IMG/VR virus record: IMGVR_UViG_3300002137_000213 | Coordinates: 1-49,547 of that record | Length of the DNA stretch: 49,547 nucleotides | Origin: a virus | Strand: one strand, 5' to 3' | Shown here: positions 1 through 49,547 of the stretch, in pieces | How the letters are laid out: each line of letters begins with the position of its first letter | Numbering within the stretch: position 1 is the first letter of the stretch | Notes under the pieces: model-generated | The model's input: only the letters and a program-made list of their open reading frames with translations | What the model was told of the DNA's origin: nothing | Databases searched by the model: none | Translations under genes and position numbers: made by a program

Positions 1-960
1 ACCGCCATCTACGACGGCGTAAATCCTAGCGTTATCAAGTCAGTTCAGGCTGACGTTACCGCCCTCGAAGGCGAGGTGTTTAATGCTGACGGGACGGCAA
101 AACTTGCAACAGGAACGGCGCTTTCTGCATTAACAAATACAGTAACAGCAATCTATGACGGAGAGGAGCCTAGCGTTATCAAGTCAGTTCAGGCTGACAT
201 TACTGACCTCGAAGGCGAGGTGTTTAATGCTGACGGGACGGCAAAACTTGCAACAGGAACAGCGCTTTCTGCATTAACAAATGCAGTAACAGCAATCTAC
301 GACGGAGAAGAGCCTAGCCTTGTAAGTAGCGTCCAGCAAGATGTTAGCGCTCTTAGTGCCGAGGTGTTTAATGCTGACGGTACTGTAAAGCTGGCAACGG
401 GTTCCGCCCTTAATTCCTTGCGCTCTGACCTTGAGGTGGTATACAACGGCGATAACCCGAGCATTATAACGACGGCGCAGTCAGATATTGCCAGCCTTGA
501 AGGCGCAGTCTTTGACGAGAGCGGAGTAAAGCTTGCTACAAACACAGCGTTAGCTGGTCTCACTCAAAGTGTTGAGGCGATATACGACGGTGTAAACCCA
601 AGTCTCGTTAAAACAGCGCAATCTGACATTACGGCTTTAAACAGTGCCGTTTTCGATGCAGCCGGAGTGAAGCTTGCTACCGTGGATGCCCTTAGCGAAC
701 TGACGCAAGATGTCGAGGTTATATACGACGGCGTCAACCCAAGCTTAATAAAGACAGAGCAAGCGAGGATAGACGTCTTAAGGGCTGATGTGTTCAATGA
801 AGACGGCACGTCTCGCCTTGTAACAGGTGCTGCGTTCAGCGGACTAACTAATAATGTCTTGGCTATCTATGATCCCTCTGGTGAGCCGAGCCTGCTAAAG
901 ACAGTACAAGGCTCGATCACTGCTCTTAATGGAGCTATGTTTGACGATACAGGAACTGTC
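1..960 (+). repeat. Tandem 144-bp (48-codon) repeats inside the tail gene
   Basis: The ATCTA[CT]GACGG motif recurs at 7, 151 and 295, and equivalent codons at 439, giving an exact 144-bp period. It then becomes 141 bp, one codon lost, at 580. About 100 bp starting at 64 and at 208 differ at only a few positions, so these two copies duplicated recently while the downstream copies are diverged. Confidence 0.85.
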
Positions 961-3024
961 AAGGTTGCCGAAGCAGTAGCGGTAAGCCAACTGCAAACCG
1001 AAGTGTGGGGGGATGGGGTCACCCCAACTGGCGCGACCAGCTCTAGAATCGACACCCTTGGTGCCTCCCTTAATCACCCCACGTCAGGGCTTAGTGCTAC
1101 GGCTAACGCCGTATCGCTGATTACCACAGAAGTCTGGGGGGATGGTGTAACGCCATCAGCGGGCACGTCTAAAGTTGACACTATAACCTCCGCGATTTTT
1201 GCCGAAGATGGAACGCTCAAACTTGCAGATGCAGAGGCGTTTAGCATACTCAATACGGAAGTTTTCGGGTCTGGAGGTGCGTCAACGTCGAGGATTGACG
1301 GTCTTTTTGCTGAAGTGTTTTCTGCTGACGGAACGTCGCGACTAGGAACAGCGGCAGCGCTGGACACGTTAAGCGCTCAGATCAATGACGAAGGTGGTCT
1401 AGCGTCCAAAGTTACATCACTTGGCGCTGAAATGTTTTCAACAACCGGCGCTTTAAAGCTAGCAACTGCTTCTGACCTAAATTCCGTTAGGACTGAGGTG
1501 TTTCCTAATGGAACCGCCAATGCGTCTAGGCTGTCTCAGCTTTCGTCGGCGGTATGGTCTGGCGGCAATCCTGCCAGCGGGGTTCTTTTAGCTTCGGCAG
1601 ACTTTGTGTCCAATATCAATACTGCCGTCTTCGGGAGTGAGACTGGACAACAAGCATCAGCAAACAAGATTGATACGCTTCAGGTTGTAGTGACAGGCGC
1701 AGATGGAGTTAGCGGATTAAAGGGCAGCATTCAGACAACTCAAGATATCGTGTCTGGAGCAAACGGGCTTACAAGCCAGTATACAGTAAAGATCGACTCA
1801 GGAACTGGAGCTGTCAGCGGATTCGGTCTATCTTCAACCCCAAATGGCAGTGGAAATACCACGTCAGCCTTTATAGTGGAAGCCGATAGGTTTGCAATTA
1901 TAAATCCAAACGCATCGCCAATATCCAATTCTAACAGCCCGCCGTCCTCATTGGTGCCGTTCCAATATACGGCGTATCAAGCACCATCGGCAGCTAATGG
2001 GTTTAATGCGATTCCAGCGGGGGTATACATTGACGCGGCGTTTATTAAAAACGCCTCTATAACCACAGCGCAAATAGCAAAAGCAACAGTCGACTTTCTT
2101 AACGTTACTGGAACGCTGAGTGCGAACAAAATAGAAGGCGGTTCGATTGACACAAGCCTACTAAATATTGACGGTGTTTCGCTGACGTCGGAAAATGGTG
2201 CTTTGAGGGTTCGCAATATCAACGCGAGCCTAATTAACGCGGGCACACTTAACTGTGACTTGATTGACGTTGAGGAGTTGCGAGTCAATAAGATCACAGG
2301 TCCAATCACCACAATGATTCCGTTTAAAATGGCGGCACCATTACTGATCACAATTCCCGCTTATGGGACTCAATTGCTCTGGGCTGGGGTTATCCCCGCA
2401 AACAATTCCGACGTACAAAAGAAGCCGTATTTGTCCGCGACAGGATGGGGGGTTTTTGAAAACAACGATGTGTACAGGATTGAGTTATGGATGCGAGCCA
2501 ATGAAGCGCAGGCAGTTAACCAGAGCCTTGGGACAGTTGTAAGCACGCAGGTGATTACCGGTGCGGGTATCGGGTACACCTATTCGTATAACCAGTTTAA
2601 AGTTGCAGGGGATAAGACGGCGCTTGCCGGATTTGGGAAAAATCTGCTTAGAAATAACACAACACTAAAAGGCGTCGTATCCTCGTCAACATACGACCCA
2701 GGAACAGGGCAAACCAATATAGTCTACACCCCAAGCAACACGTCTAGTCTGATTGCCACGGGAGAGCTAATGTATGTGGAAGCCCAGTCAGTTGGATTCG
2801 TAAGGGTGAATGATTCTTTCTTCCGTGCGCCTTTTGACTATCATCCCCATCAATTCACAATCACGGGAGGGTTGGACTACCCAACAGATGCGTCGGTGGA
2901 CGTTGAAATACGCATGGCGCTATATAGTTCAAATATGTACTTCATCCCGTCCAACCAGACAGCTAAGACTTGGGCGTTGGACAGAATATACGACCTTGAA
3001 GGCGTTTTAATGAGTATAAAATAA
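1..3024 (+). CDS. Tail-tip/host-specificity (J-like) or tail fibre protein, C-terminal part
   Basis: The frame is open from base 1 with no start, so this is the 3' part of a longer gene (at least 1007 residues here). The first ~640 residues are tandem repeats of about 48 residues with the recurring pattern IYDG..PS, Q.DI..L and VFN.DGT.KLATG, later degenerating into VWGDGVTP variants. After these comes a J-type C-terminal segment: AFIVEADRFAII, then GVYIDAAFIKNASITTAQIAKATVDFLNVTGTLSANKIEGG split by loops, as in the C-terminal region of lambda-J-like tail proteins. The end is beta-rich and probably receptor-proximal. It overlaps the next gene by one base (TAATG). A J-type module in a phage otherwise lacking siphovirus tail genes is odd; it may simply be a long podoviral fibre. 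Confidence 0.75.
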   Translation, partial: TAIYDGVNPSVIKSVQADVTALEGEVFNADGTAKLATGTALSALTNTVTAIYDGEEPSVIKSVQADITDLEGEVFNADGTAKLATGTALSALTNAVTAIYDGEEPSLVSSVQQDVSALSAEVFNADGTVKLATGSALNSLRSDLEVVYNGDNPSIITTAQSDIASLEGAVFDESGVKLATNTALAGLTQSVEAIYDGVNPSLVKTAQSDITALNSAVFDAAGVKLATVDALSELTQDVEVIYDGVNPSLIKTEQARIDVLRADVFNEDGTSRLVTGAAFSGLTNNVLAIYDPSGEPSLLKTVQGSITALNGAMFDDTGTVKVAEAVAVSQLQTEVWGDGVTPTGATSSRIDTLGASLNHPTSGLSATANAVSLITTEVWGDGVTPSAGTSKVDTITSAIFAEDGTLKLADAEAFSILNTEVFGSGGASTSRIDGLFAEVFSADGTSRLGTAAALDTLSAQINDEGGLASKVTSLGAEMFSTTGALKLATASDLNSVRTEVFPNGTANASRLSQLSSAVWSGGNPASGVLLASADFVSNINTAVFGSETGQQASANKIDTLQVVVTGADGVSGLKGSIQTTQDIVSGANGLTSQYTVKIDSGTGAVSGFGLSSTPNGSGNTTSAFIVEADRFAIINPNASPISNSNSPPSSLVPFQYTAYQAPSAANGFNAIPAGVYIDAAFIKNASITTAQIAKATVDFLNVTGTLSANKIEGGSIDTSLLNIDGVSLTSENGALRVRNINASLINAGTLNCDLIDVEELRVNKITGPITTMIPFKMAAPLLITIPAYGTQLLWAGVIPANNSDVQKKPYLSATGWGVFENNDVYRIELWMRANEAQAVNQSLGTVVSTQVITGAGIGYTYSYNQFKVAGDKTALAGFGKNLLRNNTTLKGVVSSSTYDPGTGQTNIVYTPSNTSSLIATGELMYVEAQSVGFVRVNDSFFRAPFDYHPHQFTITGGLDYPTDASVDVEIRMALYSSNMYFIPSNQTAKTWALDRIYDLEGVLMSIK

Positions 3025-3377
3025 TGAGCTTCCAATACGTTAAATTTAACACCGAAACAAACGAGATAGCGGCAGGACCCCAAGAGGGCATGGCGGGGCA
3101 AGAGGGATGGTACAGTTACATCCCGCTTCAGAACCGAGGTCTGAGAGATCCTGTGGCTTATTCCATGGTCAATCAAGATGGCACCCCATTCGTTGTACAG
3201 GTCTTAACCGGTGAAACAGAGGAGCAAAGCTGGCAGGAAACTAGAGCTTTGTCATACCCGAAAATAGTGGAGCAGCTAGACAAGTTGTACCACGACATTG
3301 AGTCCGGCACGCTTGACCAGACAGGGCAGTTTTTCCTTTCTATTCATGAGGTTAAGGCAACCAACCCTAAGACTTAA
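3024..3377 (+). CDS. Small tail-associated protein, possible fibre assembly chaperone
   Basis: 117 residues, starting on the TAATG overlap with the fibre gene, so translation is probably coupled. The central RALSYPKIVEQLDKLYHDIESG resembles the YPS..EQLD.L..DI motif common in small proteins encoded directly after phage tail fibres, some of which act as fibre assembly chaperones. No enzymatic motif is visible. Its position immediately after the receptor-binding gene supports the tail role; the chaperone assignment is inference. Confidence 0.5.
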   Translation: MSFQYVKFNTETNEIAAGPQEGMAGQEGWYSYIPLQNRGLRDPVAYSMVNQDGTPFVVQVLTGETEEQSWQETRALSYPKIVEQLDKLYHDIESGTLDQTGQFFLSIHEVKATNPKT

Positions 3378-3563
3378 TCCTTATTTTATTTATGTTTTTG
3401 CTTGATTTTACAGTATCATAGAGGTACTAGATTTGGGTCGACCGTTCGGTCGTCTCTCACACGGAAGCCTGCTAGGCAATGCCTAACGAGGTCACTTCAA
3501 GCCACTCGCGCCTAGCGAACACGGCTTAAGACATAACAACATTTATACAGGACTGGTGTCTTT
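3378..3563 (+). ncRNA. Structured intergenic region, candidate leader or small RNA
   Basis: This is the only sizeable gap between the two virion gene blocks on this side. An AT-rich stretch at 3378-3420 is followed by dense inverted repeats. CGACC/GGTCG closes a GTTC loop at 3439-3452. TAGGC/GCCTA lies at 3473-3485. A compound hairpin AAGCC/GGCTT with inner TCGC/GCGA spans 3499-3527, its loop (GCCTA) complementary to TAGGC at 3473. GCCT at 3467 can also pair with AGGC at 3474, so several pairings are mutually exclusive. A weak promoter-like pair TTGATT (3402) and TACTAG (3425) with 17-bp spacing precedes it. No named RNA family is recognised. Confidence 0.4.
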
Positions 3564-4028
3564 ATGCCTTGCATTTTGCGTGCTCCAACGGCGGCTGATT
3601 TTCCTCAAATCGACAGCCTTGGACGATGGTTTCAAGAGAACAGCTTGTATGAAGATTGCGGATGGTCCAGTGCTAAAGCGTTCCATTGGGTGCGGGAGGG
3701 CGAAAAATCCGACTCCTCCACCTTCATGGTAGTTGCTGAAGAAGACGGCATTATCGTCGGGTTCTTTCTTGGCAACATCGTTGAGTATTTCTTCTCGGAA
3801 AAGATTTTAGCTCAAGACCTAGTTTTGGTGTTTAAGCCTAGTTACAGAGATGGTATCGGTGATCACATTAGGACAATGATCGGCAATTTTTGTAATTGGG
3901 CGGAACAAAAAAATGCCCACGAAGTTTGCATTGGTATCACAAGCGGCATAGCCGGTAGTGGGTACGGGAAGCTAATAAAGCGTCTTGGCTTCAGTGAGGT
4001 CGGGACAATAATGAAACGAGAGGTATAA
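3564..4028 (+). CDS. GNAT-family N-acetyltransferase
   Basis: 154 residues. The N-terminus (ILRAPTAADFPQIDSL) is the typical first strand and helix of GNAT enzymes. FMVVAEEDGIIVGFFLG is the beta hairpin before the acetyl-CoA site, and YRDGIGDHIRTMIGNFCNWA the loop and helix equivalent to motif A. The C-terminal GYGKLIKRLGFSEVGTIMKREV is the usual final strand pair. Such genes are common among phage virion genes; their substrates are generally unknown. It follows the structured 3378-3563 region, so it could be controlled by it. Confidence 0.8.
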   Translation: MPCILRAPTAADFPQIDSLGRWFQENSLYEDCGWSSAKAFHWVREGEKSDSSTFMVVAEEDGIIVGFFLGNIVEYFFSEKILAQDLVLVFKPSYRDGIGDHIRTMIGNFCNWAEQKNAHEVCIGITSGIAGSGYGKLIKRLGFSEVGTIMKREV

Positions 4029-4030
4029 GT

Positions 4031-4600
4031 ATGTGTGGTGGCGGCGGTGGTGATGACCCTAAAGAAATGGAAAGTAAGTTAGCGCTGGCAGAACAGGCAG
4101 CAAATGCGCTTCAAAGGTACGGTTCGACATTCGTTCCTCTGGAGAATGCTTACATCCAAGACACGTTAAATCAGTTTGGGCAGCCTGCATATGATCGATC
4201 AATGGCGGCAGCTACTACGCAGACCGCAGGCATCTACGAAGGCGGTCTGAGGGACTTGAACAGGGGCGCTTTCAATCGCGGCTTTGACCCGATGTCTGGC
4301 GCGTTCCAAGGAGAGTCAAACGCTCTGAGATCGGCGCAAGCAAGAGGCATGGGCTTGGCTGGTGCTGACGCTGGATTGGGCAACACCGATGCAGCTTACC
4401 AAGGCTTGGCAAACGTCATCAAGATGGGTCAAGGGCTTCAGACCGACGCAGTATCAGGCAACATCGAAAGGCTTCAATCAAGCGTCGATAGAGCTGGATC
4501 GCAAGCTGAAAGAGACTTTGCCCGATCATCCAGCATACAAAACATCGCGGGTACTGCCGTTGGTATGGGCGCTAGATATGGCTTGGGAGGTGGAGGCTAA
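4031..4600 (+). CDS. Probable internal virion protein
   Basis: 189 residues, beginning MCGGGGGDDPKEME and ending in a glycine run (YGLGGGG). The middle is Ala/Gly/Gln-rich and predicted helical. The RBS GAGAGG lies 8 bases before the ATG. It heads a cluster of overlapping genes (TAATG junctions) leading to the giant polyvalent protein. This is the position of internal or ejection proteins in T7-like and related phages, so an internal virion role is inferred from context; no enzymatic motif is seen. Confidence 0.45.
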   Translation: MCGGGGGDDPKEMESKLALAEQAANALQRYGSTFVPLENAYIQDTLNQFGQPAYDRSMAAATTQTAGIYEGGLRDLNRGAFNRGFDPMSGAFQGESNALRSAQARGMGLAGADAGLGNTDAAYQGLANVIKMGQGLQTDAVSGNIERLQSSVDRAGSQAERDFARSSSIQNIAGTAVGMGARYGLGGGG

Positions 4601-5160
4601 TGTTCAACTTCGATTTTGATCAATATCTAAGAATGCTTGACCCTAGTGTTTCTAATCAGGTTCAGAGCTTTTACTTCCCCAACCCTGAGAACGACGCCAA
4701 TCGCGGAGTGCCACAGTACACAGGTCAGAACTACAACGCCTACTCAAACATCAATCCCAACAAGTACCGAGGAATGGACAAGAGAGATAACCCCGGAGAT
4801 AAGTTGTACGCCGATCTTATTCGAGCGCAAACGCGGGACTACAACGCAAGGTTTGCGCCCGTTGAAAACTTCATGGCGAACGAGATCACCGCAACTGGAA
4901 CAAGGTCTCTTGCTGGAGACCTGTCTCGCACCAGAGGTTCTGTAATGGATCAAGGCGCGAACGTTCAGGGCATGACTAACCGAGCCAATGAGCGCTTCGG
5001 ACTGGCTGGCAACTCGTCTGTCGGGTCTGGTCAGGGTCAGGTCTCTGCATTGGTTGGAGGACTTAACGATACCAAGCTTCGGGATCAGGATCGCCGGACG
5101 AGCCTGTTGACAGGATCGCTTAGCGGGATATCTCAAAAAGCTAGAGGAGTGGGCAAATAA
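4600..5160 (+). CDS. Hypothetical virion-cluster protein
   Basis: 186 residues, start overlapping the preceding stop (TAATG). It is rich in Asn, Arg, Gly and Gln, e.g. GQNYNAYSNINPNKYRGMD and a helical second half with repeated R/Q/S/G segments. It shares a general composition with the gene before it, including helices interrupted by glycine. No recognised fold. The coupled position between two other low-complexity proteins suggests a virion component. Confidence 0.45.
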   Translation: MFNFDFDQYLRMLDPSVSNQVQSFYFPNPENDANRGVPQYTGQNYNAYSNINPNKYRGMDKRDNPGDKLYADLIRAQTRDYNARFAPVENFMANEITATGTRSLAGDLSRTRGSVMDQGANVQGMTNRANERFGLAGNSSVGSGQGQVSALVGGLNDTKLRDQDRRTSLLTGSLSGISQKARGVGK

Positions 5161-5816
5161 TGACAATGCTGGCAGCCGGTTACGGGCTTAGAAACGTAGC
5201 GAATAGAGGTTTGTCGGCAGTCGCTAAGGCTGAAAGTGTCGAGAATCAGCAACGACTCGCAATTGAAACGGCTAAGCAGCAGCAGCAGACGCAGACACTC
5301 GGGACCGTTGGTGGCATAGGCGCGATGTACGGGCTGAATAAATATCAAAAGGTTAAGGATGTTAAAGGCGCATTTTCTGCGATCAAGCCACCTGTCGCCG
5401 AATCAAAGCTTTCCACCAGCCTTGCCAGCTCGGGAGCGCCTGTCGCAGAAGGTGCAGCAGTTGCTGCTGACGTAGGAGCGGTAGGCTCAATTGCTACGCC
5501 AGTCGCAGAGGGTGCCGCAGTTATAGCTGACGTCGGTGCCGCAGGCGCAGTTGCCGCCGAAGCAGGCGCAGTAGGCACAGTCGCTGCTGAAGCGGGTGCA
5601 GTAGGTGCTGTCGCGGCAGAAGCCGGTGCAGTAGGTGCAGCAGGAGCGGGAGCAGCAGGAGCAGCCGGAGCAGGAGCCGTTGCCGCTGAAGCAGGCGCAG
5701 CAACAGCAGCCGCAGCAGGCAGCTCAAGTAGTGCTATAGCAGCACTATCAACGTTGGCAGCCCCAGTCGCAATCGGCTTGGGCGTTGCATTCTTGTTAAA
5801 AAAGTTATTCGACTAG
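5160..5816 (+). CDS. Ala/Gly/Val-repeat virion-cluster protein with hydrophobic C-terminus
   Basis: 218 residues. The first third is an ordinary helix (RLAIETAKQQQQTQ). Residues ~90-190 consist of imperfect repeats of the VAAEAGAVGA type, encoded by direct DNA repeats around 5440-5710. The end (APVAIGLGVAFLLKKLFD) is a short hydrophobic stretch with a lysine pair, which could be membrane-active. Such alanine-rich membrane-tropic proteins fit an ejection-complex role, which is inference from composition and position. Confidence 0.45.
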   Translation: MTMLAAGYGLRNVANRGLSAVAKAESVENQQRLAIETAKQQQQTQTLGTVGGIGAMYGLNKYQKVKDVKGAFSAIKPPVAESKLSTSLASSGAPVAEGAAVAADVGAVGSIATPVAEGAAVIADVGAAGAVAAEAGAVGTVAAEAGAVGAVAAEAGAVGAAGAGAAGAAGAGAVAAEAGAATAAAAGSSSSAIAALSTLAAPVAIGLGVAFLLKKLFD

Positions 5817-5825
5817 GTATTTATT

Positions 5826-7355
5826 ATGGCTATAAATAATTACAGCGGGTTTGCGGACGGCTTTACCTCTGGGTTTGGTCTTATGGGTTCGTACCAAGAC
5901 TCGCAGCAGAAAAAGAAGCAGGAGAAGTTAGACACCGAATACCGAAACAGCGAAAGCAAAAAAGCTCAGGCAAATTCTGACAGAACCTTTCAGCAAACAG
6001 CGGATACCAATGAAAGAGAATTTGATCTAAAGACAAAAGAGTCTGACCGGAATTTTGGGCTTTTGGATCGCAAAACAAAGACCGAAGAGACTGAAGCAAA
6101 GGCTAGGCGGGTTGCTGCTGATGCCGCAGTCATCCGTGCCGAAGCCGCGAATAACCCACTTAGCCTTGAAGGCATGAGGATTAAGGCTGAAACAGCTAGG
6201 CTCGCCGAGCAAACGAAGGAGGCGGAAAGGGCGAGAGTGCAAGCAGAAAGTCAGACAAAGCGGTTTACGGATGCGAAGTTATTAAACGGGCTATGGGAAC
6301 GTGCCAGTGCTGGCGCTAGCGGCAACTTTTCAAATGAAGATTTGATGAAAACGTATCAGGAGATGTTAAGTCTGGAAGGTAGCGGACTCTTTGACGCTAA
6401 CGTTGCCGTGCAAAGGTCAGCAGCAAACGCCGGAAAAGTAATTGGTAGTTTTTTCCAGAGGTTCTCTAATGGCGAAGACGTTGACATCCGAAGAGATACT
6501 CCAACAAGGGTGGCGCTTACTCAGACGCTTGGTCTTGCTAGTTCACCTTTGATAGGGACGCGGTTAGACGAGACTTTTGTTAACGCGCCAGAACGGATGA
6601 GAAAAGGTGACTGGCAGGTGAATGGCATGGCGATGTGGGACGCAACAGCCAGTGAAGGCAATCTATCTGGACTGTTAGTCGTTGAGGTAGAGGACGTAAA
6701 CGATCCGACACAAACAAGCTATTATTTTCCTGACTTGACGGCAGGCAGATCCTCTAGCAGCAATAGGTACGGGGTTGACATGAAAGATGCCACCCAAGCC
6801 GTGGCGGGTGCAGCTCACATGTTTACACAGGTCGGACCAGTAATGTCTGGCATGGCGAGGCAGGCGGCAATTTATGCGAAATATGGCGACGAGAAGGGCG
6901 ACAACGGCGTAAAAACCTATAATGAGGCGGTAGAATCCCGTGTTCAGAAGAACCTATATGCTCTCAAGAGTGGAGGCAGCACTTCAAATATGCTGGGCTT
7001 AGACCCAGATATTGCCAACATGCCATCAGGACAATCGCTAACTCCAGATCAAGTGAGCCGTATGCGCTCAAACATCGAAGAGGAGCTTTTATTCCCGAAC
7101 AAAATCGATCATTTGATCACAAGAGCCGAGAGGTGGGTGGTTGCTGCTGAAGAAAAGCTAAAGGCTGCACCAATCAGTTTTGGGGACAAAGGGAAAGGCG
7201 GAATGACCCTTGGGGATGTTATACCTGATGCAGGATGGAACCCGAGGATAGTCGCAAATCTAGCGTCGTTTTTTGGTAAGGACGGCAAGCTAGAAGATCC
7301 AGAAGCATTCAAAACAGAAATGAAGAAGTTGGGCTATCCACTGGACGCAAAATAG
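5826..7355 (+). CDS. Probable internal/ejection virion protein, coiled-coil N-terminus
   Basis: 509 residues, ATG preceded by AGG in CTAGGTATTTATT. The N-terminal ~150 residues are strongly charged and coiled-coil-like (KKKQEKLDTEYRNSESK and later RAEAANNPLSLEGMRIKAE). The rest is mixed with no catalytic motif seen. It directly precedes the 3017-residue protein with nine bases between them, as internal core proteins precede the giant ejection protein in other podoviruses. Function is assigned from context only. Confidence 0.45.
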   Translation: MAINNYSGFADGFTSGFGLMGSYQDSQQKKKQEKLDTEYRNSESKKAQANSDRTFQQTADTNEREFDLKTKESDRNFGLLDRKTKTEETEAKARRVAADAAVIRAEAANNPLSLEGMRIKAETARLAEQTKEAERARVQAESQTKRFTDAKLLNGLWERASAGASGNFSNEDLMKTYQEMLSLEGSGLFDANVAVQRSAANAGKVIGSFFQRFSNGEDVDIRRDTPTRVALTQTLGLASSPLIGTRLDETFVNAPERMRKGDWQVNGMAMWDATASEGNLSGLLVVEVEDVNDPTQTSYYFPDLTAGRSSSSNRYGVDMKDATQAVAGAAHMFTQVGPVMSGMARQAAIYAKYGDEKGDNGVKTYNEAVESRVQKNLYALKSGGSTSNMLGLDPDIANMPSGQSLTPDQVSRMRSNIEEELLFPNKIDHLITRAERWVVAAEEKLKAAPISFGDKGKGGMTLGDVIPDAGWNPRIVANLASFFGKDGKLEDPEAFKTEMKKLGYPLDAK

Positions 7356-7364
7356 GAATAAATA

Positions 7365-10300
7365 ATGCCCATTACCTCCGGCAAGTTGTATGACAAAGCA
7401 GCATATTGGGATGAGTTCTATGGGGATGGAAAGCCTCCTGCCCCGTTAAGCATAGACCTTCCGAGCGACAACTCGGGCAGCGATATGAACGACTTCAGCA
7501 AGGGTCTCTATGCTGGGGGCAATCAGATGCAAGCTCTCGGCAGCGGGCTAGTTGCCGCATACGGTTCGGTAACTGACAACGAGGACCTTCTTCAATCGGG
7601 CATGGAAGATTACGTCCGCAACATGAATGAGGCGAAATCCTACTCTGGCGCTGTTGTTAATTTTACAGACATTGGCTCGGCGAAAGATGCTGGAAGCTGG
7701 ATGGCGTATTCGCTAGGCACGCTGGTCCCTGATATCGCACTAATGATAGGCACAGGCGGAGTTGGTGGAGCAATAGCTAAGCAGGCAGTTACGCAGGGCG
7801 CAAAAGCATTTGCTGAAGCTCTGGCGAAACAGGGGGCGGAGGAGTTTGTTAAAGCTGGATTGGAAAAGGACGCGGCTGAATACATTGCAAAAGAGGCGGC
7901 AGCGAAAGTCATCCAAGCTAAAGCCGCAAAAGCAGCAGCAGTAACGGGGTTAGCCACCAGCGCAGTCGGCTCTGGACTTCAGGGGACAGGCGGCTCGTTT
8001 GCGGAAATCTTACAGCAGACCGGTGTTGAAGCTCCGTTTGCTGCGCTGGGTGTTGGTGTTGCTACTGGTGCGCTAGATGCCTTGCCGTTTATTAGGGTTT
8101 TTGACGGCATGTTTCCGGCAACTGCAAAGAAAGACTTTCAGGAGTTTATTGCCAGCCGTCTAGTCGACAATGCCCCGTGGAAAATACAAGCTCTCAAAGA
8201 CCTCATGGTGATCGGAGGTGCAGAGGTTGGCACCGAAGTGCTTCAAGCGCTCATTGAGCGTGACGCTATCACTTGGGTCAACAACAATTACGGCGAAGGT
8301 CCAGCGAAAGAGTACGGTCAGTTGCTAACGACAGAAGATGGTCGTCGCCAGTTGGTCAATGTGGCAGCGGTATCTTTGCTTGGCGGTACAGCGATTGCCG
8401 CGCCAACTATTGCAGCAAAGAAAGTCACAGGGCGGTACGACCGAGAAGTCAATTACGGCGACGATGCAAAGGTAGTTAGGACTGATACCGGCAGGGACCC
8501 TGAGTTTAGATCCAAGATAGAAGAGGTGCTCAATTTTTACGAGGACCCTGCCAATCAAGGCAAGACTCGGGTTGGTGACGAGGTCCAAAGTGAACGCCCT
8601 GTCGATCCCGTTACTGGCGAACTAGCCATAACATGGAATAAGGATGGCGCTCTAGACCCGAATACTAACCGTCCTTACATGCAAGAACAGACAAGCCAAG
8701 CGACAACTATAGGCGCTGACGCTTCAGAAGCCCCCGTAAATATCACGGAGGGAGCACTGCCAGCCGATCAGCAAAATTCAGCGGTCGGGGAAATACAACA
8801 ACCCCAAACTCAAGAATCATTGAGTACGGTTGTAGTGCCAGAAGCCAAGACACCATACGGTCCAGAGCATAGGTTCGACGCGCCACTCTCTGACGTTGCC
8901 ACTCCATACCAAGAGCAGCTATTACAGTTGTCTATTGTAGCGGCTACCCCAGAGGCGCAAGACCCCAGCAACCTCGACGTTGTTGTTGAGGCAATAGACC
9001 AAGATGACGTTGACAGGATATTCGATAGAAATGCGTCACTGATGATTCAAACGCCAGACCGCCCTAAAGGGAAAAGTCTGCCAACTATAGAAGAAGCGTT
9101 CGGCACTGAAGCGACCACTGTGACTAATGCGGTTGCAGGCGTCATGGCGGATCTAAGCGCTAGCGGCGTCCCCAAGCTGTTTATGGACAAGGTGACAGGG
9201 GTCTACGTTCATGATGATGCTGATGTAGAGGCACCGGCTATGACCGGTCAGCGCAGTAGGGGCGTGTCGTTTAGCCGGAGTCTTATTGGAGAGTCATTAC
9301 AGGGCGGTGACAAGCTAAGCGAGATGGCGTGGAGTATGACGCACGAAGTCTACCACGCGGCAGATTTCGACATGAACCTAAGCTCAAAGAACAAAGCTTT
9401 TGGTATGGAGATTAGTGATGAGGCTAGCGAGCCTAGCGTTGCCATGGGCGGTATCATGCGGGAGTTGTTTAACAACTGGCTTGACCAAACCCCAACAGGT
9501 AAGCGGTTCAACTATCCTTTCAATGACCTACAATCTGATATTCTGGACACGACAAAACCCAATGGCGGGCTAAATGCCAGATATCGTCAGGAGGTGTTTG
9601 CTCAGCTTGGCGCACTGTTCCACTCGAACCCTAAAGAGCTTCAAGCCGCTGCTCCATTGGCGTACAATTATATTAAGCAGGTTCGAGATGCGAATTTAAA
9701 GACAGCAAAACCCCCAGAGGTTATCAATGAAACTAGTGAAAATCCCCGCCCCGCCGACACCTCCCAACCTACAGGCATATCAGGACAAGTTCGGGCACCG
9801 CCAGTCGCCGGAAGCGACACGGGCGTACAGCCCAGATCAACTAGACCAGATGGCGAAGGAAGCGTTGTCCAAGGGCGAGCCGATACCCCTGTGGAGGGAT
9901 CGCCACAAGACACGACTGGGCAACGTCAACGACCAGATGTACAAAGATCTCCAGTAGCGGCAGAGTCGTCACGTACCGAGGTAATCCTCAAGGCTACTGA
10001 TAAGAAACCCACATTTAAGAAGGCAGATAACTGGGATGATACCGGCGAGCAGATCATCACGTTTGCCGATGGTGATCGCTACACAGTCTACTTTGACGAT
10101 GATGCGGCGGAGGCTGGCGCAGAGCAGTGGTACACCTCTGCTGACGGAACGTTTACTGGCGCTGAAGAGCTGCTGGGTCAGACCAAGGCAGAGACAATTA
10201 CTGCCTTGCAGGAACACCGCGAAAAATTATTAGCCGCCGGAAAAAATTCATACAACACCCCACTTGACCCTCAGGTAGGGAGAGAAACCTCCTTCAAAGC

Positions 10301-13300
10301 TTGGGAATTCATAAGTGATAAGGGTCAAGTAACAGAGAAGCAGTTACGCACTAAGTTCAAAGGTTTAGAAGATAACCAGTTCGACAATCTAGTTGAAGGT
10401 CTGCTGTCTGAAACAGACCCTGAAAGCGTTATCACTCTAGAAGATGGAAAGTTCCTGTCCTATGACTATGTTCAGGAGAGAGATCTAGACGGTCTTCAGT
10501 CCGACATTGATGATATGAACTTCATCAAGAAGGGCGCAGAGTATCTCCTTCAAAAGTCTAGGGGCACAGTTGGCGAGAAGAATACTCTGCCTGTAACCAA
10601 GATAACTCCCGCAACAAAAGACCCAGAGAAACAAACCCAGCGGTCAGCCGAGGTAGTGGCTAAGCACCCAGATGCACTGTCTAGTCCGGCAGCATGGCTG
10701 GCGTTTGAGCGCGACCTAACAGGAAGGTCGGAGACCCTAGCGCCTCCATACGGATTGATTAGCCTGTACAACGACATGGATTCATGGGTAAAGACCCACG
10801 CCAAATTGACACCTGAGCAGCTAAGCGCGGCGAATCGTGGACTCGCTACAGCCAAAAGAATGGGCGAGCTGTATAACTCTGGTCAAGCTACCGCTAACGC
10901 TACAGCTAAACTTCTGCTTTGGGGCTTGATGTCCAGACGACAGACAGCTTCAGGTCAGGAGGCAGGCTTTGTTGATCTAATGACAGGCAGCACTGCTGTT
11001 TCTGATTTGGCTCAAAAGGCTTTGGCTGGCGATGTGTCAGATGCGGACGTTAAGGGTTGGGTCAGGCAGGTAGGGAAGCTAATACCTGAAGGCTCCTTTG
11101 GTCGATCAGCAATCTCTAACGCCAACGATTTTGGCAGTTTGATGCAAAAGCTGGCAGACCCCTACAATGGCGGCGAGTCTAAGTTGCAGCGCATTCACGA
11201 TATTATGGCTGACAGCAGCATTCCTACGAAGGAGGTTCGCCGAGAGTTCCAAGTCATTGTTCAAGGTTCAGGCATAGACAACAAGGTCTTCTCTTTTGCT
11301 CAGTTAATGATTGGTCGAGACGATGTTGTGATCCTTGACCGCATCCAGCTCAACTCAATGTGGGACTCAACCCGTTACGGCAAAAACATTTATGATGACT
11401 TGGCAGACGAGTTCAGTGGTCTTCGCGGTTCAGCCCGTTACGAGGCTATAGAGAACTCTCTCAATACTAGACTCAAGGAGCTGTATACAAAGCTGGGCAG
11501 ACCAGAAGATGCGTCTATTGGGCGCTATCACTGGGAAAGCTGGGTCAGAGACTCTGGTCAGATTGTTGCCCACCCTACTATGCAGGGGCTTGAGAAAGAC
11601 ATTCTCGGCAAGCAGAGTCCCTATGCGTTTATTGGTGCCCCTGAAGGAAAGGGGGATATGTATCGCTCTGGTGCCGTTTATGCCCGAGACGACAAGGGCA
11701 CGCCTTACTACGTGTACCCGAAGTCCAACGGCAAGATGTATAAGTTTGAGAAGGGCGAGTTCAGGAAGTTTTTAGACGAGATACCAAAACCTAAAAATGG
11801 TATAGTTCCCAAAGACTTTAAAGTAAGTAAATTTAATAAAGGTACACCTTGGTATGAAGCCGAAAGTGTTAGCAGACAAAAACTCGACAAGCTCGTCGAT
11901 GAGTTCTCTGAAAGAGAGGCAGCTCAAAGAGAATATGCTTCTGAAAGAGCTGTTACAAGTAGTGCCCCCAATGGCTCCAGACGAGCCGAGCGAAACAGAG
12001 TCTACAAAGAGCTTCGTAGTCCCCGACTATCTGATAGCGGGCGTGGCGGAATTGAAGGAAGCATACCCAGACGCTTCAGAAGAAGACCTAGCAAACCGTC
12101 TAAAGTATTACTAGCTGGAAGCCAAGTATCAGGGTACAAGCGCGAGCTTGAGACTGATGCACGCGCAGCATTAAATTCTGTTGATAGCTACAATGGCACT
12201 GTCATTGAGCTGACCAAAAACAAAACAAACGCCAAACTATTTGCAAGCAAGATGGAAGCATCGAAGGACGCTAGCCCATATGGCGCTGCGGTCTACGTCT
12301 ATCCTGAGTCTGAATATCAGAATATGCAGATGTTCATGACCGAGGACGGGTCCGCTGGCATTGCTATCGACAACGGCGACACAATAGTTTCTCTTTATAG
12401 TGACGGGACAAACAAGAACGTAACTTACGCACTGGCTTCGCTAGCAGTAGAGGAAGGTGGGATTTATTCCGATGCGTTTGATACTGAATTGCCGCACATA
12501 TATCAGCACGTTGGCTTCAAAGTTATTTCAAGGCTCAAGTGGGATGACGCGCAAGCCCCTGCGGACTGGGACAAGAGAACATTCTTGCCTTACAACAAGG
12601 GCGAGCCTGACGTTGTTTTCATGGTTGTCGACCCTAAGTACTTCGGACCTTACACCAAAGACACAGGCTACGAGGTGGAGACATACGAAGAAGGTATGCG
12701 TTCTATTCGTGAGACCCGTAGACCTGAGCAAGAAAGAATATCCCCCAAGCTAAAGCAAGCCGTGCAGGACAGGATTGATCGCAAGATCTCTGCTGCCGAG
12801 CTTAACGATACCTTCAGAGAAGAAGGTCGTTACGTTAAGCCGATGCATCCTGACATGATAGCTCCCTTAAAGGATGATTCGCATTACGTTAGCGCCCTGA
12901 AAAGAACGAGCACAGAGCGAGACGGTCGCAGCAAAGAAAGCTATTGGATGTCGGATGCGCTGGTTGACGGTCAGAGATATGGCTCTCGTCTGGACATCCC
13001 CTCGTACTCTAGGCTTCCTATGGATGAGCGGGCGGACATTGTCACGATGCACGAATCCAGACCAAACGCGAAAGCAGGAGCGGCAGGACGCCGACTGGGC
13101 TACTACCCAACCATCAGCCTCAAAGATGTTGTTTTTGCTGTCCCAGAGAAGGGGGCTACAAAGATAGCTGTAGGTGCGGACAAGAACACCATCGCAACTA
13201 TCGAGGGCAATTACGTTGCGGCTGACCATGAGCAAAACAGGCTAGACTTTATCCGTTACATGGATGATCCGGCTTGGACTCAAATATCAATGAACCCTGA

Positions 13301-16300
13301 GCGACACTCGTTTTACTACGATCTGGCTAATCAGACCCCAGTTGTGAGTGCCACCCAGGTTGTTCAGGTCGGCAACCTAGTAATAGCCAAGGACGTTGTC
13401 TATGACGACGTTGAGAAGTTTTCCTTCATTAAGCGCAAGCAGATAAACGAAGAGACAGGAACACTTGACGACGGCACGCCATCGAACTATCAGTTTAGCT
13501 TTAATGATGAGATGGACTCTCAGGCTGACCTAGCCCGCCGATTTAGAGAAACGAAGATATACAGGTCGTTTGGCGACAGGTATCAGGCGCTTCGAGAGTT
13601 TGAAGATCAAGCTGCCGAATTCCTTGGATATGGTCGTTTGCCTGCGGGCTTGTCTCCGAGAGATCAGGAGAACCTTTCGCACGGCAGGGTTCAAAAAGAC
13701 TTAGACGAGTTTCACAAGAACCGCATAGACCCACTCGGAGAGATGATCTACAAAGCAGGGTTCGACGTGGAGGCAGTCGGCACTTATTTGCTGGCTAAGC
13801 ACGCGCCAGAAAGAAACGATTCTATAGCAGCCAAGGTCAAAGCCAATCAAGAGAAGTTGATCGCTCGCACCGAAAATGAAATTGAAAGGTTGCTCGACGA
13901 CGATGGCGTAGACCACACAGTAGCGCTGGAGACTCAGAGAGAGCTGTTGAACGGCTACAAGACAGACCCTCTGAAGTTTCAAGACACGGGGAGCGGTATG
14001 ACGTATGCCCAGTCACTAGCAATCCTAAGCATGGCTGAGCGTGAGGGCACTGCTCAGGCTATGGAGAAAATAGCAGCCAAGGTCTATGAAATGCACGACG
14101 AGAGCAGAGCGCGTATGGTAGAAGCGGAGCTGCTTGACTCGGAAACCAAAGAAGACTGGGAAGCAAACTTTAAGTACTACGTTCCTTTGAAGGGTTTCGC
14201 AGCGCAGTTTGAAAACGATGAGTATAGCGCCGGTACTGGCTCGCGAGGCTTCTCGATAGTGGGTAGCGAAAGCCTAAAAGCCAAGGGTAGAAAGACTCTG
14301 CCTGTAAACCCGCTGCTGCAATCAATAGAAGATATTCAAAAGAAAATTATTCGGGCGAGAAAAAATGAAGTCTCCCAAAAATTATTAGAGCTGCTAAGCG
14401 CACTGGGTAATGCCAAGGTGGAGGACTCGCTTGAGAGCGGTTCAATAAAGACCAAGTCTTACACGATCTACAACAACAAGTTCCGCCCGCCGATGGACAA
14501 CGATCAGTACACGATGAAGAACATCGATGATATGCGGAGGGAGGTCAGAGACTCAGGTCAGTACCCTAATGATCCTAAGTACGTCGTCGTGAAGAAAGGT
14601 GGTCAAACATTCCTGATTCACTTTAATAGCGACACGCTAAATCATTCACTTCAGAACATGAGCGTTCCAATGCTATCAAGGGCAAGCGGAGCGATGGACG
14701 TCATACTCAATGGCTTGACTAGGTTTCAGACGTTTAGGCGCAACATGCTGATCAACTACAACCCCGCATGGATGGTAACCAACCCAATCCGAGACGTTGC
14801 TACAGGGTTGATCTATGCGATGGCAGAGTCGGATAAAAAAGGATCAAGGGTCCAAGGCGAAGGAATCCTTGGCAAAACGGTACAGAACTACTTCCCGTCT
14901 ATTAGGGCGCTCTACAGGTACTACAGAGGCAAGCCGGACAGGGATGGCAACAAGATGGATCAGTACGCCCGCGAGTTCCATGAAGATGGTGCTTCGACCG
15001 GTATGGTTATGATGAAGGATAAAAAAGAGCAACTGAGGGCGCTTAATTCACAGCTCAGGAAGGGCAAGATTAAATCCATATTTAGCTACCTAGCCAAAGG
15101 GGTTGAGGACGGGAACAAAACGAGTGAAAACGCTATCAGGCTCTCAGCCTATATCGCTGCACGCAATGCAGGGACGGACAGAGAGACCGCAGCCACACTA
15201 GCAAAAGACCTGACGGTAAACTTCAACAGGAAAGGCGAAGATACGTCGACTTTTGGGGCATTGTACCTGTTCTTTAACGCAGCATTCCAAGGCAACGTTA
15301 ACTTCGTTCAGGCGATGGGTGCCGGAACCAACGCGGATGGCAGCGCAAAGGAATTTACCAAAGCAAGAATGGTCGCTACCGCGCTGGTTATGGCGGGCTT
15401 CTGGACCGCGATGCGAAACATCGATGAATCAGAAGAAGATGACGATGGCGAGCTGCGCTATAACGACCTACCTGAGCATGCCAAAAACAGAGTGCTGCTT
15501 GTCAATTATAACAGCGAAGAAGGTGCCGCAGTCCCGCTGTCCTATGGTTACAACTTCTTCACCAATCTGGGAAGACTTTCCGCTGAGTATCAGCAAGGCG
15601 TCATTGACGGGGGAGAATTCGGGTTGCATCTTTGGGACAACCTGCTGTTGAACTTCCTGCCGGTCTCCTATGACAAGGGGGACAACGTGTGGCAGGCGGC
15701 TAGAGGGTTTCTGCCTGATGCTCTGCAACTGCCAGTGGATCTCATGGTCAATAGGAACTTCTTCGGCAGTGAGATTGCTGTTGAGCAGAATGAACTGTTC
15801 ACAGAGAAGTCTACCGCCTACGCCTCCAAACGATCAACCCCAGTACTTTGGCGGAGAACAGCAGAGTTCCTCAACGACGCGACGGGTGGCGATAAGTATA
15901 AAAACGGGCTGTTGCACCTCAGTCCCGAGCGCATCGATTACATGTTTGACTATCTAATGGGAGCCGTGGGTCGAGTTGGCGTGCAGTCAATCGATGCGAT
16001 CTCGAAGATAGGTACAAACGAGACTATTGATAACAACAAGTTGCCAGTTGTTGGTGGGTTCTTTAAGAAACCTTCTGACTATGAAGATCGATTTGAGTTT
16101 TATGACAACTATATGTACATGCGTGGCGTCAAGGCTCGGCTCGAGGAAACCACCAGAGGCACTCCTGAGTTCAAGGAGCTTCAAGAAAAGTACAAGCCAG
16201 TGTCTTGGATGCTTTTAGGGTTCCACCAGCAGGCTAAGAAGGACTTGGATAAGATCCGAAAAACGAGAAAGGCTCTTGAGGATCAGGTCTACACCACGTC

Positions 16301-16418
16301 GAGAGAGTCCAAAGAAGAAACGCGCAGGACTAATCTTGAATACTTGTTGGAGCAGGAAAATAAAGTGTTTGATGCTTACAACAAGAGATTCAGAGAGTCG
16401 AGAAAGGCGATGGACTAG
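7365..16418 (+). CDS. Giant polyvalent virion protein with metallopeptidase and LPD38-like regions
   Basis: 3017 residues, about a fifth of the window; RBS AGGA 7 bases before ATG. Segments in order: Ala/Gly-rich, partly hydrophobic helices (residues ~85-340); a zincin-type metallopeptidase motif HEVYH at 660-664; a long charged linker; an alpha/beta segment ~1600-1760 containing YTYALASLAVEEGG-like and GFKVISRLKWDDAQAP strings, as in GNAT-like or ADP-ribosyltransferase-like modules of polyvalent proteins; and from ~2450 a helical region with NYNPAWMVTNPIRD and LYLFFNAAFQGNVNF, resembling the LPD38 domain of phage polyvalent proteins. Such proteins are thought to be packaged and delivered with the DNA, carrying peptidase and effector domains. 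Module boundaries are approximate. Confidence 0.75.
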   Translation: MPITSGKLYDKAAYWDEFYGDGKPPAPLSIDLPSDNSGSDMNDFSKGLYAGGNQMQALGSGLVAAYGSVTDNEDLLQSGMEDYVRNMNEAKSYSGAVVNFTDIGSAKDAGSWMAYSLGTLVPDIALMIGTGGVGGAIAKQAVTQGAKAFAEALAKQGAEEFVKAGLEKDAAEYIAKEAAAKVIQAKAAKAAAVTGLATSAVGSGLQGTGGSFAEILQQTGVEAPFAALGVGVATGALDALPFIRVFDGMFPATAKKDFQEFIASRLVDNAPWKIQALKDLMVIGGAEVGTEVLQALIERDAITWVNNNYGEGPAKEYGQLLTTEDGRRQLVNVAAVSLLGGTAIAAPTIAAKKVTGRYDREVNYGDDAKVVRTDTGRDPEFRSKIEEVLNFYEDPANQGKTRVGDEVQSERPVDPVTGELAITWNKDGALDPNTNRPYMQEQTSQATTIGADASEAPVNITEGALPADQQNSAVGEIQQPQTQESLSTVVVPEAKTPYGPEHRFDAPLSDVATPYQEQLLQLSIVAATPEAQDPSNLDVVVEAIDQDDVDRIFDRNASLMIQTPDRPKGKSLPTIEEAFGTEATTVTNAVAGVMADLSASGVPKLFMDKVTGVYVHDDADVEAPAMTGQRSRGVSFSRSLIGESLQGGDKLSEMAWSMTHEVYHAADFDMNLSSKNKAFGMEISDEASEPSVAMGGIMRELFNNWLDQTPTGKRFNYPFNDLQSDILDTTKPNGGLNARYRQEVFAQLGALFHSNPKELQAAAPLAYNYIKQVRDANLKTAKPPEVINETSENPRPADTSQPTGISGQVRAPPVAGSDTGVQPRSTRPDGEGSVVQGRADTPVEGSPQDTTGQRQRPDVQRSPVAAESSRTEVILKATDKKPTFKKADNWDDTGEQIITFADGDRYTVYFDDDAAEAGAEQWYTSADGTFTGAEELLGQTKAETITALQEHREKLLAAGKNSYNTPLDPQVGRETSFKAWEFISDKGQVTEKQLRTKFKGLEDNQFDNLVEGLLSETDPESVITLEDGKFLSYDYVQERDLDGLQSDIDDMNFIKKGAEYLLQKSRGTVGEKNTLPVTKITPATKDPEKQTQRSAEVVAKHPDALSSPAAWLAFERDLTGRSETLAPPYGLISLYNDMDSWVKTHAKLTPEQLSAANRGLATAKRMGELYNSGQATANATAKLLLWGLMSRRQTASGQEAGFVDLMTGSTAVSDLAQKALAGDVSDADVKGWVRQVGKLIPEGSFGRSAISNANDFGSLMQKLADPYNGGESKLQRIHDIMADSSIPTKEVRREFQVIVQGSGIDNKVFSFAQLMIGRDDVVILDRIQLNSMWDSTRYGKNIYDDLADEFSGLRGSARYEAIENSLNTRLKELYTKLGRPEDASIGRYHWESWVRDSGQIVAHPTMQGLEKDILGKQSPYAFIGAPEGKGDMYRSGAVYARDDKGTPYYVYPKSNGKMYKFEKGEFRKFLDEIPKPKNGIVPKDFKVSKFNKGTPWYEAESVSRQKLDKLVDEFSEREAAQREYASERAVTSSAPNGSRRAERNRVYKELRSPRLSDSGRGGIEGSIPRRFRRRPSKPSKVLLAGSQVSGYKRELETDARAALNSVDSYNGTVIELTKNKTNAKLFASKMEASKDASPYGAAVYVYPESEYQNMQMFMTEDGSAGIAIDNGDTIVSLYSDGTNKNVTYALASLAVEEGGIYSDAFDTELPHIYQHVGFKVISRLKWDDAQAPADWDKRTFLPYNKGEPDVVFMVVDPKYFGPYTKDTGYEVETYEEGMRSIRETRRPEQERISPKLKQAVQDRIDRKISAAELNDTFREEGRYVKPMHPDMIAPLKDDSHYVSALKRTSTERDGRSKESYWMSDALVDGQRYGSRLDIPSYSRLPMDERADIVTMHESRPNAKAGAAGRRLGYYPTISLKDVVFAVPEKGATKIAVGADKNTIATIEGNYVAADHEQNRLDFIRYMDDPAWTQISMNPERHSFYYDLANQTPVVSATQVVQVGNLVIAKDVVYDDVEKFSFIKRKQINEETGTLDDGTPSNYQFSFNDEMDSQADLARRFRETKIYRSFGDRYQALREFEDQAAEFLGYGRLPAGLSPRDQENLSHGRVQKDLDEFHKNRIDPLGEMIYKAGFDVEAVGTYLLAKHAPERNDSIAAKVKANQEKLIARTENEIERLLDDDGVDHTVALETQRELLNGYKTDPLKFQDTGSGMTYAQSLAILSMAEREGTAQAMEKIAAKVYEMHDESRARMVEAELLDSETKEDWEANFKYYVPLKGFAAQFENDEYSAGTGSRGFSIVGSESLKAKGRKTLPVNPLLQSIEDIQKKIIRARKNEVSQKLLELLSALGNAKVEDSLESGSIKTKSYTIYNNKFRPPMDNDQYTMKNIDDMRREVRDSGQYPNDPKYVVVKKGGQTFLIHFNSDTLNHSLQNMSVPMLSRASGAMDVILNGLTRFQTFRRNMLINYNPAWMVTNPIRDVATGLIYAMAESDKKGSRVQGEGILGKTVQNYFPSIRALYRYYRGKPDRDGNKMDQYAREFHEDGASTGMVMMKDKKEQLRALNSQLRKGKIKSIFSYLAKGVEDGNKTSENAIRLSAYIAARNAGTDRETAATLAKDLTVNFNRKGEDTSTFGALYLFFNAAFQGNVNFVQAMGAGTNADGSAKEFTKARMVATALVMAGFWTAMRNIDESEEDDDGELRYNDLPEHAKNRVLLVNYNSEEGAAVPLSYGYNFFTNLGRLSAEYQQGVIDGGEFGLHLWDNLLLNFLPVSYDKGDNVWQAARGFLPDALQLPVDLMVNRNFFGSEIAVEQNELFTEKSTAYASKRSTPVLWRRTAEFLNDATGGDKYKNGLLHLSPERIDYMFDYLMGAVGRVGVQSIDAISKIGTNETIDNNKLPVVGGFFKKPSDYEDRFEFYDNYMYMRGVKARLEETTRGTPEFKELQEKYKPVSWMLLGFHQQAKKDLDKIRKTRKALEDQVYTTSRESKEETRRTNLEYLLEQENKVFDAYNKRFRESRKAMD

Positions 16419-16420
16419 TC

Positions 16421-16906
16421 TTGGACCCCATCACCGCCATAGCTGTCGCCACCAAAGCTTTCGCCACAGTGAAGGCTATGGTGGCTGCTGGCAGGGAGGT
16501 CGAGGACACCTTGAGTCAGATAGGTGCGTGGTACGGGGCAGCGTCAGACTTCGCTGAGTGTAAGCGGCAGGCTGATAACCCCCCGCTGTTCAGGAAGATA
16601 GTGTCAAGCAAGAGCGTTGAGCAGGAGGCAATTGACATCTATGCTCGGGGCAAGCGCCTAGAGCAGCAAGAGAGAGAGTTGCGAGAGCTGCTTCTGTATA
16701 CCTACGGACCTACCGGCTATCAAGAGATGATAGATCTCCGCAGGAGCATACGGGAGCAGAGAGAAAAGATGGTGTACGCGCAGGCGAGGAGACGCAAGGC
16801 GTTCTTTTGGAACTCGGTAACACTGATTGCGATCTCAGTTCTGAGCTACGTTACTTTTGAGATGTATAGCTTTCTTGCGGGTAAGATTTTTAGCGCAGGG
16901 ACTTAA
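16421..16906 (+). CDS. Small membrane-anchored protein at the end of the virion operon
   Basis: 161 residues from a TTG start two bases after the giant gene. The N-terminus (MDPITAIAVATKAFATVKAMV) is amphipathic, followed by a charged helix (RGKRLEQQERELRELL, then RSIREQREKM). One hydrophobic segment near the C-terminus (WNSVTLIAISVLSYVTFEMY) is probably transmembrane. Similar MDP-starting proteins sit near ejection proteins in marine phages. It could be a lysis accessory or a virion protein; neither is proven. It is the last gene before the integrase converges. Confidence 0.5.
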   Translation: MDPITAIAVATKAFATVKAMVAAGREVEDTLSQIGAWYGAASDFAECKRQADNPPLFRKIVSSKSVEQEAIDIYARGKRLEQQERELRELLLYTYGPTGYQEMIDLRRSIREQREKMVYAQARRRKAFFWNSVTLIAISVLSYVTFEMYSFLAGKIFSAGT

Positions 16907-16951
16907 GACCATCCTTTTTGACAAAGAAAATCCCGCCATATGGCGAAGTAA

Positions 16952-17188
16952 GAACATGTTCCTAAAAGGCAGTTTGCTGCTGACCTCGGTTTCGTAAGTG
17001 CTTGATAAATAAAGAATCAACTATGATGGTCTTGCCAAGAATAAATTGGTGCCTATCCTCTAGACGTCAATCAATAATTACCAATAAATACTTTATAATC
17101 AAAAGCTTACCAATATATTTAAGGACATGTTCTTAAACACACTATGTTAAACTGTATACTTATACAGTCGTCAGGCAAGAACATGTTC
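16952..17188. repeat. Three copies of the palindrome GRACATGTTC
   Basis: GAACATGTTC occurs at 16952-16961 and 17179-17188, and GGACATGTTC at 17123-17132. The half-site GAACAT also forms the arms of the inverted repeat over the early promoter (21868-21893). They may be operators or integrase/excisionase arm sites. Confidence 0.6.
17146..17174 (-). promoter_or_regulatory. LexA-type SOS box within a possible leftward promoter
   Basis: CTGTATACTTATACAG at 17152-17167 matches the gammaproteobacterial LexA consensus CTGT-N8-ACAG with an AT-rich core. On the minus strand it exactly fills the 17-bp spacer between CTGACG (-35-like, 17174-17169) and TTTAAC (-10-like, 17151-17146), where LexA binding would block RNA polymerase. 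No clear gene follows leftward. Confidence 0.55.
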
Positions 17189-17191
17189 GTC

Positions 17192-18133
17192 TCACCTACT
17201 TCTCAGCATCCCTTCCATCGCACTTGCCGCCTTGGCTTTGTGCTCATGGTTTAGATGCATGTATCTCTGCATGCTTGTGGCGTTTTTCCAACCGCCAAGC
17301 TGCATCAGAGTGGTTTCCCCAGTCCCCGACATAATATGCCAAGACGCAAAGGTGTGTCGCAGCGAATGGAACACCGTTTCTTCGGGCAGATTTGCGTTTT
17401 TTACTGCATTTTTCCACGTCAGATTCGTCACTGAGGTTTGTCTTAACGGCGTGCCGAGAAGCTTCTCGTTCCTTACTTCGTCTTGAATAAAGACGTGCTC
17501 AACGCCCCTGTTCTTTATCCAAGTGTAGTCGCGAATCAGATCGTCCCGTTTTTCCTTATAGCGTCGAAGTATGCGCTGGGCATCTCGATTCATAGGGAAA
17601 CTCGTCGCTTCACCGTTCTTGGTTTTTTTCGCCTTAACATAAACCGTCTTAAAGTCATCAGACAACTGGTCCCATCGGAGATTGCAAATGTTGGAGACCC
17701 TAAAGCCAGTGTTTAGGCAAAACTCTGCCATGTCAGCTCGCAACGGATCTAGCCACCTGATCAGCTCTCTAGCCTGCTTAGGCGTGAGAAACAACTCGCG
17801 CTTACCTTCAGGATAGCAACTGTACGTTGGCACCCTCTCGATAAACTCCTCCTTGCAAGCGTAGTGCAATACCGCTCGGAGGTACACGATGCGCTGATTG
17901 ACAGAGCCATTACTCAGCACGCCCGCCCGATTTTTACACGGGCGCTTCCGCAGCTCGCTGATAAACACAGCCCCGAGCGCCTTTTGTTGAAAATTCTTGA
18001 TAGGCAGGTCACCCCACCGATCAATCATCTCCCCTACAAATTCCTGAACCCGTAGGGTTTTTGCTTGATGTTTCCCAGACTTTGTAGGTTGCTCTAAGTA
18101 CATTAACGCCACTTCTTTAAAAGTCATATCCAT
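17192..18133 (-). CDS. int: Tyrosine recombinase (phage integrase)
   Basis: 313 residues, RBS AAGGAG 7 bases before ATG. An N-terminal SAM-like core-binding domain spans roughly residues 3-105. The catalytic domain shows R145 (TGFRVSNICNLRW), H257-x-x-R260 (HSLRHTF), W282 (LGGWKN) and nucleophile Y291 (MQRYMHL), the complete R-H-R-W-Y set. It catalyses site-specific integration and excision of the phage genome. It is the last gene of the leftward immunity/recombination operon and ends at the candidate attP region. Confidence 0.95.
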   Translation of the reverse strand: MDMTFKEVALMYLEQPTKSGKHQAKTLRVQEFVGEMIDRWGDLPIKNFQQKALGAVFISELRKRPCKNRAGVLSNGSVNQRIVYLRAVLHYACKEEFIERVPTYSCYPEGKRELFLTPKQARELIRWLDPLRADMAEFCLNTGFRVSNICNLRWDQLSDDFKTVYVKAKKTKNGEATSFPMNRDAQRILRRYKEKRDDLIRDYTWIKNRGVEHVFIQDEVRNEKLLGTPLRQTSVTNLTWKNAVKNANLPEETVFHSLRHTFASWHIMSGTGETTLMQLGGWKNATSMQRYMHLNHEHKAKAASAMEGMLRSR

Positions 18134-18201
18134 GTTGTTCTCCTTGTAAGGGGAGATCAGCAGCTCTGGTAATATACCGCATCACATCCCAAATCAAAAG
18201 C

Positions 18202-18226
18202 GGTTCGTTTGCGCCACAGGTGAACC
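18202..18226 (-). terminator. Possible terminator before the integrase gene
   Basis: Read on the minus strand, GGTTC and GAACC form a short stem (18226-18222 with 18206-18202) followed by GC and TTTTGATTT. The stem is only five base pairs with a long loop, so this is a weak candidate that might lower read-through into int. Confidence 0.3.
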
Positions 18227-18259
18227 ACGCCTGCCTATTGAGCGCGGGATACGCTCCGG

Positions 18260-18523
18260 CTAATGCTGCGGAACCGGTTGATCATCAGATGAGGAGGAAT
18301 CTGACGGGAATTCAACCGGTTCCGGCAGCAACTTCTTTGCTTGTGACACAGTGTGCTGAATGCCCACCTGTGCCATCTCTAAAACAGCGGCAATTAAAGC
18401 GACCCCATTGCCCGCCGTCTGGGCAGTGCCCAGCATCTTCTTGCAAGTGTCGTCAATGTCAGCCAAATCATAACCATGGCTGTCGATATAGATTAGTTGC
18501 GGTTCTTTACTTAGATCGGTCAT
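18260..18523 (-). CDS. Small acidic hypothetical protein
   Basis: 87 residues, its start overlapping the end of the CsrA-like gene by 17 bases, so probably co-translated. It is helical and acidic (DLADIDDTCKKMLG, then GVALIAAVLEMAQVG) with a Ser/Asp/Pro-rich tail. No family recognised. Confidence 0.5.
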   Translation of the reverse strand: MTDLSKEPQLIYIDSHGYDLADIDDTCKKMLGTAQTAGNGVALIAAVLEMAQVGIQHTVSQAKKLLPEPVEFPSDSSSSDDQPVPQH

Positions 18524-18911
18524 CTTTTTTCCTCGCGTCGTGGCGAATGAGTTGATAGTTTCGTGGGGCGTCTATGGCTAAGCGTGCTTGAGGGACCATC
18601 TTCTCACTCACGACATCGCCACGACCGCACACATCGCAGTGCGGTTTGGTCCGCATAAAATATTCTTGGATACCCACCATGGACACGCCAATATCGGCAC
18701 CCAAGTTAATTCCCTCATCACCCACAGATAAAAGGTGTTCAGAGATACCGTCAGCACTGGTCACGTTCACCAGTGCGTCTTGGTGTTTCGCTGTATCTCT
18801 GACACGCCTAATCCACAGGCGATGCTCAAATGTCCCCTCCAAGTCATTCGGATTAAGAAACTCGCCGCCATAAAGAATAGAGTCAACTGAGCGAGTGATG
18901 CGTAGGGGCAT
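18507..18911 (-). CDS. CsrA-like RNA-binding protein with insertions
   Basis: 134 residues, RBS AAGGAAAATAAT before ATG. Segments match CsrA/RsmA in order: LRITRSVDSILYGGEF (3-18) corresponds to the first strand LILTRRVGE..IGDE; GADIGVSMVGIQ (71-82) to ..EVTVTVLGVK; ARLAIDAP (109-116) to VRIGVNAP; and RNYQLIRHDAR (117-127) to KEVAVHREEI. R123 aligns with the RNA-contacting R44 of CsrA. Canonical CsrA is about 60 residues. Here ~52 extra residues lie after strand 1 and ~26 between strands 2 and 3, the latter containing HCDVCGRGD, a CxxC that could bind metal. CsrA binds GGA in hairpin loops of mRNA leaders. Identification rests on motif order only. Confidence 0.55.
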   Translation of the reverse strand: MPLRITRSVDSILYGGEFLNPNDLEGTFEHRLWIRRVRDTAKHQDALVNVTSADGISEHLLSVGDEGINLGADIGVSMVGIQEYFMRTKPHCDVCGRGDVVSEKMVPQARLAIDAPRNYQLIRHDARKKDDRSK

Positions 18912-18925
18912 ATTATTTTCCTTCG

Positions 18926-19297
18926 TTAAAAGGGCAAATCGTCATCGAAATCGATGTCGTTGCTGCTTGTAGCCGCAGGGCGAGCTTCGCCAGCGGGTTT
19001 GGTGGGTATCCAGTATTCAACGTTGAGCTGCTGGATGTTGCCGTCTTCGCCGAGCTGCTCGCTGACTTTAAGGTTGTATCGAAATGGCTGGTTGCCGTGC
19101 AGCTTTAGTGCTGCGTTCAACTCGGCAATCAAGTCGGCATCAAATTTCAGGAACCCGTCGTACTTTGGTACGTGGGCTTTGGTTGCCCAGTCGTACTGCT
19201 TGAGGCGGTTCCATTCTTCAATACGCCGTTCTTTTGGCATCGGGTACAGACGACCCTTGCCAGCTTTTAGGCTTTCAAACGCTGTTGGCTGTTTCAT
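18926..19297 (-). CDS. Single-stranded DNA-binding-like protein
   Basis: 123 residues. The C-terminus is acidic and ends DDDLPF, the tip by which SSB proteins recruit partner enzymes. Before it is a PAGEARPAATSSND linker. The N-terminal ~95 residues are basic and aromatic (YDWATKAHVPKYDGFLKF) but are not an obvious bacterial SSB OB-fold, so it may be an alternative phage SSB. It overlaps the exonuclease gene stop by one base. Together with the exonuclease and annealase it would make a phage recombination set. Confidence 0.6.
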   Translation of the reverse strand: MKQPTAFESLKAGKGRLYPMPKERRIEEWNRLKQYDWATKAHVPKYDGFLKFDADLIAELNAALKLHGNQPFRYNLKVSEQLGEDGNIQQLNVEYWIPTKPAGEARPAATSSNDIDFDDDLPF

Positions 19298-20328
19298 TAC
19301 ACTTCTCCGTGTATGATTTGGATTTGCATACTGCCCGTTGTTCGTCTAAATGAATCAATGGACTCGTCTTTACTTAATACCCCGTCTTCACCACCGAGAA
19401 AGTCAAACGCTTTGCGGTAATCGATTGGGGGCGTCTTCATAATCACCTTAACGGTGGTCTTGCCATTGCTGACAGAACCTTGATACCGCTGGGCAATATC
19501 TTTTTTAAGCTCTTCGCTCGACTTCGCGAGGATGTCTAGCGTCTCTAGCTCGTCACTTATTCGTGTCTTAATGTCATGTATTCTGTTCTGGACAGCCGTC
19601 AACCTGTTCAGGTCAGCATCGCTTTTAATGATCTCAGGCGCGTCAACCTCAATGGCTTTGACGTAGTTCGATCTTGAGACTTCGTCATCAAACTCAGCCT
19701 TTATCCAGCGGTGCCATGCGTGGTACAGGTCGAGTCGAGTGATCGTGCCCTTTTCAGGGAAGTGAGGCATGTACTTCCGGCTCACTAGCTCAGTCAGGAA
19801 GTCTTCCTTACGGTAGACGCGCTCGATGGTGTACTGAGGCTCAGCCGTCTCGTTTCTCGCGAGGTAACAAAGGAAGTCACACCAGTCAACGTCAAGCACT
19901 TCCATCTGCATGTACACTTGCATCAAATACATGGAGCGCTTGGGGTCAAAGACGCTGTAGGGCGCTTTAGTGTATTGCGGGAACGGACATTTTATTTCTA
20001 TGCAGCCATCAAGACCCACCAGCCCGTCAGGGCTAGCGGCAAGGAAATTGTGTACAGGGTGAACGACAAGACCAGTCTCCTCAACCTTGTAGCCCTTGGC
20101 TACTTCAAGGAATGTCCTCGCGGGCTGTTCCATAAACTGACCATGAGCCACCGCCGGAACCATTTTGAATTCACTCTCCGCGCCAGCCAACGCTCTAACT
20201 TCTTGGCGGACTAAGTCGGCAGGCTTCATGTACGGGTGCTTACCTTCAAGCGCTGCGCAGACAGATGCTTTGATCTTCCCTGCGCGTGCTACGTGCCACT
20301 CGGGCGAGCCTTGAGCCGCTAAACTCAT
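19297..20328 (-). CDS. YqaJ/lambda-exonuclease-family recombination nuclease
   Basis: 343 residues. The YqaJ signature is clear: GSPEWHVARAGKIKAS at the N-terminus, then QFMEQPARTFLEVAKG, AASPDGLVG and IEIKCPFPQ, giving the PD-(D/E)XK D...ExK active site. The second half is a helical region with a likely coiled coil (LNRLTAVQNRIHDIKTRI). The enzyme would resect dsDNA ends to expose 3' single strands for the annealase encoded upstream. RBS GGGAGG; the start overlaps the annealase stop (ATGA). Confidence 0.9.
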   Translation of the reverse strand: MSLAAQGSPEWHVARAGKIKASVCAALEGKHPYMKPADLVRQEVRALAGAESEFKMVPAVAHGQFMEQPARTFLEVAKGYKVEETGLVVHPVHNFLAASPDGLVGLDGCIEIKCPFPQYTKAPYSVFDPKRSMYLMQVYMQMEVLDVDWCDFLCYLARNETAEPQYTIERVYRKEDFLTELVSRKYMPHFPEKGTITRLDLYHAWHRWIKAEFDDEVSRSNYVKAIEVDAPEIIKSDADLNRLTAVQNRIHDIKTRISDELETLDILAKSSEELKKDIAQRYQGSVSNGKTTVKVIMKTPPIDYRKAFDFLGGEDGVLSKDESIDSFRRTTGSMQIQIIHGEV

Positions 20329-20960
20329 GCGAAGTCCTCCCAGCCGTTACGCTTGCACAGGTTTGCCCAGTTGCCGGTGGTGTCCGTCCAGCCTCTATTT
20401 TGTAAGCCCTTGGTGTAGCGACTGTAGAGGCGGTTCGCCGCTTCAAAATCTGTTGAGTCTTCGATTGCTGTTGAGTCCCAGAGCGACTGCACCATAATCA
20501 TTTCGTCAGGCGCTGCATCAGGCGTAGCAACGGCATCTTCTTTTGCCTTGCCGTGAAGCCACATGCGATAGCCCAAGCCAAACTCGCCCAGCGCTTTCAC
20601 GCGAGCACGCTGCTTAGCAGTGTTGACGTCCATAGCGGACGGAGAGGTTATGGCTTTGCCGCTTCGATGTATCGGCAGATAGGTCTGGTTGGTCTGCCCC
20701 CCGACAGTCATTCGGCATCGAACTTCAGCGCTGCCGTCATCAAAATAGTGGCATTCGCGTCCGCGATGATCTTCGGTGAATTCCCAAGTGTACTCAGGGA
20801 ACACGCTCATCATTAACTCATGAGCTTTCATCCAAGGGAGGTAGGTGAGGACGTTGTCCCCGACAATTTCAGTTTCGGTACAGAAGGGTTTGACGTCTAT
20901 CGCGGATAGCGTCGTCCAGATTTTACTGCGGGTAATGGGTACTGCTGCAAGCGTGTCCAT
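20325..20960 (-). CDS. Single-strand annealing protein, Sak3/DUF1071-like
   Basis: 211 residues. SKIWTTLSAIDVKPFCTE, YLPWMKAHELMMSVFPEY and NTAKQRARVKALGEFGLG follow the pattern of the DUF1071 (Sak3) family of phage annealases, whose QR..VKA...FGLG motif is characteristic. It would bind ssDNA left by the neighbouring exonuclease and pair homologous strands. The C-terminal part (KGLQNRGWTDTTGNWANLCK) is less typical. Its RBS is embedded in a 9-bp hairpin. Confidence 0.75.
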   Translation of the reverse strand: MDTLAAVPITRSKIWTTLSAIDVKPFCTETEIVGDNVLTYLPWMKAHELMMSVFPEYTWEFTEDHRGRECHYFDDGSAEVRCRMTVGGQTNQTYLPIHRSGKAITSPSAMDVNTAKQRARVKALGEFGLGYRMWLHGKAKEDAVATPDAAPDEMIMVQSLWDSTAIEDSTDFEAANRLYSRYTKGLQNRGWTDTTGNWANLCKRNGWEDFA

Positions 20961-20986
20961 GTATAGCTCCTTTAAATAGCTATACA
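20960..20986 (-). promoter_or_regulatory. Hairpin enclosing the annealase ribosome-binding site
   Basis: TGTATAGCT (20986-20978 on the minus strand as TGTATAGCT) pairs perfectly with AGCTATACA (20968-20960) around the loop ATTTAAAGG. The Shine-Dalgarno AAAGGAG straddles loop and stem and the stem ends at the AUG, so folding should limit translation. It could be a protein- or RNA-controlled switch. Confidence 0.6.
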
Positions 20987-21036
20987 GATTCTACGCCTAC
21001 ATCAGATTAATAACAACACTAATAGATTAATTTTAA

Positions 21037-21237
21037 TTACTCCAGATATGTCCTGACGAGAGTTGCTAGTATAGATTGTTTGGGTGCTCGGTAAATTAGC
21101 GATGTCCCAAGCGCAGAGGGTATCTCTGCGCAGAAATGGTCCTTGTGCCACTGTTCGTACATATCACTTAACTCCTTGTCTGAAATCTCAGTTATGGGTG
21201 TTGACAATTCCATTGCCTCCTTAGCAATTTGTTTCAT
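21037..21237 (-). CDS. Small hypothetical protein downstream of the repressor
   Basis: 66 residues, start overlapping the repressor stop by one base. MKQIAKEAMELSTPITEISDKELSDMYEQWHKDH is helical and acidic, followed by a more hydrophobic C-terminus. Not recognised. Co-transcription with the repressor suggests expression in the lysogen. Confidence 0.5.
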   Translation of the reverse strand: MKQIAKEAMELSTPITEISDKELSDMYEQWHKDHFCAEIPSALGTSLIYRAPKQSILATLVRTYLE

Positions 21238-21638
21238 TATTTCTGGCTGAGCGCCTGTCCTATCACTTCCAAAGCATTGCCTGTATCACTTGCCGACAAA
21301 ATTGCGGCAAACATCTTCGCAAATTGTTTGGGTGAGAGGGTTATCTCTGAGTCTATCTCAAATGTTTTTAATGTCTCGACTGCCGTAATAATTGCCTTAT
21401 GACTGTAGGCAGTAGGTCTATCTTCGCCGTTGACCCATTTGTATAGGTCTATCTGGAAGGTGTCGCAAACCTGAATTAATACGACCGGATCACTGGGGAG
21501 GCTACCTCGGCACCAACCCTGCGCTGTCGCGGGGCTGCATCCGAGTGATTGCACCAAGGAGGCAGAACGCCCCCACTGAGGCACGCCTGCGATATCGAGC
21601 GCCTTATTAAACCAATCGGCTCGCTCTAACTTATTCAT
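21237..21638 (-). CDS. Phage repressor-type helix-turn-helix protein
   Basis: 133 residues from the ATG at 21638, chosen because AGGAGG lies 9 bases upstream; an earlier in-frame start exists at 21680 but lacks a good RBS. SLVQSLGCSPATAQGWCRGSLPSD (about residues 25-48) is a helix-turn-helix of the CI/Cro class, followed by VLIQVCDTFQIDLYKWVNGE. The C-terminal half is helical and lacks a visible Ser-Lys autoprotease (LexA/CI-type) domain, so induction would need another route. It is divergent from the replication operon, the usual place of an immunity repressor. Confidence 0.75.
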   Translation of the reverse strand: MNKLERADWFNKALDIAGVPQWGRSASLVQSLGCSPATAQGWCRGSLPSDPVVLIQVCDTFQIDLYKWVNGEDRPTAYSHKAIITAVETLKTFEIDSEITLSPKQFAKMFAAILSASDTGNALEVIGQALSQK

Positions 21639-21698
21639 GGGATTTTCCCTCCTTTTTTTTATAGGTTTACGATCTTCCACTTTATTATGGAGATTACA

Positions 21699-21708
21699 AC
21701 CTATAGGT
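21699..21708. promoter_or_regulatory. Palindrome ACCTATAGGT, candidate repressor operator
   Basis: A perfect 10-bp palindrome 61 bases upstream of the repressor start; a half site (AAACCTAT on the minus strand) recurs at 21668-21661. Autoregulation by the repressor is plausible. Confidence 0.4.
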
Positions 21709-21744
21709 GTAGATAATTTGAAATATATGTGCTTAGCGCGGCGT

Positions 21745-21774
21745 GCAACACGTCTTCGGTGGCTGAAGTGTTGC
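21745..21774. repeat. Interrupted inverted repeat in the divergent control region
   Basis: GCAACA (21745-21750) pairs with TGTTGC (21769-21774), and inner CTTC with GAAG, leaving a three-base bulge. It may be an operator or an RNA hairpin between the divergent promoters. Confidence 0.4.
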
Positions 21775-21860
21775 GCTACAGTGCCGAGATAAGGTCGCCT
21801 AAGGGGATTGATGGGTTTTGTTTTATTTCACCCGTGGCAACGGAGACTTGCAAAAACAAG

Positions 21861-21893
21861 TTGACCGGAACATAACTCCAAATTAGTATGTTC
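21861..21893 (+). promoter_or_regulatory. Early rightward promoter overlapped by an inverted-repeat operator
   Basis: TTGACC (21861-21866) and TAGTAT (21884-21889) are spaced 17 bp. GAACATA (21868-21874) and TATGTTC (21887-21893) form a perfect 7-bp inverted repeat lying across the promoter, so a bound protein would block it. The half-site GAACAT matches the palindromes near the integrase end. Confidence 0.6.
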
Positions 21894-21931
21894 ATCAGTA
21901 GATTAGGTTGAAGACACACGGATATGTATCA

Positions 21932-22669
21932 ATGATTTATCGCCCCGCATCAAACAAGCAAGACCACTACACAAAGCTTCCCAACATGCTGTTACGCGGA
22001 GGCACATCTGCATCAATTGCTCGCAATGACGAACTTTCCCCAGGAGCGCTGGGTGTTCTCGTTTACTTGTTGTCGCATGTCGACGACTGGCAGATAACCA
22101 ACAGGCAGTTATGCACGGTATTCAATGTTGGCGCAGCAAAAATCACAGCCATAACGAAAATGTTAGAGCTGGCTGGTTACATCAAGCGCATCCAACCCCG
22201 CAGCAGGACAGGCGAATTTGCGAAGTGGGATTGGCTGGTCACTGACGAGCGATGGATCTTCCCACCAGATAGCGGTTTGCCAGATGTGGTTTCGCCAGAT
22301 GTGGATTTACCGGCGCCGGATAATCGAGAACAAAGAAGAACTATAGAAACCATAACTATTAGTAAAGAAGAAACATCATGGAAGCAGGCTCTCCTGAACA
22401 GTTGTCCTAGTGAGTCTCCCCGTGGTGCTTGGCAAGAGTGGTGGGAGTACAAGTTAAGCAAGCGGGGCAAACGCAAACCTGCTGAGCGAATGATTCGAGA
22501 ACACACGGAGGATTTTAAAATTATGAAACGACATGGCTTCGATATCAGTGGTGTGGTTGGTTACGCGATTTCACGCGGGTGGGAACGTATCGGCAAACCA
22601 GATTGGCAAGCGCTAAATTGCTTCAAGGGTAACGACCGGCTAAACGATCTTTTGGGTGCTGTCAAATGA
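21932..22669 (+). CDS. Replication initiator-like winged-helix protein
   Basis: 245 residues from ATG 21932; a TTG eight codons upstream (21908) is possible but lies very near the predicted transcript start. The N-terminus (YRPASNKQDHYTKLPNMLLRGG) is typical of phage replication/helix-turn-helix proteins. It is followed by a winged-helix domain (GALGVLVYLLSHVDDWQIT, then LELAGYIKRIQPR). The C-terminal part (WQEWWEYKLSKRGKRKPAE, then AISRGWERIGKPDW) resembles DnaT/DnaD-type helicase-loading tails. It probably recruits the helicase encoded by the next gene, with which it overlaps (ATGA). Confidence 0.65.
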   Translation: MIYRPASNKQDHYTKLPNMLLRGGTSASIARNDELSPGALGVLVYLLSHVDDWQITNRQLCTVFNVGAAKITAITKMLELAGYIKRIQPRSRTGEFAKWDWLVTDERWIFPPDSGLPDVVSPDVDLPAPDNREQRRTIETITISKEETSWKQALLNSCPSESPRGAWQEWWEYKLSKRGKRKPAERMIREHTEDFKIMKRHGFDISGVVGYAISRGWERIGKPDWQALNCFKGNDRLNDLLGAVK

Positions 22670-24504
22670 TCGATATCAAGCAACTGTCCCAAGAGCTATC
22701 CCAGCATGCCGCTGCGATCTGCCATGAGCTTTACCCTGATGGCAGGATCGAGAGTGGATGTTTCAAAATCGGATCGACGCAGGGTGAACGCGGCAGGTCG
22801 ATGAGCGTGTACTTGCACGGCGATCAGTCTGGCAAGTGGATGGACTTTTCGACCGGCGATGGTGGTGACCTGCTTGACCTTATTCAGATTTGTAACGGCA
22901 TTTCCCTGACTGACGCGATGGACTGGGCGAAGAAACGATACGGTATCCGAGACAATAGCCCCGCTAAAAAAATTGCACCGGCGGAACAAAAAACCTACAA
23001 CCTCCCAACCCCGCCCGCCAGAAATGCGAGCACCAAACTTCATGAATACATGGAGCGGGAGAGGGGGCTGCGCAACGTTGGCGAGATCTGCTTCCTGTTT
23101 AAAATCTACGAGACAGATGCCAAGGGCGGCAAGGATGTTGTGTTTCCGTTTTTCGACACGGATGGCAAGCAGGTATTCCTCAAGACCAAGCCCATCGACC
23201 ACGATGGCAATCCGTCAACTCAGTCCAACTTGAAGCCTATTTTGTTCGGGTGGCAGGCAGTGCCAGCATCAGCAAGAAAGATCTGGATAACCGAGGGCGA
23301 GTGGGATGCGATTTGCTGCGCTGATCTTGGCTTTCCGGCGTTGTCTGTTCCTATGGGCGGCGGCAAGGGAGCAAAGCAGACCAAGTGGATAGCTAACGAG
23401 TACGAGAACCTCGCACGCTTTGAAGAGATTCTAATCGCGACTGATATGGATGAGCAGGGTGAGCTGGCAGCGGCAGAGATCATGTCGAGACTCGGCGACC
23501 GGTGCTACCGAGTGAACCTGCCGACCAAAGATATCAATGAGCTGCTCATCAAGGAGGGCTACGATCAGGCACGCTGGATGCTTGAGTGCGCGTATCAAGA
23601 AGCCCGCTGGCGAGATCCTGAGACCCTTAGGTCAGTGATGGATTTTGAGTCGGATATCGATGACTTCTTCGAGAATAAGATGGACGACACTCAAGGGTTT
23701 GCCAGCGGCTGGGAAAAGCTAGACGAGGAAGACATTAAGTTCCGCCCGAATGAAATGTGGGGAGTGTGCGGGATCAACGGTCATGGCAAATCGATGTGGC
23801 TTAACCAGCTTGCGCTGAACGCGGTTGAACAGTCGCAGAAAGTGCTCATCGCCAGCATGGAGATGACGCCCAAGGGCACGATGGGGCGAATGATTCGTCA
23901 GGCAGCAGGGTCAGAGAATCCGCCGCAGCCGTACAGGAAGAAGCTGCTCGAATGGATGTGCCCGAACCTGTGGCTGTTCGTTGACAAGCTGACGCCCAAG
24001 CCGGACGACCTCATGTCTTGCTTTGAATATGCATACCGACGTTACGGCATCAACGTCTTTGTGATCGACTCGCTGACCAACATGGTCAGACAAGACGACT
24101 ATGAGGGTCAGCAGAGATTCATTGAGAAGCTGGTCAATTTCAAGCTGTCCTTCCCCGTCACAATTTTCTTAGTGACCCACGTCCGAAAGGGTGAGTCTGA
24201 ATACGCAGCGCCTAACAAGTATGACGTTAAGGGCAGCGGCTCAATTACCGACCTGGCTGATGGATTCATATCTATCTGGAAAAACAAAAAGAAATCCGAG
24301 CACCTCGAACAGGCTGACATGCTCGGCGAAGAGCCGAACGTAATGTACGTGAAGCAATGGGACACATATCTAGAGGTGCTCAAGAATCGCAACGGCATGT
24401 ATGAGGGGAAAGTTGGGTTTGAGTTCGACCCTGTTTGCTGTCAATACCGTGACCGGAAGGCTACCAAGCCCAAGTATTACATCACCTACTCGAAGGAGAA
24501 TTAA
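22666..24504 (+). CDS. Toprim primase / DnaB-type replicative helicase
   Basis: 612 residues, a bifunctional T7 gp4/Twinkle-like architecture. N-terminal DNA-binding/zinc-domain remnant (MSVYLHGDQSGKWMDFSTG); Toprim domain with EGE (210-212) and DxD (D260, D262); RecA-like helicase domain with Walker A GINGHGKS (369-376), Walker B FVIDSL, and VTHVRKGE with KGSGSITDLADGF motifs. It would unwind DNA at the replication fork and lay primers. The classical CHC2 cysteine cluster is not evident, so priming capacity may depend on a variant domain. It follows the initiator-like gene. Confidence 0.92.
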   Translation: MIDIKQLSQELSQHAAAICHELYPDGRIESGCFKIGSTQGERGRSMSVYLHGDQSGKWMDFSTGDGGDLLDLIQICNGISLTDAMDWAKKRYGIRDNSPAKKIAPAEQKTYNLPTPPARNASTKLHEYMERERGLRNVGEICFLFKIYETDAKGGKDVVFPFFDTDGKQVFLKTKPIDHDGNPSTQSNLKPILFGWQAVPASARKIWITEGEWDAICCADLGFPALSVPMGGGKGAKQTKWIANEYENLARFEEILIATDMDEQGELAAAEIMSRLGDRCYRVNLPTKDINELLIKEGYDQARWMLECAYQEARWRDPETLRSVMDFESDIDDFFENKMDDTQGFASGWEKLDEEDIKFRPNEMWGVCGINGHGKSMWLNQLALNAVEQSQKVLIASMEMTPKGTMGRMIRQAAGSENPPQPYRKKLLEWMCPNLWLFVDKLTPKPDDLMSCFEYAYRRYGINVFVIDSLTNMVRQDDYEGQQRFIEKLVNFKLSFPVTIFLVTHVRKGESEYAAPNKYDVKGSGSITDLADGFISIWKNKKKSEHLEQADMLGEEPNVMYVKQWDTYLEVLKNRNGMYEGKVGFEFDPVCCQYRDRKATKPKYYITYSKEN

Positions 24505-24505
24505 C

Positions 24506-24847
24506 ATGTCATTTATGGACGAAGAAGACTTTGCGGCAGCCATTCGAGGCGCGGGCAAGGCTGTCGAGATAGCTGAGTGGGACTTGGCTAAAGCCGACGC
24601 CATAGAGAGGCGTACAGTGGCTGTAGTCATGATGAAAGCAGAAGCTGGAGGTGCGAAGACCAATGCGGCGCAGCTCAGGGCGGCAGACGAAAGCATGGAG
24701 ACCTATGGCGCACGGCTTGATCGCGGCGTAGCCAAAGGGAAGCTTGCAGCGGCAAGGGCTGAGCTGATGGCTGCCGAGATTCAGTTCAAAACGTGGCAGA
24801 CCAAGCAGGCAAGCGTCCGAATGGAGAAGCGAGTTTACGGCGCATGA
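24506..24847 (+). CDS. Hypothetical helical protein of the replication operon
   Basis: 113 residues from ATG 24506, RBS GAAGGAG. It is Ala/Lys/Glu-rich and almost wholly helical (AAIRGAGKAVEIAEWDLAKA, and LDRGVAKGKLAAARAELMAA), likely a coiled coil. It overlaps the next gene by ATGA. No function recognised; operon position suggests a DNA-metabolism accessory. Confidence 0.55.
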   Translation: MSFMDEEDFAAAIRGAGKAVEIAEWDLAKADAIERRTVAVVMMKAEAGGAKTNAAQLRAADESMETYGARLDRGVAKGKLAAARAELMAAEIQFKTWQTKQASVRMEKRVYGA

Positions 24848-25203
24848 AAGGACGCACCCCCACGGCTGAAGAGCGTCGATGGATGTCGCGCATTCAAGAG
24901 TTTGGGTGCTGTGTCTGCCGGAAGGTTTTTGGGGTCTTGACTCCGGCGGAGATTCACCACATCGACGGAAAGACAAAGGTCGATGCTCACCTCAAGAGCA
25001 TTCCACTTTGCTACCACCACCATAGGTCAGGTGTTGATTCGGAGCAGGTCACCAGTCGGCACCCTTTCAAGGTGAGATTTGAGGATCGTTACGGAACACA
25101 GCTAGAGCTTCTGGAGTGGGTTAGAGAAAGGATAAATGAAGATGACAGAGCGGCACCTACAACAACTGAATCGCACCCTGCATGGCGTGCTGAAGGAGAA
25201 TGA
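24844..25203 (+). CDS. Ref-like (phage P1 recombination enhancement) HNH nuclease
   Basis: 119 residues from the ATG overlapping the previous stop. Motifs: EFGCCVCRKVFG, AEIHHIDG, and IPLCYHHHRSG, giving the Cys/His zinc ligands and His-rich core seen in P1 Ref, a RecA-directed HNH endonuclease. Size matches the Ref globular domain. It would nick or cut DNA during recombination or repair, in keeping with the phage's annealase, exonuclease and resolvase genes. A generic HNH nuclease is the alternative. Confidence 0.65.
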   Translation: MKGRTPTAEERRWMSRIQEFGCCVCRKVFGVLTPAEIHHIDGKTKVDAHLKSIPLCYHHHRSGVDSEQVTSRHPFKVRFEDRYGTQLELLEWVRERINEDDRAAPTTTESHPAWRAEGE

Positions 25204-25207
25204 GGAT

Positions 25208-25459
25208 ATGAGTATTAATCTGGCAACACCCGAACAATGGGACGCGGTGACAAATCCCAAACATTACAAAAAATCAGCAGACGCGATTGAGTGTATAGAT
25301 GCGACAAAAAGCTCGATGAATGCTGATCAATTCAAAGGTTATTTAAAGGGTAACGTCCAGAAGTACGTATGGCGTTATGAGAATCATCCTGACGGCAAGA
25401 TAATAAGTTTACAGAAAGCCCAGATCTATCTTGGTTGGCTGATCGAGGCTGAGAGTTGA
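25208..25459 (+). CDS. DUF3310 family protein
   Basis: 83 residues from ATG 25208, chosen because AGGAG lies 9 bases upstream; a start at 25136 inside the previous gene is less likely. NPKHYKK, AIECIDATKSSM and FKGYLKGNVQKYVWRYE are the hallmark of DUF3310 phage proteins, often called nucleotide-kinase-like, though the activity is unproven. It sits between two nucleases in the early operon. Confidence 0.75.
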   Translation: MSINLATPEQWDAVTNPKHYKKSADAIECIDATKSSMNADQFKGYLKGNVQKYVWRYENHPDGKIISLQKAQIYLGWLIEAES

Positions 25460-25872
25460 TTAACGGTCGAGCTAAAGGTCATGCCTTCGAGCGCGAACTC
25501 ATCAAGATATTTCAAGATGAGTTTGGCGCTTGCGCGTCACACCTGAAGCGAAACCTCGACCAGTACCAGACCGCAGGCAAGGCTGACATTGAGTTCCACA
25601 ACTTGATGATCGAAGCCAAGCGCTATGCCAACGGATCTTGGCACAGGGCAGAGTGGTGGGAGCAGGCGAAGGTCTCAGCGGGCGGGACTCATATACCGGT
25701 CTTGATTTACAAGTATGACCGACAGCCGATCAGAATGGTTTTCCCGCTGTCTGTCATGACCGAGTATTCGATGAAGCCAGACGAGACAATAACGGTTGGT
25801 TGGCACACTGGGTTGCTTCTCATGCGTGAGCTGCTGGAGGTTCCTAATGAAGCCAGCGCAACTGAAGGCTGA
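25456..25872 (+). CDS. PD-(D/E)XK nuclease, Holliday-junction-resolvase-like
   Basis: 138 residues from a TTG that overlaps the previous stop. GRAKGHAFERELIKIFQDEFG, then GKADIEF and MIEAKRY give the E...D...ExK order of Hjc-like resolvases and phage PD-(D/E)XK nucleases. It would cut branched recombination intermediates. No better start is present in frame. The next gene's RBS lies within its 3' end. Confidence 0.65.
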   Translation: MINGRAKGHAFERELIKIFQDEFGACASHLKRNLDQYQTAGKADIEFHNLMIEAKRYANGSWHRAEWWEQAKVSAGGTHIPVLIYKYDRQPIRMVFPLSVMTEYSMKPDETITVGWHTGLLLMRELLEVPNEASATEG

Positions 25873-26119
25873 ATTAAAATTCGCGGCGAAAAAAATATAC
25901 TACCCCCGAGTCGTCGAATACATACGGGCTAACCTTGAGCCTGAGTTTCATGACTTAGCACTAGCCTCTGTAATCTTCTACCTGCCTGACCAGATCCTGT
26001 CCTTGCCAACAAAGGAAGAGCGCAGGCAAGCTATAGACTCTATACCGACAGACGCTTACCCAGCTCACAGCAGGGATATGGTCGAGGCTGGCGTCAAGAT
26101 ACTGTGGAAGCGCAGATGA
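25847..26119 (+). CDS. Small hypothetical protein
   Basis: 90 residues from ATG 25847 (RBS GGAGG), overlapping the previous gene by 26 bases and the following by ATGA. It contains KAELKFAAKKIYYPRVVEYI and a hydrophobic helix (HDLALASVIFYLPDQIL). No recognised domain; tightly coupled within the nuclease cluster. Confidence 0.5.
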   Translation: MKPAQLKAELKFAAKKIYYPRVVEYIRANLEPEFHDLALASVIFYLPDQILSLPTKEERRQAIDSIPTDAYPAHSRDMVEAGVKILWKRR

Positions 26120-26550
26120 CGTTCGCCAAGGATCTATCAACAGGCAACGCGGCTGAAGACAGGATTCTTGAGAGGCTCCAAGCAGCCTTTCCTTTGGCGT
26201 ACAGAATGCTCGGCGTGCATCCTGACTTTGACATCTGGATACCTGAGCTGGCGAAGTCTGTAGAGGTAAAGCTTGATTTGATGTCACAGAAAACAGGCAA
26301 CATTGTTGTTGAGTATTACCACAACAAAGCATCTGCTCTGACGGTGTCTAAAGCTGACTATTGGGTGTTTGATACAGGGGAGGAATTGCTGTGGTTTTCT
26401 CGGGAAGGGATACTTGACTGCATCTTGAGTGAGGGGATGGAGCCTGTCCGAATAGCTGGCCCATCGGACAGATTCGCGAAGTGGGCGTTCCTTATTCCTC
26501 TGCGGATTTTGCAGAGATACTCAGTTTCAGAGCGAGCAGCACAACCTTAG
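26116..26550 (+). CDS. Second PD-(D/E)XK-type nuclease
   Basis: 144 residues from the ATG overlapping the previous stop. GNAAEDRILERL, HPDFDIWIP and SVEVKLD give the E, D and ExK residues of the PD-(D/E)XK fold, followed by ADYWVFDTG. Related proteins occur in phage replication operons. Last gene of the rightward early operon; its 3' end overlaps the convergent helix-turn-helix gene by 59 bases. Confidence 0.55.
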   Translation: MTFAKDLSTGNAAEDRILERLQAAFPLAYRMLGVHPDFDIWIPELAKSVEVKLDLMSQKTGNIVVEYYHNKASALTVSKADYWVFDTGEELLWFSREGILDCILSEGMEPVRIAGPSDRFAKWAFLIPLRILQRYSVSERAAQP

Positions 26551-26686
26551 GAACTGGGACAAGGCGCTCACCTGTGCGCTTCCAGTTTTCTGCTGCGTGG
26601 AACGATACGCCTATAATCTCACTGACCTGTTTCGATGTCAGGTTGTGCTCCTTTATAAGCGCCAGATATTCATCATTCGTTGTCAT
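26492..26686 (-). CDS. Small Cro-like helix-turn-helix protein
   Basis: 64 residues from the ATG at 26686 (AGGAAG upstream). KEHNLTSKQVSEIIGVSFHAAENWKR is a helix-turn-helix, followed by the RLVPVPKVVLLALKL tail common in small phage regulators. It ends the leftward accessory operon and overlaps a convergent gene. A possible second regulator of the early/late switch. Confidence 0.65.
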   Translation of the reverse strand: MTTNDEYLALIKEHNLTSKQVSEIIGVSFHAAENWKRTGERLVPVPKVVLLALKLSISAKSAEE

Positions 26687-26813
26687 TGTTCGTACTTCCT
26701 TTTTTGTTGCGCTGTTCCCATTCATTCTGTTTATCGTTAACAATCAGCATCGCGCCGTATAGAAGCGCCAGAAGGGCAGTGCCCATCAGTATTTGTAAGA
26801 TAAGGAACGCCAT
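26673..26813 (-). CDS. 46-residue membrane protein
   Basis: Begins at ATG 26813 with GAGG 7 bases upstream. MAFLILQILMGTALLALLYG is one hydrophobic segment, followed by a charged tail (KQNEWEQRNKKG). A single-span inner-membrane protein; its role cannot be told. It overlaps the start of the downstream helix-turn-helix gene. Confidence 0.5.
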   Translation of the reverse strand: MAFLILQILMGTALLALLYGAMLIVNDKQNEWEQRNKKGSTNNDNE

Positions 26814-26899
26814 TCTAGTACCTCTGCTTTGTAAGGGTAAAGGAGTGATTAAAAAAGACGCCGTCCATGGCATCGTAAAGCACCAATATGGGAATATTC

Positions 26900-27076
26900 T
26901 CATGAGTTATTGGCAGCCTCTCTCAGCGCCTCGATGAACTCCTTTCCCTTCTCCTTGGCTATCCGGTTGAGTTCCATCGATTCCAGCCTGCCGCGATTCC
27001 AGACCGCATGGTCGTCGCTGTAGTTATAATGCCAATCCGCCTGTGCGCATCGCTGTTTGAACTGTTCTATCGTCAT
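26900..27076 (-). CDS. Small hypothetical protein
   Basis: 58 residues, start overlapping the preceding stop (ATGA). Aromatic and charged: ADWHYNYSDDHAVWNRGR, then a helix LNRIAKEKGKEFIEAL. Compact globular appearance; no family recognised. Confidence 0.5.
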   Translation of the reverse strand: MTIEQFKQRCAQADWHYNYSDDHAVWNRGRLESMELNRIAKEKGKEFIEALREAANNS

Positions 27077-27321
27077 GCTGCCCACTCCATTCCTAGCATC
27101 TGTTTGATTTTGTACATCGACGACTTGTACTTGTTCCGCCGCAGCTTGCCGCCATCAGCTCTGTAGAAGGCGTAAGGCTTGTCCTTGCAGACGTTCTTGA
27201 TGCTGGTGTAGACGATGAACTCCTGCCCGTCGTCCTCAAGTGTTTGAAATGCGGACAGGCTGTGCGTCAAATGGATAGTTTGGCGCTGCTGCGGGTCGAG
27301 TTTGTAGATGTAGTATTTCAT
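27073..27321 (-). CDS. Small hypothetical protein
   Basis: 82 residues (RBS GGTGAG), overlapping neighbours on both sides by four bases, so part of a translationally coupled trio. It starts MKYYIYKLDP and ends with a basic segment (GGKLRRNKYKSSMYKIKQ) that could bind nucleic acid. No family recognised. Confidence 0.5.
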   Translation of the reverse strand: MKYYIYKLDPQQRQTIHLTHSLSAFQTLEDDGQEFIVYTSIKNVCKDKPYAFYRADGGKLRRNKYKSSMYKIKQMLGMEWAA

Positions 27322-27479
27322 GCGCTCACCTTCAATATGTGGAATTTCAGGACAATATCCAAGGTCTTCCCGAGCTGGATTATTTCCGCTTTGGCAAAAT
27401 CCTTGTTGACGTTTTCGTTGTCGAGCATGGTAAGGAGTACAGCCGCTAGGCTTTCGTAGGTGTTGTCTTGATCGGTCAT
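27318..27479 (-). CDS. 53-residue protein following a hammerhead motif
   Basis: Starts at ATG 27479, six bases after AGGAGG. Helical and acidic (TYESLAAVLLTMLDNEN). Its leader contains a hammerhead motif and a hairpin that encloses the RBS, so expression is probably controlled in RNA. Function unknown. Confidence 0.5.
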   Translation of the reverse strand: MTDQDNTYESLAAVLLTMLDNENVNKDFAKAEIIQLGKTLDIVLKFHILKVSA

Positions 27480-27480
27480 G

Positions 27481-27498
27481 ATTACCTCCTGCGGTAAT
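27481..27498 (-). promoter_or_regulatory. Shine-Dalgarno hairpin with GGA in the loop
   Basis: On the minus strand ATTACC (27498-27493) pairs with GGTAAT (27486-27481) around the six-base loop GCAGGA. The hairpin holds the Shine-Dalgarno sequence and has the form of a CsrA target (ANGGA in a loop over the RBS). Weaker analogues with GAGGA loops precede the genes starting at 28354, 30367, 31207 and 31492. Confidence 0.5.
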
Positions 27499-27504
27499 AG
27501 GTTT

Positions 27505-27564
27505 ACTAGGACGCCCATAGTCGGGCGTTTCGGCTGATAACCACTCAGCAGCTCATCGGCTAGC
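27505..27564 (-). ncRNA. Hammerhead ribozyme, type I, probably degenerate
   Basis: Minus strand: stem I GCTAG with CTAGT (27564-27560 and 27509-27505); core CCGATGA; stem II with loop GTGGTTA; GAAA; stem III ACGCCC/GGGCGT; then C17 with predicted cleavage between 27510 and 27509. The layout matches the second type I copy at 28382-28435. Two departures, core position U4 read as C and a two-base bulge in stem II, predict poor activity. Confidence 0.65.
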
Positions 27565-27600
27565 AAAAGCACAATTCCATGTTGCAAGGTTTGGGTAAGG

Positions 27601-27897
27601 CTAGATGACCTTGCGCACGCAATCCGCTGGCTTGGGGACTGTTTTGTCGTAATGCATAACGGCAGGCAGGTCTTCTGGTCTTACCCAAATGGTGATCATC
27701 TTGAGGTTCATCTTGTAGCGATCACCGGCTTTGGGCAGTTTGACTCTGGGCATGTAGCTCTTGTGATTGACGATGGTGGACACCGTGCGCTGGCTGGTTG
27801 CGTATTTCTTTGCCAGCTCCATCTGCCTGATATTTGTGTGCTGGTACTCATGCCGGATCATCTCGGCGGTTTTCATGGTCATGCGTTCTCGGCTCAT
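27601..27897 (-). CDS. Helix-turn-helix DNA-binding protein
   Basis: 98 residues, ATG overlapping the previous stop. EMIRHEYQHTNIRQMELAKKYATS and SQRTVSTIVNHKSY form a helix-turn-helix resembling those attached to HNH proteins and small phage regulators. The rest is basic (KLPKAGDRYKMNLKM). Likely a DNA-binding regulator; the target is unknown. Confidence 0.6.
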   Translation of the reverse strand: MSRERMTMKTAEMIRHEYQHTNIRQMELAKKYATSQRTVSTIVNHKSYMPRVKLPKAGDRYKMNLKMITIWVRPEDLPAVMHYDKTVPKPADCVRKVI

Positions 27898-28079
27898 GCT
27901 TCGTCCTCTTCGTCATCTTCGTCCTCTATTTGGGGTATTAGATTGTCCCATCCGTAAGCGATGCTCTGCTCTTCCACCCATTCGGCAGAGGTGTCGCCTA
28001 ATTCCTCGGGCGTCCATAGAATTACGGCGTAGCCTTGATCGGTTAGTTCACGCAATGCGGTTAAATGTGCGGCGTTCAT
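27894..28079 (-). CDS. Small acidic hypothetical protein
   Basis: 61 residues, overlapping both neighbours by ATGA. LRELTDQGYAVILWTPEELGD, then EWVEEQSIAYGWDNL, and a strongly acidic tail (IEDEDDEEDEA). Small phage proteins with a YAV...TPEELG motif are common but uncharacterised. Confidence 0.55.
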   Translation of the reverse strand: MNAAHLTALRELTDQGYAVILWTPEELGDTSAEWVEEQSIAYGWDNLIPQIEDEDDEEDEA

Positions 28080-28354
28080 GCTGTCACCTCCGCTTTGTAT
28101 CTAGCCAAGTCTCTCGCCGATGTTTTTATGTTGCTCTCCATTCTGTCGATCTTGTAATCAGAAAGCCCCGCAACAATTTCTCGAATTAATGTTTGGGCGC
28201 TATCCTGCGCGGCTATTTGTGCGTTGATGCCTAGTTGGGCGGAAGCGTGGTGTGAATTTTGCTCAGCCTTATATATCGCGGTTAAATCGTCGAGACTGAA
28301 CTGCCCGATAAGCCGCTGCACTGCGCCTGAAATGATTTTTCGTTTGATTTCCAT
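28076..28354 (-). CDS. Helical hypothetical protein following a hammerhead ribozyme
   Basis: 92 residues, RBS GAGGAGG in a small hairpin, with the ribozyme at 28382-28435 in its leader. Predicted mostly helical (SAQTLIREIVAGLSDYKID). First of a coupled three-gene set. Unknown function. Confidence 0.5.
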   Translation of the reverse strand: MEIKRKIISGAVQRLIGQFSLDDLTAIYKAEQNSHHASAQLGINAQIAAQDSAQTLIREIVAGLSDYKIDRMESNIKTSARDLARYKAEVTA

Positions 28355-28381
28355 TTGATTGCCTCCTCGGCGATTTGGTTA

Positions 28382-28435
28382 TCTAGGACGCCTCGCGGCG
28401 TTTCGACCGGTTACCGTCCGGTCTCGTCAGCTAGA
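28382..28435 (-). ncRNA. Hammerhead self-cleaving ribozyme, type I
   Basis: All conserved elements are present on the minus strand. Stem I TCTAG/CTAGA (28435-28431 with 28386-28382); core CTGACGA (28430-28424); stem II GACCGG/CCGGTC with loop ACGGTAA; GAAA (28404-28401); stem III ACGCC/GGCGT capped by a GCGA tetraloop; C17 at 28387. Predicted cleavage lies between 28387 and 28386. Cleavage would release the mRNA of the gene at 28354 with a short leader and leave the ribozyme on the upstream fragment. Confidence 0.88.
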
Positions 28436-28442
28436 ATTTTTC

Positions 28443-28468
28443 GGGGCGGGGAAAAAGAACCCCTCCCC
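28443..28468. repeat. G/C-rich hairpin upstream of the type I ribozyme
   Basis: GGGGCGGGG (28443-28451) faces CCCCTCCCC (28460-28468) with one mismatch and an A-rich loop. On neither strand does a T-run follow, so it is not a standard terminator. Confidence 0.5.
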
Positions 28469-28487
28469 CTATGCAACATGCTCCAAT

Positions 28488-28553
28488 AGGGAAGCACTAC
28501 AGTTACCGAGCGGACACAGCAAAGCAGCCAAGTAGTGCTGGCTGCCTTAGATG
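28488..28553 (-). pseudogene. Remnant similar to the 3' end of the ArdC-like gene
   Basis: The segment from AGGGAAGCACTAC to GGCTGCCTT parallels 29144-29205 inside the ArdC-like gene's 3' end, starting and ending with nearly identical runs and diverged in the middle with indels. The reading frame is broken. It is probably the tail of a lost duplicate. The rest of 28436-28637 shows no gene. Confidence 0.45.
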
Positions 28554-28637
28554 ACGGGGTGGGTGTTATTGCTTGGGATCGCTTTAAGTGCTAATGGTCT
28601 AAGTCTTGGCGACTCACGATCTGGCTTCGGTTAAGGT

Positions 28638-29069
28638 TTAAACGTCGCGCCACTCGCCATCAGCGTCTTTTACAACATTGACAGTGGGTTCCTGCACCTG
28701 AACCCAGCGGTTTTTTTGTTGACCATTTGCGTACCGAGAAGTCACGTCACTGTCCAGTCTCTCACCGGCTCGGTCATAGACCTCTTGGCAAAACGCGGTG
28801 CGCAGATAGGTGATTACTATGATGCCGCCTTTGCCGTAGTTCAGGCAGAACCAGCCAAGCTGAACGCCGTCACTCTTCGAGGCTATGAGGTAGTCCGCGC
28901 CGGTACAGGTCAGGGATTCGATAACCTCATCGCGACTGTCTGAGAGACTAATCACATTTTTATACGTGCCGTCGTTGACCGTAATGCAGGCGTCTCGGCT
29001 GAGTATTTCCTCGACCAAGTACTGGACGCCGACCTTGTCAGCATCCCAGTTTCCAGATTCTATTTTCAT
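28638..29069 (-). CDS. Hypothetical protein
   Basis: 143 residues, RBS AAGGAG. Beta-rich appearance (YLIASKSDGVQLGWFCLNYG, IIVITYLRTAF), with a C-terminal NRWVQVQEPTVNVVKD segment. No family recognised. It lies between the ArdC-like gene and its apparent remnant. Confidence 0.5.
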   Translation of the reverse strand: MKIESGNWDADKVGVQYLVEEILSRDACITVNDGTYKNVISLSDSRDEVIESLTCTGADYLIASKSDGVQLGWFCLNYGKGGIIVITYLRTAFCQEVYDRAGERLDSDVTSRYANGQQKNRWVQVQEPTVNVVKDADGEWRDV

Positions 29070-29109
29070 TATATAGCTCTCCTTGTGATTTTTGGTTTTA
29101 GTGTGCCAC

Positions 29110-30009
29110 TTAGGCGGCTAAAACTCTATGGCTTGCAGAGTCTAGGGAAGCACTACCGTTATCGTCTAGATACTGCACAGCAGCAGATGCCTGCTTGGCT
29201 GCCTTGACGATATGCTTAGGGTCTGACTTGAGCGACTTGAGCCACGATTTTATGTATGACTCATGCTGCAAGCCTTCGTAGGGTAAACCTAGCAACGCAC
29301 CGCCCATCGCGGCGCCTAGCTCTGCGACCAATTCCTCGAATGCGTAACCCTCAGAGCCAAAGGAGTTCAGGATCTGACGCTTGAGGCGTGAGGTGTGACC
29401 TGTCCAATGCACCATCTCATGCAGCAGGGTGGCGTCGTGGTTCGCCTCATCTTTAAAGGCATCGACTGACGGCATCTTGATGACATCCTGAGATGGGATG
29501 AAGCAGGCAGTATCACCGCCGTATTGCAGATTGATGCCAAGAGACTCAGCCAGTCGATTGACCGAGCCAGTACCGGCTGCCGGTGGGGTGTAAGTCTTGA
29601 TGCCCTGTAACCCTTCGATCTGTGCCACGTTCCAGACTGGAAAGCACTTGTTAATGAAGCCGGTCTTGGCGTCTCCGGTGGCTTTGTCCTTATAGCTAGA
29701 CCGCGCCATGAACCAGACATATTCGCACCCGCCGTTTTCGTCCTTGGATGATGGCACCTTGCCGCCTAGTGCAGTTGCCTGCTTGTAGGTCATCCAGCCA
29801 TTGCTGCCCCACTTGGCGGACGCCATGCTGAGATTTATCCAGTTGATGCCGGAGTAAGGTCGCCCCGTGCTGGCATTGTGTGGCACGCTGCCGTCGAAAA
29901 TGTGCGCCCACGGTTTGCGCCAGTCGCTGGCGTTTTCTAGGTTGGCGATGATTCGGTCAGTGACCACTTGAAACATGTCTTCATATTTGCTCATTTGTAA
30001 TTCCATCAT
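29110..30009 (-). CDS. ArdC-like antirestriction protein (ssDNA-binding + zincin)
   Basis: 299 residues from ATG 30009, chosen because GAGG lies six bases upstream; an ATG at 30117 gives a non-homologous extension. The N-terminal DUF1738-type domain shows PWAHIFDGSVPHNASTGRPYSGIN and KCFPVWNVAQIEG. The zinc metallopeptidase-like domain follows with HEMVHWTGH (H197, E198, H201) and FEELVAELGAA. ArdC of conjugative plasmids protects incoming DNA against restriction and binds ssDNA. In a phage it would shield the genome early in infection. Strong family match. Confidence 0.88.
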   Translation of the reverse strand: MMELQMSKYEDMFQVVTDRIIANLENASDWRKPWAHIFDGSVPHNASTGRPYSGINWINLSMASAKWGSNGWMTYKQATALGGKVPSSKDENGGCEYVWFMARSSYKDKATGDAKTGFINKCFPVWNVAQIEGLQGIKTYTPPAAGTGSVNRLAESLGINLQYGGDTACFIPSQDVIKMPSVDAFKDEANHDATLLHEMVHWTGHTSRLKRQILNSFGSEGYAFEELVAELGAAMGGALLGLPYEGLQHESYIKSWLKSLKSDPKHIVKAAKQASAAVQYLDDNGSASLDSASHRVLAA

Positions 30010-30079
30010 TGAATCCTCAGGTCTAAGTTGAAAAAAATGTGGCGGGAGAAACAAAACACCCCCCCAGTCCCGAATGCCC

Positions 30080-30367
30080 TCATACGTGATAACAGACCGC
30101 GTAACTGGTATATCCATGGATAGCCTTATACTGCCTGTCGAAGTGCTGACACTCTCGGGTGGGGAGCTGCTCAGCGAAATCGTTCATCCTGTCGACCAGC
30201 TTCGACTCTGCCCGCTCATGCCGCTCGCGCAGTCGCGCACCGTTGGCGCTGTGCTCGTCTTCGGTGTCCCATACTCGCTGGTGTGTCTCGAGCAGATCGC
30301 TGTAGCGGCGATCCAAGTTATAGAGCTGCTGGAATCGCTTGGTGTACTTCTCATGTAGTGCTTGCAT
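30080..30367 (-). CDS. Coiled-coil hypothetical protein
   Basis: 95 residues, RBS GAGGAGG. Charged helices with YTKRFQQLYNLDRRYSDLLE and GARLRERHERAESKLVD suggest a coiled coil. A terminator separates it from the preceding gene. Function unknown. Confidence 0.5.
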   Translation of the reverse strand: MQALHEKYTKRFQQLYNLDRRYSDLLETHQRVWDTEDEHSANGARLRERHERAESKLVDRMNDFAEQLPTRECQHFDRQYKAIHGYTSYAVCYHV

Positions 30368-30400
30368 GGTTGCCTCCTCGGCGGTTGAATAAATACAATA

Positions 30401-30423
30401 AAAGCCACTCGGTGAGTGGCTTT
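30401..30423 (-). terminator. Rho-independent terminator
   Basis: AAAGCCACTC and GAGTGGCTTT form a perfect 10-bp stem with a three-base loop. On the minus strand the stem is followed by TATTGTATTTATT. It ends or attenuates transcription of the upstream small-gene group before the 30367 gene. Confidence 0.75.
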
Positions 30424-30434
30424 GATGTGCTTAC

Positions 30435-30716
30435 TCAGTGAAAGCTGCGGTGATTCTTGATTGACCACTTCTCGATCACTGGCTGCCCATAGTCATCCGC
30501 GTCAACGACGATATAGGCGACCGTCTTTTTGACGTTGGCATACCGCCACCCAGAGTCATGCAGTGGTTTGAGCTGAACCCATACCCTGTGAGGGTAGTTG
30601 ACTACCGGCAGCCAGCTATCGGCAGGGCTGTTCGGCTCATACTCGAAGTCGTTGCCATTGCTGAGCTGGAAGCTGCCTACCAGTCGCTGCATAACATCCC
30701 ACGGTGCCAGACTCAT
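30435..30716 (-). CDS. Hypothetical protein
   Basis: 93 residues, start overlapping the preceding stop. Aromatic and beta-rich (YPHRVWVQLKPLHDSGWRYA, VAYIVVDADDYG). Followed by the terminator at 30401. Not recognised. Confidence 0.5.
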   Translation of the reverse strand: MSLAPWDVMQRLVGSFQLSNGNDFEYEPNSPADSWLPVVNYPHRVWVQLKPLHDSGWRYANVKKTVAYIVVDADDYGQPVIEKWSIKNHRSFH

Positions 30717-30880
30717 AATGTCCCCCTAGTGATCGCGATGATCGCCATGGACATCAGGAAGGTGCACGCGATGACGATGCCGAATGACATTACCGTTACG
30801 GTTGCATATATGACTTTCTCAGTGCGGTTCTCAGTGCGGTTCATAGTGCCAACTCCCTTGACTTCAACAGTGATTTGCAT
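30713..30880 (-). CDS. Small membrane protein with a duplicated N-terminal leader
   Basis: 55 residues from 30880 (GGAGG upstream), or 43 residues from the internal ATG at 30844, which has its own GGAG. The end is one hydrophobic segment (IYATVTVMSFGIVIACTFLM). The first codons (MQITVEVK) and the internal GGAGTTGGCACTATG copy the start and the end of the gene at 31028-31207. The gene therefore seems to carry a collapsed duplicate of that gene in front of a membrane peptide. Confidence 0.5.
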   Translation of the reverse strand: MQITVEVKGVGTMNRTENRTEKVIYATVTVMSFGIVIACTFLMSMAIIAITRGTL

Positions 30881-31031
30881 GGTTGCCTCCTTGAAAGCTG
30901 CGCTGATTCTTCAAAGTCAATTCAACAGCTTCTATAGCGGCTTCGACCTGAGCGCAGTCCATGTCGTTGCACTTCATGAAGTCAAGGCTGTAAAGCAAAG
31001 CGCCCAGCACATCCTGCTCGTAGCGGCTCAT
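30864..31031 (-). CDS. Small hypothetical protein
   Basis: 55 residues, ATG overlapping the previous stop and preceded by GGAG. MSRYEQDVLGALLYSLDFMK, then CNDMDCAQVEAAIEAVEL: helical and acidic with two cysteines. Its 3' end overlaps the next gene's start and RBS by 17 bases. Confidence 0.45.
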   Translation of the reverse strand: MSRYEQDVLGALLYSLDFMKCNDMDCAQVEAAIEAVELTLKNQRSFQGGNHANHC

Positions 31032-31207
31032 AGTGCCAACTCCTTTGACTTCTGGGTGAAGGTGTAGCCCAGTTGCTTCATCAGCGCTCGGGTCTGGTCG
31101 GTCAGTGTTTTGGTGCCAGCAATGCGGGCGAAAGTGTCACCGACGTGACAGGTTGGGTAGACGTTGATAACGCCGTAGACATTTTTTACTTCGACAGTGA
31201 TTTGCAT
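31028..31207 (-). CDS. Small hypothetical protein
   Basis: 59 residues from ATG 31207 (GAGGAGG upstream). MQITVEVKNVYGVINVYP is a beta hairpin-like start, followed by a helix (LTDQTRALMKQLGY). Preceded by a GCGCC/GGCGC hairpin at about 31232-31250. Function unknown; its leader and first codons are duplicated at 30880. Confidence 0.5.
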   Translation of the reverse strand: MQITVEVKNVYGVINVYPTCHVGDTFARIAGTKTLTDQTRALMKQLGYTFTQKSKELAL

Positions 31208-31261
31208 GGGTGCCTCCTCAGGCGGGTTGTTAAGCGCCCTCATTGAAGGCGCAATTAGTGC

Positions 31262-31492
31262 TTACCATCCGCAGACTTCTGATTTCTGCTCTGCTTTTAG
31301 ATCTCGGTATTCGTCCATTTCTTTTTTGACTTCATTCCAAGGCATCAGTCCAGACTTGCCCTCGAATTCCGAGTAGTGAATAAAGTCATTCCATTCAGCG
31401 CCCCCAAAACACTCGACAAAAATGTCCATTCCTTTGTCGTAATTTGCTTCGGCGTAGGCTTTTGCTTTATCGATAATCTGCTGTGCGTTCAT
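31262..31492 (-). CDS. Hypothetical protein following the type III hammerhead
   Basis: 76 residues, RBS GAGGAGG inside a GCCT/AGGC mini-hairpin. Acidic and helical (IDKAKAYAEANYDKGMDIFVE is split by a turn), then WNDFIHYSEFEG. First coding gene of the leftward accessory operon; the ribozyme at 31509-31560 lies in its leader. Unknown function. Confidence 0.55.
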   Translation of the reverse strand: MNAQQIIDKAKAYAEANYDKGMDIFVECFGGAEWNDFIHYSEFEGKSGLMPWNEVKKEMDEYRDLKAEQKSEVCGW

Positions 31493-31508
31493 GGTGCCTC
31501 CTCAGGCT

Positions 31509-31560
31509 AGTGTTTCGATCTGGCTGATCTCATCAGTGCGCCATATAAGACGCAGACACT
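31509..31560 (-). ncRNA. Hammerhead self-cleaving ribozyme, type III
   Basis: Minus strand order: AGTGT (31560-31556) then C17 (31555); stem I TGCGTC/GGCGCA with loop TTATAT; core CTGATGA (31536-31530); stem II GATC/GATC with loop AGCCA; GAAA (31516-31513); and ACACT overlapping it (31513-31509) to close stem III with AGTGT. Predicted cleavage lies between 31555 and 31554. All core bases match the hammerhead consensus. It sits 17 bases upstream of the 31492 start and near the 5' end of the operon transcript. Confidence 0.88.
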
Positions 31561-31638
31561 TGAATGGGTCTTGCCGCTTCACCCGTCGCATCTGCTCTAT
31601 CACAGTCTCTCGGGGTGCCCCTAGCCCTCTAGGTCGGA

Positions 31639-31655
31639 TCTGGTAAATTACCAGA
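31639..31655. promoter_or_regulatory. Near-perfect 17-bp palindrome, candidate operator
   Basis: TCTGGTAA and TTACCAGA surround one A. It lies just downstream of the leftward promoter candidate, where a bound repressor could block the accessory operon. Confidence 0.45.
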
Positions 31656-31718
31656 CAAATGAAATCTACCACGGCTTAAATTCAGCACGCAAGCTTTTTT
31701 TGCATCTACGCGCAATTA

Positions 31719-31747
31719 ATTTAATATGCGGGTATAATTTCATTCAA
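31719..31747 (-). promoter_or_regulatory. Leftward promoter for the accessory operon, back-to-back with a rightward -10
   Basis: On the minus strand TTGAAT (31747-31742) and TTAAAT (31724-31719) are 17 bp apart. On the plus strand a perfect TATAAT lies at 31733-31738 without a good -35, probably serving the late genes from 31775. The two therefore overlap. Confidence 0.5.
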
Positions 31748-31774
31748 AGATAGCTACTAGTAGAAGGGCGGAAA

Positions 31775-32053
31775 TTGGATGCGGACGTGGATATAGACCG
31801 GCGGCTTGACAGAATGGAAGCGAAGCTTGACGCGGTCGGCGAGACGCTTCAGCACTTGGCGAGAATCGACGAGCGGCTCACTGGCGGTCATAAGCGCATC
31901 GATGGGCACGACCATAGGCTAGACGCATTAGAGGTTCAGGTGCGGCTAGTAGATAAGCAGATGGCACAGAACGCAGGGCGCGGCATGGTGGTAGAGCGTG
32001 CGGCTTGGGTAGTGTTCGCGGCGATAGTCACCGCAGTGTCGAAATTTTTCTGA
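31775..32053 (+). CDS. XhlA-like small membrane protein
   Basis: 92 residues from a TTG start (AAGGGCGG upstream). Coiled-coil N-terminus (RRLDRMEAKLDAVGETLQHL, DHRLDALEVQVRL) and a C-terminal hydrophobic segment (AAWVVFAAIVTAV). This layout is that of XhlA/hemolysin-type proteins and other lysis-associated phage membrane proteins. It precedes the terminase and overlaps its start. A lysis role is plausible, not proven. Confidence 0.5.
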   Translation: MDADVDIDRRLDRMEAKLDAVGETLQHLARIDERLTGGHKRIDGHDHRLDALEVQVRLVDKQMAQNAGRGMVVERAAWVVFAAIVTAVSKFF

Positions 32054-32574
32054 TGCGGGAAAAACCCAACTCCCCCCCAACTCCGGCGCCATCACAGGAA
32101 GTAGATCAAATGCTAGTAGAGAGAGACACAGTAAGGGGAGACAACACCGATCAGGTTAAGCCTCTCAATCTACGTCAGCAGAAGTTCGTCGAGAACTATC
32201 TAACATCAGGCAATGCAACCAGATCAGCAGAGGCAGCAGGGTATAAACACCCAAACGTCCAAGCTTTCAGGCTGTTAGACAATATTAGTGTAAAGGCAGG
32301 CATTGACACCAAAAGGGCGAAAATGAGCAGAGATACTGAGGGTAGAAGGGAACGCTGGATCGAGCGGCTGGAGACACTCGGCGAGGATGCAGTTAGAGAT
32401 GCTGACCGGCTGAGAGCCATTGAGCAGCTATTCAAGGCAGAAGGCTGGATTGCACCCGAACGAAAGGAGGTTGTCCAGTTTTCTGGGGCTTTCCTCGCTG
32501 ATCTAGACCTTGATGAGCTAGAAGGCGGCTCTTTTGACGACACAATACTCAATGAAAACAACACGTTACAGTAG
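32053..32574 (+). CDS. terS: Terminase small subunit
   Basis: 173 residues from ATG 32053, overlapping the previous stop. LNLRQQKFVENYLTSGNATRSAEAAGYKHPNVQAF is the helix-turn-helix of the Terminase_2 family, which recognises the packaging site. It is followed by a helical oligomerisation segment (WIERLETLGEDAVRDADRLR) and an acidic tail. It is separated from the large subunit by about 1.8 kb of lysis-type and HNH genes, an unusual spacing. Confidence 0.85.
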   Translation: MREKPNSPPTPAPSQEVDQMLVERDTVRGDNTDQVKPLNLRQQKFVENYLTSGNATRSAEAAGYKHPNVQAFRLLDNISVKAGIDTKRAKMSRDTEGRRERWIERLETLGEDAVRDADRLRAIEQLFKAEGWIAPERKEVVQFSGAFLADLDLDELEGGSFDDTILNENNTLQ

Positions 32575-32845
32575 ATAGGCATGGTCTTAGTAGGAAGATG
32601 CCCATCAATCGACCCCATCAGCACCGTAGATCGTGCATAAAAGGTACTGTATGCATGTACAGTAAAAGGATGGCAGGGGGGGGTAGTGGGTGGAAAATGG
32701 CGACGGTCGTGAGGGTGGTTCCATGGGGGGACTATCAGTAAATAAATGCAAATTTAGAGGTTCCCTTTTAGGGGGGGGCGGTCTTTCTCACCTCACTTTC
32801 CGAAAAAATCAGAAACCAAAAATTTGAAAATAGGAAATATTGAAA
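32575..32845 (+). other. Non-coding region downstream of terS with G-tracts and an SOS box
   Basis: 271 bases without a credible gene. Three poly-G tracts lie at 32676-32683, 32725-32730 and 32771-32778, almost evenly spaced (49 and 46 bases). The SOS-like box is at 32647. A cos or pac site is possible because it lies next to terS. No ribosomal or tRNA sequence is seen. Confidence 0.4.
32645..32664. promoter_or_regulatory. LexA-type SOS box
   Basis: TACTGTATGCATGTACAGTA contains CTGT-N8-ACAG with the flanking TA...TA of the enterobacterial LexA consensus. It lies upstream of the lysis/terminase genes. Promoter elements around it are weak. Confidence 0.6.
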
Positions 32846-32950
32846 ATGGCTACACCGGCAAAAGGGAAGGTAAAGGTCACCTCTAGCGGCAAGCGATCTG
32901 CCAAGACTGCTGGGAAGAAGAAAAGCCCTACGCGAATCAAAAAGGGTTAA
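32846..32950 (+). CDS. 34-residue basic peptide
   Basis: MATPAKGKVKVTSSGKRSAK continues in Lys/Arg/Gly/Ser-rich sequence to a TAA at 32950. AGGA lies about ten bases upstream. Highly basic and without a hydrophobic segment, it may bind nucleic acid. Located between the SOS box region and a holin-like gene. Confidence 0.45.
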   Translation: MATPAKGKVKVTSSGKRSAKTAGKKKSPTRIKKG

Positions 32951-32952
32951 CC

Positions 32953-33123
32953 GTGGACGCTGTGCAATTACTGTCGCAGTTGTGGGCGCCTTTGGTTGGT
33001 GTGACGCTCCTGATTTATACGATTAGCAGACTGATCGGTGATGTGGAGACGTTGAAGAGCAAGGTCGAGGTTCTGTTCAACCTGTTCAACGCCCTAAAGG
33101 ATAAGAAGGACAAGGACAACTAG
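32953..33123 (+). CDS. Holin-like 56-residue membrane protein
   Basis: GTG start with AAGGG upstream. One hydrophobic segment (LLSQLWAPLVGVTLLIYTI), then a helix (DVETLKSKVEVLFNLFNALK) and a strongly charged C-terminus (KDKKDKDN). Size and layout match small phage holins or their regulators. It is close to the DUF5675 gene, which could belong to the lysis set. Confidence 0.5.
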   Translation: MDAVQLLSQLWAPLVGVTLLIYTISRLIGDVETLKSKVEVLFNLFNALKDKKDKDN

Positions 33124-33151
33124 AGGCTCTGTAAGGGCTTTAGGAGATGAC

Positions 33152-33349
33152 ATGGAGCAATTACTGATATCGCTTGAAACAGCCGCCAAATCGTTTGATA
33201 TGCCGCTTGAGGTGTTCATCATTCCATTGGTTACCGTGTTGAGGTTTGGGGATCAGTCTTACTTCATTACCTCTGAGCTTGAGGATGCAGTTGGGTCGTT
33301 GATGGCAAAAGGCATTGCTTATGAATATGCGCTTCACCTCGTCGATTAG
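33152..33349 (+). CDS. Small hypothetical protein
   Basis: 65 residues, RBS AGGAG. Helical, with FDMPLEVFIIPLVTVLRFG in the middle. A run of eight G follows its stop (33350-33357). Function unknown. Confidence 0.45.
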   Translation: MEQLLISLETAAKSFDMPLEVFIIPLVTVLRFGDQSYFITSELEDAVGSLMAKGIAYEYALHLVD

Positions 33350-33406
33350 GGGGGGGGATCGTTATGAGAGCACCTTGCAAAAAATATATAAATATTGAGA
33401 TTGAAA

Positions 33407-33580
33407 ATGACTAATCACCGTGAGACTAGATATGGGAAGGGCGATGTACGCCGCCCAGAAGACCATAAAAAATTTAGCGAGAACTTTGACGCTATCTTTG
33501 GGAAGAAGAATGACCAGCGCAAAGAGCGGAAGTTTGCGCGTGAGGTAAAGCACTTGGAGGCGACCCGTGACAGAGATTGA
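33407..33580 (+). CDS. Small basic hypothetical protein
   Basis: 57 residues from ATG 33407. Charged and basic (NHRETRYGKGDVRRPEDHKK, RKERKFAREVKHLEA). Overlaps the next gene by 14 bases. No family recognised. Confidence 0.45.
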   Translation: MTNHRETRYGKGDVRRPEDHKKFSENFDAIFGKKNDQRKERKFAREVKHLEATRDRD

Positions 33581-33977
33581 GCTGCGTCGCTTTTGTTACC
33601 ACCCAGAGGGCACGCTAGGCGTCTTAGACTGCAATGGCACCCGATACTACACGATAGAGCGTCCGTGGCTTGACAACGCTCCTATGATCTCCTGTATCCC
33701 TGTGGGGACCTACCAGATGGGCTGGCGTGAGTCGCCACGGTTTGGTTGGACGTGGGAGGTTAAGGACGTGGAAGACAGGACGTTTGTGTTAATGCATGTG
33801 GCTAATTACCCCAAGGATGTGCAGGGCTGTATAGGGTTAGGGAAATACCTCATGGGTGACCGTGTCGGCGTTAGCAAGAGCAAAGACGCTGTGGCTGCCT
33901 TTGAGGAGCAGATGATGGGACTTGATTGGAAATTGACTATAAAAAATGCAATGTATGCGGCGCTGACAAGTTACTAA
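33567..33977 (+). CDS. DUF5675-family protein, probable lysis-associated
   Basis: 136 residues from GTG 33567. TLGVLDCNGTRYYTIERPW, CIPVGTYQM, then VLMHVANYPKDVQGCIGLG match DUF5675 proteins, phage and bacterial proteins with an L,D-transpeptidase-like HxxN...GCIG pattern (here H...N...GCI). The family is often near lysis genes, supporting a cell-wall role. Enzymatic activity is not demonstrated. Confidence 0.7.
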   Translation: MTEIELRRFCYHPEGTLGVLDCNGTRYYTIERPWLDNAPMISCIPVGTYQMGWRESPRFGWTWEVKDVEDRTFVLMHVANYPKDVQGCIGLGKYLMGDRVGVSKSKDAVAAFEEQMMGLDWKLTIKNAMYAALTSY

Positions 33978-34378
33978 CGTCATTTGTTCGTAACAGCGGC
34001 AGGTGCAGCCAGTGCAGGTATGAAGCGGACAAGAAGCGTCACAACGCAACCTTGTCTGGATACCTGACCATGCGTTTAACGGCTTTAAAACGCCGCCACA
34101 AGAACGCTAGTTACCCTGGGGTCCCAGTATCCCTAGACGATTTACTCAAGCTATACGACGATCAGAGGGGTATTTGCGCCATTTCTGGCATCCCCATGCA
34201 CTATACGCACAAACATTCAGACATGTCGATCAGTCCAGACAGGGTTGACCGTGACAAAGGCTATGAAGACGGCAATGTCAGGCTTGTTTGTGTCCGGGCT
34301 AACTTTATGAGAAGCACTTTAGACGACGAAGATTTCGCGTGGTGGTGCCGAGCGGTGGTGAACAACCTTGGAATTTGA
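33926..34378 (+). CDS. HNH endonuclease next to terminase
   Basis: 150 residues from a TTG inside the previous gene; no better start exists. A zinc ribbon (CNVCGADK ... CSQCR) is followed by the nuclease core CAISGIPMHY, SPDRVDRDKGYEDGNVRLVC, with the D-R-x-D...KGY..GNV pattern of the HNH family. HNH proteins beside TerL assist cos cleavage in several phages; a free-standing homing nuclease is the alternative. Confidence 0.75.
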   Translation: MEIDYKKCNVCGADKLLTSFVRNSGRCSQCRYEADKKRHNATLSGYLTMRLTALKRRHKNASYPGVPVSLDDLLKLYDDQRGICAISGIPMHYTHKHSDMSISPDRVDRDKGYEDGNVRLVCVRANFMRSTLDDEDFAWWCRAVVNNLGI

Positions 34379-35948
34379 GCAAGCGGCAGCAAAACTGAAG
34401 AAAAACTTCCCTTTGTACGCGAAGAACGTGCTGAAAATTGTCGATAAGACGGGAGAAAGGCGCGCATTTGTGTTGAATGAAGCCCAGCTTTACGTCCATA
34501 ACAAGCTGGAAACGCAGTTAAAAGATCAGGGAAACATCCGTGCGCTGGTGCTAAAGGCGAGGCAAACGGGCATATCGACGTACTCGCAGGGTCGAAACTT
34601 CTGGAAAGTGACGCAAAATAGAAACGCCAATGCTTTCGTGCTGTCTCACTTGGCGGAATCCACCAACGCTATTTTCAACATGGTCAAATACTTTTATGAC
34701 AATGTCCCCCATGCAGCTTTTGCGCCTCCGCTCGCTTCTCAGTCCGCGTCAACTTTGGTATTTGAGGAGATCAATAGCCGCTACCGCGTTGGAACAGCCC
34801 GCTCGACGCAGACTGGACGGGGACAAACAAACCGATTTGTCCACGGGTCAGAAGTTGCCTTCTACCCCCAAGGATCAGACATAGTCGCGGGTCTCTTGCA
34901 GACTGTCGGCGGAGTCAACACCGAGGTTATTCTGGAGAGCACGGCGAATGGTGCTGGCGGATGGTTTTACGATCAGGTCATGAAGTCTCTGCGGGGTGAG
35001 TCCGAGTGGATCACCTGCTTTATACCGTGGTTCTGGATGCCTGAGTACCGTAGGACCCCGTCTCCATATTTTGTGGTTACGCCCGAAGAGTACGAGCTTG
35101 CTAAGCGGTTCAATCTAGACGATTCCCAACTGGCTTTTCGGCGGGCAAAGCTGGACGAGCTGGGCGGGACTGATTTGTTCCGACAGGAGTACCCGTCAAC
35201 GCCGCTAGAGGCTTTCTTGACGTCGGGCAGGTGCTTTGTTGAGGACTCCCACTTAACAAACAGTGAGAACGATTGCTACACGGCTGATTTTAAAGGGGAG
35301 ATTCGCGGAGGAAAGATAAGCGACCGGTCCTATGGACCATATCAAGAATGGTATCCCCCTCTTGGCGATGACAACTACGCCATTGGCGTAGACGTTGCAG
35401 AAGGGTTGGCATACGGCGACTACAGTTGCGCTCAAGTTCTTGATTCTCAAGGCAGGCAGGTAGCGTGCTGGCATGGTCATATAGACCCATGGGAGTGGGG
35501 CAATGTGGTCGCCCAGATAGGGCAGAGATACAACAACGCTTACGTTATCGTCGAGCGAAACAACCACGGTTTGACCACTCTTCGCAGGCTGATGGAGCTT
35601 AGTTACGGCAACCTTTTTGTCGAGCATTCTGTCGATGGGGCTTACGCTGACAAGGCGACCAAACGCGGTGGTTTTTTGACCACCTCAAAAACAAAACCGC
35701 TCATCATTGACAACCTCGCAGCGCTACTGAGGCAGGGTCAATCTGGCATCAGTGACATTGAATTAGTTAATGAATTACGCACGTATGTCATTGATGATAA
35801 AGGGGCTTTCAATTCTCAGCGGGGGTGCTATGATGACCGTGTGATGGCTTACGCTATCGCCCTGCATGGACTTGCCTCAATGCCTCGCCCGAGGTACAGA
35901 TCGACAACACGTCGGTTTAAAACGGTTGATTCTGTTGCAGGCTATTAA
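34368..35948 (+). CDS. terL: Terminase large subunit
   Basis: 526 residues from a TTG overlapping the HNH gene. ATPase domain: Walker A-like LKARQTGIST (62-71) and a hydrophobic strand followed by VFEEINSRY. RNase H-like nuclease domain: GVDVAEG, VERNNHG and YDDRVMAYA supply the acidic residues. The enzyme pumps DNA into the prohead through the portal and cuts the concatemer. The stop overlaps the portal start. Confidence 0.93.
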   Translation: MEFEQAAAKLKKNFPLYAKNVLKIVDKTGERRAFVLNEAQLYVHNKLETQLKDQGNIRALVLKARQTGISTYSQGRNFWKVTQNRNANAFVLSHLAESTNAIFNMVKYFYDNVPHAAFAPPLASQSASTLVFEEINSRYRVGTARSTQTGRGQTNRFVHGSEVAFYPQGSDIVAGLLQTVGGVNTEVILESTANGAGGWFYDQVMKSLRGESEWITCFIPWFWMPEYRRTPSPYFVVTPEEYELAKRFNLDDSQLAFRRAKLDELGGTDLFRQEYPSTPLEAFLTSGRCFVEDSHLTNSENDCYTADFKGEIRGGKISDRSYGPYQEWYPPLGDDNYAIGVDVAEGLAYGDYSCAQVLDSQGRQVACWHGHIDPWEWGNVVAQIGQRYNNAYVIVERNNHGLTTLRRLMELSYGNLFVEHSVDGAYADKATKRGGFLTTSKTKPLIIDNLAALLRQGQSGISDIELVNELRTYVIDDKGAFNSQRGCYDDRVMAYAIALHGLASMPRPRYRSTTRRFKTVDSVAGY

Positions 35949-37960
35949 TGATTCAAGATCCATATGAAGAGGAAGGTGAAGCCAAGTCCGAAGAAGCTGA
36001 TGGGGTGCAAGATCAAAGCCTCCAAAGCTTAGGGCATAGGCTCGCCAGCACTTTTCAAGAATACAAAGACGCTCGTAAAGAAACTGAAAACGAGTGGCTT
36101 AAAGACTTGCGCCAATACAATGGTCAATATGAGCCGGATGTTTTGGCTCGTCTTAACGAAAGTGGTGCCCGCTCAAAAGTTTTTGTTGGTCTGACCCGCA
36201 CGAAAGTCATGGCTGCTTACAGCCGTATAATCGATTTGATATTCCAGCACGGTGACCCAGCGTTTGCCGTCCATTCTACTCCCGTTCCCGAACTTGATCC
36301 GATGCAAGCCATGCAGATGCGCCAGCAAGCGACCCAAGAGGTCATTGCCGCATCGCAGATGATGGACCCGAACATGAATCAAGACCTGATCATGGAGCGG
36401 ATGAAGGAGCTGGAGGTTGAGTTAAAGAAGGCTGAGAAGCGCGTGGCTGAAAAAGCCGCCGAAAGCATGACCATCGATATCCTCGACCAGATGATTGAAG
36501 CCAATGCCGAGATGAAGCTCAAGGAAAGTATCCTTGAGGCGTGCATCTTCGGCTCTGGAGCGGTCAAGGGCGGCACAGTCCGCATTGATAAGAAGCAAAG
36601 CTATACAAAGGTAATGGACCCCGAAACAGGTCAAATGGTTCACGCGCTGGCTATCATCGAGACCCCAGCACCTGAAATTGAAACCGTTAGTATTTTTGAC
36701 CTGTACCCTGATCCGTACTGTACGACTCTTGATGACTGCGATGGCTTGTTCCGGCGTCATGTATTGACCCGACGCCAGTTCAGAGAGCTTGCCGATCTTC
36801 CAAATTTTGACTCTGGAGTGATCAAGCACATCCTTAAGATGAACCGTAGCGGCAATCATACAGAGGAAGACCACGAAAGAACTCGCCGTAGGATTGCGGG
36901 CATCCACGACCACTCAGAGTCAGGACGGTTTTCTGTCTTGGAGTACTGGGGCACGGTTGACGGTTACGAGCTTGAAGAGCACGGGATCGAGATTGAAGAA
37001 GATGACTTTTCAAAGGACTACAGCGCCTGCGTTTGGATGTGCGACTCAAAGGTAATTAAGGTCATGCTTAACCCAATATCGGGTTACACGATGCCTTACT
37101 TTATATTCCCTTACGAAAGATCCCCGCACCAATTTTGGGGCACTGGCGTACCTCGCATGATGCGTGACTCGCAAGGAACCATGAATGCCGCCATTAGAAT
37201 TTGGCTAGACAACATGGCGCTATCCTCTGGTCCGATGATCGAGGTAAATACTGACCTGTTGGCTGCTGGCGAAGACCCGACTGACATCCATCCGTGGAGA
37301 GTTTTCCTGCGGCAAGGCGGCGACGGCTCTATGCCCGCTGTCCGCTGGTATCAGCCTGTGGCTAACGCCAACGGGTTGAACCAAATAGTAGAGATCTTCC
37401 GAAGATTTGCCGACGAGACTACCAGCCTTCCAAGCTATACGCATGGCGAGCAGGGGCAAGGCTTAAATCGAACAGCAACCGGTATGTCTATGTTGATGGG
37501 TGCGGCTAACGTTGCGCTTAAATCGACGATTAAGAACATCGATGACTTCTTGATGGAGCCACTTGTCACCGCATTGTTCCATTGGAATATGGAGTTCGGA
37601 ACAAACGAAGGATCAAAGGGTGATCTCAAGGTAGTTGCAAGAGGCAGCACGGCACTTGTGCAGAAGGAAGTTCAAAGCCAGCGGTTGCTGCAATTCCTTT
37701 CGCTCGTCTCTAACGACTTAGATACTCCAGTTATAGATCGAAAGCAGCTACTTCGTGACATTGCTACGTCAATGGATATCAACCCAGAAAAGATACTCAA
37801 GTCTGAAGAGGCGCTACTGCTTGAACAGCAACAACAACAGCAACAGCAACAACAGCTACTCCAAGCTCAAATGCAACAAGCAGCAGGCGCAGGCTATCCT
37901 CCGCCTCAAGGCGGGGGAGGAATGGACCCTAATCAGGGACCTCCTCAAATGCCGTTTTGA
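35948..37960 (+). CDS. Portal protein
   Basis: 670 residues, larger than siphoviral portals and in the range of P22/podovirus-type portals. Contains KVFVGLTRTKVMAAYSRI, EHGIEIEEDDFSKDYSACVW, PHQFWGTGVPRMMRDSQ and GLNRTATGMSMLMGAANV, characteristic of this portal group. The C-terminal region is a Gln-rich coiled coil and barrel extension (LLEQQQQQQQQQQLL) before a Pro/Gly-rich end. It forms the dodecameric DNA gate at one capsid vertex. Its 3' end overlaps another gene in a different frame. Confidence 0.9.
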   Translation: MIQDPYEEEGEAKSEEADGVQDQSLQSLGHRLASTFQEYKDARKETENEWLKDLRQYNGQYEPDVLARLNESGARSKVFVGLTRTKVMAAYSRIIDLIFQHGDPAFAVHSTPVPELDPMQAMQMRQQATQEVIAASQMMDPNMNQDLIMERMKELEVELKKAEKRVAEKAAESMTIDILDQMIEANAEMKLKESILEACIFGSGAVKGGTVRIDKKQSYTKVMDPETGQMVHALAIIETPAPEIETVSIFDLYPDPYCTTLDDCDGLFRRHVLTRRQFRELADLPNFDSGVIKHILKMNRSGNHTEEDHERTRRRIAGIHDHSESGRFSVLEYWGTVDGYELEEHGIEIEEDDFSKDYSACVWMCDSKVIKVMLNPISGYTMPYFIFPYERSPHQFWGTGVPRMMRDSQGTMNAAIRIWLDNMALSSGPMIEVNTDLLAAGEDPTDIHPWRVFLRQGGDGSMPAVRWYQPVANANGLNQIVEIFRRFADETTSLPSYTHGEQGQGLNRTATGMSMLMGAANVALKSTIKNIDDFLMEPLVTALFHWNMEFGTNEGSKGDLKVVARGSTALVQKEVQSQRLLQFLSLVSNDLDTPVIDRKQLLRDIATSMDINPEKILKSEEALLLEQQQQQQQQQQLLQAQMQQAAGAGYPPPQGGGGMDPNQGPPQMPF

Positions 37961-38117
37961 TGATGCTGTTGAGCGTTTAGAGCAAGCAGATGAAAAGAAT
38001 TTTAAGTTCGAGCAAGGTCGCCTCCATGAGTTGCGCAACATGCTTGAACTTGAAGAGAGCGCGAAAGCGCTATTAGACCAACTGAGGACCCCTAAGCGGA
38101 AATCCTCCATTGACTAA
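37821..38117 (+). CDS. Small protein overlapping the portal 3' end in another frame
   Basis: 98 residues from TTG 37821, which has GAAGAGG nine bases upstream. The conserved-looking part is RLKAGEEWTLIRDLLKCRFDD, then EQGRLHELRNMLELEESA, like small helical proteins encoded after portals in other phages. About 140 bases overlap the portal gene. The CAA/CAG tract that encodes the portal glutamine run is read here as Asn/Ser. The start is uncertain. Confidence 0.55.
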   Translation: MNSNNNSNSNNSYSKLKCNKQQAQAILRLKAGEEWTLIRDLLKCRFDDAVERLEQADEKNFKFEQGRLHELRNMLELEESAKALLDQLRTPKRKSSID

Positions 38118-38152
38118 CGGACATCCCAAATTGGGACCCTAAGGAAATACGA

Positions 38153-39070
38153 ATGGCTAAGAATGACCCAGAGCAACTAGAAGCAGAAGCAAGATTGTTG
38201 GTGGAACAAATGACTAACGCTAAAAAAGGAATCCGAACGGCAGCGCAGCCGGATGAGGACACTCCAGAAGAGCAGCAGGAAGTGTTTCAGGACGCCCCCG
38301 ATCCTACGGACAAGGCAGAGACAATAGCTTTCGAGGACGCAGATCAACATCCTGAACGCGGCGAGGATGAAGATTTGAGGCTCGCCTTAGATAAGGCTGA
38401 GAAAGCGATGAAAGGTGCTCAGGCGAGAATGACCAAAGCTACGCAAGAGGCAGCGGACTTGAAGCGGCAAAATGCCGACCTGTTCCGAAGTCTTACCGAG
38501 CTTAAAGGTCAGCTTGTAGATCAGAAGCGCGACGACAACAAGCTTGCTCAGTTAAGGGAAGATTACCCTGATCTGGCGGGTCCGTTGCTCGACGAGCTAA
38601 AGAGAACACAAGACGAGGTATCAAGCACGCGAAAATCTTTGGCTGAGCAAGAACAGCGCAAGTCTGAAGAGGTGGTAGCAGAAGCTCAACAGCGACATTT
38701 TGATCGCATTAAGGCAGTCCATTCTGACGTCGAAACCCTAGTGGAAACGTCTGATTGGTACAACTGGCTTGAGGATCAAGATTATCAAACGAAAGAGTGG
38801 ATACAAACCGGCTCCTCTAACGACGTAAACAACGTTCTAGACCGCTTTAAGATAGACGTGGGAATGGTAACTCAAACGCCGCAAGAGCGGGCGCTAGAGA
38901 GAGCGAGGTCGGTTGCAGAACCTAGACTTCCAAAATCTCGAAAGCCCATTTTGAAGGGTGATAAGAAAAGCTGGTCCGTCGACGAAATCATGCGGATGCC
39001 TAACGAGTTATTCGAGAAGCATCAGAATGAGATTCTACAAGCGATGGAGGGTGGCTCAATTCGCCGATAA
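38153..39070 (+). CDS. Capsid scaffolding protein
   Basis: 305 residues, RBS AAGGA. Acidic and helical with a coiled coil (KRQNADLFRSLTELKGQLVD), a linker, and a basic C-terminus (PRLPKSRKPILKGDKK, then MPNELFEKHQNEILQAM). This order of acidic coiled coil and basic coat-binding tail, encoded between portal and coat genes, is typical of scaffolding proteins that direct prohead assembly and then leave. Confidence 0.8.
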   Translation: MAKNDPEQLEAEARLLVEQMTNAKKGIRTAAQPDEDTPEEQQEVFQDAPDPTDKAETIAFEDADQHPERGEDEDLRLALDKAEKAMKGAQARMTKATQEAADLKRQNADLFRSLTELKGQLVDQKRDDNKLAQLREDYPDLAGPLLDELKRTQDEVSSTRKSLAEQEQRKSEEVVAEAQQRHFDRIKAVHSDVETLVETSDWYNWLEDQDYQTKEWIQTGSSNDVNNVLDRFKIDVGMVTQTPQERALERARSVAEPRLPKSRKPILKGDKKSWSVDEIMRMPNELFEKHQNEILQAMEGGSIRR

Positions 39071-39089
39071 TCTCTTGTGAGGTATTAAA

Positions 39090-39947
39090 ATGGCTTTTTC
39101 TCAATTTTCAACGGGTACTAATTCTGAAGTAAACTTTATTCCAGAAGTGTTTAGTAAGCTTTTACAGGCTAAGTTTTATCGAAAGTCTGTACTGCCTGCT
39201 ATCTCTAACACCGACTACGAGGGTGAAATCTCTGGTCAGGGCGATAAAGTTATCATTCGTACAGTACCTGCTGTAACTATTAACGACTATACCGGCACGA
39301 TCACTACTCAAGAGCTGACTACCGCCAAGGTGGAAATGCTCATCGATAAAGCGAAGTACTATAGCTTTAAGGTAGATGACGTACTGGCAGCTCAGGCTGA
39401 CATTAACATGCTGGAAGCTGCATCTACTGATGCTTCTGAAGGTATGCGGATTTCAGTTGAAACTGACGTGTTGGCGGCTGCCGTAACTGGTGCCACCACA
39501 ATCGGTTCACAGACCACGATAACTGCCGCTAACATTCTTGCGAATGTTCTTGCCATGGCGCGTGCTCTTGACGAGCTGAACATCCCTGAAGAGGGTCGCT
39601 TCATCGTTCTTAATCCGGCGCAAATCAGCCTGCTAAAGCAGTCTGAACTTCGTCAGGCTTACTTGACCGGTGATGGCACGTCTGTATTGCGTAACGGCAA
39701 GGTTGGCATGATTGATCGCTTCACTGTATTTCAGTCAAACATGCTTTATACCCCTGCAACTGGTACTGATGCGGGCTTTGCCCACGTTCTTGCCGGTCAC
39801 CCCAAGGGTCTCTCTTTTGCGTCTCAGTTCACTAACACTGAAACCGTGCGCATGCAGGATACCTTCGGCGATCAGGTTCGTGGTTTAAAAGTATTCGGCT
39901 CTAAAGTCGTTACTCCAGACGCATTGGTCGTGGGTAAGTGGAACTAA
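39090..39947 (+). CDS. Major capsid protein
   Basis: 285 residues, an HK97-fold coat candidate. FIPEVFSKLLQAKFYRKSVL is the N-arm, followed by GDKVIIRTVPAVTINDYTG, then KYYSFKVDDVLAAQAD (spine helix region), FIVLNPAQISLLKQSE and a C-terminal QDTFGDQVRGLKVFGSKVV strand. Its synonymous codon choice looks strongly biased, as in highly expressed genes. A G/C-rich hairpin follows, which would end the transcript or set expression level. Confidence 0.9.
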   Translation: MAFSQFSTGTNSEVNFIPEVFSKLLQAKFYRKSVLPAISNTDYEGEISGQGDKVIIRTVPAVTINDYTGTITTQELTTAKVEMLIDKAKYYSFKVDDVLAAQADINMLEAASTDASEGMRISVETDVLAAAVTGATTIGSQTTITAANILANVLAMARALDELNIPEEGRFIVLNPAQISLLKQSELRQAYLTGDGTSVLRNGKVGMIDRFTVFQSNMLYTPATGTDAGFAHVLAGHPKGLSFASQFTNTETVRMQDTFGDQVRGLKVFGSKVVTPDALVVGKWN

Positions 39948-39955
39948 GTGTTTAA

Positions 39956-39979
39956 GGGGGGGGGTAACCTCCCCCATTT
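39956..39979 (+). terminator. Possible terminator after the capsid gene
   Basis: A run of nine G (39956-39964), GGTAACC and CCCCC (39971-39975) form a G/C-rich hairpin followed by ATTTT. The T-run is short, so partial termination is likely. Confidence 0.5.
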
Positions 39980-39994
39980 TCCCAGAGATTAATT

Positions 39995-40273
39995 ATGACA
40001 ACGCCACTTAAGACTAAGAAAGATCAAGTTTTCGAGGAAGCGAAAGATAAGTTCCAAGTGAAGCTTGACCGCAGACTTACTTTAGATCAGCTCAACGAGC
40101 AAATGAAGCAGCTCCAAAGAACTGGCGGGAAGCCTGTTGAGGCAGAAAGGATGCCAGTGCCAAAGTTAGTGAAAAACGTCATTACTGGGAATGTTTTTGA
40201 GTACAACCCGATTTTTAAAAATAACCCCGATTTACAGATAATCGAATGGGAGACCCCTAATGGCAACGACTAA
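39995..40273 (+). CDS. Small head-associated hypothetical protein
   Basis: 92 residues. Charged helical N-terminus (KTKKDQVFEEAKDKFQVKLD), then a short globular part (VKNVITGNVFEYNPIFKNNP). Located between the coat and adaptor genes, overlapping the latter by 14 bases. Possibly a head completion protein; not recognised. Confidence 0.5.
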   Translation: MTTPLKTKKDQVFEEAKDKFQVKLDRRLTLDQLNEQMKQLQRTGGKPVEAERMPVPKLVKNVITGNVFEYNPIFKNNPDLQIIEWETPNGND

Positions 40274-40925
40274 AGTAGTAGATATCTTGGATCGGGCTGG
40301 AATTATTCTACAGGATAATACAAACGTCCGATTCCCTAAAGCTGAGCTTCTGAAGTTTTTTAATGATGCTCAGAAAGAAGTAGTCCTACACCGCCCAGAT
40401 GCGGCGATGGTTAATACAGCATTTGACTGCTCGACAGGCAGTAAACAGACGCTTCCAAGTGCAGCGCTGCGTCTTATTGAAGTAGTTAGAAACGTTGCTG
40501 GAAGAGCGATTACGCAGGTCCAGCGCCGTATCCTTGACGAGACTTTGCCGAATTGGCATGAGACTCCGGCAGGCACCAATGGCATCGAGCATTTTGTATA
40601 TGATCCTGCCGACCCAAAGAATTTTTACGTATATCCTAAGGCTGCGACCGGAACCCATTCCCTTGAAATCGTATACAGTTCGGCTCCGTCTGAGATTGTA
40701 ATATCCAACTTCACCAGCGATACGACTGTGATTGCGCTTGATGATGTGTACGGCAACTGCATCCTTGACTACGTGCTGTACCGCTCGTACCAGAAGGATT
40801 CGGAGTTTGCTGGAAACGCTCAGCGGGCAATGATGCACTACCAGAGCTTTGCTAACGCATTGGGCGTCAAGACCCAGGCTGATGGTGCGACCACTCCGAT
40901 GCCTACGGGTTATGGTGCTGCTTAA
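40260..40925 (+). CDS. Head-tail adaptor-type protein (DUF6682-like)
   Basis: 221 residues. FPKAELLKFFNDAQKEVVLHRPDA near the N-terminus and HFVYDPADPKNFYVYP in the centre match the DUF6682-type phage proteins. These resemble gp4/tail-tube adaptors that bind the portal and open the tail attachment site. It is followed with TAATG overlap by a second adaptor-like gene. Confidence 0.65.
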   Translation: MATTKVVDILDRAGIILQDNTNVRFPKAELLKFFNDAQKEVVLHRPDAAMVNTAFDCSTGSKQTLPSAALRLIEVVRNVAGRAITQVQRRILDETLPNWHETPAGTNGIEHFVYDPADPKNFYVYPKAATGTHSLEIVYSSAPSEIVISNFTSDTTVIALDDVYGNCILDYVLYRSYQKDSEFAGNAQRAMMHYQSFANALGVKTQADGATTPMPTGYGAA

Positions 40926-41548
40926 TGAAGTACATCGACTTTGCTCCGTATATAAGACCTGAAGCTCAGGGTTGCCCAGATTTCGTTATGGAGCGTGCCG
41001 TAAGGGACTCCGCAACTGAATTCTGTCAACGAACTGATATCTATGTACCGGAACCCGAATTCATTACCGTTATTGCTGGGGTTAATGAGTACGCGGTATC
41101 GCTGCCTTCAGGGACGGAGCTTAATCACATCATTGACATCTTTGATGACAAGACGGCATTGCAGCCTGTTAGTTATAGCGTGCTGCTGCTTAAGCTCGGA
41201 GACGAGACTACGCGAGGAACCCCAAGGTACTACGCACAGCGTGACAACTTGGATTTCTATTTAGCTCCAATTCCGTCAGCCGTTGATTCACTTAGGGTCC
41301 TGTATAGCGTTAAGCCGTCACCCGCCAGTACGTCCATTCCCGACACAATAGGGAAAGAGCACCGAGAAACGATTGCTCGAGGAGCTTTGTTTAGGCTGCA
41401 AATGATGTCTGGTCAGCCTTGGCAGAACCCAAATGCAGCGTCAATTAACAAGCAGTTGTTTGAGTCAGAGGTTGGGCGGACTGTTCGTCAGGTTAAATAC
41501 GGTTACTCCGGCGGCTCATTAACAGCTAAATCGAGGGCGTTTATTTAA
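40925..41548 (+). CDS. Tail tubular A-like adaptor protein
   Basis: 207 residues. VMERAVRDSATEFCQRTDI at the start and YYAQRDNLDFYLAPIP with LRVLYSVKPSP in the middle are the pattern of gp11/tail-tube-A-like adaptors of podoviruses. It probably forms the second ring below the portal. Overlaps both neighbours at start and stop. Confidence 0.7.
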   Translation: MKYIDFAPYIRPEAQGCPDFVMERAVRDSATEFCQRTDIYVPEPEFITVIAGVNEYAVSLPSGTELNHIIDIFDDKTALQPVSYSVLLLKLGDETTRGTPRYYAQRDNLDFYLAPIPSAVDSLRVLYSVKPSPASTSIPDTIGKEHRETIARGALFRLQMMSGQPWQNPNAASINKQLFESEVGRTVRQVKYGYSGGSLTAKSRAFI

Positions 41549-41922
41549 TGGCATACTCACAAACAATTGATTTGGTTCAAGGCGACCAGCTACCTGAGCT
41601 TGAGGTTACCCTCAAAGACTCTAACACTGCGGCTTCCGGTTTGACCCTCGACGCCGACAACCCAGACACGTTTGCAGCGTTAGATTTGTCAGGCGGCGTT
41701 GTCCGCTTAAAGGTGAGGGCGGTAGGTTCATCGACGTTAGTGGACACTATCGTTGGAACCGTTACAGATGCTGTAGGGGGGAAGGTTGTGTTTATTTTTG
41801 ACAGTGACACGCTTGCATCAAGTGGAGTTCTCGAAGGCGAAATCGAATACACCGACTCGGCAAACAGACCCCAGACAGTAGTAGACCTAATTAAGTTCAA
41901 AGTTCGCAGCCAGTTCGGGTAA
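41548..41922 (+). CDS. Ig-like virion accessory protein (BppU N-terminal-like)
   Basis: 124 residues, nearly all beta. LVQGDQLPELEVTLKDSN, then LDLSGGVVRLKVRAVGSS and LEGEIEYTDS resemble the N-terminal domain of baseplate upper proteins and widespread small phage beta-sandwich proteins. Probably a tail or fibre attachment component. Confidence 0.6.
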   Translation: MAYSQTIDLVQGDQLPELEVTLKDSNTAASGLTLDADNPDTFAALDLSGGVVRLKVRAVGSSTLVDTIVGTVTDAVGGKVVFIFDSDTLASSGVLEGEIEYTDSANRPQTVVDLIKFKVRSQFG

Positions 41923-41928
41923 GGGCTA

Positions 41929-43374
41929 ATGGCTATACGAGCAGTAATAACGTATCGCTCGTTATCAGCGACCGCTAGACACCGCCGGTTAAGCCTACAA
42001 GCTCGCGTTCCGCGAGCGTCTATATTTATTCGCGATACAAAACTAGATGCTCTGGCGTCATACACCAAGCTAAGTTCAAGAATAAGCTTCAGAAGCCTTG
42101 AGGCTGAACTTAGTTGGCGCAACCTTTTCCTCTTTGATATTCATGTAAATGCGGACCGCAGTGTCTGGTTTTACATAGATCAGTTCGCTTTTTCAGACGA
42201 TACGTCTTTTGAAGTTAATAAGAGTCGTCAGGACGCCTTTTACAGCGTGGATAGTCCTGTAATATCTATAGGCAAACGCCGTACTGACCGTGTCGGTATC
42301 GTTGATGCGGCAAGGATGTCGTTTCGCACGACAAAGTCAGACGCTACATTGCTTGGTGACGTCGCGCATTTCTCATCGACAAAAGTTGTGGCTGATGTCG
42401 TGAATCTCGCAGACGAAGTTCACACGCTTCTTGAGTTTTTGCGGGCATACTTGGACACCGCGTCTTTAAGTGAGGCGATTAGCCTTGAGCCAGAAAAGGT
42501 TGCAGACGATAGCGTTGCCTTTTCCGAACAAACAAGGTTTAGCCCCAATAAGGGCGTTCTCGACAGTATGTCTATGGTCGAGGCTCCAGTGTTTAGCGTC
42601 ATTAACAAGCCCTATGATCAGTTTGCGCTGCCGGATCAAGTTGCCTTTACTCGCAGCCCGTATAACTTTGAATACTTTCAGGATGGCAATGTAACCAACG
42701 TTACAGGCGAGCCTACCGATACCTTTGGGCTGTTTGATTCAGCCGCTTTCTTCACCGGAAAAGCCCTGTTTGACGTGTTCTCTTTGGACGACTTCTCGCA
42801 GGTCGATAAGTATGTTTCCGGCGTTAAGGCTAACGTCTACTCAATGGTTGATGACGCTGCGTTCGGCTTTGCAAAAACGCTAGACAATGACAGCTTTTTA
42901 GCCACTGATCAGCCGTTCTTTAACTTCTCGAAAGCCAGATCTGATGCTAGCTCCTTGCTGGACAACCTGACTTATAGCCTTGGGAAAACGGTATATGACA
43001 GCAGCTTTCCAGTAGTAGATCAGGCTGCTTTGGCTCTTTCAAAGGTAGCTTCTGACTCCAGCCAAATGCTCGACTATTGGACGTTGGATCTACAAAAAAA
43101 CCTGTATAATCATAGTGTTGTGTTTGTTGAGCAGACGTTTTTTACTTTGGTAAAAGCACCGTTTGACTCTATAATAACAAGTGATTCACCGTCTTTTGCG
43201 GCGTCTAAGCCGGTGACCGATATCACATCATTAACCGACGCTGCAACACTGTTCCCACGGATAGGTAAATCGGACAGTACTAGCATGACGGATGACCTTG
43301 TCGTTGAGCAGCTTGTATCTTCGGCTCTACTCAACTTCGGTCTTCTAGGAAATGCAATTTTTAATGCTGATTAA
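41929..43374 (+). CDS. Repeat-containing virion protein, probable fibre component
   Basis: 481 residues. After ~80 basic residues (RAVITYRSLSATARHRR), the rest is a long series of ~22-residue units with the pattern K...D.F...D...F...., e.g. KSRQDAFYSVDSPVISIG, KTLDNDSFLATDQPFF and KARSDASSLLDNLTY. Such regular units fit a fibrous beta-structure. Between adaptor and tail-fibre genes, it is likely part of the tail. Confidence 0.55.
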   Translation: MAIRAVITYRSLSATARHRRLSLQARVPRASIFIRDTKLDALASYTKLSSRISFRSLEAELSWRNLFLFDIHVNADRSVWFYIDQFAFSDDTSFEVNKSRQDAFYSVDSPVISIGKRRTDRVGIVDAARMSFRTTKSDATLLGDVAHFSSTKVVADVVNLADEVHTLLEFLRAYLDTASLSEAISLEPEKVADDSVAFSEQTRFSPNKGVLDSMSMVEAPVFSVINKPYDQFALPDQVAFTRSPYNFEYFQDGNVTNVTGEPTDTFGLFDSAAFFTGKALFDVFSLDDFSQVDKYVSGVKANVYSMVDDAAFGFAKTLDNDSFLATDQPFFNFSKARSDASSLLDNLTYSLGKTVYDSSFPVVDQAALALSKVASDSSQMLDYWTLDLQKNLYNHSVVFVEQTFFTLVKAPFDSIITSDSPSFAASKPVTDITSLTDAATLFPRIGKSDSTSMTDDLVVEQLVSSALLNFGLLGNAIFNAD

Positions 43375-43388
43375 ACCGGAGACCTATC

Positions 43389-43835
43389 ATGATTCACGAA
43401 ACACTGACGCTTAAAGGGCGTCTTACTGTCGAGCTTACGGGTCCAGATGGACTTGTAAAGTCGACTCAAGAAATCCCAAACCTAGTAGTTACTGCCGGAA
43501 AGAACTTTGTTGCTTCTCGCATGGCTGGCACGTCCAGCAGTGTTATGAGCCACATGAGTATAGGCACTGACCCAACTGCTGCTTCAGCGGCAAACACTAC
43601 GCTTGGTGGTGAAGTTGCTAGAGTAGCTCTTACTAGCACAACCGCATCAGGCAATGATGTGGTTTATGTAGCTACGTTCCCTGCTGGTACGCCAGCATCA
43701 GCAGCGGCAATCGTCGAGGCTGGAATTTTTAACGCATCCACGGCGGGCGCTATGCTCTGTCTGACCAAGTTCTCTGTAATAAACAAGGGAACTCAGGATT
43801 CGTTGACAATTACTTGGACCGTTACAGCTAGCTAG
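43389..43835 (+). CDS. Conserved tail-region beta protein
   Basis: 148 residues. LKGRLTVELTGPDGLVKS, NLVVTAGKNFVASRMAG, MSIGTDPTAASAANTTLG and VEAGIFNAS occur in a widespread small phage protein encoded just before long tail fibres. Function undetermined; the position suggests a fibre adaptor. Not catalytic as far as can be seen. Confidence 0.65.
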   Translation: MIHETLTLKGRLTVELTGPDGLVKSTQEIPNLVVTAGKNFVASRMAGTSSSVMSHMSIGTDPTAASAANTTLGGEVARVALTSTTASGNDVVYVATFPAGTPASAAAIVEAGIFNASTAGAMLCLTKFSVINKGTQDSLTITWTVTAS

Positions 43836-43843
43836 GAGCCTTT

Positions 43844-46800
43844 ATGGCAATTCAGTTCTCGAACCTAGCTAGCACAGTGCTGGCTAGTGGCGTTTCCAAT
43901 TCGGCAACGTCTGTTAGTGTAGCAAATGCGTCATTGTTTCCTTCATTGGGAGCGGGTGATTATTTTTACGCGACCATTGGTTTAGGATCTGGATCTGAAA
44001 TTGTCAAGGTCACGGCGGTATCGGGAACAACCTTTACCGTTGTCAGGGGGCAAGACAATACGTCCGCTGTGAGTCACCTAAGTGGCGCAGAATTGGCTTT
44101 GCGCGTTACGGCTAAGTCACTTGAAGATATTCGCGATTCCGTAGGCACTGCCATAAGCAATCTGGTAGACACGGCTCCTGCTACGTTAGATACGTTGAAT
44201 GAACTAGCAGCAGCTCTTGGTGATGATCCTAACTTTGCTACTACGGTTGCAAGCTCTATTGCCACCAAGCTGCCCCTTGCTGGCGGTACGCTGACCGGCA
44301 CGCTTGCGATGGGTGCTAATGCGATTACTAGTACAGGAACTATCTCTAGTGGGGCTATAACCAGTACAGGTTCTTCAACTGTAGATACCTTAACAGTTGG
44401 CACTGGAAGTAACACTGGGGTTTTAAATCTCAAAACTTATGATGATGCCGCAAACACATGGAATCTTTATGTGTGGAATGATGACACTCTGCGGTTTAAT
44501 TATAACGGTGCGGGGGCAGATGAATTTGTTTTAAATAGCTCAGGTAATGCAACTTTTACAGGCACTATCTCTAGTGGGGCTATAACCAGTAGCGGATCTT
44601 CACAATTACAGGCTTTGACAATAAAGGGCGGTGCAGCCACAACAACAGAAAGCGTGTTGACCTTTGAAAACTACGCTGACACAGCGCATATAAAAAGCAA
44701 ATACACAAATCCTAGCGCAACTGCTGAAACATATTTAGCTTTTTATACAAATAAATCGGGAGAAACCAACGGAACTGTGTCAGAAAGCATGAGGCTTTCA
44801 GGTAATAATTTAAGTGTTAATGGCACAATCTCTAGTGGGGCTATTACAGCGTCCAGCTTCAAAGACTCAGCTGACGCTACCTATTACGCTGAATTTGCAA
44901 ATACCACACTTAGTGGAAAGTTTAGACAGTTTGTTGTAGTTGGTGACGGTACACAGGGAGCGACAAACGATGGCAGTTGGGGTGCAAGATTAAATGTAAC
45001 AGATGATGTTCACGCTAAAATTGAGGTCAACCAAGACGCAAACTCTATGCGATCTCATTGGTATGCTCACACTGGTCACGACTCAATTAAATTTGGCACA
45101 TCTACAGAGCATGATGTTGAGATTGTTAGAGGCAATGCTACTAAAATAGAAGCGCAGTCTGATGGTGCAAATATTACAGGCAATTTGAAAGTTGGCGGCG
45201 TTGTAACAATAAACTCTAGCCGTCAGTTACGGTCTATAAACGCTATTTACAACACCAGTGACGTTCAGATAATGGATTTGAGTCACGTTACTTACACCAT
45301 CCTAAAAGACCCAGAAGGTTCAATCAGAATGTATCTGGGTGATACAGGTGATGCAGGAAACTATTACGATAATACCGCGCATAACTTTAGAAATAGAGCG
45401 GCGGCGGCTCAAGTTCAAATTAGCGATGGCGGGGTAAACTTACAAAATACTTCTGCCACTTACAAGGTTCAAGGAACCACAGTAATAGACTCTAGTAGAA
45501 AGTTTTACTTTGAGACTGAGCTTCACGGTAATAGTAAAAAGATATTTAGCACTGGTGACAGCTACCTAAGAATAAACCAAGGAAGTGAGTTTAGTTCTGG
45601 CATATGGCTAGGCTCATCAACCCTTATGACTTCTGATGGTTATATAGCCGCAGGGAGTAATGGCGGCACAACAACCTCTCGCGTTTACATTAAGTCAGGG
45701 ACATACAACGGCACGAACGTCATTGCGATAGATGGGACTGATGGGAAGATACAAGGTTCTTATTACAGAGTTGGCACCACCACAGTAATAGACTCAAGCC
45801 GCAACCTGACTAACATCGGCACTATTTCTAGTGGGGCTATAACCAGTAGTAGCACAGGGTCATTTACGGGTAATGTATCTGCTAATGGCGTTACTATCGG
45901 AGCATCTGATGTAAGAAGTGGTAGTAACCTTTTGACTATTGGAGGCACCTCAGAGGTAGTCAGGATTCATTCTGGTAATTTTGATCTAACGTCTGGCGAA
46001 TTAAAGGTTGGCGGCACCACAGTAATAGACTCAAGCCGAACCCTAACGGCAATAGCGGCAGTAGATAGCAATTTATACTTGGCAAGTAATAGGGCTTTAT
46101 CTTCCTCTACTACGGGCGGAACCGCTCGCATTCTATTTCCGGGAAATGGATCACATGCACAAGGAGGTTCTACCGCAACTGGAGCGATAAAAATCGTACT
46201 GCCTGTCGGCATGACCAACACAATGGTCACTATAAAAGGAATAGTGTACGAGTACTCCACCAATCGGTCTTTTGAGTTTTGTGTAGGGGGATACAATTAT
46301 CCAAGTGGCAATACATGGCAACATAGTCCGTTTGGCTACATAACAACTTCAGTATTAAACACTAGAACGTATAATATAAGATTTGGTTTTGATGGATCTA
46401 AGGCTTGCATTTATATTGGAGACACAAACACTGTCTGGTCTTATCCACAGGTATCAATTACAGAATGCACCGCCGGTTATAGTGCTTACGGCGCTAGCAG
46501 TTGGGATGACGGTTGGGACGTATCTTTTGAAACGACCCTTCAAAACGTAACTCATACCATATATGCCGCCGACGCTAACTCTGGACACCAAAGAGTTTTG
46601 AATTTTGATGCGGCATCTTTTTCTGTCGGCACTACCACCGTTATAGACGTCAGCCGTAACCTGACTAACATAGGCACTATCTCTAGTGGGGCTATTACCA
46701 GTACAGGCACAGTCTCAGCAACAGGCGGCAACTCCACCAACTGGAACACAGCTTACACGGTAGCAAATGCTGCGCTACCAAAAGCTGGTGGTACGCTGAC

Positions 46801-48718
46801 TGGCAACCTTAACACTTCAGGTTCTGGTAATTATGTTCTTATTGGAGGTTCTGAAAGTAATAATGCGTATAACACAGTCCCCGCCACTACTGGGCTTATG
46901 TTTGGTGGGGCTAATGACCCTAACAACTATTCCATCGGGACGAGTTCACAAGACATAGGCGGTAACTACACCAAGCTAAATATTAAGTGGCATACCGGAT
47001 TGCGATTCTTTTCTATGCCACAGTATGGAGGAGCCAGATTCTATTCTGACGCTGCAATGACTACTGAAACTTTCAGTATCAATAACCTAGATGGGCATGT
47101 TCGCGTTAAAAACAATCTATATGCGAATAATGGACAGCTAGTCTGGAACGCAGGCAACGACGGCTCAACCTCCGGTTTAGACGCTGACTTATTGGATGGT
47201 CAGCAAGGTTCTTACTACTTCAGCTCGGCTAACTACCCAGAGCGAACGAACTTCGAGAATGTCTATAACAACCTAAGTACAAGCACGGGTGCTTCAGCTA
47301 ACCTTAATACTGTTTTCCAAAACTCGAGGTCAGGATTTATCGACTGTTGGAGTGGGACCAACCTTCCATCTGGCGCAAGTCACGTTCAAGGCATTCAGGC
47401 ACGACATCAAAGCGGGGATCACTACGGGTTTCAACTGGTTAATCAATACAGCCAACAGCAGGTGTGGCACAGGCAAGTTAGCAATAGCACCTTTGGGGCT
47501 TGGAATAAAATTTGGTCTAGCTCAACTGACGGCTCTGGCTCTGGCTTAGATGCTGATCTTTTGGATGGTATTGATTCTAGCGCTATTGTCTACGGTGCTA
47601 GCGGATACGGCACTACAAATCTTGGCTTTGCTTCGATGACTAATCAAAAGTCAGGTTTTTACGATACTGTTAGTAGCGGCACACCTACAGCAACTTGGTA
47701 CTCTTTGGTAAATATGGCGCATTATGGGGCGAATCATGGACATCAAATTGCTGGTTCGTTCTACTCTGCGGGAGATTTGTATAACAGAAACAATAGTAAC
47801 ACTAGTTTAAGTGCATGGGCAAAAATATACAATACAGCTAACGACGGCTCAGGTTCTGGCTTAGATGCTGATTTGTTAGATGGGATGCAAGCACATACTG
47901 GCAGAAATAATGAAGCAAACAAGGTAGTTCGTACTGACGCAAATGGCTACATTCAAGCTGGTTGGATTAATACCCCCTCAGGAAACCACGCAAGTACTAT
48001 TACAAGAATTACCGCGAGTAATGATGATTATTTAAGATATGTTACTCCCGCTCAGTTTAGGGTGCAAGTAATTGATGGATATTATCTGCCTATCGGCGGG
48101 ACTGCTGCCCGTGCCACTAGGGGCAATGGTAGTTTCTATTTGGACGATAACTACGGCAACAGTATTATTGGGGCGTACTCTTCCACCAGATACCAAGGCG
48201 TTTACTCTATGGGTAGCGCATACGTATTACCCGCTGACGGAACAACCACAGGTAGTCTATATGGTATGGCTTGGTCACACCCAAATGCTGGTGGCGCTGC
48301 TGGAAACCTCACGGATCATGGTTTGTTAATCATCAACAATGGCGGCTTTCGCTGCGCTATTTCTAACTCTATTGTTGCCTCCGGCAATATTACTGCCTAC
48401 TCAGATGAGCGATTAAAGAAGAACTGGCGCAATATGCCGGAAAATTTTGTGTCTCGTTTAGCTGAGGTTAAAGTCGGTATATATGACCGTATTGACGAAG
48501 AGAATGGTACGCAGGTCGGCGTGTCAGCTCAGTCTCTCCAAGAGCTTTTACCCGAAGCAATTACAACTGCGAAGGATGAGATTGGAACTTTATCAGTTAA
48601 CTATGGCGGTGCCGCATTAGCTTCGGCAGTAGAGTTAGCCAAGGTTATTGTGGAGCAAGAAAAACGCATAGAAAGGCTAGAACGCCTTATCGAAAAACTA
48701 ACAGGAGAAACATTATGA
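43844..48718 (+). CDS. Long tail fibre with C-terminal peptidase S74 self-cleaving chaperone
   Basis: 1624 residues. The N-terminal domain (ASTVLASGVSNSATSVSVAN, then IVKVTAVSGTTFTVVRGQD) is a common virion anchor. The shaft contains repeats TGTISSGAITS and DGSGSGLDADLLDG. The C-terminal SGNITAYSDERLKKNW carries the S74 Ser-Lys motif (S1520 in SDERLKKN), followed by a coiled-coil trimeric chaperone ending RIERLERLIEKL. S74 domains help the fibre trimerise and then cleave themselves off before the Ser. Receptor binding presumably lies just before residue 1500. Confidence 0.9.
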   Translation: MAIQFSNLASTVLASGVSNSATSVSVANASLFPSLGAGDYFYATIGLGSGSEIVKVTAVSGTTFTVVRGQDNTSAVSHLSGAELALRVTAKSLEDIRDSVGTAISNLVDTAPATLDTLNELAAALGDDPNFATTVASSIATKLPLAGGTLTGTLAMGANAITSTGTISSGAITSTGSSTVDTLTVGTGSNTGVLNLKTYDDAANTWNLYVWNDDTLRFNYNGAGADEFVLNSSGNATFTGTISSGAITSSGSSQLQALTIKGGAATTTESVLTFENYADTAHIKSKYTNPSATAETYLAFYTNKSGETNGTVSESMRLSGNNLSVNGTISSGAITASSFKDSADATYYAEFANTTLSGKFRQFVVVGDGTQGATNDGSWGARLNVTDDVHAKIEVNQDANSMRSHWYAHTGHDSIKFGTSTEHDVEIVRGNATKIEAQSDGANITGNLKVGGVVTINSSRQLRSINAIYNTSDVQIMDLSHVTYTILKDPEGSIRMYLGDTGDAGNYYDNTAHNFRNRAAAAQVQISDGGVNLQNTSATYKVQGTTVIDSSRKFYFETELHGNSKKIFSTGDSYLRINQGSEFSSGIWLGSSTLMTSDGYIAAGSNGGTTTSRVYIKSGTYNGTNVIAIDGTDGKIQGSYYRVGTTTVIDSSRNLTNIGTISSGAITSSSTGSFTGNVSANGVTIGASDVRSGSNLLTIGGTSEVVRIHSGNFDLTSGELKVGGTTVIDSSRTLTAIAAVDSNLYLASNRALSSSTTGGTARILFPGNGSHAQGGSTATGAIKIVLPVGMTNTMVTIKGIVYEYSTNRSFEFCVGGYNYPSGNTWQHSPFGYITTSVLNTRTYNIRFGFDGSKACIYIGDTNTVWSYPQVSITECTAGYSAYGASSWDDGWDVSFETTLQNVTHTIYAADANSGHQRVLNFDAASFSVGTTTVIDVSRNLTNIGTISSGAITSTGTVSATGGNSTNWNTAYTVANAALPKAGGTLTGNLNTSGSGNYVLIGGSESNNAYNTVPATTGLMFGGANDPNNYSIGTSSQDIGGNYTKLNIKWHTGLRFFSMPQYGGARFYSDAAMTTETFSINNLDGHVRVKNNLYANNGQLVWNAGNDGSTSGLDADLLDGQQGSYYFSSANYPERTNFENVYNNLSTSTGASANLNTVFQNSRSGFIDCWSGTNLPSGASHVQGIQARHQSGDHYGFQLVNQYSQQQVWHRQVSNSTFGAWNKIWSSSTDGSGSGLDADLLDGIDSSAIVYGASGYGTTNLGFASMTNQKSGFYDTVSSGTPTATWYSLVNMAHYGANHGHQIAGSFYSAGDLYNRNNSNTSLSAWAKIYNTANDGSGSGLDADLLDGMQAHTGRNNEANKVVRTDANGYIQAGWINTPSGNHASTITRITASNDDYLRYVTPAQFRVQVIDGYYLPIGGTAARATRGNGSFYLDDNYGNSIIGAYSSTRYQGVYSMGSAYVLPADGTTTGSLYGMAWSHPNAGGAAGNLTDHGLLIINNGGFRCAISNSIVASGNITAYSDERLKKNWRNMPENFVSRLAEVKVGIYDRIDEENGTQVGVSAQSLQELLPEAITTAKDEIGTLSVNYGGAALASAVELAKVIVEQEKRIERLERLIEKLTGETL
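44336..46705 (+). repeat. Five direct repeats of about 28 bp in the tail fibre gene
   Basis: GGCACTATCTCTAGTGGGGC-type copies begin near 44336, 44561, 44822, 45817 and 46673 and encode TISSGAIT. Nearly identical nucleotides suggest recombination or duplication between fibre segments. A second family (GLDADLLDG) occurs at ~47160, 47530 and 47845. Confidence 0.8.
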
Positions 48719-49104
48719 CAGAAGCAGCAGCACCACAGCCCTCGGGATTTACCGCAACCTATACTATTAAGGTAACGGGAATTAAGACAAAAACAATTGG
48801 AGATCTGGTAGACGTTGTATGCAGCGTGGCGTGGGTTATTAAAGGAACTGAAAATGAACAATCCTTTGAGCTTCCTCAAGAAACGGTCCTTGATACGCCA
48901 ATCGCAGAGTCTTTTGAAGCATTAGGCAGCTTAACAGAAGACGTAATTGCGGGCTGGATTGTAGCAACCGAAACTAGAATGCCAAGCATAAAAGCCCACA
49001 TTCAATATGTACTCGACGACATGGTATCAAAAGCAACGTTTACTACCTCGCCCTTACCTTGGGCACCATTGGTCGAAGAGACCGTTACATCAGGAGCACC
49101 ATAA
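48715..49104 (+). CDS. Hypothetical tail-region protein
   Basis: 129 residues, start overlapping the fibre stop (ATGA). Beta-rich with FTATYTIKVTGIKTKTIGDL and VCSVAWVIKGTE, then a helix (SLTEDVIAGWIVATE). The position right after the fibre suggests an assembly or accessory role. Unrecognised. Confidence 0.5.
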   Translation: MTEAAAPQPSGFTATYTIKVTGIKTKTIGDLVDVVCSVAWVIKGTENEQSFELPQETVLDTPIAESFEALGSLTEDVIAGWIVATETRMPSIKAHIQYVLDDMVSKATFTTSPLPWAPLVEETVTSGAP

Positions 49105-49400
49105 TGACAGTAACATACGAACTATTGGAAGAATTTACCGGCACTCGCAACAATGAAATGCCTGACCCCGATAACGAAGGCGAGACCATTACCTCTGAGT
49201 CTGCTTGTAGAGATATCAAGGTGAAGTTTACCTGCTCTGACTCAGGCTGTACCCATGAGCGTTCGGTCAACGTATGCTTTGTAGATGGTGCTTATGATCA
49301 CAATGCTACTTTAGTTCGGGTAGGTGAAGTCGGTATGGGTGTTGCGCACAAGATGGATTGTGGCGTCATCTCTATGCCTGCCGCTGAGGAAGCTGCTTAG
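49104..49400 (+). CDS. Small cysteine-containing hypothetical protein
   Basis: 98 residues from ATG 49104 (TAATG overlap). SACRDIKVKFTCSDSGCTHER and later MDCGVIS give several cysteines that could bind metal. Acidic overall. In tail gene context; unknown role. Confidence 0.5.
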   Translation: MTVTYELLEEFTGTRNNEMPDPDNEGETITSESACRDIKVKFTCSDSGCTHERSVNVCFVDGAYDHNATLVRVGEVGMGVAHKMDCGVISMPAAEEAA

Positions 49401-49402
49401 TA

Positions 49403-49547
49403 ATGGCGCTCCAAGGTTCAGGAGCCATAAGCCTTTCTCAAGTCCAGACTGAGTTTACCGGCGCGAACCCTATAAGCATGTCTGAGTACTACAAAAATGG
49501 TCCTTATGTGCCCAGCACTGTCGGGGCAGCGGCGGGATCATGGTCGG
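49403..49547 (+). CDS. Start of a virion protein gene, cut by the window end
   Basis: 48 codons: MALQGSGAISLSQVQTEFTG, then NPISMSEYYKNGPYVP. This opening is typical of phage structural proteins that follow fibre genes. The rest lies outside. It does not continue in frame into base 1. Confidence 0.7.
   Translation, partial: MALQGSGAISLSQVQTEFTGANPISMSEYYKNGPYVPSTVGAAAGSWS

Follow-up and report, generated by a model that had tools for sequence, protein, structure and literature searches.

Why would a temperate phage place self-cleaving RNAs directly ahead of genes in an accessory operon? The question is raised by a virus record from IMG/VR (IMGVR_UViG_3300002137_000213), whose 49,547 bases, referred to here as the window, carry integrase, recombinase, primase/helicase, terminase and portal genes. 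The portal protein shares 31-36% identity with its counterparts in Pelagibacter phage HTVC033P, Roseobacter phage CRP-9 and similar phages. Hammerhead ribozymes (HHRs) sit in a leftward block of small genes surrounding an ArdC-like antirestriction gene (29110-30009, minus strand; PHROG 7245, E 3e-59; Pfam ArdcN and MPTase-PolyVal). The original prediction for this locus was that three HHRs cut one operon mRNA into segments, each with its own stability. We think it reasonably probable that the HHRs do cut the accessory mRNA in cis, with the main benefit being the insulation of each gene or gene block, and with a change in stability perhaps a second consequence.

The first motif, a type III HHR at 31507-31562 (minus strand, as are the other operon motifs, hairpins, genes and junctions given below), has a perfect CUGAUGA/GAAA core and a GUC triplet, with cleavage predicted between 31555 and 31554. 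In relatives, homologs at the corresponding position show compensatory changes in both stem I and stem II. The downstream gene (31262-31492) encodes 76 aa with no assigned family and a single weak PHROG match of unknown function. Motif 2, a type I HHR at 28381-28436, likewise has a perfect core (CUGACGA/GAAA) and a GUC triplet, with a predicted cut between 28387 and 28386, and the GGU of its loop II is able to pair with a downstream ACC. It precedes a gene for 92 aa (28076-28354), whose homologs in two relatives, L008 and L020, also follow an HHR. Motif 3, type I, at 27504-27565, precedes a gene for 53 aa (27318-27479) and again has a GUC triplet, with a predicted cut between 27510 and 27509; its core reads CCGAUGA, that is, with a U4C change. 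Stem II of motif 3 contains a CU bulge, as in sister copies. An extra C before GAAA was considered as an insertion and ruled out: sister copies show 0-3 nt of stem II bulge, and C11.1 is paired with G10.1. The U4C change recurs in a relative (L014:8555). In the discussion of Perreault et al. 2011 (PMC3088659), U4C is described as greatly reducing activity in vitro while leaving enough for a viroid; cleavage of motif 3 is expected to be slowed by its core. The three helices surrounding the core, with A15.1-U16.1, and a cleavage triplet of the NUH type (GUC) are present in all three motifs, which lie on the same strand within 4.06 kb. Judged from their sequences they are natural hammerhead ribozymes, for which cleavage is predicted.

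How secure is this identification? Rfam reports motif 1 as Hammerhead_3 (RF00008; 31562-31507, 36.7 bits, E 2e-4) and motif 2 as Hammerhead_1 (RF00163; 28436-28381, 32.9 bits, E 2e-4), both slightly below the curated cut-offs, and motif 3 is absent from the Rfam report of the window. A strict three-helix descriptor, run on both strands of the window, finds motifs 1 and 2 only, both with perfect cores. A relaxed version, in which core position 4 may be C or U and stem II may contain a short bulge, gives exactly three matches, including 27565-27504, where 200 first-order Markov simulations of the window gave a mean of 0.005. Considering that the descriptor was loosened only after motif 3 had been noticed, the independent test is a leave-out covariance model, built from 20 sequences taken from relatives, with the window motifs, identical copies and the other U4C example all excluded. 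In a search of 112 kb, this model recovered motif 2 at 28436-28373 (E 1.8e-21) and motif 3 at 27565-27496 (E 8.9e-19), with no further significant match. The simulations and the leave-out model together rule out a chance origin. Under unconstrained folding, the hammerhead junction is the minimum-energy fold for all three motifs, with a hairpin at the Shine-Dalgarno (SD) sequence downstream; the fold energies are just modestly below those of shuffled sequences (z -0.7 to -1.8). Rfam, the descriptors and the leave-out model thus bear out the claim of three HHRs within 4.1 kb, all on the coding strand. The gene starts at 31492, 28354 and 27479, each assigned to a ribosome-binding site behind an HHR, are correct, and each has a strong SD sequence. 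The claim that the other intergenic gaps lack HHRs also stood, with none beyond the three in descriptor searches of both strands. HHRs occupy just three gene junctions of the window, and other junctions have an SD hairpin alone.

Covariation provides a further line of evidence. One alignment of 34 type I sequences shows two-sided changes at 16 of 18 pairs, with 98% of cells paired, a value that is inflated because the rows were picked partly by their pairing. Since that test is partly circular, it was replaced by one on pairs absent from the search pattern. A pseudoknot between loop II and the tail, together with a fifth pair in stem I, neither of them required by the pattern, pairs in 97.8% of cases, and each of the four pairs involved shows two-sided changes; 0 of 500 shuffles did as well. 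The loop II/tail covariants (GGU/ACC, AGU/ACU, GGG/CCC and GAAU/AUUC) make up, in the type I HHRs, a tertiary contact between the stem I and stem II regions. An open pattern without any interior pairing demand in stems II and III gave 48 distinct matches. Stem III pairs 2-4 are formed in 34/34 matches outside one marine subgroup, versus 8% in shuffles; the excepted subgroup has a mismatch at these pairs and then a longer helix. At least four further pairs form in stem II in 75% of the matches, again versus 8% in shuffles. A non-standard core occurs in 9 of 68 distinct model matches, and in four of the nine C3-G8 is replaced by U3-A8, a core known to be active, so that the pair is kept. The type III helices, represented by few sequences, also show compensatory changes in relatives.

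These structures bear on the idea that a protein or metabolite gates the ribozymes as switches. Allosteric control is mentioned as a possibility by Perreault et al. (PMC3088659). The loops here are short, however, most copies carry no appended aptamer-like domain, and the conserved pseudoknot belongs to a type described as critical to fast activity. Conditional cleavage is therefore, in our judgment, very improbable.

For type I HHRs, the predicted cut falls 27-38 nt upstream of the start codon in 45 of the 47 cases in which a start was found, and for type III it falls 62-70 nt upstream (6/6). Other AT-rich marine contigs with HHRs mostly have cut-to-start distances of 35-40 nt. Behind every motif of the window, a short hairpin is found at the translation start: GCCU-GAGG-AGGC at 31496-31507 ahead of gene 31492, GCC-GAGGA-GGC at 28361-28371 ahead of gene 28354, and AUUACC-GCAGGA-GGUAAU at 27481-27498 ahead of gene 27479. 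Each appears in the predicted folds, and the first covaries in relatives. The consensus hairpin after the cut is NNCCU-GAGG-AGGNN, with outer pairs that covary in relatives; the SD hairpin is found also at junctions without an HHR.

How widespread is the arrangement? Protein and pattern searches gathered about 95 viral loci, and 27 records were searched whole. Type I copies occur in 26 of the 27 (the window included), with nine in L014, seven each in L024, L035 and L038, six in L006, L009 and L022, four in L002 and two in the window; ten of the whole-searched records have a type III copy in addition. The most extreme case is L014, an 11-kb contig with nine HHRs at junctions among 12 small genes in 4.2 kb. 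At nine junctions of this contig the ribozyme occupies the whole gap between stop codon and SD sequence, and the TAG stop of the upstream gene is often part of the CTAG of stem I. Outside this group, a search of 84,980 prokaryote genomes found no HHR with the window's stem I type. The sole terminase relative, a short contig in a Flavobacteriales MAG, is too weak for naming a host. The operon DNA gives no match among cultured phages. The top matches of L014 among cultured phages are short, weak and in Staphylococcus phages; the one such match examined has no HHR at the matched place, and none was seen in the examined portions of HTVC033P and MW202796.

With two type I HHRs in succession, the segment between them could in principle be closed into a circle by the reverse ribozyme reaction or by RtcB, since its 5'-OH and 2',3'-cyclic phosphate ends are able to re-pair. 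The 877-nt piece 28386-27510 begins CUAGAUAACC, where the free stem I strand (CUAG) and the loop II region (GGUUAU) of the terminal ribozyme can pair. Against this, adjacent HHRs in L014 and L035 often differ in stem I, which makes re-pairing impossible, and Perreault et al. (PMC3088659) report having sought circular or spliced forms and found none. We give RNA circles very little credence.

The HHRs are also gained and lost together with genes. L002, which shares 99% identity with the window, is about 890 bp longer at 29156-29177, where two modules of HHR plus open reading frame adjoin a 22-bp repeat that is single-copy in the window. The junction before ardC (30010-30066) has no HHR in the window and a type I HHR in the close relative L015, directly ahead of the gene; in L014 and L035, ardC has HHRs on both sides. 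In L020, the HHR ahead of the gene 28354 homolog differs in stem I and has U3-A8 in its core. Ahead of motif 2 lies duplicated sequence from the tail of ardC. The conserved upstream block GCGGCATAGGGGTG...CCCCGCC was considered as part of a mobile cassette and rejected; it is not counted in the unit because, in several relatives, it consists of the ardC 3' end plus a G/C hairpin.

Perhaps, then, the HHRs are simply parts of recombining gene modules, spread through shared homology at the module borders and of no benefit at the RNA level. The gain and loss of HHR modules and the duplicated ardC tail are what such hitchhiking would produce. It does not readily account for compensatory changes that maintain the stems, the pseudoknot and the C3-G8 core pair among widely differing sequences, or for the near-fixed position of the HHR before the SD sequence, and we regard it as unlikely.

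Three features point to each gene being insulated from its upstream neighbor: the distance is fixed, an SD hairpin follows, and modules are gained and lost. The HHRs would self-cut the leftward accessory mRNA ahead of the start codon, at about 30 nt for type I and at 62-70 nt for type III. Hammerhead cleavage leaves a 2',3'-cyclic phosphate on the upstream product and a 5'-OH on the downstream product. The downstream gene or block would thus be left with the same type of leader, starting with a 5'-OH and, for type I, consisting of CUAG-AUAACC and then the small SD hairpin, while the upstream fragment would terminate in a folded ribozyme with the cyclic phosphate. An inserted, lost or swapped gene would then retain its leader and translation start irrespective of the sequence upstream. 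A single transcript across all three sites is not assured, because an intrinsic-terminator-like hairpin (30423-30401, with an SD hairpin within the next 35 nt) separates motifs 1 and 2. In related phages with an HHR before almost every gene, a long message is probably split into uniform gene-sized messages. We infer cutting in this phage, its insulating effect and any effect on stability from the arrangement of these elements.

How does insulation relate to the differing half-lives that the original prediction emphasized? The cuts might serve mainly to give the fragments different stabilities, with a 5'-OH that evades 5'-monophosphate-dependent decay or invites a 5'-3' exonuclease, and a folded 3' end that slows 3'-5' decay. 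The end chemistry of HHR products is established, and there is precedent in both directions. The engineered ribozyme part RiboJ lifted the transcript level about twofold, and in Bacillus subtilis the 5'-OH end left by glmS cleavage led to rapid decay of the product by RNase J1, so cutting could destabilize instead. An altered stability of the fragments may accompany insulation as a second effect. As the principal function it seems doubtful, considering that stability alone needs neither a constrained cut-to-start distance nor an SD hairpin.

How far does this arrangement depart from known systems? The part of the original prediction that placed HHRs in the right orientation ahead of ribosome-binding sites, where they would cut the operon mRNA, agrees with their recurrence at a near-constant distance from the start codon. 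The part that called this a previously undescribed mode of control does not hold, because Perreault et al. 2011 (PMC3088659) had already proposed, and in part demonstrated, HHR cutting of phage polycistronic RNA. In the passages of that paper on prophages, clustered HHRs flank genes or short gene blocks, phage transcripts are proposed to be cut to operon- or gene-length mRNAs, and HHR arrays cleave in vitro, with a triple array at ardA also cleaving in vivo in E. coli. Those clusters, for example the ardA triple array of Agrobacterium tumefaciens, resemble the present ones in the proposed role and in having several coding-strand HHRs spread over a few kb of phage accessory genes, one of them for antirestriction. 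Compared with what those passages describe, the elements here belong to another phage lineage and to ardC rather than ardA, number as many as nine within 4.2 kb of one relative, and combine a leader of nearly constant length (30 nt) with an SD hairpin that is conserved. What was proposed in 2011 is seen here in a denser and more regular form than had been reported. None of the open-license papers searched reports a denser array of phage HHRs, and what is new, as far as that literature shows, is the density of the arrays together with their fixed leader and SD hairpin.

A further parallel is synthetic. RiboJ is an engineered sTRSV hammerhead followed by a 23-nt hairpin; placed ahead of a ribosome-binding site, it removes the upstream leader and raises protein levels two- to tenfold (Clifton et al. 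2018, PMC6206723; PMC8794103). In both systems an HHR and then a hairpin lie just ahead of the coding region, with a fixed leader after the cut, which in the phage is a predicted cut. RiboJ differs in being engineered, from a plant satellite RNA, and in having its hairpin upstream of the ribosome-binding site, while here the hairpin itself contains the SD sequence. The HHR, short leader and SD hairpin are best explained as a natural unit for insulated expression, similar to RiboJ. The glmS ribozyme is likewise a self-cleaving RNA in a bacterial mRNA 5' UTR, but it belongs to another ribozyme class and is metabolite-dependent and expression-lowering, and no aptamer was seen here. Retrozymes and viroid-like circular RNAs share the ribozyme motif; in contrast, the HHRs here precede open reading frames in a dsDNA phage operon, and nothing seen here points to an RNA that replicates or is circular.

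A bolder proposal, which we put forward tentatively and with somewhat less confidence than insulation itself, is that this lineage has evolved one standard unit for expression, made up of an HHR, a fixed leader of some 30 nt and an SD sequence inside a hairpin, and that almost every accessory gene carries it. Every mRNA would be cut to an identical 5' end, which would let genes be shuffled freely and insulate the operon as a whole. A 2017 review (PMC6155905) treated the role of prokaryotic hammerheads as an open question. This phage family, in which HHRs stand at up to nine successive junctions, a fixed distance ahead of the start codon and with an SD hairpin behind them, offers a concrete and testable role, namely to give the mRNA of every movable gene a uniform start. 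If this is true, these phages would contain a natural counterpart to a widely used part of synthetic biology.

The core pair C3-G8 is replaced by U3-A8 in several hammerhead ribozymes (HHRs) of the viral contigs compared (L002:4350, L031:3038, and L020:6644 and 7830 (minus)). The HHRs of L017 and L034 carry an insertion 3' of A6, and the U4C change is common to motif 3 of the window and L014:8555. A type II hammerhead lies upstream of an ORF in an unrelated contig (L013:11810). AT-rich marine viral contigs (L066, L077, L084, L090, L095 and others) have two or three type I HHRs each, of other sequence, with the HHR again upstream and 35-39 nt from the start codon.

Between motifs 1 and 2 of the window, a terminator-like hairpin (30401-30423, minus) is followed immediately 3' by a hairpin carrying a Shine-Dalgarno sequence, an arrangement that leaves a promoter little space; sequences about 90% identical to the former occur in L020 and L031, and twice in L025. 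Hairpins consisting of a G-run, T-rich loop and C-run (GGGG..TTTTT..CCCCGCC), often with AAAAATT next, follow genes on the minus strand at 30043-30066, 28445-28470 and about 32020-32090, and recur in relatives behind several different genes, whether or not an HHR is present. On the plus strand, the 3017-aa ORF at 7365-16418 is very large for a 50-kb phage.

Two pairs of short direct repeats (31188-31218 with 30861-30891, and 31023-31052 with 30836-30865) represent a partial duplication: the gene at 31207 starts with MQITVEVK, matched by the beginning of the ORF starting at 30880. Upstream of motif 2 lies a remnant of the 3' end of the antirestriction gene ardC (GTAGTGCTTCCCTATTGGAG; 28475-28505, minus). 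The window's own ardC has a different 3' end, a sign of a past module swap.

Follow-up and report, generated by a model that had tools for sequence, protein, structure and literature searches.

Hammerhead ribozymes between the small genes of an environmental tailed phage operon: candidate elements of protein-free mRNA processing

A minus-strand operon of small genes in an environmental tailed phage carries at least three hammerhead ribozymes (HHRs), all on the minus strand and each lying immediately 5' of a small ORF with its Shine-Dalgarno site. The window analysed here is the whole stretch of 49,547 nucleotides of IMG/VR record IMGVR_UViG_3300002137_000213. Sequence comparison makes it likely that the element at 28382-28435, HHR1, is a functional type I hammerhead that cuts the polycistronic small-gene transcript between cistrons, a protein-free form of mRNA processing. 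A broader proposal, on which our judgment is evenly balanced, is that in a clade of environmental tailed phages HHRs would substitute for RNase III and divide the small-gene operon into messages of one gene, each beginning near a dedicated Shine-Dalgarno hairpin, with the ribozyme type set by position in the operon, the ribozyme body protecting message ends, and the spacer doubling as a cassette boundary. Within this picture we infer cleavage in vivo, cutting of hairpins by RNase III, and an influence on how stable the messages are and how they are translated.

Read on the minus strand from 28435 to 28382, HHR1 consists of the 5' strand of stem I, TCTAG (28435-28431), the core CTGACGA (28430-28424), a 6-bp stem II, GACCGG (28423-28418) and CCGGTC (28410-28405), around the loop ACGGTAA, then GAA (28404-28402), a 5-bp stem III, ACGCC-GCGA-GGCGT (28401-28388), closed by a GNRA loop, C17 (28387), and the strand CTAGA (28386-28382), which completes the 5-bp stem I. 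All invariant bases of a type I core (C3 U4 G5 A6 N7 G8 A9 / G12 A13 A14 / A15.1-U16.1 / H17) are present, the last three elements being GAA, the pair A28401-T28388, and C28387. Stems II and III are loop-closed and stem I is open, as the MFE structure and covariation in relatives both indicate. When folded in isolation, the RNA has precisely the hammerhead structure as its MFE fold (frequency 0.46, z -2.0). Within 186 nt of context, formation of stems II and III is at 0.79-1.0 and that of stem I, which is not dominant there, at 0.35-0.4. A 3-bp pseudoknot is predicted on the minus strand (28377-28415) between GGU of loop II (28415-28413) and ACC of the 3' flank (28379-28377); many relatives have 4-7 bp. 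Direct reading and the fold thus agree with the sequence-only reading in the type I assignment, the core, the three stems, the GCGA loop, the strand, and the distance to the ATG at 28354, and the cut it predicted between 28387 and 28386 is the one expected from C17 at 28387.

The search with Rfam hammerhead models that had been suggested as a check gave a match slightly below the cut-off: Hammerhead_1 (RF00163) scored 32.9 bits, with an E of 7.7e-7 over 201 nt and 6.7e-5 over 17.5 kb, against a gathering score of 34, which is a search threshold and not a biological feature. As HHR1 lies 1.1 bits under this curated cut-off, a default Rfam scan is empty. Our own model R1, to whose seed HHR1 itself belongs, gave 70.4 bits. 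HHR1 resembles RAGATH-1 (RF03152) in having a type I core, a linker rich in A, and a hairpin upstream; membership was rejected at 27.8 bits, far under the cut-off of 56.3, and with an upstream hairpin region that is unconserved in the L056 ortholog described below. No tRNAs or other known RNAs were found near HHR1. By every sequence test available, HHR1 is a real hammerhead.

Downstream of HHR1 the Shine-Dalgarno mini-hairpin GCC-GAGGA-GGC (28361-28371, minus strand) precedes the ATG of a 92-aa gene (28076-28354, minus strand), which has no match in Pfam or PHROG. Its ortholog in contig L056, 64% identical, also has a type I HHR in front. Identity between the window and L056 is 84.5% from HHR to ATG, 70.7% in the coding region, and 34% in the region 5' of the HHR. 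The core, stems I and III, the pseudoknot flank, and the Shine-Dalgarno hairpin are retained, and stem II is rewritten by compensatory paired changes plus one bulge. Judged from this comparison, the conservation is what selection on an RNA produces. Upstream of HHR1 and on the same strand lie the genes 28638-29069 and 29110-30117 and further ones, and a relic of an ArdC gene 3' end (28487-28528, minus strand, 79% identical to 29143-29184) is a probable trace of cassette insertion 5' of HHR1. The gene 29110-30117, within the hammerhead operon, encodes an ArdC-type antirestriction protein with a zincin-like metallopeptidase domain; antirestriction genes are also reported to adjoin hammerheads in Agrobacterium and Legionella (PMC3088659). 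HHR1 is therefore an internal intercistronic element and not an operon leader. The phage operon setting given by the sequence-only reading is supported, its leader position is incorrect, and the processing role that it suggested is supported by comparison. That reading recognized HHR1 correctly and overlooked HHR2 and HHR3 (below), as well as the Shine-Dalgarno hairpin and the fact that long hairpins exchange with HHRs.

The first element of the operon is instead HHR2, a type III hammerhead at about 31508-31561 (minus strand), with a predicted cut between 31555 and 31554. It scored 36.7 bits (E 8.3e-5; match at 31507-31562) with Rfam Hammerhead_3 (RF00008) in a permissive scan and 69.1 bits with our model R2, whose seed includes it, and was recovered independently by our own descriptor, for which shuffled sequence held no perfect-core matches. 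It is followed by the Shine-Dalgarno hairpin GCCT-GAGG-AGGC (31496-31507) and a 76-aa gene (31262-31492), both on the minus strand. Next on this strand, at 31205-31252, come a shortened intercistronic hairpin, GCGCCTTCAATGAGGGCGC, the Shine-Dalgarno hairpin GCCTGAGGAGGC (31212-31223), and the ATG of a gene encoding MQITVEVKN... Further along, a long irregular hairpin similar to an RNase III site (class A, below; 30386-30437, minus strand), recognized by its fold and by family comparison, precedes a Shine-Dalgarno hairpin (30372-30382) and the gene 30080-30367. Beyond HHR1 lies HHR3 (27504-27565, minus strand), a type I hammerhead with the core CCGATGA (U4C), a 2-nt bulge in stem II, and a predicted cut between 27510 and 27509; it scored 63 bits with R1, to whose seed it belongs. 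The Shine-Dalgarno hairpin ATTACC-GCAGGA-GGTAAT (27481-27498, minus strand) follows, before the ATG at 27479 of a 53-aa gene (27318-27479, minus strand). In their core, helices, and type, HHR1 and HHR2 are like Hammerhead_1 and Hammerhead_3, respectively, with scores under the gathering cut-offs.

Several other features were observed in and around the leader. The sequence GTGAAGCGGCAAGACCCA or a close variant is conserved directly 5' of type III hammerheads, at 31565-31582 (minus strand) in the window and in L030, L035, L046, L048, and L049, and the class B leaders described below have a common motif GAAAGC..GCGAGTA; both motifs are possibly another leader RNA element. The palindrome CTGGTAATTTACCAG at 31640-31654, approximately 80 bases 5' of the type III hammerhead, is a likely operator of the minus-strand operon. 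Elsewhere in the window, units of 30-46 bases are repeated at 44321-46710, inside a 1624-aa ORF (43844-48718), and the repeat copies are arranged differently in the near-identical contigs L005 and L010.

Homologs of the genes 28076-28354 and 31262-31492 in viral contigs were found in near-identical contigs only, and TerL (34368-35948), 3 kb from the hammerheads, proved a better bait, yielding 80 relatives from IMG/VR; no near-DNA relatives were found among isolated phages. The models R1 (12 type I seeds) and R2 (seven type III seeds) include the three HHRs of the window, and their 19 seeds match by construction since the models were built from them. In the TerL loci R1 gave 50 matches at E<0.001 and R2 gave 11. 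A module pattern, the HHR core plus CCTGAGGAGG, matched 32 viral contig stretches, which added 69 type I and six type III matches. The total is 104 distinct HHR-plus-flank sequences, approximately 100 of them outside the window; the contigs overlap by common ancestry, so these are counted as distinct sequences and the counts are not independent. With R1, nine type I HHRs lie within 4.2 kb of L034, and L068 has nine to ten. At gathering scores Rfam reported no hammerheads in the window or in L034, L024, L062, and L049, perfect-core relatives included, and none in L034 even at E 0.1. No type I HHR was present in seven phage-record loci with relatives of TerL, ArdC, or the small genes, and an exact-pattern search detected no HHR/Shine-Dalgarno module in bacterial genomes. 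Most proteins encoded after HHRs had no match in Pfam. Two contigs fetched by pattern alone suggest that the arrangement of HHR and Shine-Dalgarno hairpin may extend beyond the TerL clade: a type III HHR (L140, a 75-kb contig, 553-606) and a type I HHR (L143, about 8345-8407, minus strand) each precede a start resembling the Shine-Dalgarno hairpin, the former with a low score and the latter with no score in the TerL-clade models.

The helices of the phage HHRs covary strongly. In alignments of 44 and 54 distinct type I HHRs, fitted to R1, which was built partly from them and therefore favors pairing somewhat, 97.9% and 98.8% of helix cells are paired; none of 500 shuffles come near these values, and slid controls reach 22-49%. 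Two-sided changes occur in 15 of the 17 helix pairs. Loop II is complementary to the sequence 3' of stem I (UGGU/ACCA, UAGUU/AACUA, GGGU/ACCC, UGAGG/CCUCA), the complementary run having a mean of 4.14 nt versus 3.37 +/- 0.11 with permuted flanks, and the same pseudoknot between stems I and II is described for fast HHRs by Perreault et al. (PMC3088659). Departures from the core are few: U4C, in HHR3 and three further phage HHRs; the paired U3-A8; and an additional A in CUGAAUGA. According to the same source (PMC3088659), activity is known for the U3-A8 variant, and a viroid HHR with U4C is slow in vitro and nonetheless infectious. On these comparisons the phage HHRs look active. The core TTGATAA, with paired C3U and G8A changes, occurs in L003 (8350-8408) and L108 (R1 match 3607-3667), with different stem III sequences. 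The inserted core A (CTGAATGA) is seen in L011, L068, and L092 and recurs in five otherwise complete sequences, the helices being otherwise intact.

That the HHR motif is a chance match or a decayed inactive remnant is scarcely credible. HHR1 does lie under the Rfam gathering score and HHR3 does have a core substitution, as such an explanation would expect, and a loose core-only pattern was no better than shuffles, so that helices and comparison are needed to recognize an HHR here. However, a strict HHR descriptor found 25 cases in the 841 kb of the window and its relatives versus none in five Markov replicates, and both the strong covariation and the conserved L056 locus stand against this explanation.

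Downstream of nearly all HHRs lie a Shine-Dalgarno mini-hairpin, which covaries, and then a small gene. A mini-hairpin presenting GAGG comes after 97 of the 104 distinct HHRs, in variants such as GCCT-GAGG-AGGC, ATCCT-GAGG-AGGAT, AATCT-GAGG-AGATT, and ATACCT-GAGG-AGGTAT. Its fourth pair, which may be GC, AT, TA, or CG, is Watson-Crick in 42 of 48 HHR-linked cases of the TerL set versus 17.5 expected from base composition. We found no published description of this hairpin in a limited literature search.

At genes that lack an HHR, a long irregular hairpin usually stands in its stead. Among 83 Shine-Dalgarno hairpins without an HHR, 43 are preceded by a long irregular hairpin of at least 17 bp and at most 16 unpaired bases, versus 4.8% of dinucleotide shuffles; an earlier, loose 15-bp rule separated poorly from shuffles and controls, and the stricter criterion was therefore adopted. 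By the criteria used, 40 of 169 Shine-Dalgarno hairpins have neither element. Two classes, defined after inspection of the data, were distinguished: class A, AGUAA-N-CAC..[10-bp upper stem]..UAUUGUAUUUAUU, with an upper stem that covaries in eight of nine pairs, and class B, GAGUUGAUUUG..[11-bp]..CAAAAUCAAUU. Both have the form of an RNase III site, with an internal loop separating two stems of approximately 10 bp each, as in the T7 R1.1 site between genes 1.0 and 1.1, which is approximately 50-60 nt in length with two stems and an internal loop (PMC6121014). The hairpins are probably RNase III sites; unlike such sites, HHRs need no protein. The class A hairpins could also be terminators, one of them having scored as terminator-like. 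Ten gene families have HHR leaders in some cases and hairpin leaders in others, and four have both type I and type III HHRs.

In these data the type of element follows its position. In the 24 contigs with a type III HHR (14) or a class B hairpin (ten), which were selected by having one of these and are the same data in which the rule was seen, that element is always first, no contig has both, and all 94 elements further on are type I HHRs (51) or class A hairpins (43). Contigs that begin with a type I HHR are mostly truncated upstream. An apparent later type III match in L006 was discarded, as it overlaps a type I HHR of L006 and has an E of 0.93. In L113 (6315-6390) the first gene has promoter-like sequence near the same Shine-Dalgarno hairpin and no HHR or long hairpin was found there; the transcription start itself may supply the message end.

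Under the proposed processing role, cleavage of HHR1 after C17 (28387) would give an upstream message whose 3' end is folded into stems II and III and carries a 2',3'-cyclic phosphate. The first bases of the downstream message would be 5'-OH-CUAGAUAACC, approximately 15 nt before the Shine-Dalgarno mini-hairpin and the ATG. Processing of the operon leader would occur at either a class B hairpin or a type III hammerhead, and of the junctions between genes at type I hammerheads or class A hairpins doing the same job, each followed by the same Shine-Dalgarno hairpin. The first message would keep the body of a type III ribozyme at its 5' end, and a message that precedes a type I ribozyme would keep that ribozyme's body at its 3' end. 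A possible reason for the position rule is that, with type III staying with the downstream product and type I with the upstream product, each message end would retain a folded ribozyme body. Some precedent exists (PMC3088659): cleavage is seen in vitro for tandem prophage HHRs and, for one set, in E. coli as well. In halovirus HF2, a transcript has a 5' end that maps at most 3 nt from its HHR site.

Cleavage might instead be a regulatory off-switch that parts the downstream genes from their leader and lowers their expression, perhaps under the control of a protein or of conditions. The Shine-Dalgarno site is held in a hairpin, the cut would leave a short 5'-OH leader, and the core of some HHRs is altered in ways, U4C among them, for which slower cleavage has been published. 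We nevertheless regard a switch as unlikely, as the constitutive-looking core and pseudoknot and the presence of up to nine copies per operon are better suited to general processing, long hairpins replace HHRs at the same place, and the L113 gene lacking a detected HHR or hairpin has the same Shine-Dalgarno hairpin. It is most improbable that paired HHRs serve to release RNAs, linear or circular, as end products in the manner of retrozymes or circRNAs. Tandem HHRs could excise unit-length RNAs, but the spacing follows the enclosed gene, each unit is an ordinary Shine-Dalgarno site, ATG, and ORF, and Perreault et al. report that tandem phage HHRs gave none of the circular or spliced RNAs that they looked for (PMC3088659).

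Near-identical phages differ by whole units at the HHR/Shine-Dalgarno spacers. L006, 98% identical, is without the gene 31262-31492, which lies exactly between two Shine-Dalgarno repeats, and its HHR2 is joined directly to the Shine-Dalgarno hairpin of the next gene; it also has an additional HHR before ArdC, where the window has none. An additional stretch of approximately 870 bp with two further HHR modules is present in L003, L004, and L005 at the 3' end of ArdC (29156-29177 in the L003 comparison). These differences (the missing gene and the extra HHR of L006, the 870 bp of L003) would also be expected if the spacers acted as DNA, the common Shine-Dalgarno/HHR sequence providing homology for cassette swapping and ribozyme activity being incidental. 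This explanation is improbable, however, as homology would not need the paired substitutions by which the helices, the pseudoknot, and the Shine-Dalgarno hairpin change, and the position rule, type III first and type I internal, is left unexplained. Processing between cistrons remains the reading that we prefer.

Clustered prophage HHRs and the processing idea have been known since 2011, from the triple array at ardA of Agrobacterium and from Clostridium scindens and Azorhizobium caulinodans (Perreault et al. 2011, PMC3088659). Those clusters are like the phage arrays in that same-strand HHRs lie on either side of single small genes, one of them for antirestriction, have stem I-II pseudoknots and U3-A8 and U4C variants, and were proposed to process mRNA (PMC3088659). 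Here, up to nine type I HHRs occur in 4.2 kb and the order is strict, with a fixed downstream Shine-Dalgarno hairpin and exchange with long irregular hairpins, features that the consulted parts of that source do not describe. The dense arrays, the position rule, the hairpin exchange, and the Shine-Dalgarno hairpin appear to be new. Given that standard Rfam cut-offs missed all HHRs in the scanned loci, phage genomes probably contain more such arrays than are on record. The role of HHRs in bacteria and phages has been a question since their discovery there in 2011. The phages described here offer natural comparisons, in which the same gene family stands behind an HHR of either type or behind a hairpin of the protein-cut style, and near-identical genomes occur with and without a given ribozyme; with these, whether HHRs are mRNA processors becomes a matter for direct experiment.

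Follow-up and report, generated by a model that had tools for sequence, protein, structure and literature searches.

The minus strand of a viral DNA record encodes a complete type III hammerhead that is probably a genuine cis-cleaving ribozyme, serving as a fixed 5′-end processing element for an operon of variable accessory genes. The window analysed is the whole 49,547-base IMG/VR record. At the level of sequence, the elements follow one another in the order structured leader, type III ribozyme, Shine-Dalgarno hairpin and exchangeable gene (Table 1). The phage is of marine type and carries an integrase, and its portal protein is ~31-35% identical to those of HMO-2011-like, Roseobacter and Pelagibacter podoviruses.

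Table 1. Features of the hammerhead region, with window positions and the evidence on which each was assigned.
Feature	Position	Strand	Evidence or remark
Homologue of the region that has the leftward promoter (TTGACA-N17-TACAGT) in relatives	31665..31700	-	Alignment and pattern scan
Structured leader RNA, 3′ of the promoter region and 5′ of the ribozyme	31562..31669	-	Consensus fold, lineage model R3
Type III hammerhead ribozyme	31509..31560	-	Predicted cut 31555 (C17)/31554; sequence, fold, Rfam RF00008, lineage model R2 (69 bits), covariation
Shine-Dalgarno hairpin GCCU-GAGG-AGGC, directly 3′ of the type III ribozyme	31494..31508	-	
First gene after the type III ribozyme; 76 aa, without a known family	31262..31492	-	
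Second gene	31028..31243	-	Its L215 relative comes first behind the ribozyme
Terminator-like hairpin with T-rich tail	30401..30423	-	Consensus match only
ArdC-like anti-restriction protein	29110..30117	-	Pfam ArdcN and MPTase-PolyVal
Type I hammerhead	28382..28435	-	RF00163 32.9 bits, lineage model R1 66.4 bits, family covariation
Third hammerhead, type I, U4C core (CCGAUGA)	27505..27564	-	Lineage model R1

The sequence-only reading of this DNA had described a complete type III hammerhead with a CTGATGA/GAAA core, stems of 5, 6 and 4 bp and C17 at 31555, and both sequence and fold confirm this description. From 31560 to 31509 the minus strand reads AGUGU, C, UGCGUC, UUAUAU, GGCGCA, CUGAUGA, GAUC, AGCCA, GAUC, GAA and ACACU. 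Stem III comprises 5 bp, A15.1-U16.1 included, stem I has 6 bp with one G-U, and stem II has 4 bp. Stems I and II are closed by the loops UUAUAU and AGCCA, leaving stem III open; this type III permutation, also claimed before, is borne out by the fold and by an end-to-end match to RF00008. Rapid cleavage by such hammerheads requires a tertiary contact of loop I with loop II. The core (CUGAUGA and GAAA) matches CUGANGA ... GAAA with H17 (not G), and, with C17 at 31555, the predicted cut falls where the earlier reading had placed it. When the 52 nt are folded in isolation, the minimum-energy fold is the hammerhead structure, at -13.6 kcal/mol. With a z-score of only -1.0, this energy is by itself uninformative as evidence for the hammerhead.

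Comparison with the Rfam type III model, which had been suggested as a check, bore out the structure but fell short on score. RF00008 (Hammerhead_3) aligns over all 54 model positions at 36.7 bits, under its gathering score of 48.5 bits, which is a curation cut-off and not a structural criterion. The E-value is 3.8e-5 (8 kb, all 4227 families), or 5.5e-8 if the family is searched alone, and the type III copy of one relative reaches 40.0 bits. Because 36.7 bits lies below 48.5, a default Rfam run lists nothing at the type III copy; across the window, the default scan gave no family at its cut-off, and the hammerheads emerged in a relaxed scan. A three-stem descriptor at a score of at least 13 found both the type III copy and the type I copy at 28382-28435 in the window, whereas 300 windows resampled by a first-order Markov model gave no match at that score.

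Evidence for the structure also came from related loci, drawn from relatives of the window primase, relatives of ArdC and a scan with the type III pattern. The broad hammerhead pattern scan includes chance matches, and the loci listed were used only after filtering with the three-stem descriptor. The lineage type III model finds 20 loci at 45-80 bits, 17 of them in the window's phage lineage (window counted); among these 17 the window and L122 are near-identical, and L219, L221 and L233 are other phages. A search for the host in genome contigs turned up neither a relative of the primase nor a type III pattern match, and deposited phages showed no DNA similarity around the type III ribozyme and no relative of the 76-aa first gene. 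Since the lineage models were built from the same sequences, independent evidence comes from the shuffles and slides and not from the scores of training members. In ten distinct type III sequences 95.3% of pairs are preserved, compared with 82.3% in shuffles, and there are 19 cells with double-sided changes, compared with 5.1. Such changes occur at 6 of the 15 type III pairs, and the signal is destroyed when the partners are slid. Each of the ten aligned sequences has the A15.1-U16.1 pair and the G10.1-C11.1 pair. The 20 type I sequences compared retain 97.8% of pairs, with 56 double-sided changes against 12.8 in shuffles.

The same comparison bears on whether the type III stretch might be no ribozyme at all but a piece of a 56-codon reading frame (31502-31672), which is extremely improbable. 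In the window and in L215 no stop interrupts this frame across the hammerhead, but it is broken upstream in L134, L204, L223, L228, L225 and L230 while the RNA pairs are kept, and the window and its relatives differ by one base in loop I. The coding reading is rejected because the frame is not conserved.

In all lineage contigs with the head of the gene block mapped, the type III copy stands at that head, ~500 nt from a divergent holin-like gene (31775-32053 in the window), in agreement with the earlier claim that it heads a leftward block; cleavage there would thus trim the primary transcript near its 5′ end. The leftward promoter proposed nearby is seen in relatives, where TTGACA-N17-TAnnnT lies 133-186 nt upstream of the ribozyme and transcripts would therefore start ~100-150 nt before it, but a sigma-70 scan of the minus strand at the block head of the window found no consensus match. 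The further claim that the type III and type I copies belong to the same operon is doubtful, as a 10-bp terminator-like hairpin (30423-30401) lies between them; all copies are on the same strand.

A structured leader of ~100 nt precedes the type III ribozyme in 10 contigs. Its consensus fold from 8 sequences has 23 pairs, 10 with double-sided changes, and the leader model scores the window, which is among its training sequences, at 73.5 bits (E 5e-15). A comparison of the leader with Rfam gave no match. Four contigs (L134, L204, L223 and L228) have a different, longer and unrelated-looking leader before the ribozyme. When the full leader is included in the fold, the predicted pairing probability of stem III is 0.014 in the window and 0.014-0.76 in relatives, and the leader may therefore compete with the ribozyme.

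On the downstream side, the ATG lies 17-24 nt from the type III ribozyme in the lineage. Among 73 distinct type I contexts, a Shine-Dalgarno sequence and start codon follow within 60 nt in 71 and within 35 nt in 70 (median 25). Hammerheads end no more than 30 nt from an open reading frame with a Shine-Dalgarno sequence in 57% of cases, compared with 7% of random positions, a statistic that is not unbiased because the loci were chosen by hammerhead patterns or kinship, among the matches listed. At start codons in the lineage loci, 107 distinct CCTGAGGAGG sites have complementary flanking bases in 96% of cases versus 47% expected, the sites coming from related sequences and not counting independent events. 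The outer pairs divide into G-C 49, A-U 25, U-A 22 and C-G 4, and the occurrence of four pair types argues for a real NCCU-GAGG-AGGN′ hairpin. Small covarying hairpins of the form NCCU-GAGG-AGGN′ or NCC-GAGGA-GGN′ stand at 31506, 31222, 30381 and 28370 (minus strand) in the window, and the 107 sites are spread over L122-L233. They are not limited to genes behind ribozymes, and the hairpin is possibly a binding site for a translational regulator.

While the ribozyme stays in place, the gene behind it changes. The first gene after the type III copy encodes 76 aa in the window, 135 aa in L134 and 58 aa in L139; it is ArdC in L203 and L207, and the others were each found once. An ArdC-like gene often lies directly behind a hammerhead in relatives, and depending on the relative this hammerhead is of type III or of type I; the ArdC-like protein alone was named when PADLOC and Pfam were applied to the small genes. 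L215 lacks the window's first gene, and the DNA to either side of it matches at 96%. These matches overlap by 15 bp at a repeated Shine-Dalgarno sequence, GCCTGAGGAGGCACC; the simple reading is that the gene would have been swapped by recombination at this repeat. The constant place of the ribozyme and the changing gene behind it suggest a fixed device that would trim the 5′ end for any accessory gene.

Type I copies lie within the block. The copy at 28382-28435 ends 27 nt before the ATG of the open reading frame 28076-28354. The third hammerhead (27564-27505), 25 nt upstream of an ATG at 27478, scores 56.9 bits with R1 (E 9e-17 in the window), has intact stems and is outside the R1 training set. 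Its U4C core is a known weak hammerhead variant that is biologically tolerated (PMC3088659). The window thus has three hammerheads, all on the minus strand, within 4.1 kb. The sequence-only reading had called the co-occurrence of type I and type III forms unusual, but this is normal for the lineage: most contigs with a type III copy also have at least one type I copy, and there are contigs with five to seven. Prophage clusters of hammerheads with their types marked were reported in 2011 (PMC3088659). In the sister group L155-L158, a type I copy instead of a type III copy precedes ArdC. Independent acquisition of the two types, as suggested before, is no more than a possibility, in keeping with their different permutations and positions. 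The third hammerhead, the Shine-Dalgarno rule and the swapped cargo genes go beyond the sequence-only reading.

Under the proposed mechanism, the transcript would cut itself at 31555/31554, ~100 nt after its start, and release the leader with a 2′,3′-cyclic phosphate end. The mRNA would then start with a 5′-OH and the folded remainder of the ribozyme immediately before the ribosome-binding site. Whatever gene is placed behind the ribozyme, its mRNA would begin with an identical, defined and structured 5′ end, and the stability and translation of that gene should thereby become independent of the leader. The type I copies would work with the reverse geometry: the upstream RNA would keep the ribozyme at its 3′ end, and the gene that follows would start with a short leader. 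A more tentative extension, possible but short of an even chance, is that leader, type III hammerhead and Shine-Dalgarno hairpin together act as an expression platform on which accessory (anti-defence) genes can be exchanged; genes would be swapped through recombination at the repeated Shine-Dalgarno sequence, and self-cleavage would fix the mRNA 5′ end and translation start whatever their origin.

The leader is at the centre of two other explanations. In one, the ribozyme is a regulated switch, controlling the operon rather than trimming it constitutively: the leader would pair with the 5′ strand of stem III, and cleavage would depend on how the leader folds, on a ligand or a protein, or on the speed of transcription. 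The leader structure is itself conserved, and the minimum-energy folds of the window leader pair GGCAC with GUGUC of stem III. However, relatives are inconsistent in favouring the competing pairing, as the range of stem III probabilities shows, the consensus fold retains the hammerhead, and four contigs have a different leader. A switch is rather unlikely on this evidence. The alternative that the leader is an antitermination or RNA-polymerase-binding element, from which the ribozyme frees the mRNA, is unlikely. It would account for a multi-helix leader placed directly after the promoter of a long operon and for a predicted cut that falls between the leader and the ribosome-binding site, but the leader has no Rfam match and no known antitermination protein was identified nearby. 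There is a parallel in phage lambda, where RNase III cleavage of the N leader frees the mRNA from the leader. As in lambda, the predicted cut in the window RNA would separate a structured leader from the first gene of an early operon transcribed leftward; the lambda cut is made by a host protein, whereas the window RNA is predicted to cut itself.

It is also conceivable that the hammerheads are neutral or selfish remnants that have spread with exchanged gene cassettes. A hammerhead and its gene can be gained or lost as a unit (L155 compared with L156/L157), and phage modules are freely exchanged. Against this, pairing is maintained by double changes in both type III and type I copies, nearly all cores are intact or compensated, the spacing to the start codon is tight, and the type III copy stays put while the genes behind it change. 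Such passenger status is highly improbable, and fixed 5′-end processing by a cis-cleaving ribozyme is the reading we prefer.

Several features of this arrangement have precedents. The prophage clusters described by Perreault et al. in 2011 likewise have several hammerheads per phage, of types I-III, flanking single genes or short blocks; these clusters are active in vitro, an Agrobacterium set is also active in E. coli, and one cluster adjoins the anti-restriction gene ardA (PMC3088659). What differs here is a positional rule from lineage-wide comparison, with type III at the head behind the leader and type I inside, as well as the placement of each hammerhead immediately before a Shine-Dalgarno sequence, the swapped cargo, and the presence of ArdC rather than ArdA. 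In haloviruses HF1/HF2, an early polycistronic transcript has HHphage 13 nt upstream of the start codon of its first gene, and the mRNA 5′ end was mapped within 3 nt of the hammerhead cut (PMC3088659). The window copy shares this position shortly upstream of the first gene's start codon, but the HF1/HF2 copy is a core variant from archaeal viruses, whereas in the window the core matches the consensus perfectly and the Shine-Dalgarno hairpin is of bacterial type. RF00008, classically from plant satellite RNAs and viroids, has the same permutation, core and secondary structure; the window copy differs in scoring below the gathering threshold and in lying in a DNA phage operon instead of a circular RNA replicon. 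Because clustered phage hammerheads are already known, among them active ones and one mapped to an mRNA 5′ end, the window represents a well-resolved new case of a known kind.

The purpose of phage hammerheads has been an open question since their discovery (PMC3088659; PMC6155905). The lineage amounts to a natural experiment, in which the genes behind a fixed ribozyme change, type III heads the block with type I further in, and many independent copies stand at a tight distance from the start codon; the role of hammerheads in mRNA ends and translation is therefore directly testable. These copies escape the default Rfam cut-offs.

Some further observations concern the type I copies and the record as a whole. 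Loop II is complementary over at least 4 nt to the tail 3′ of stem I in 83% of type I copies, compared with 29% when the tail is shuffled; a pseudoknot of this kind has been described (PMC3088659). A compensated core pair, U3-A8 replacing C3-G8, occurs in L122:10717-10773, L127:7542-7600 and two copies of L152, and C3U/G8A core variants are likewise described (PMC3088659). On the 3′ side of the third hammerhead is a 6-bp Shine-Dalgarno hairpin, AUUACC-GCAGGA-GGUAAU, followed by a 53-aa open reading frame. Elsewhere in the window, 7365-16418 on the plus strand forms one reading frame of 3017 aa.
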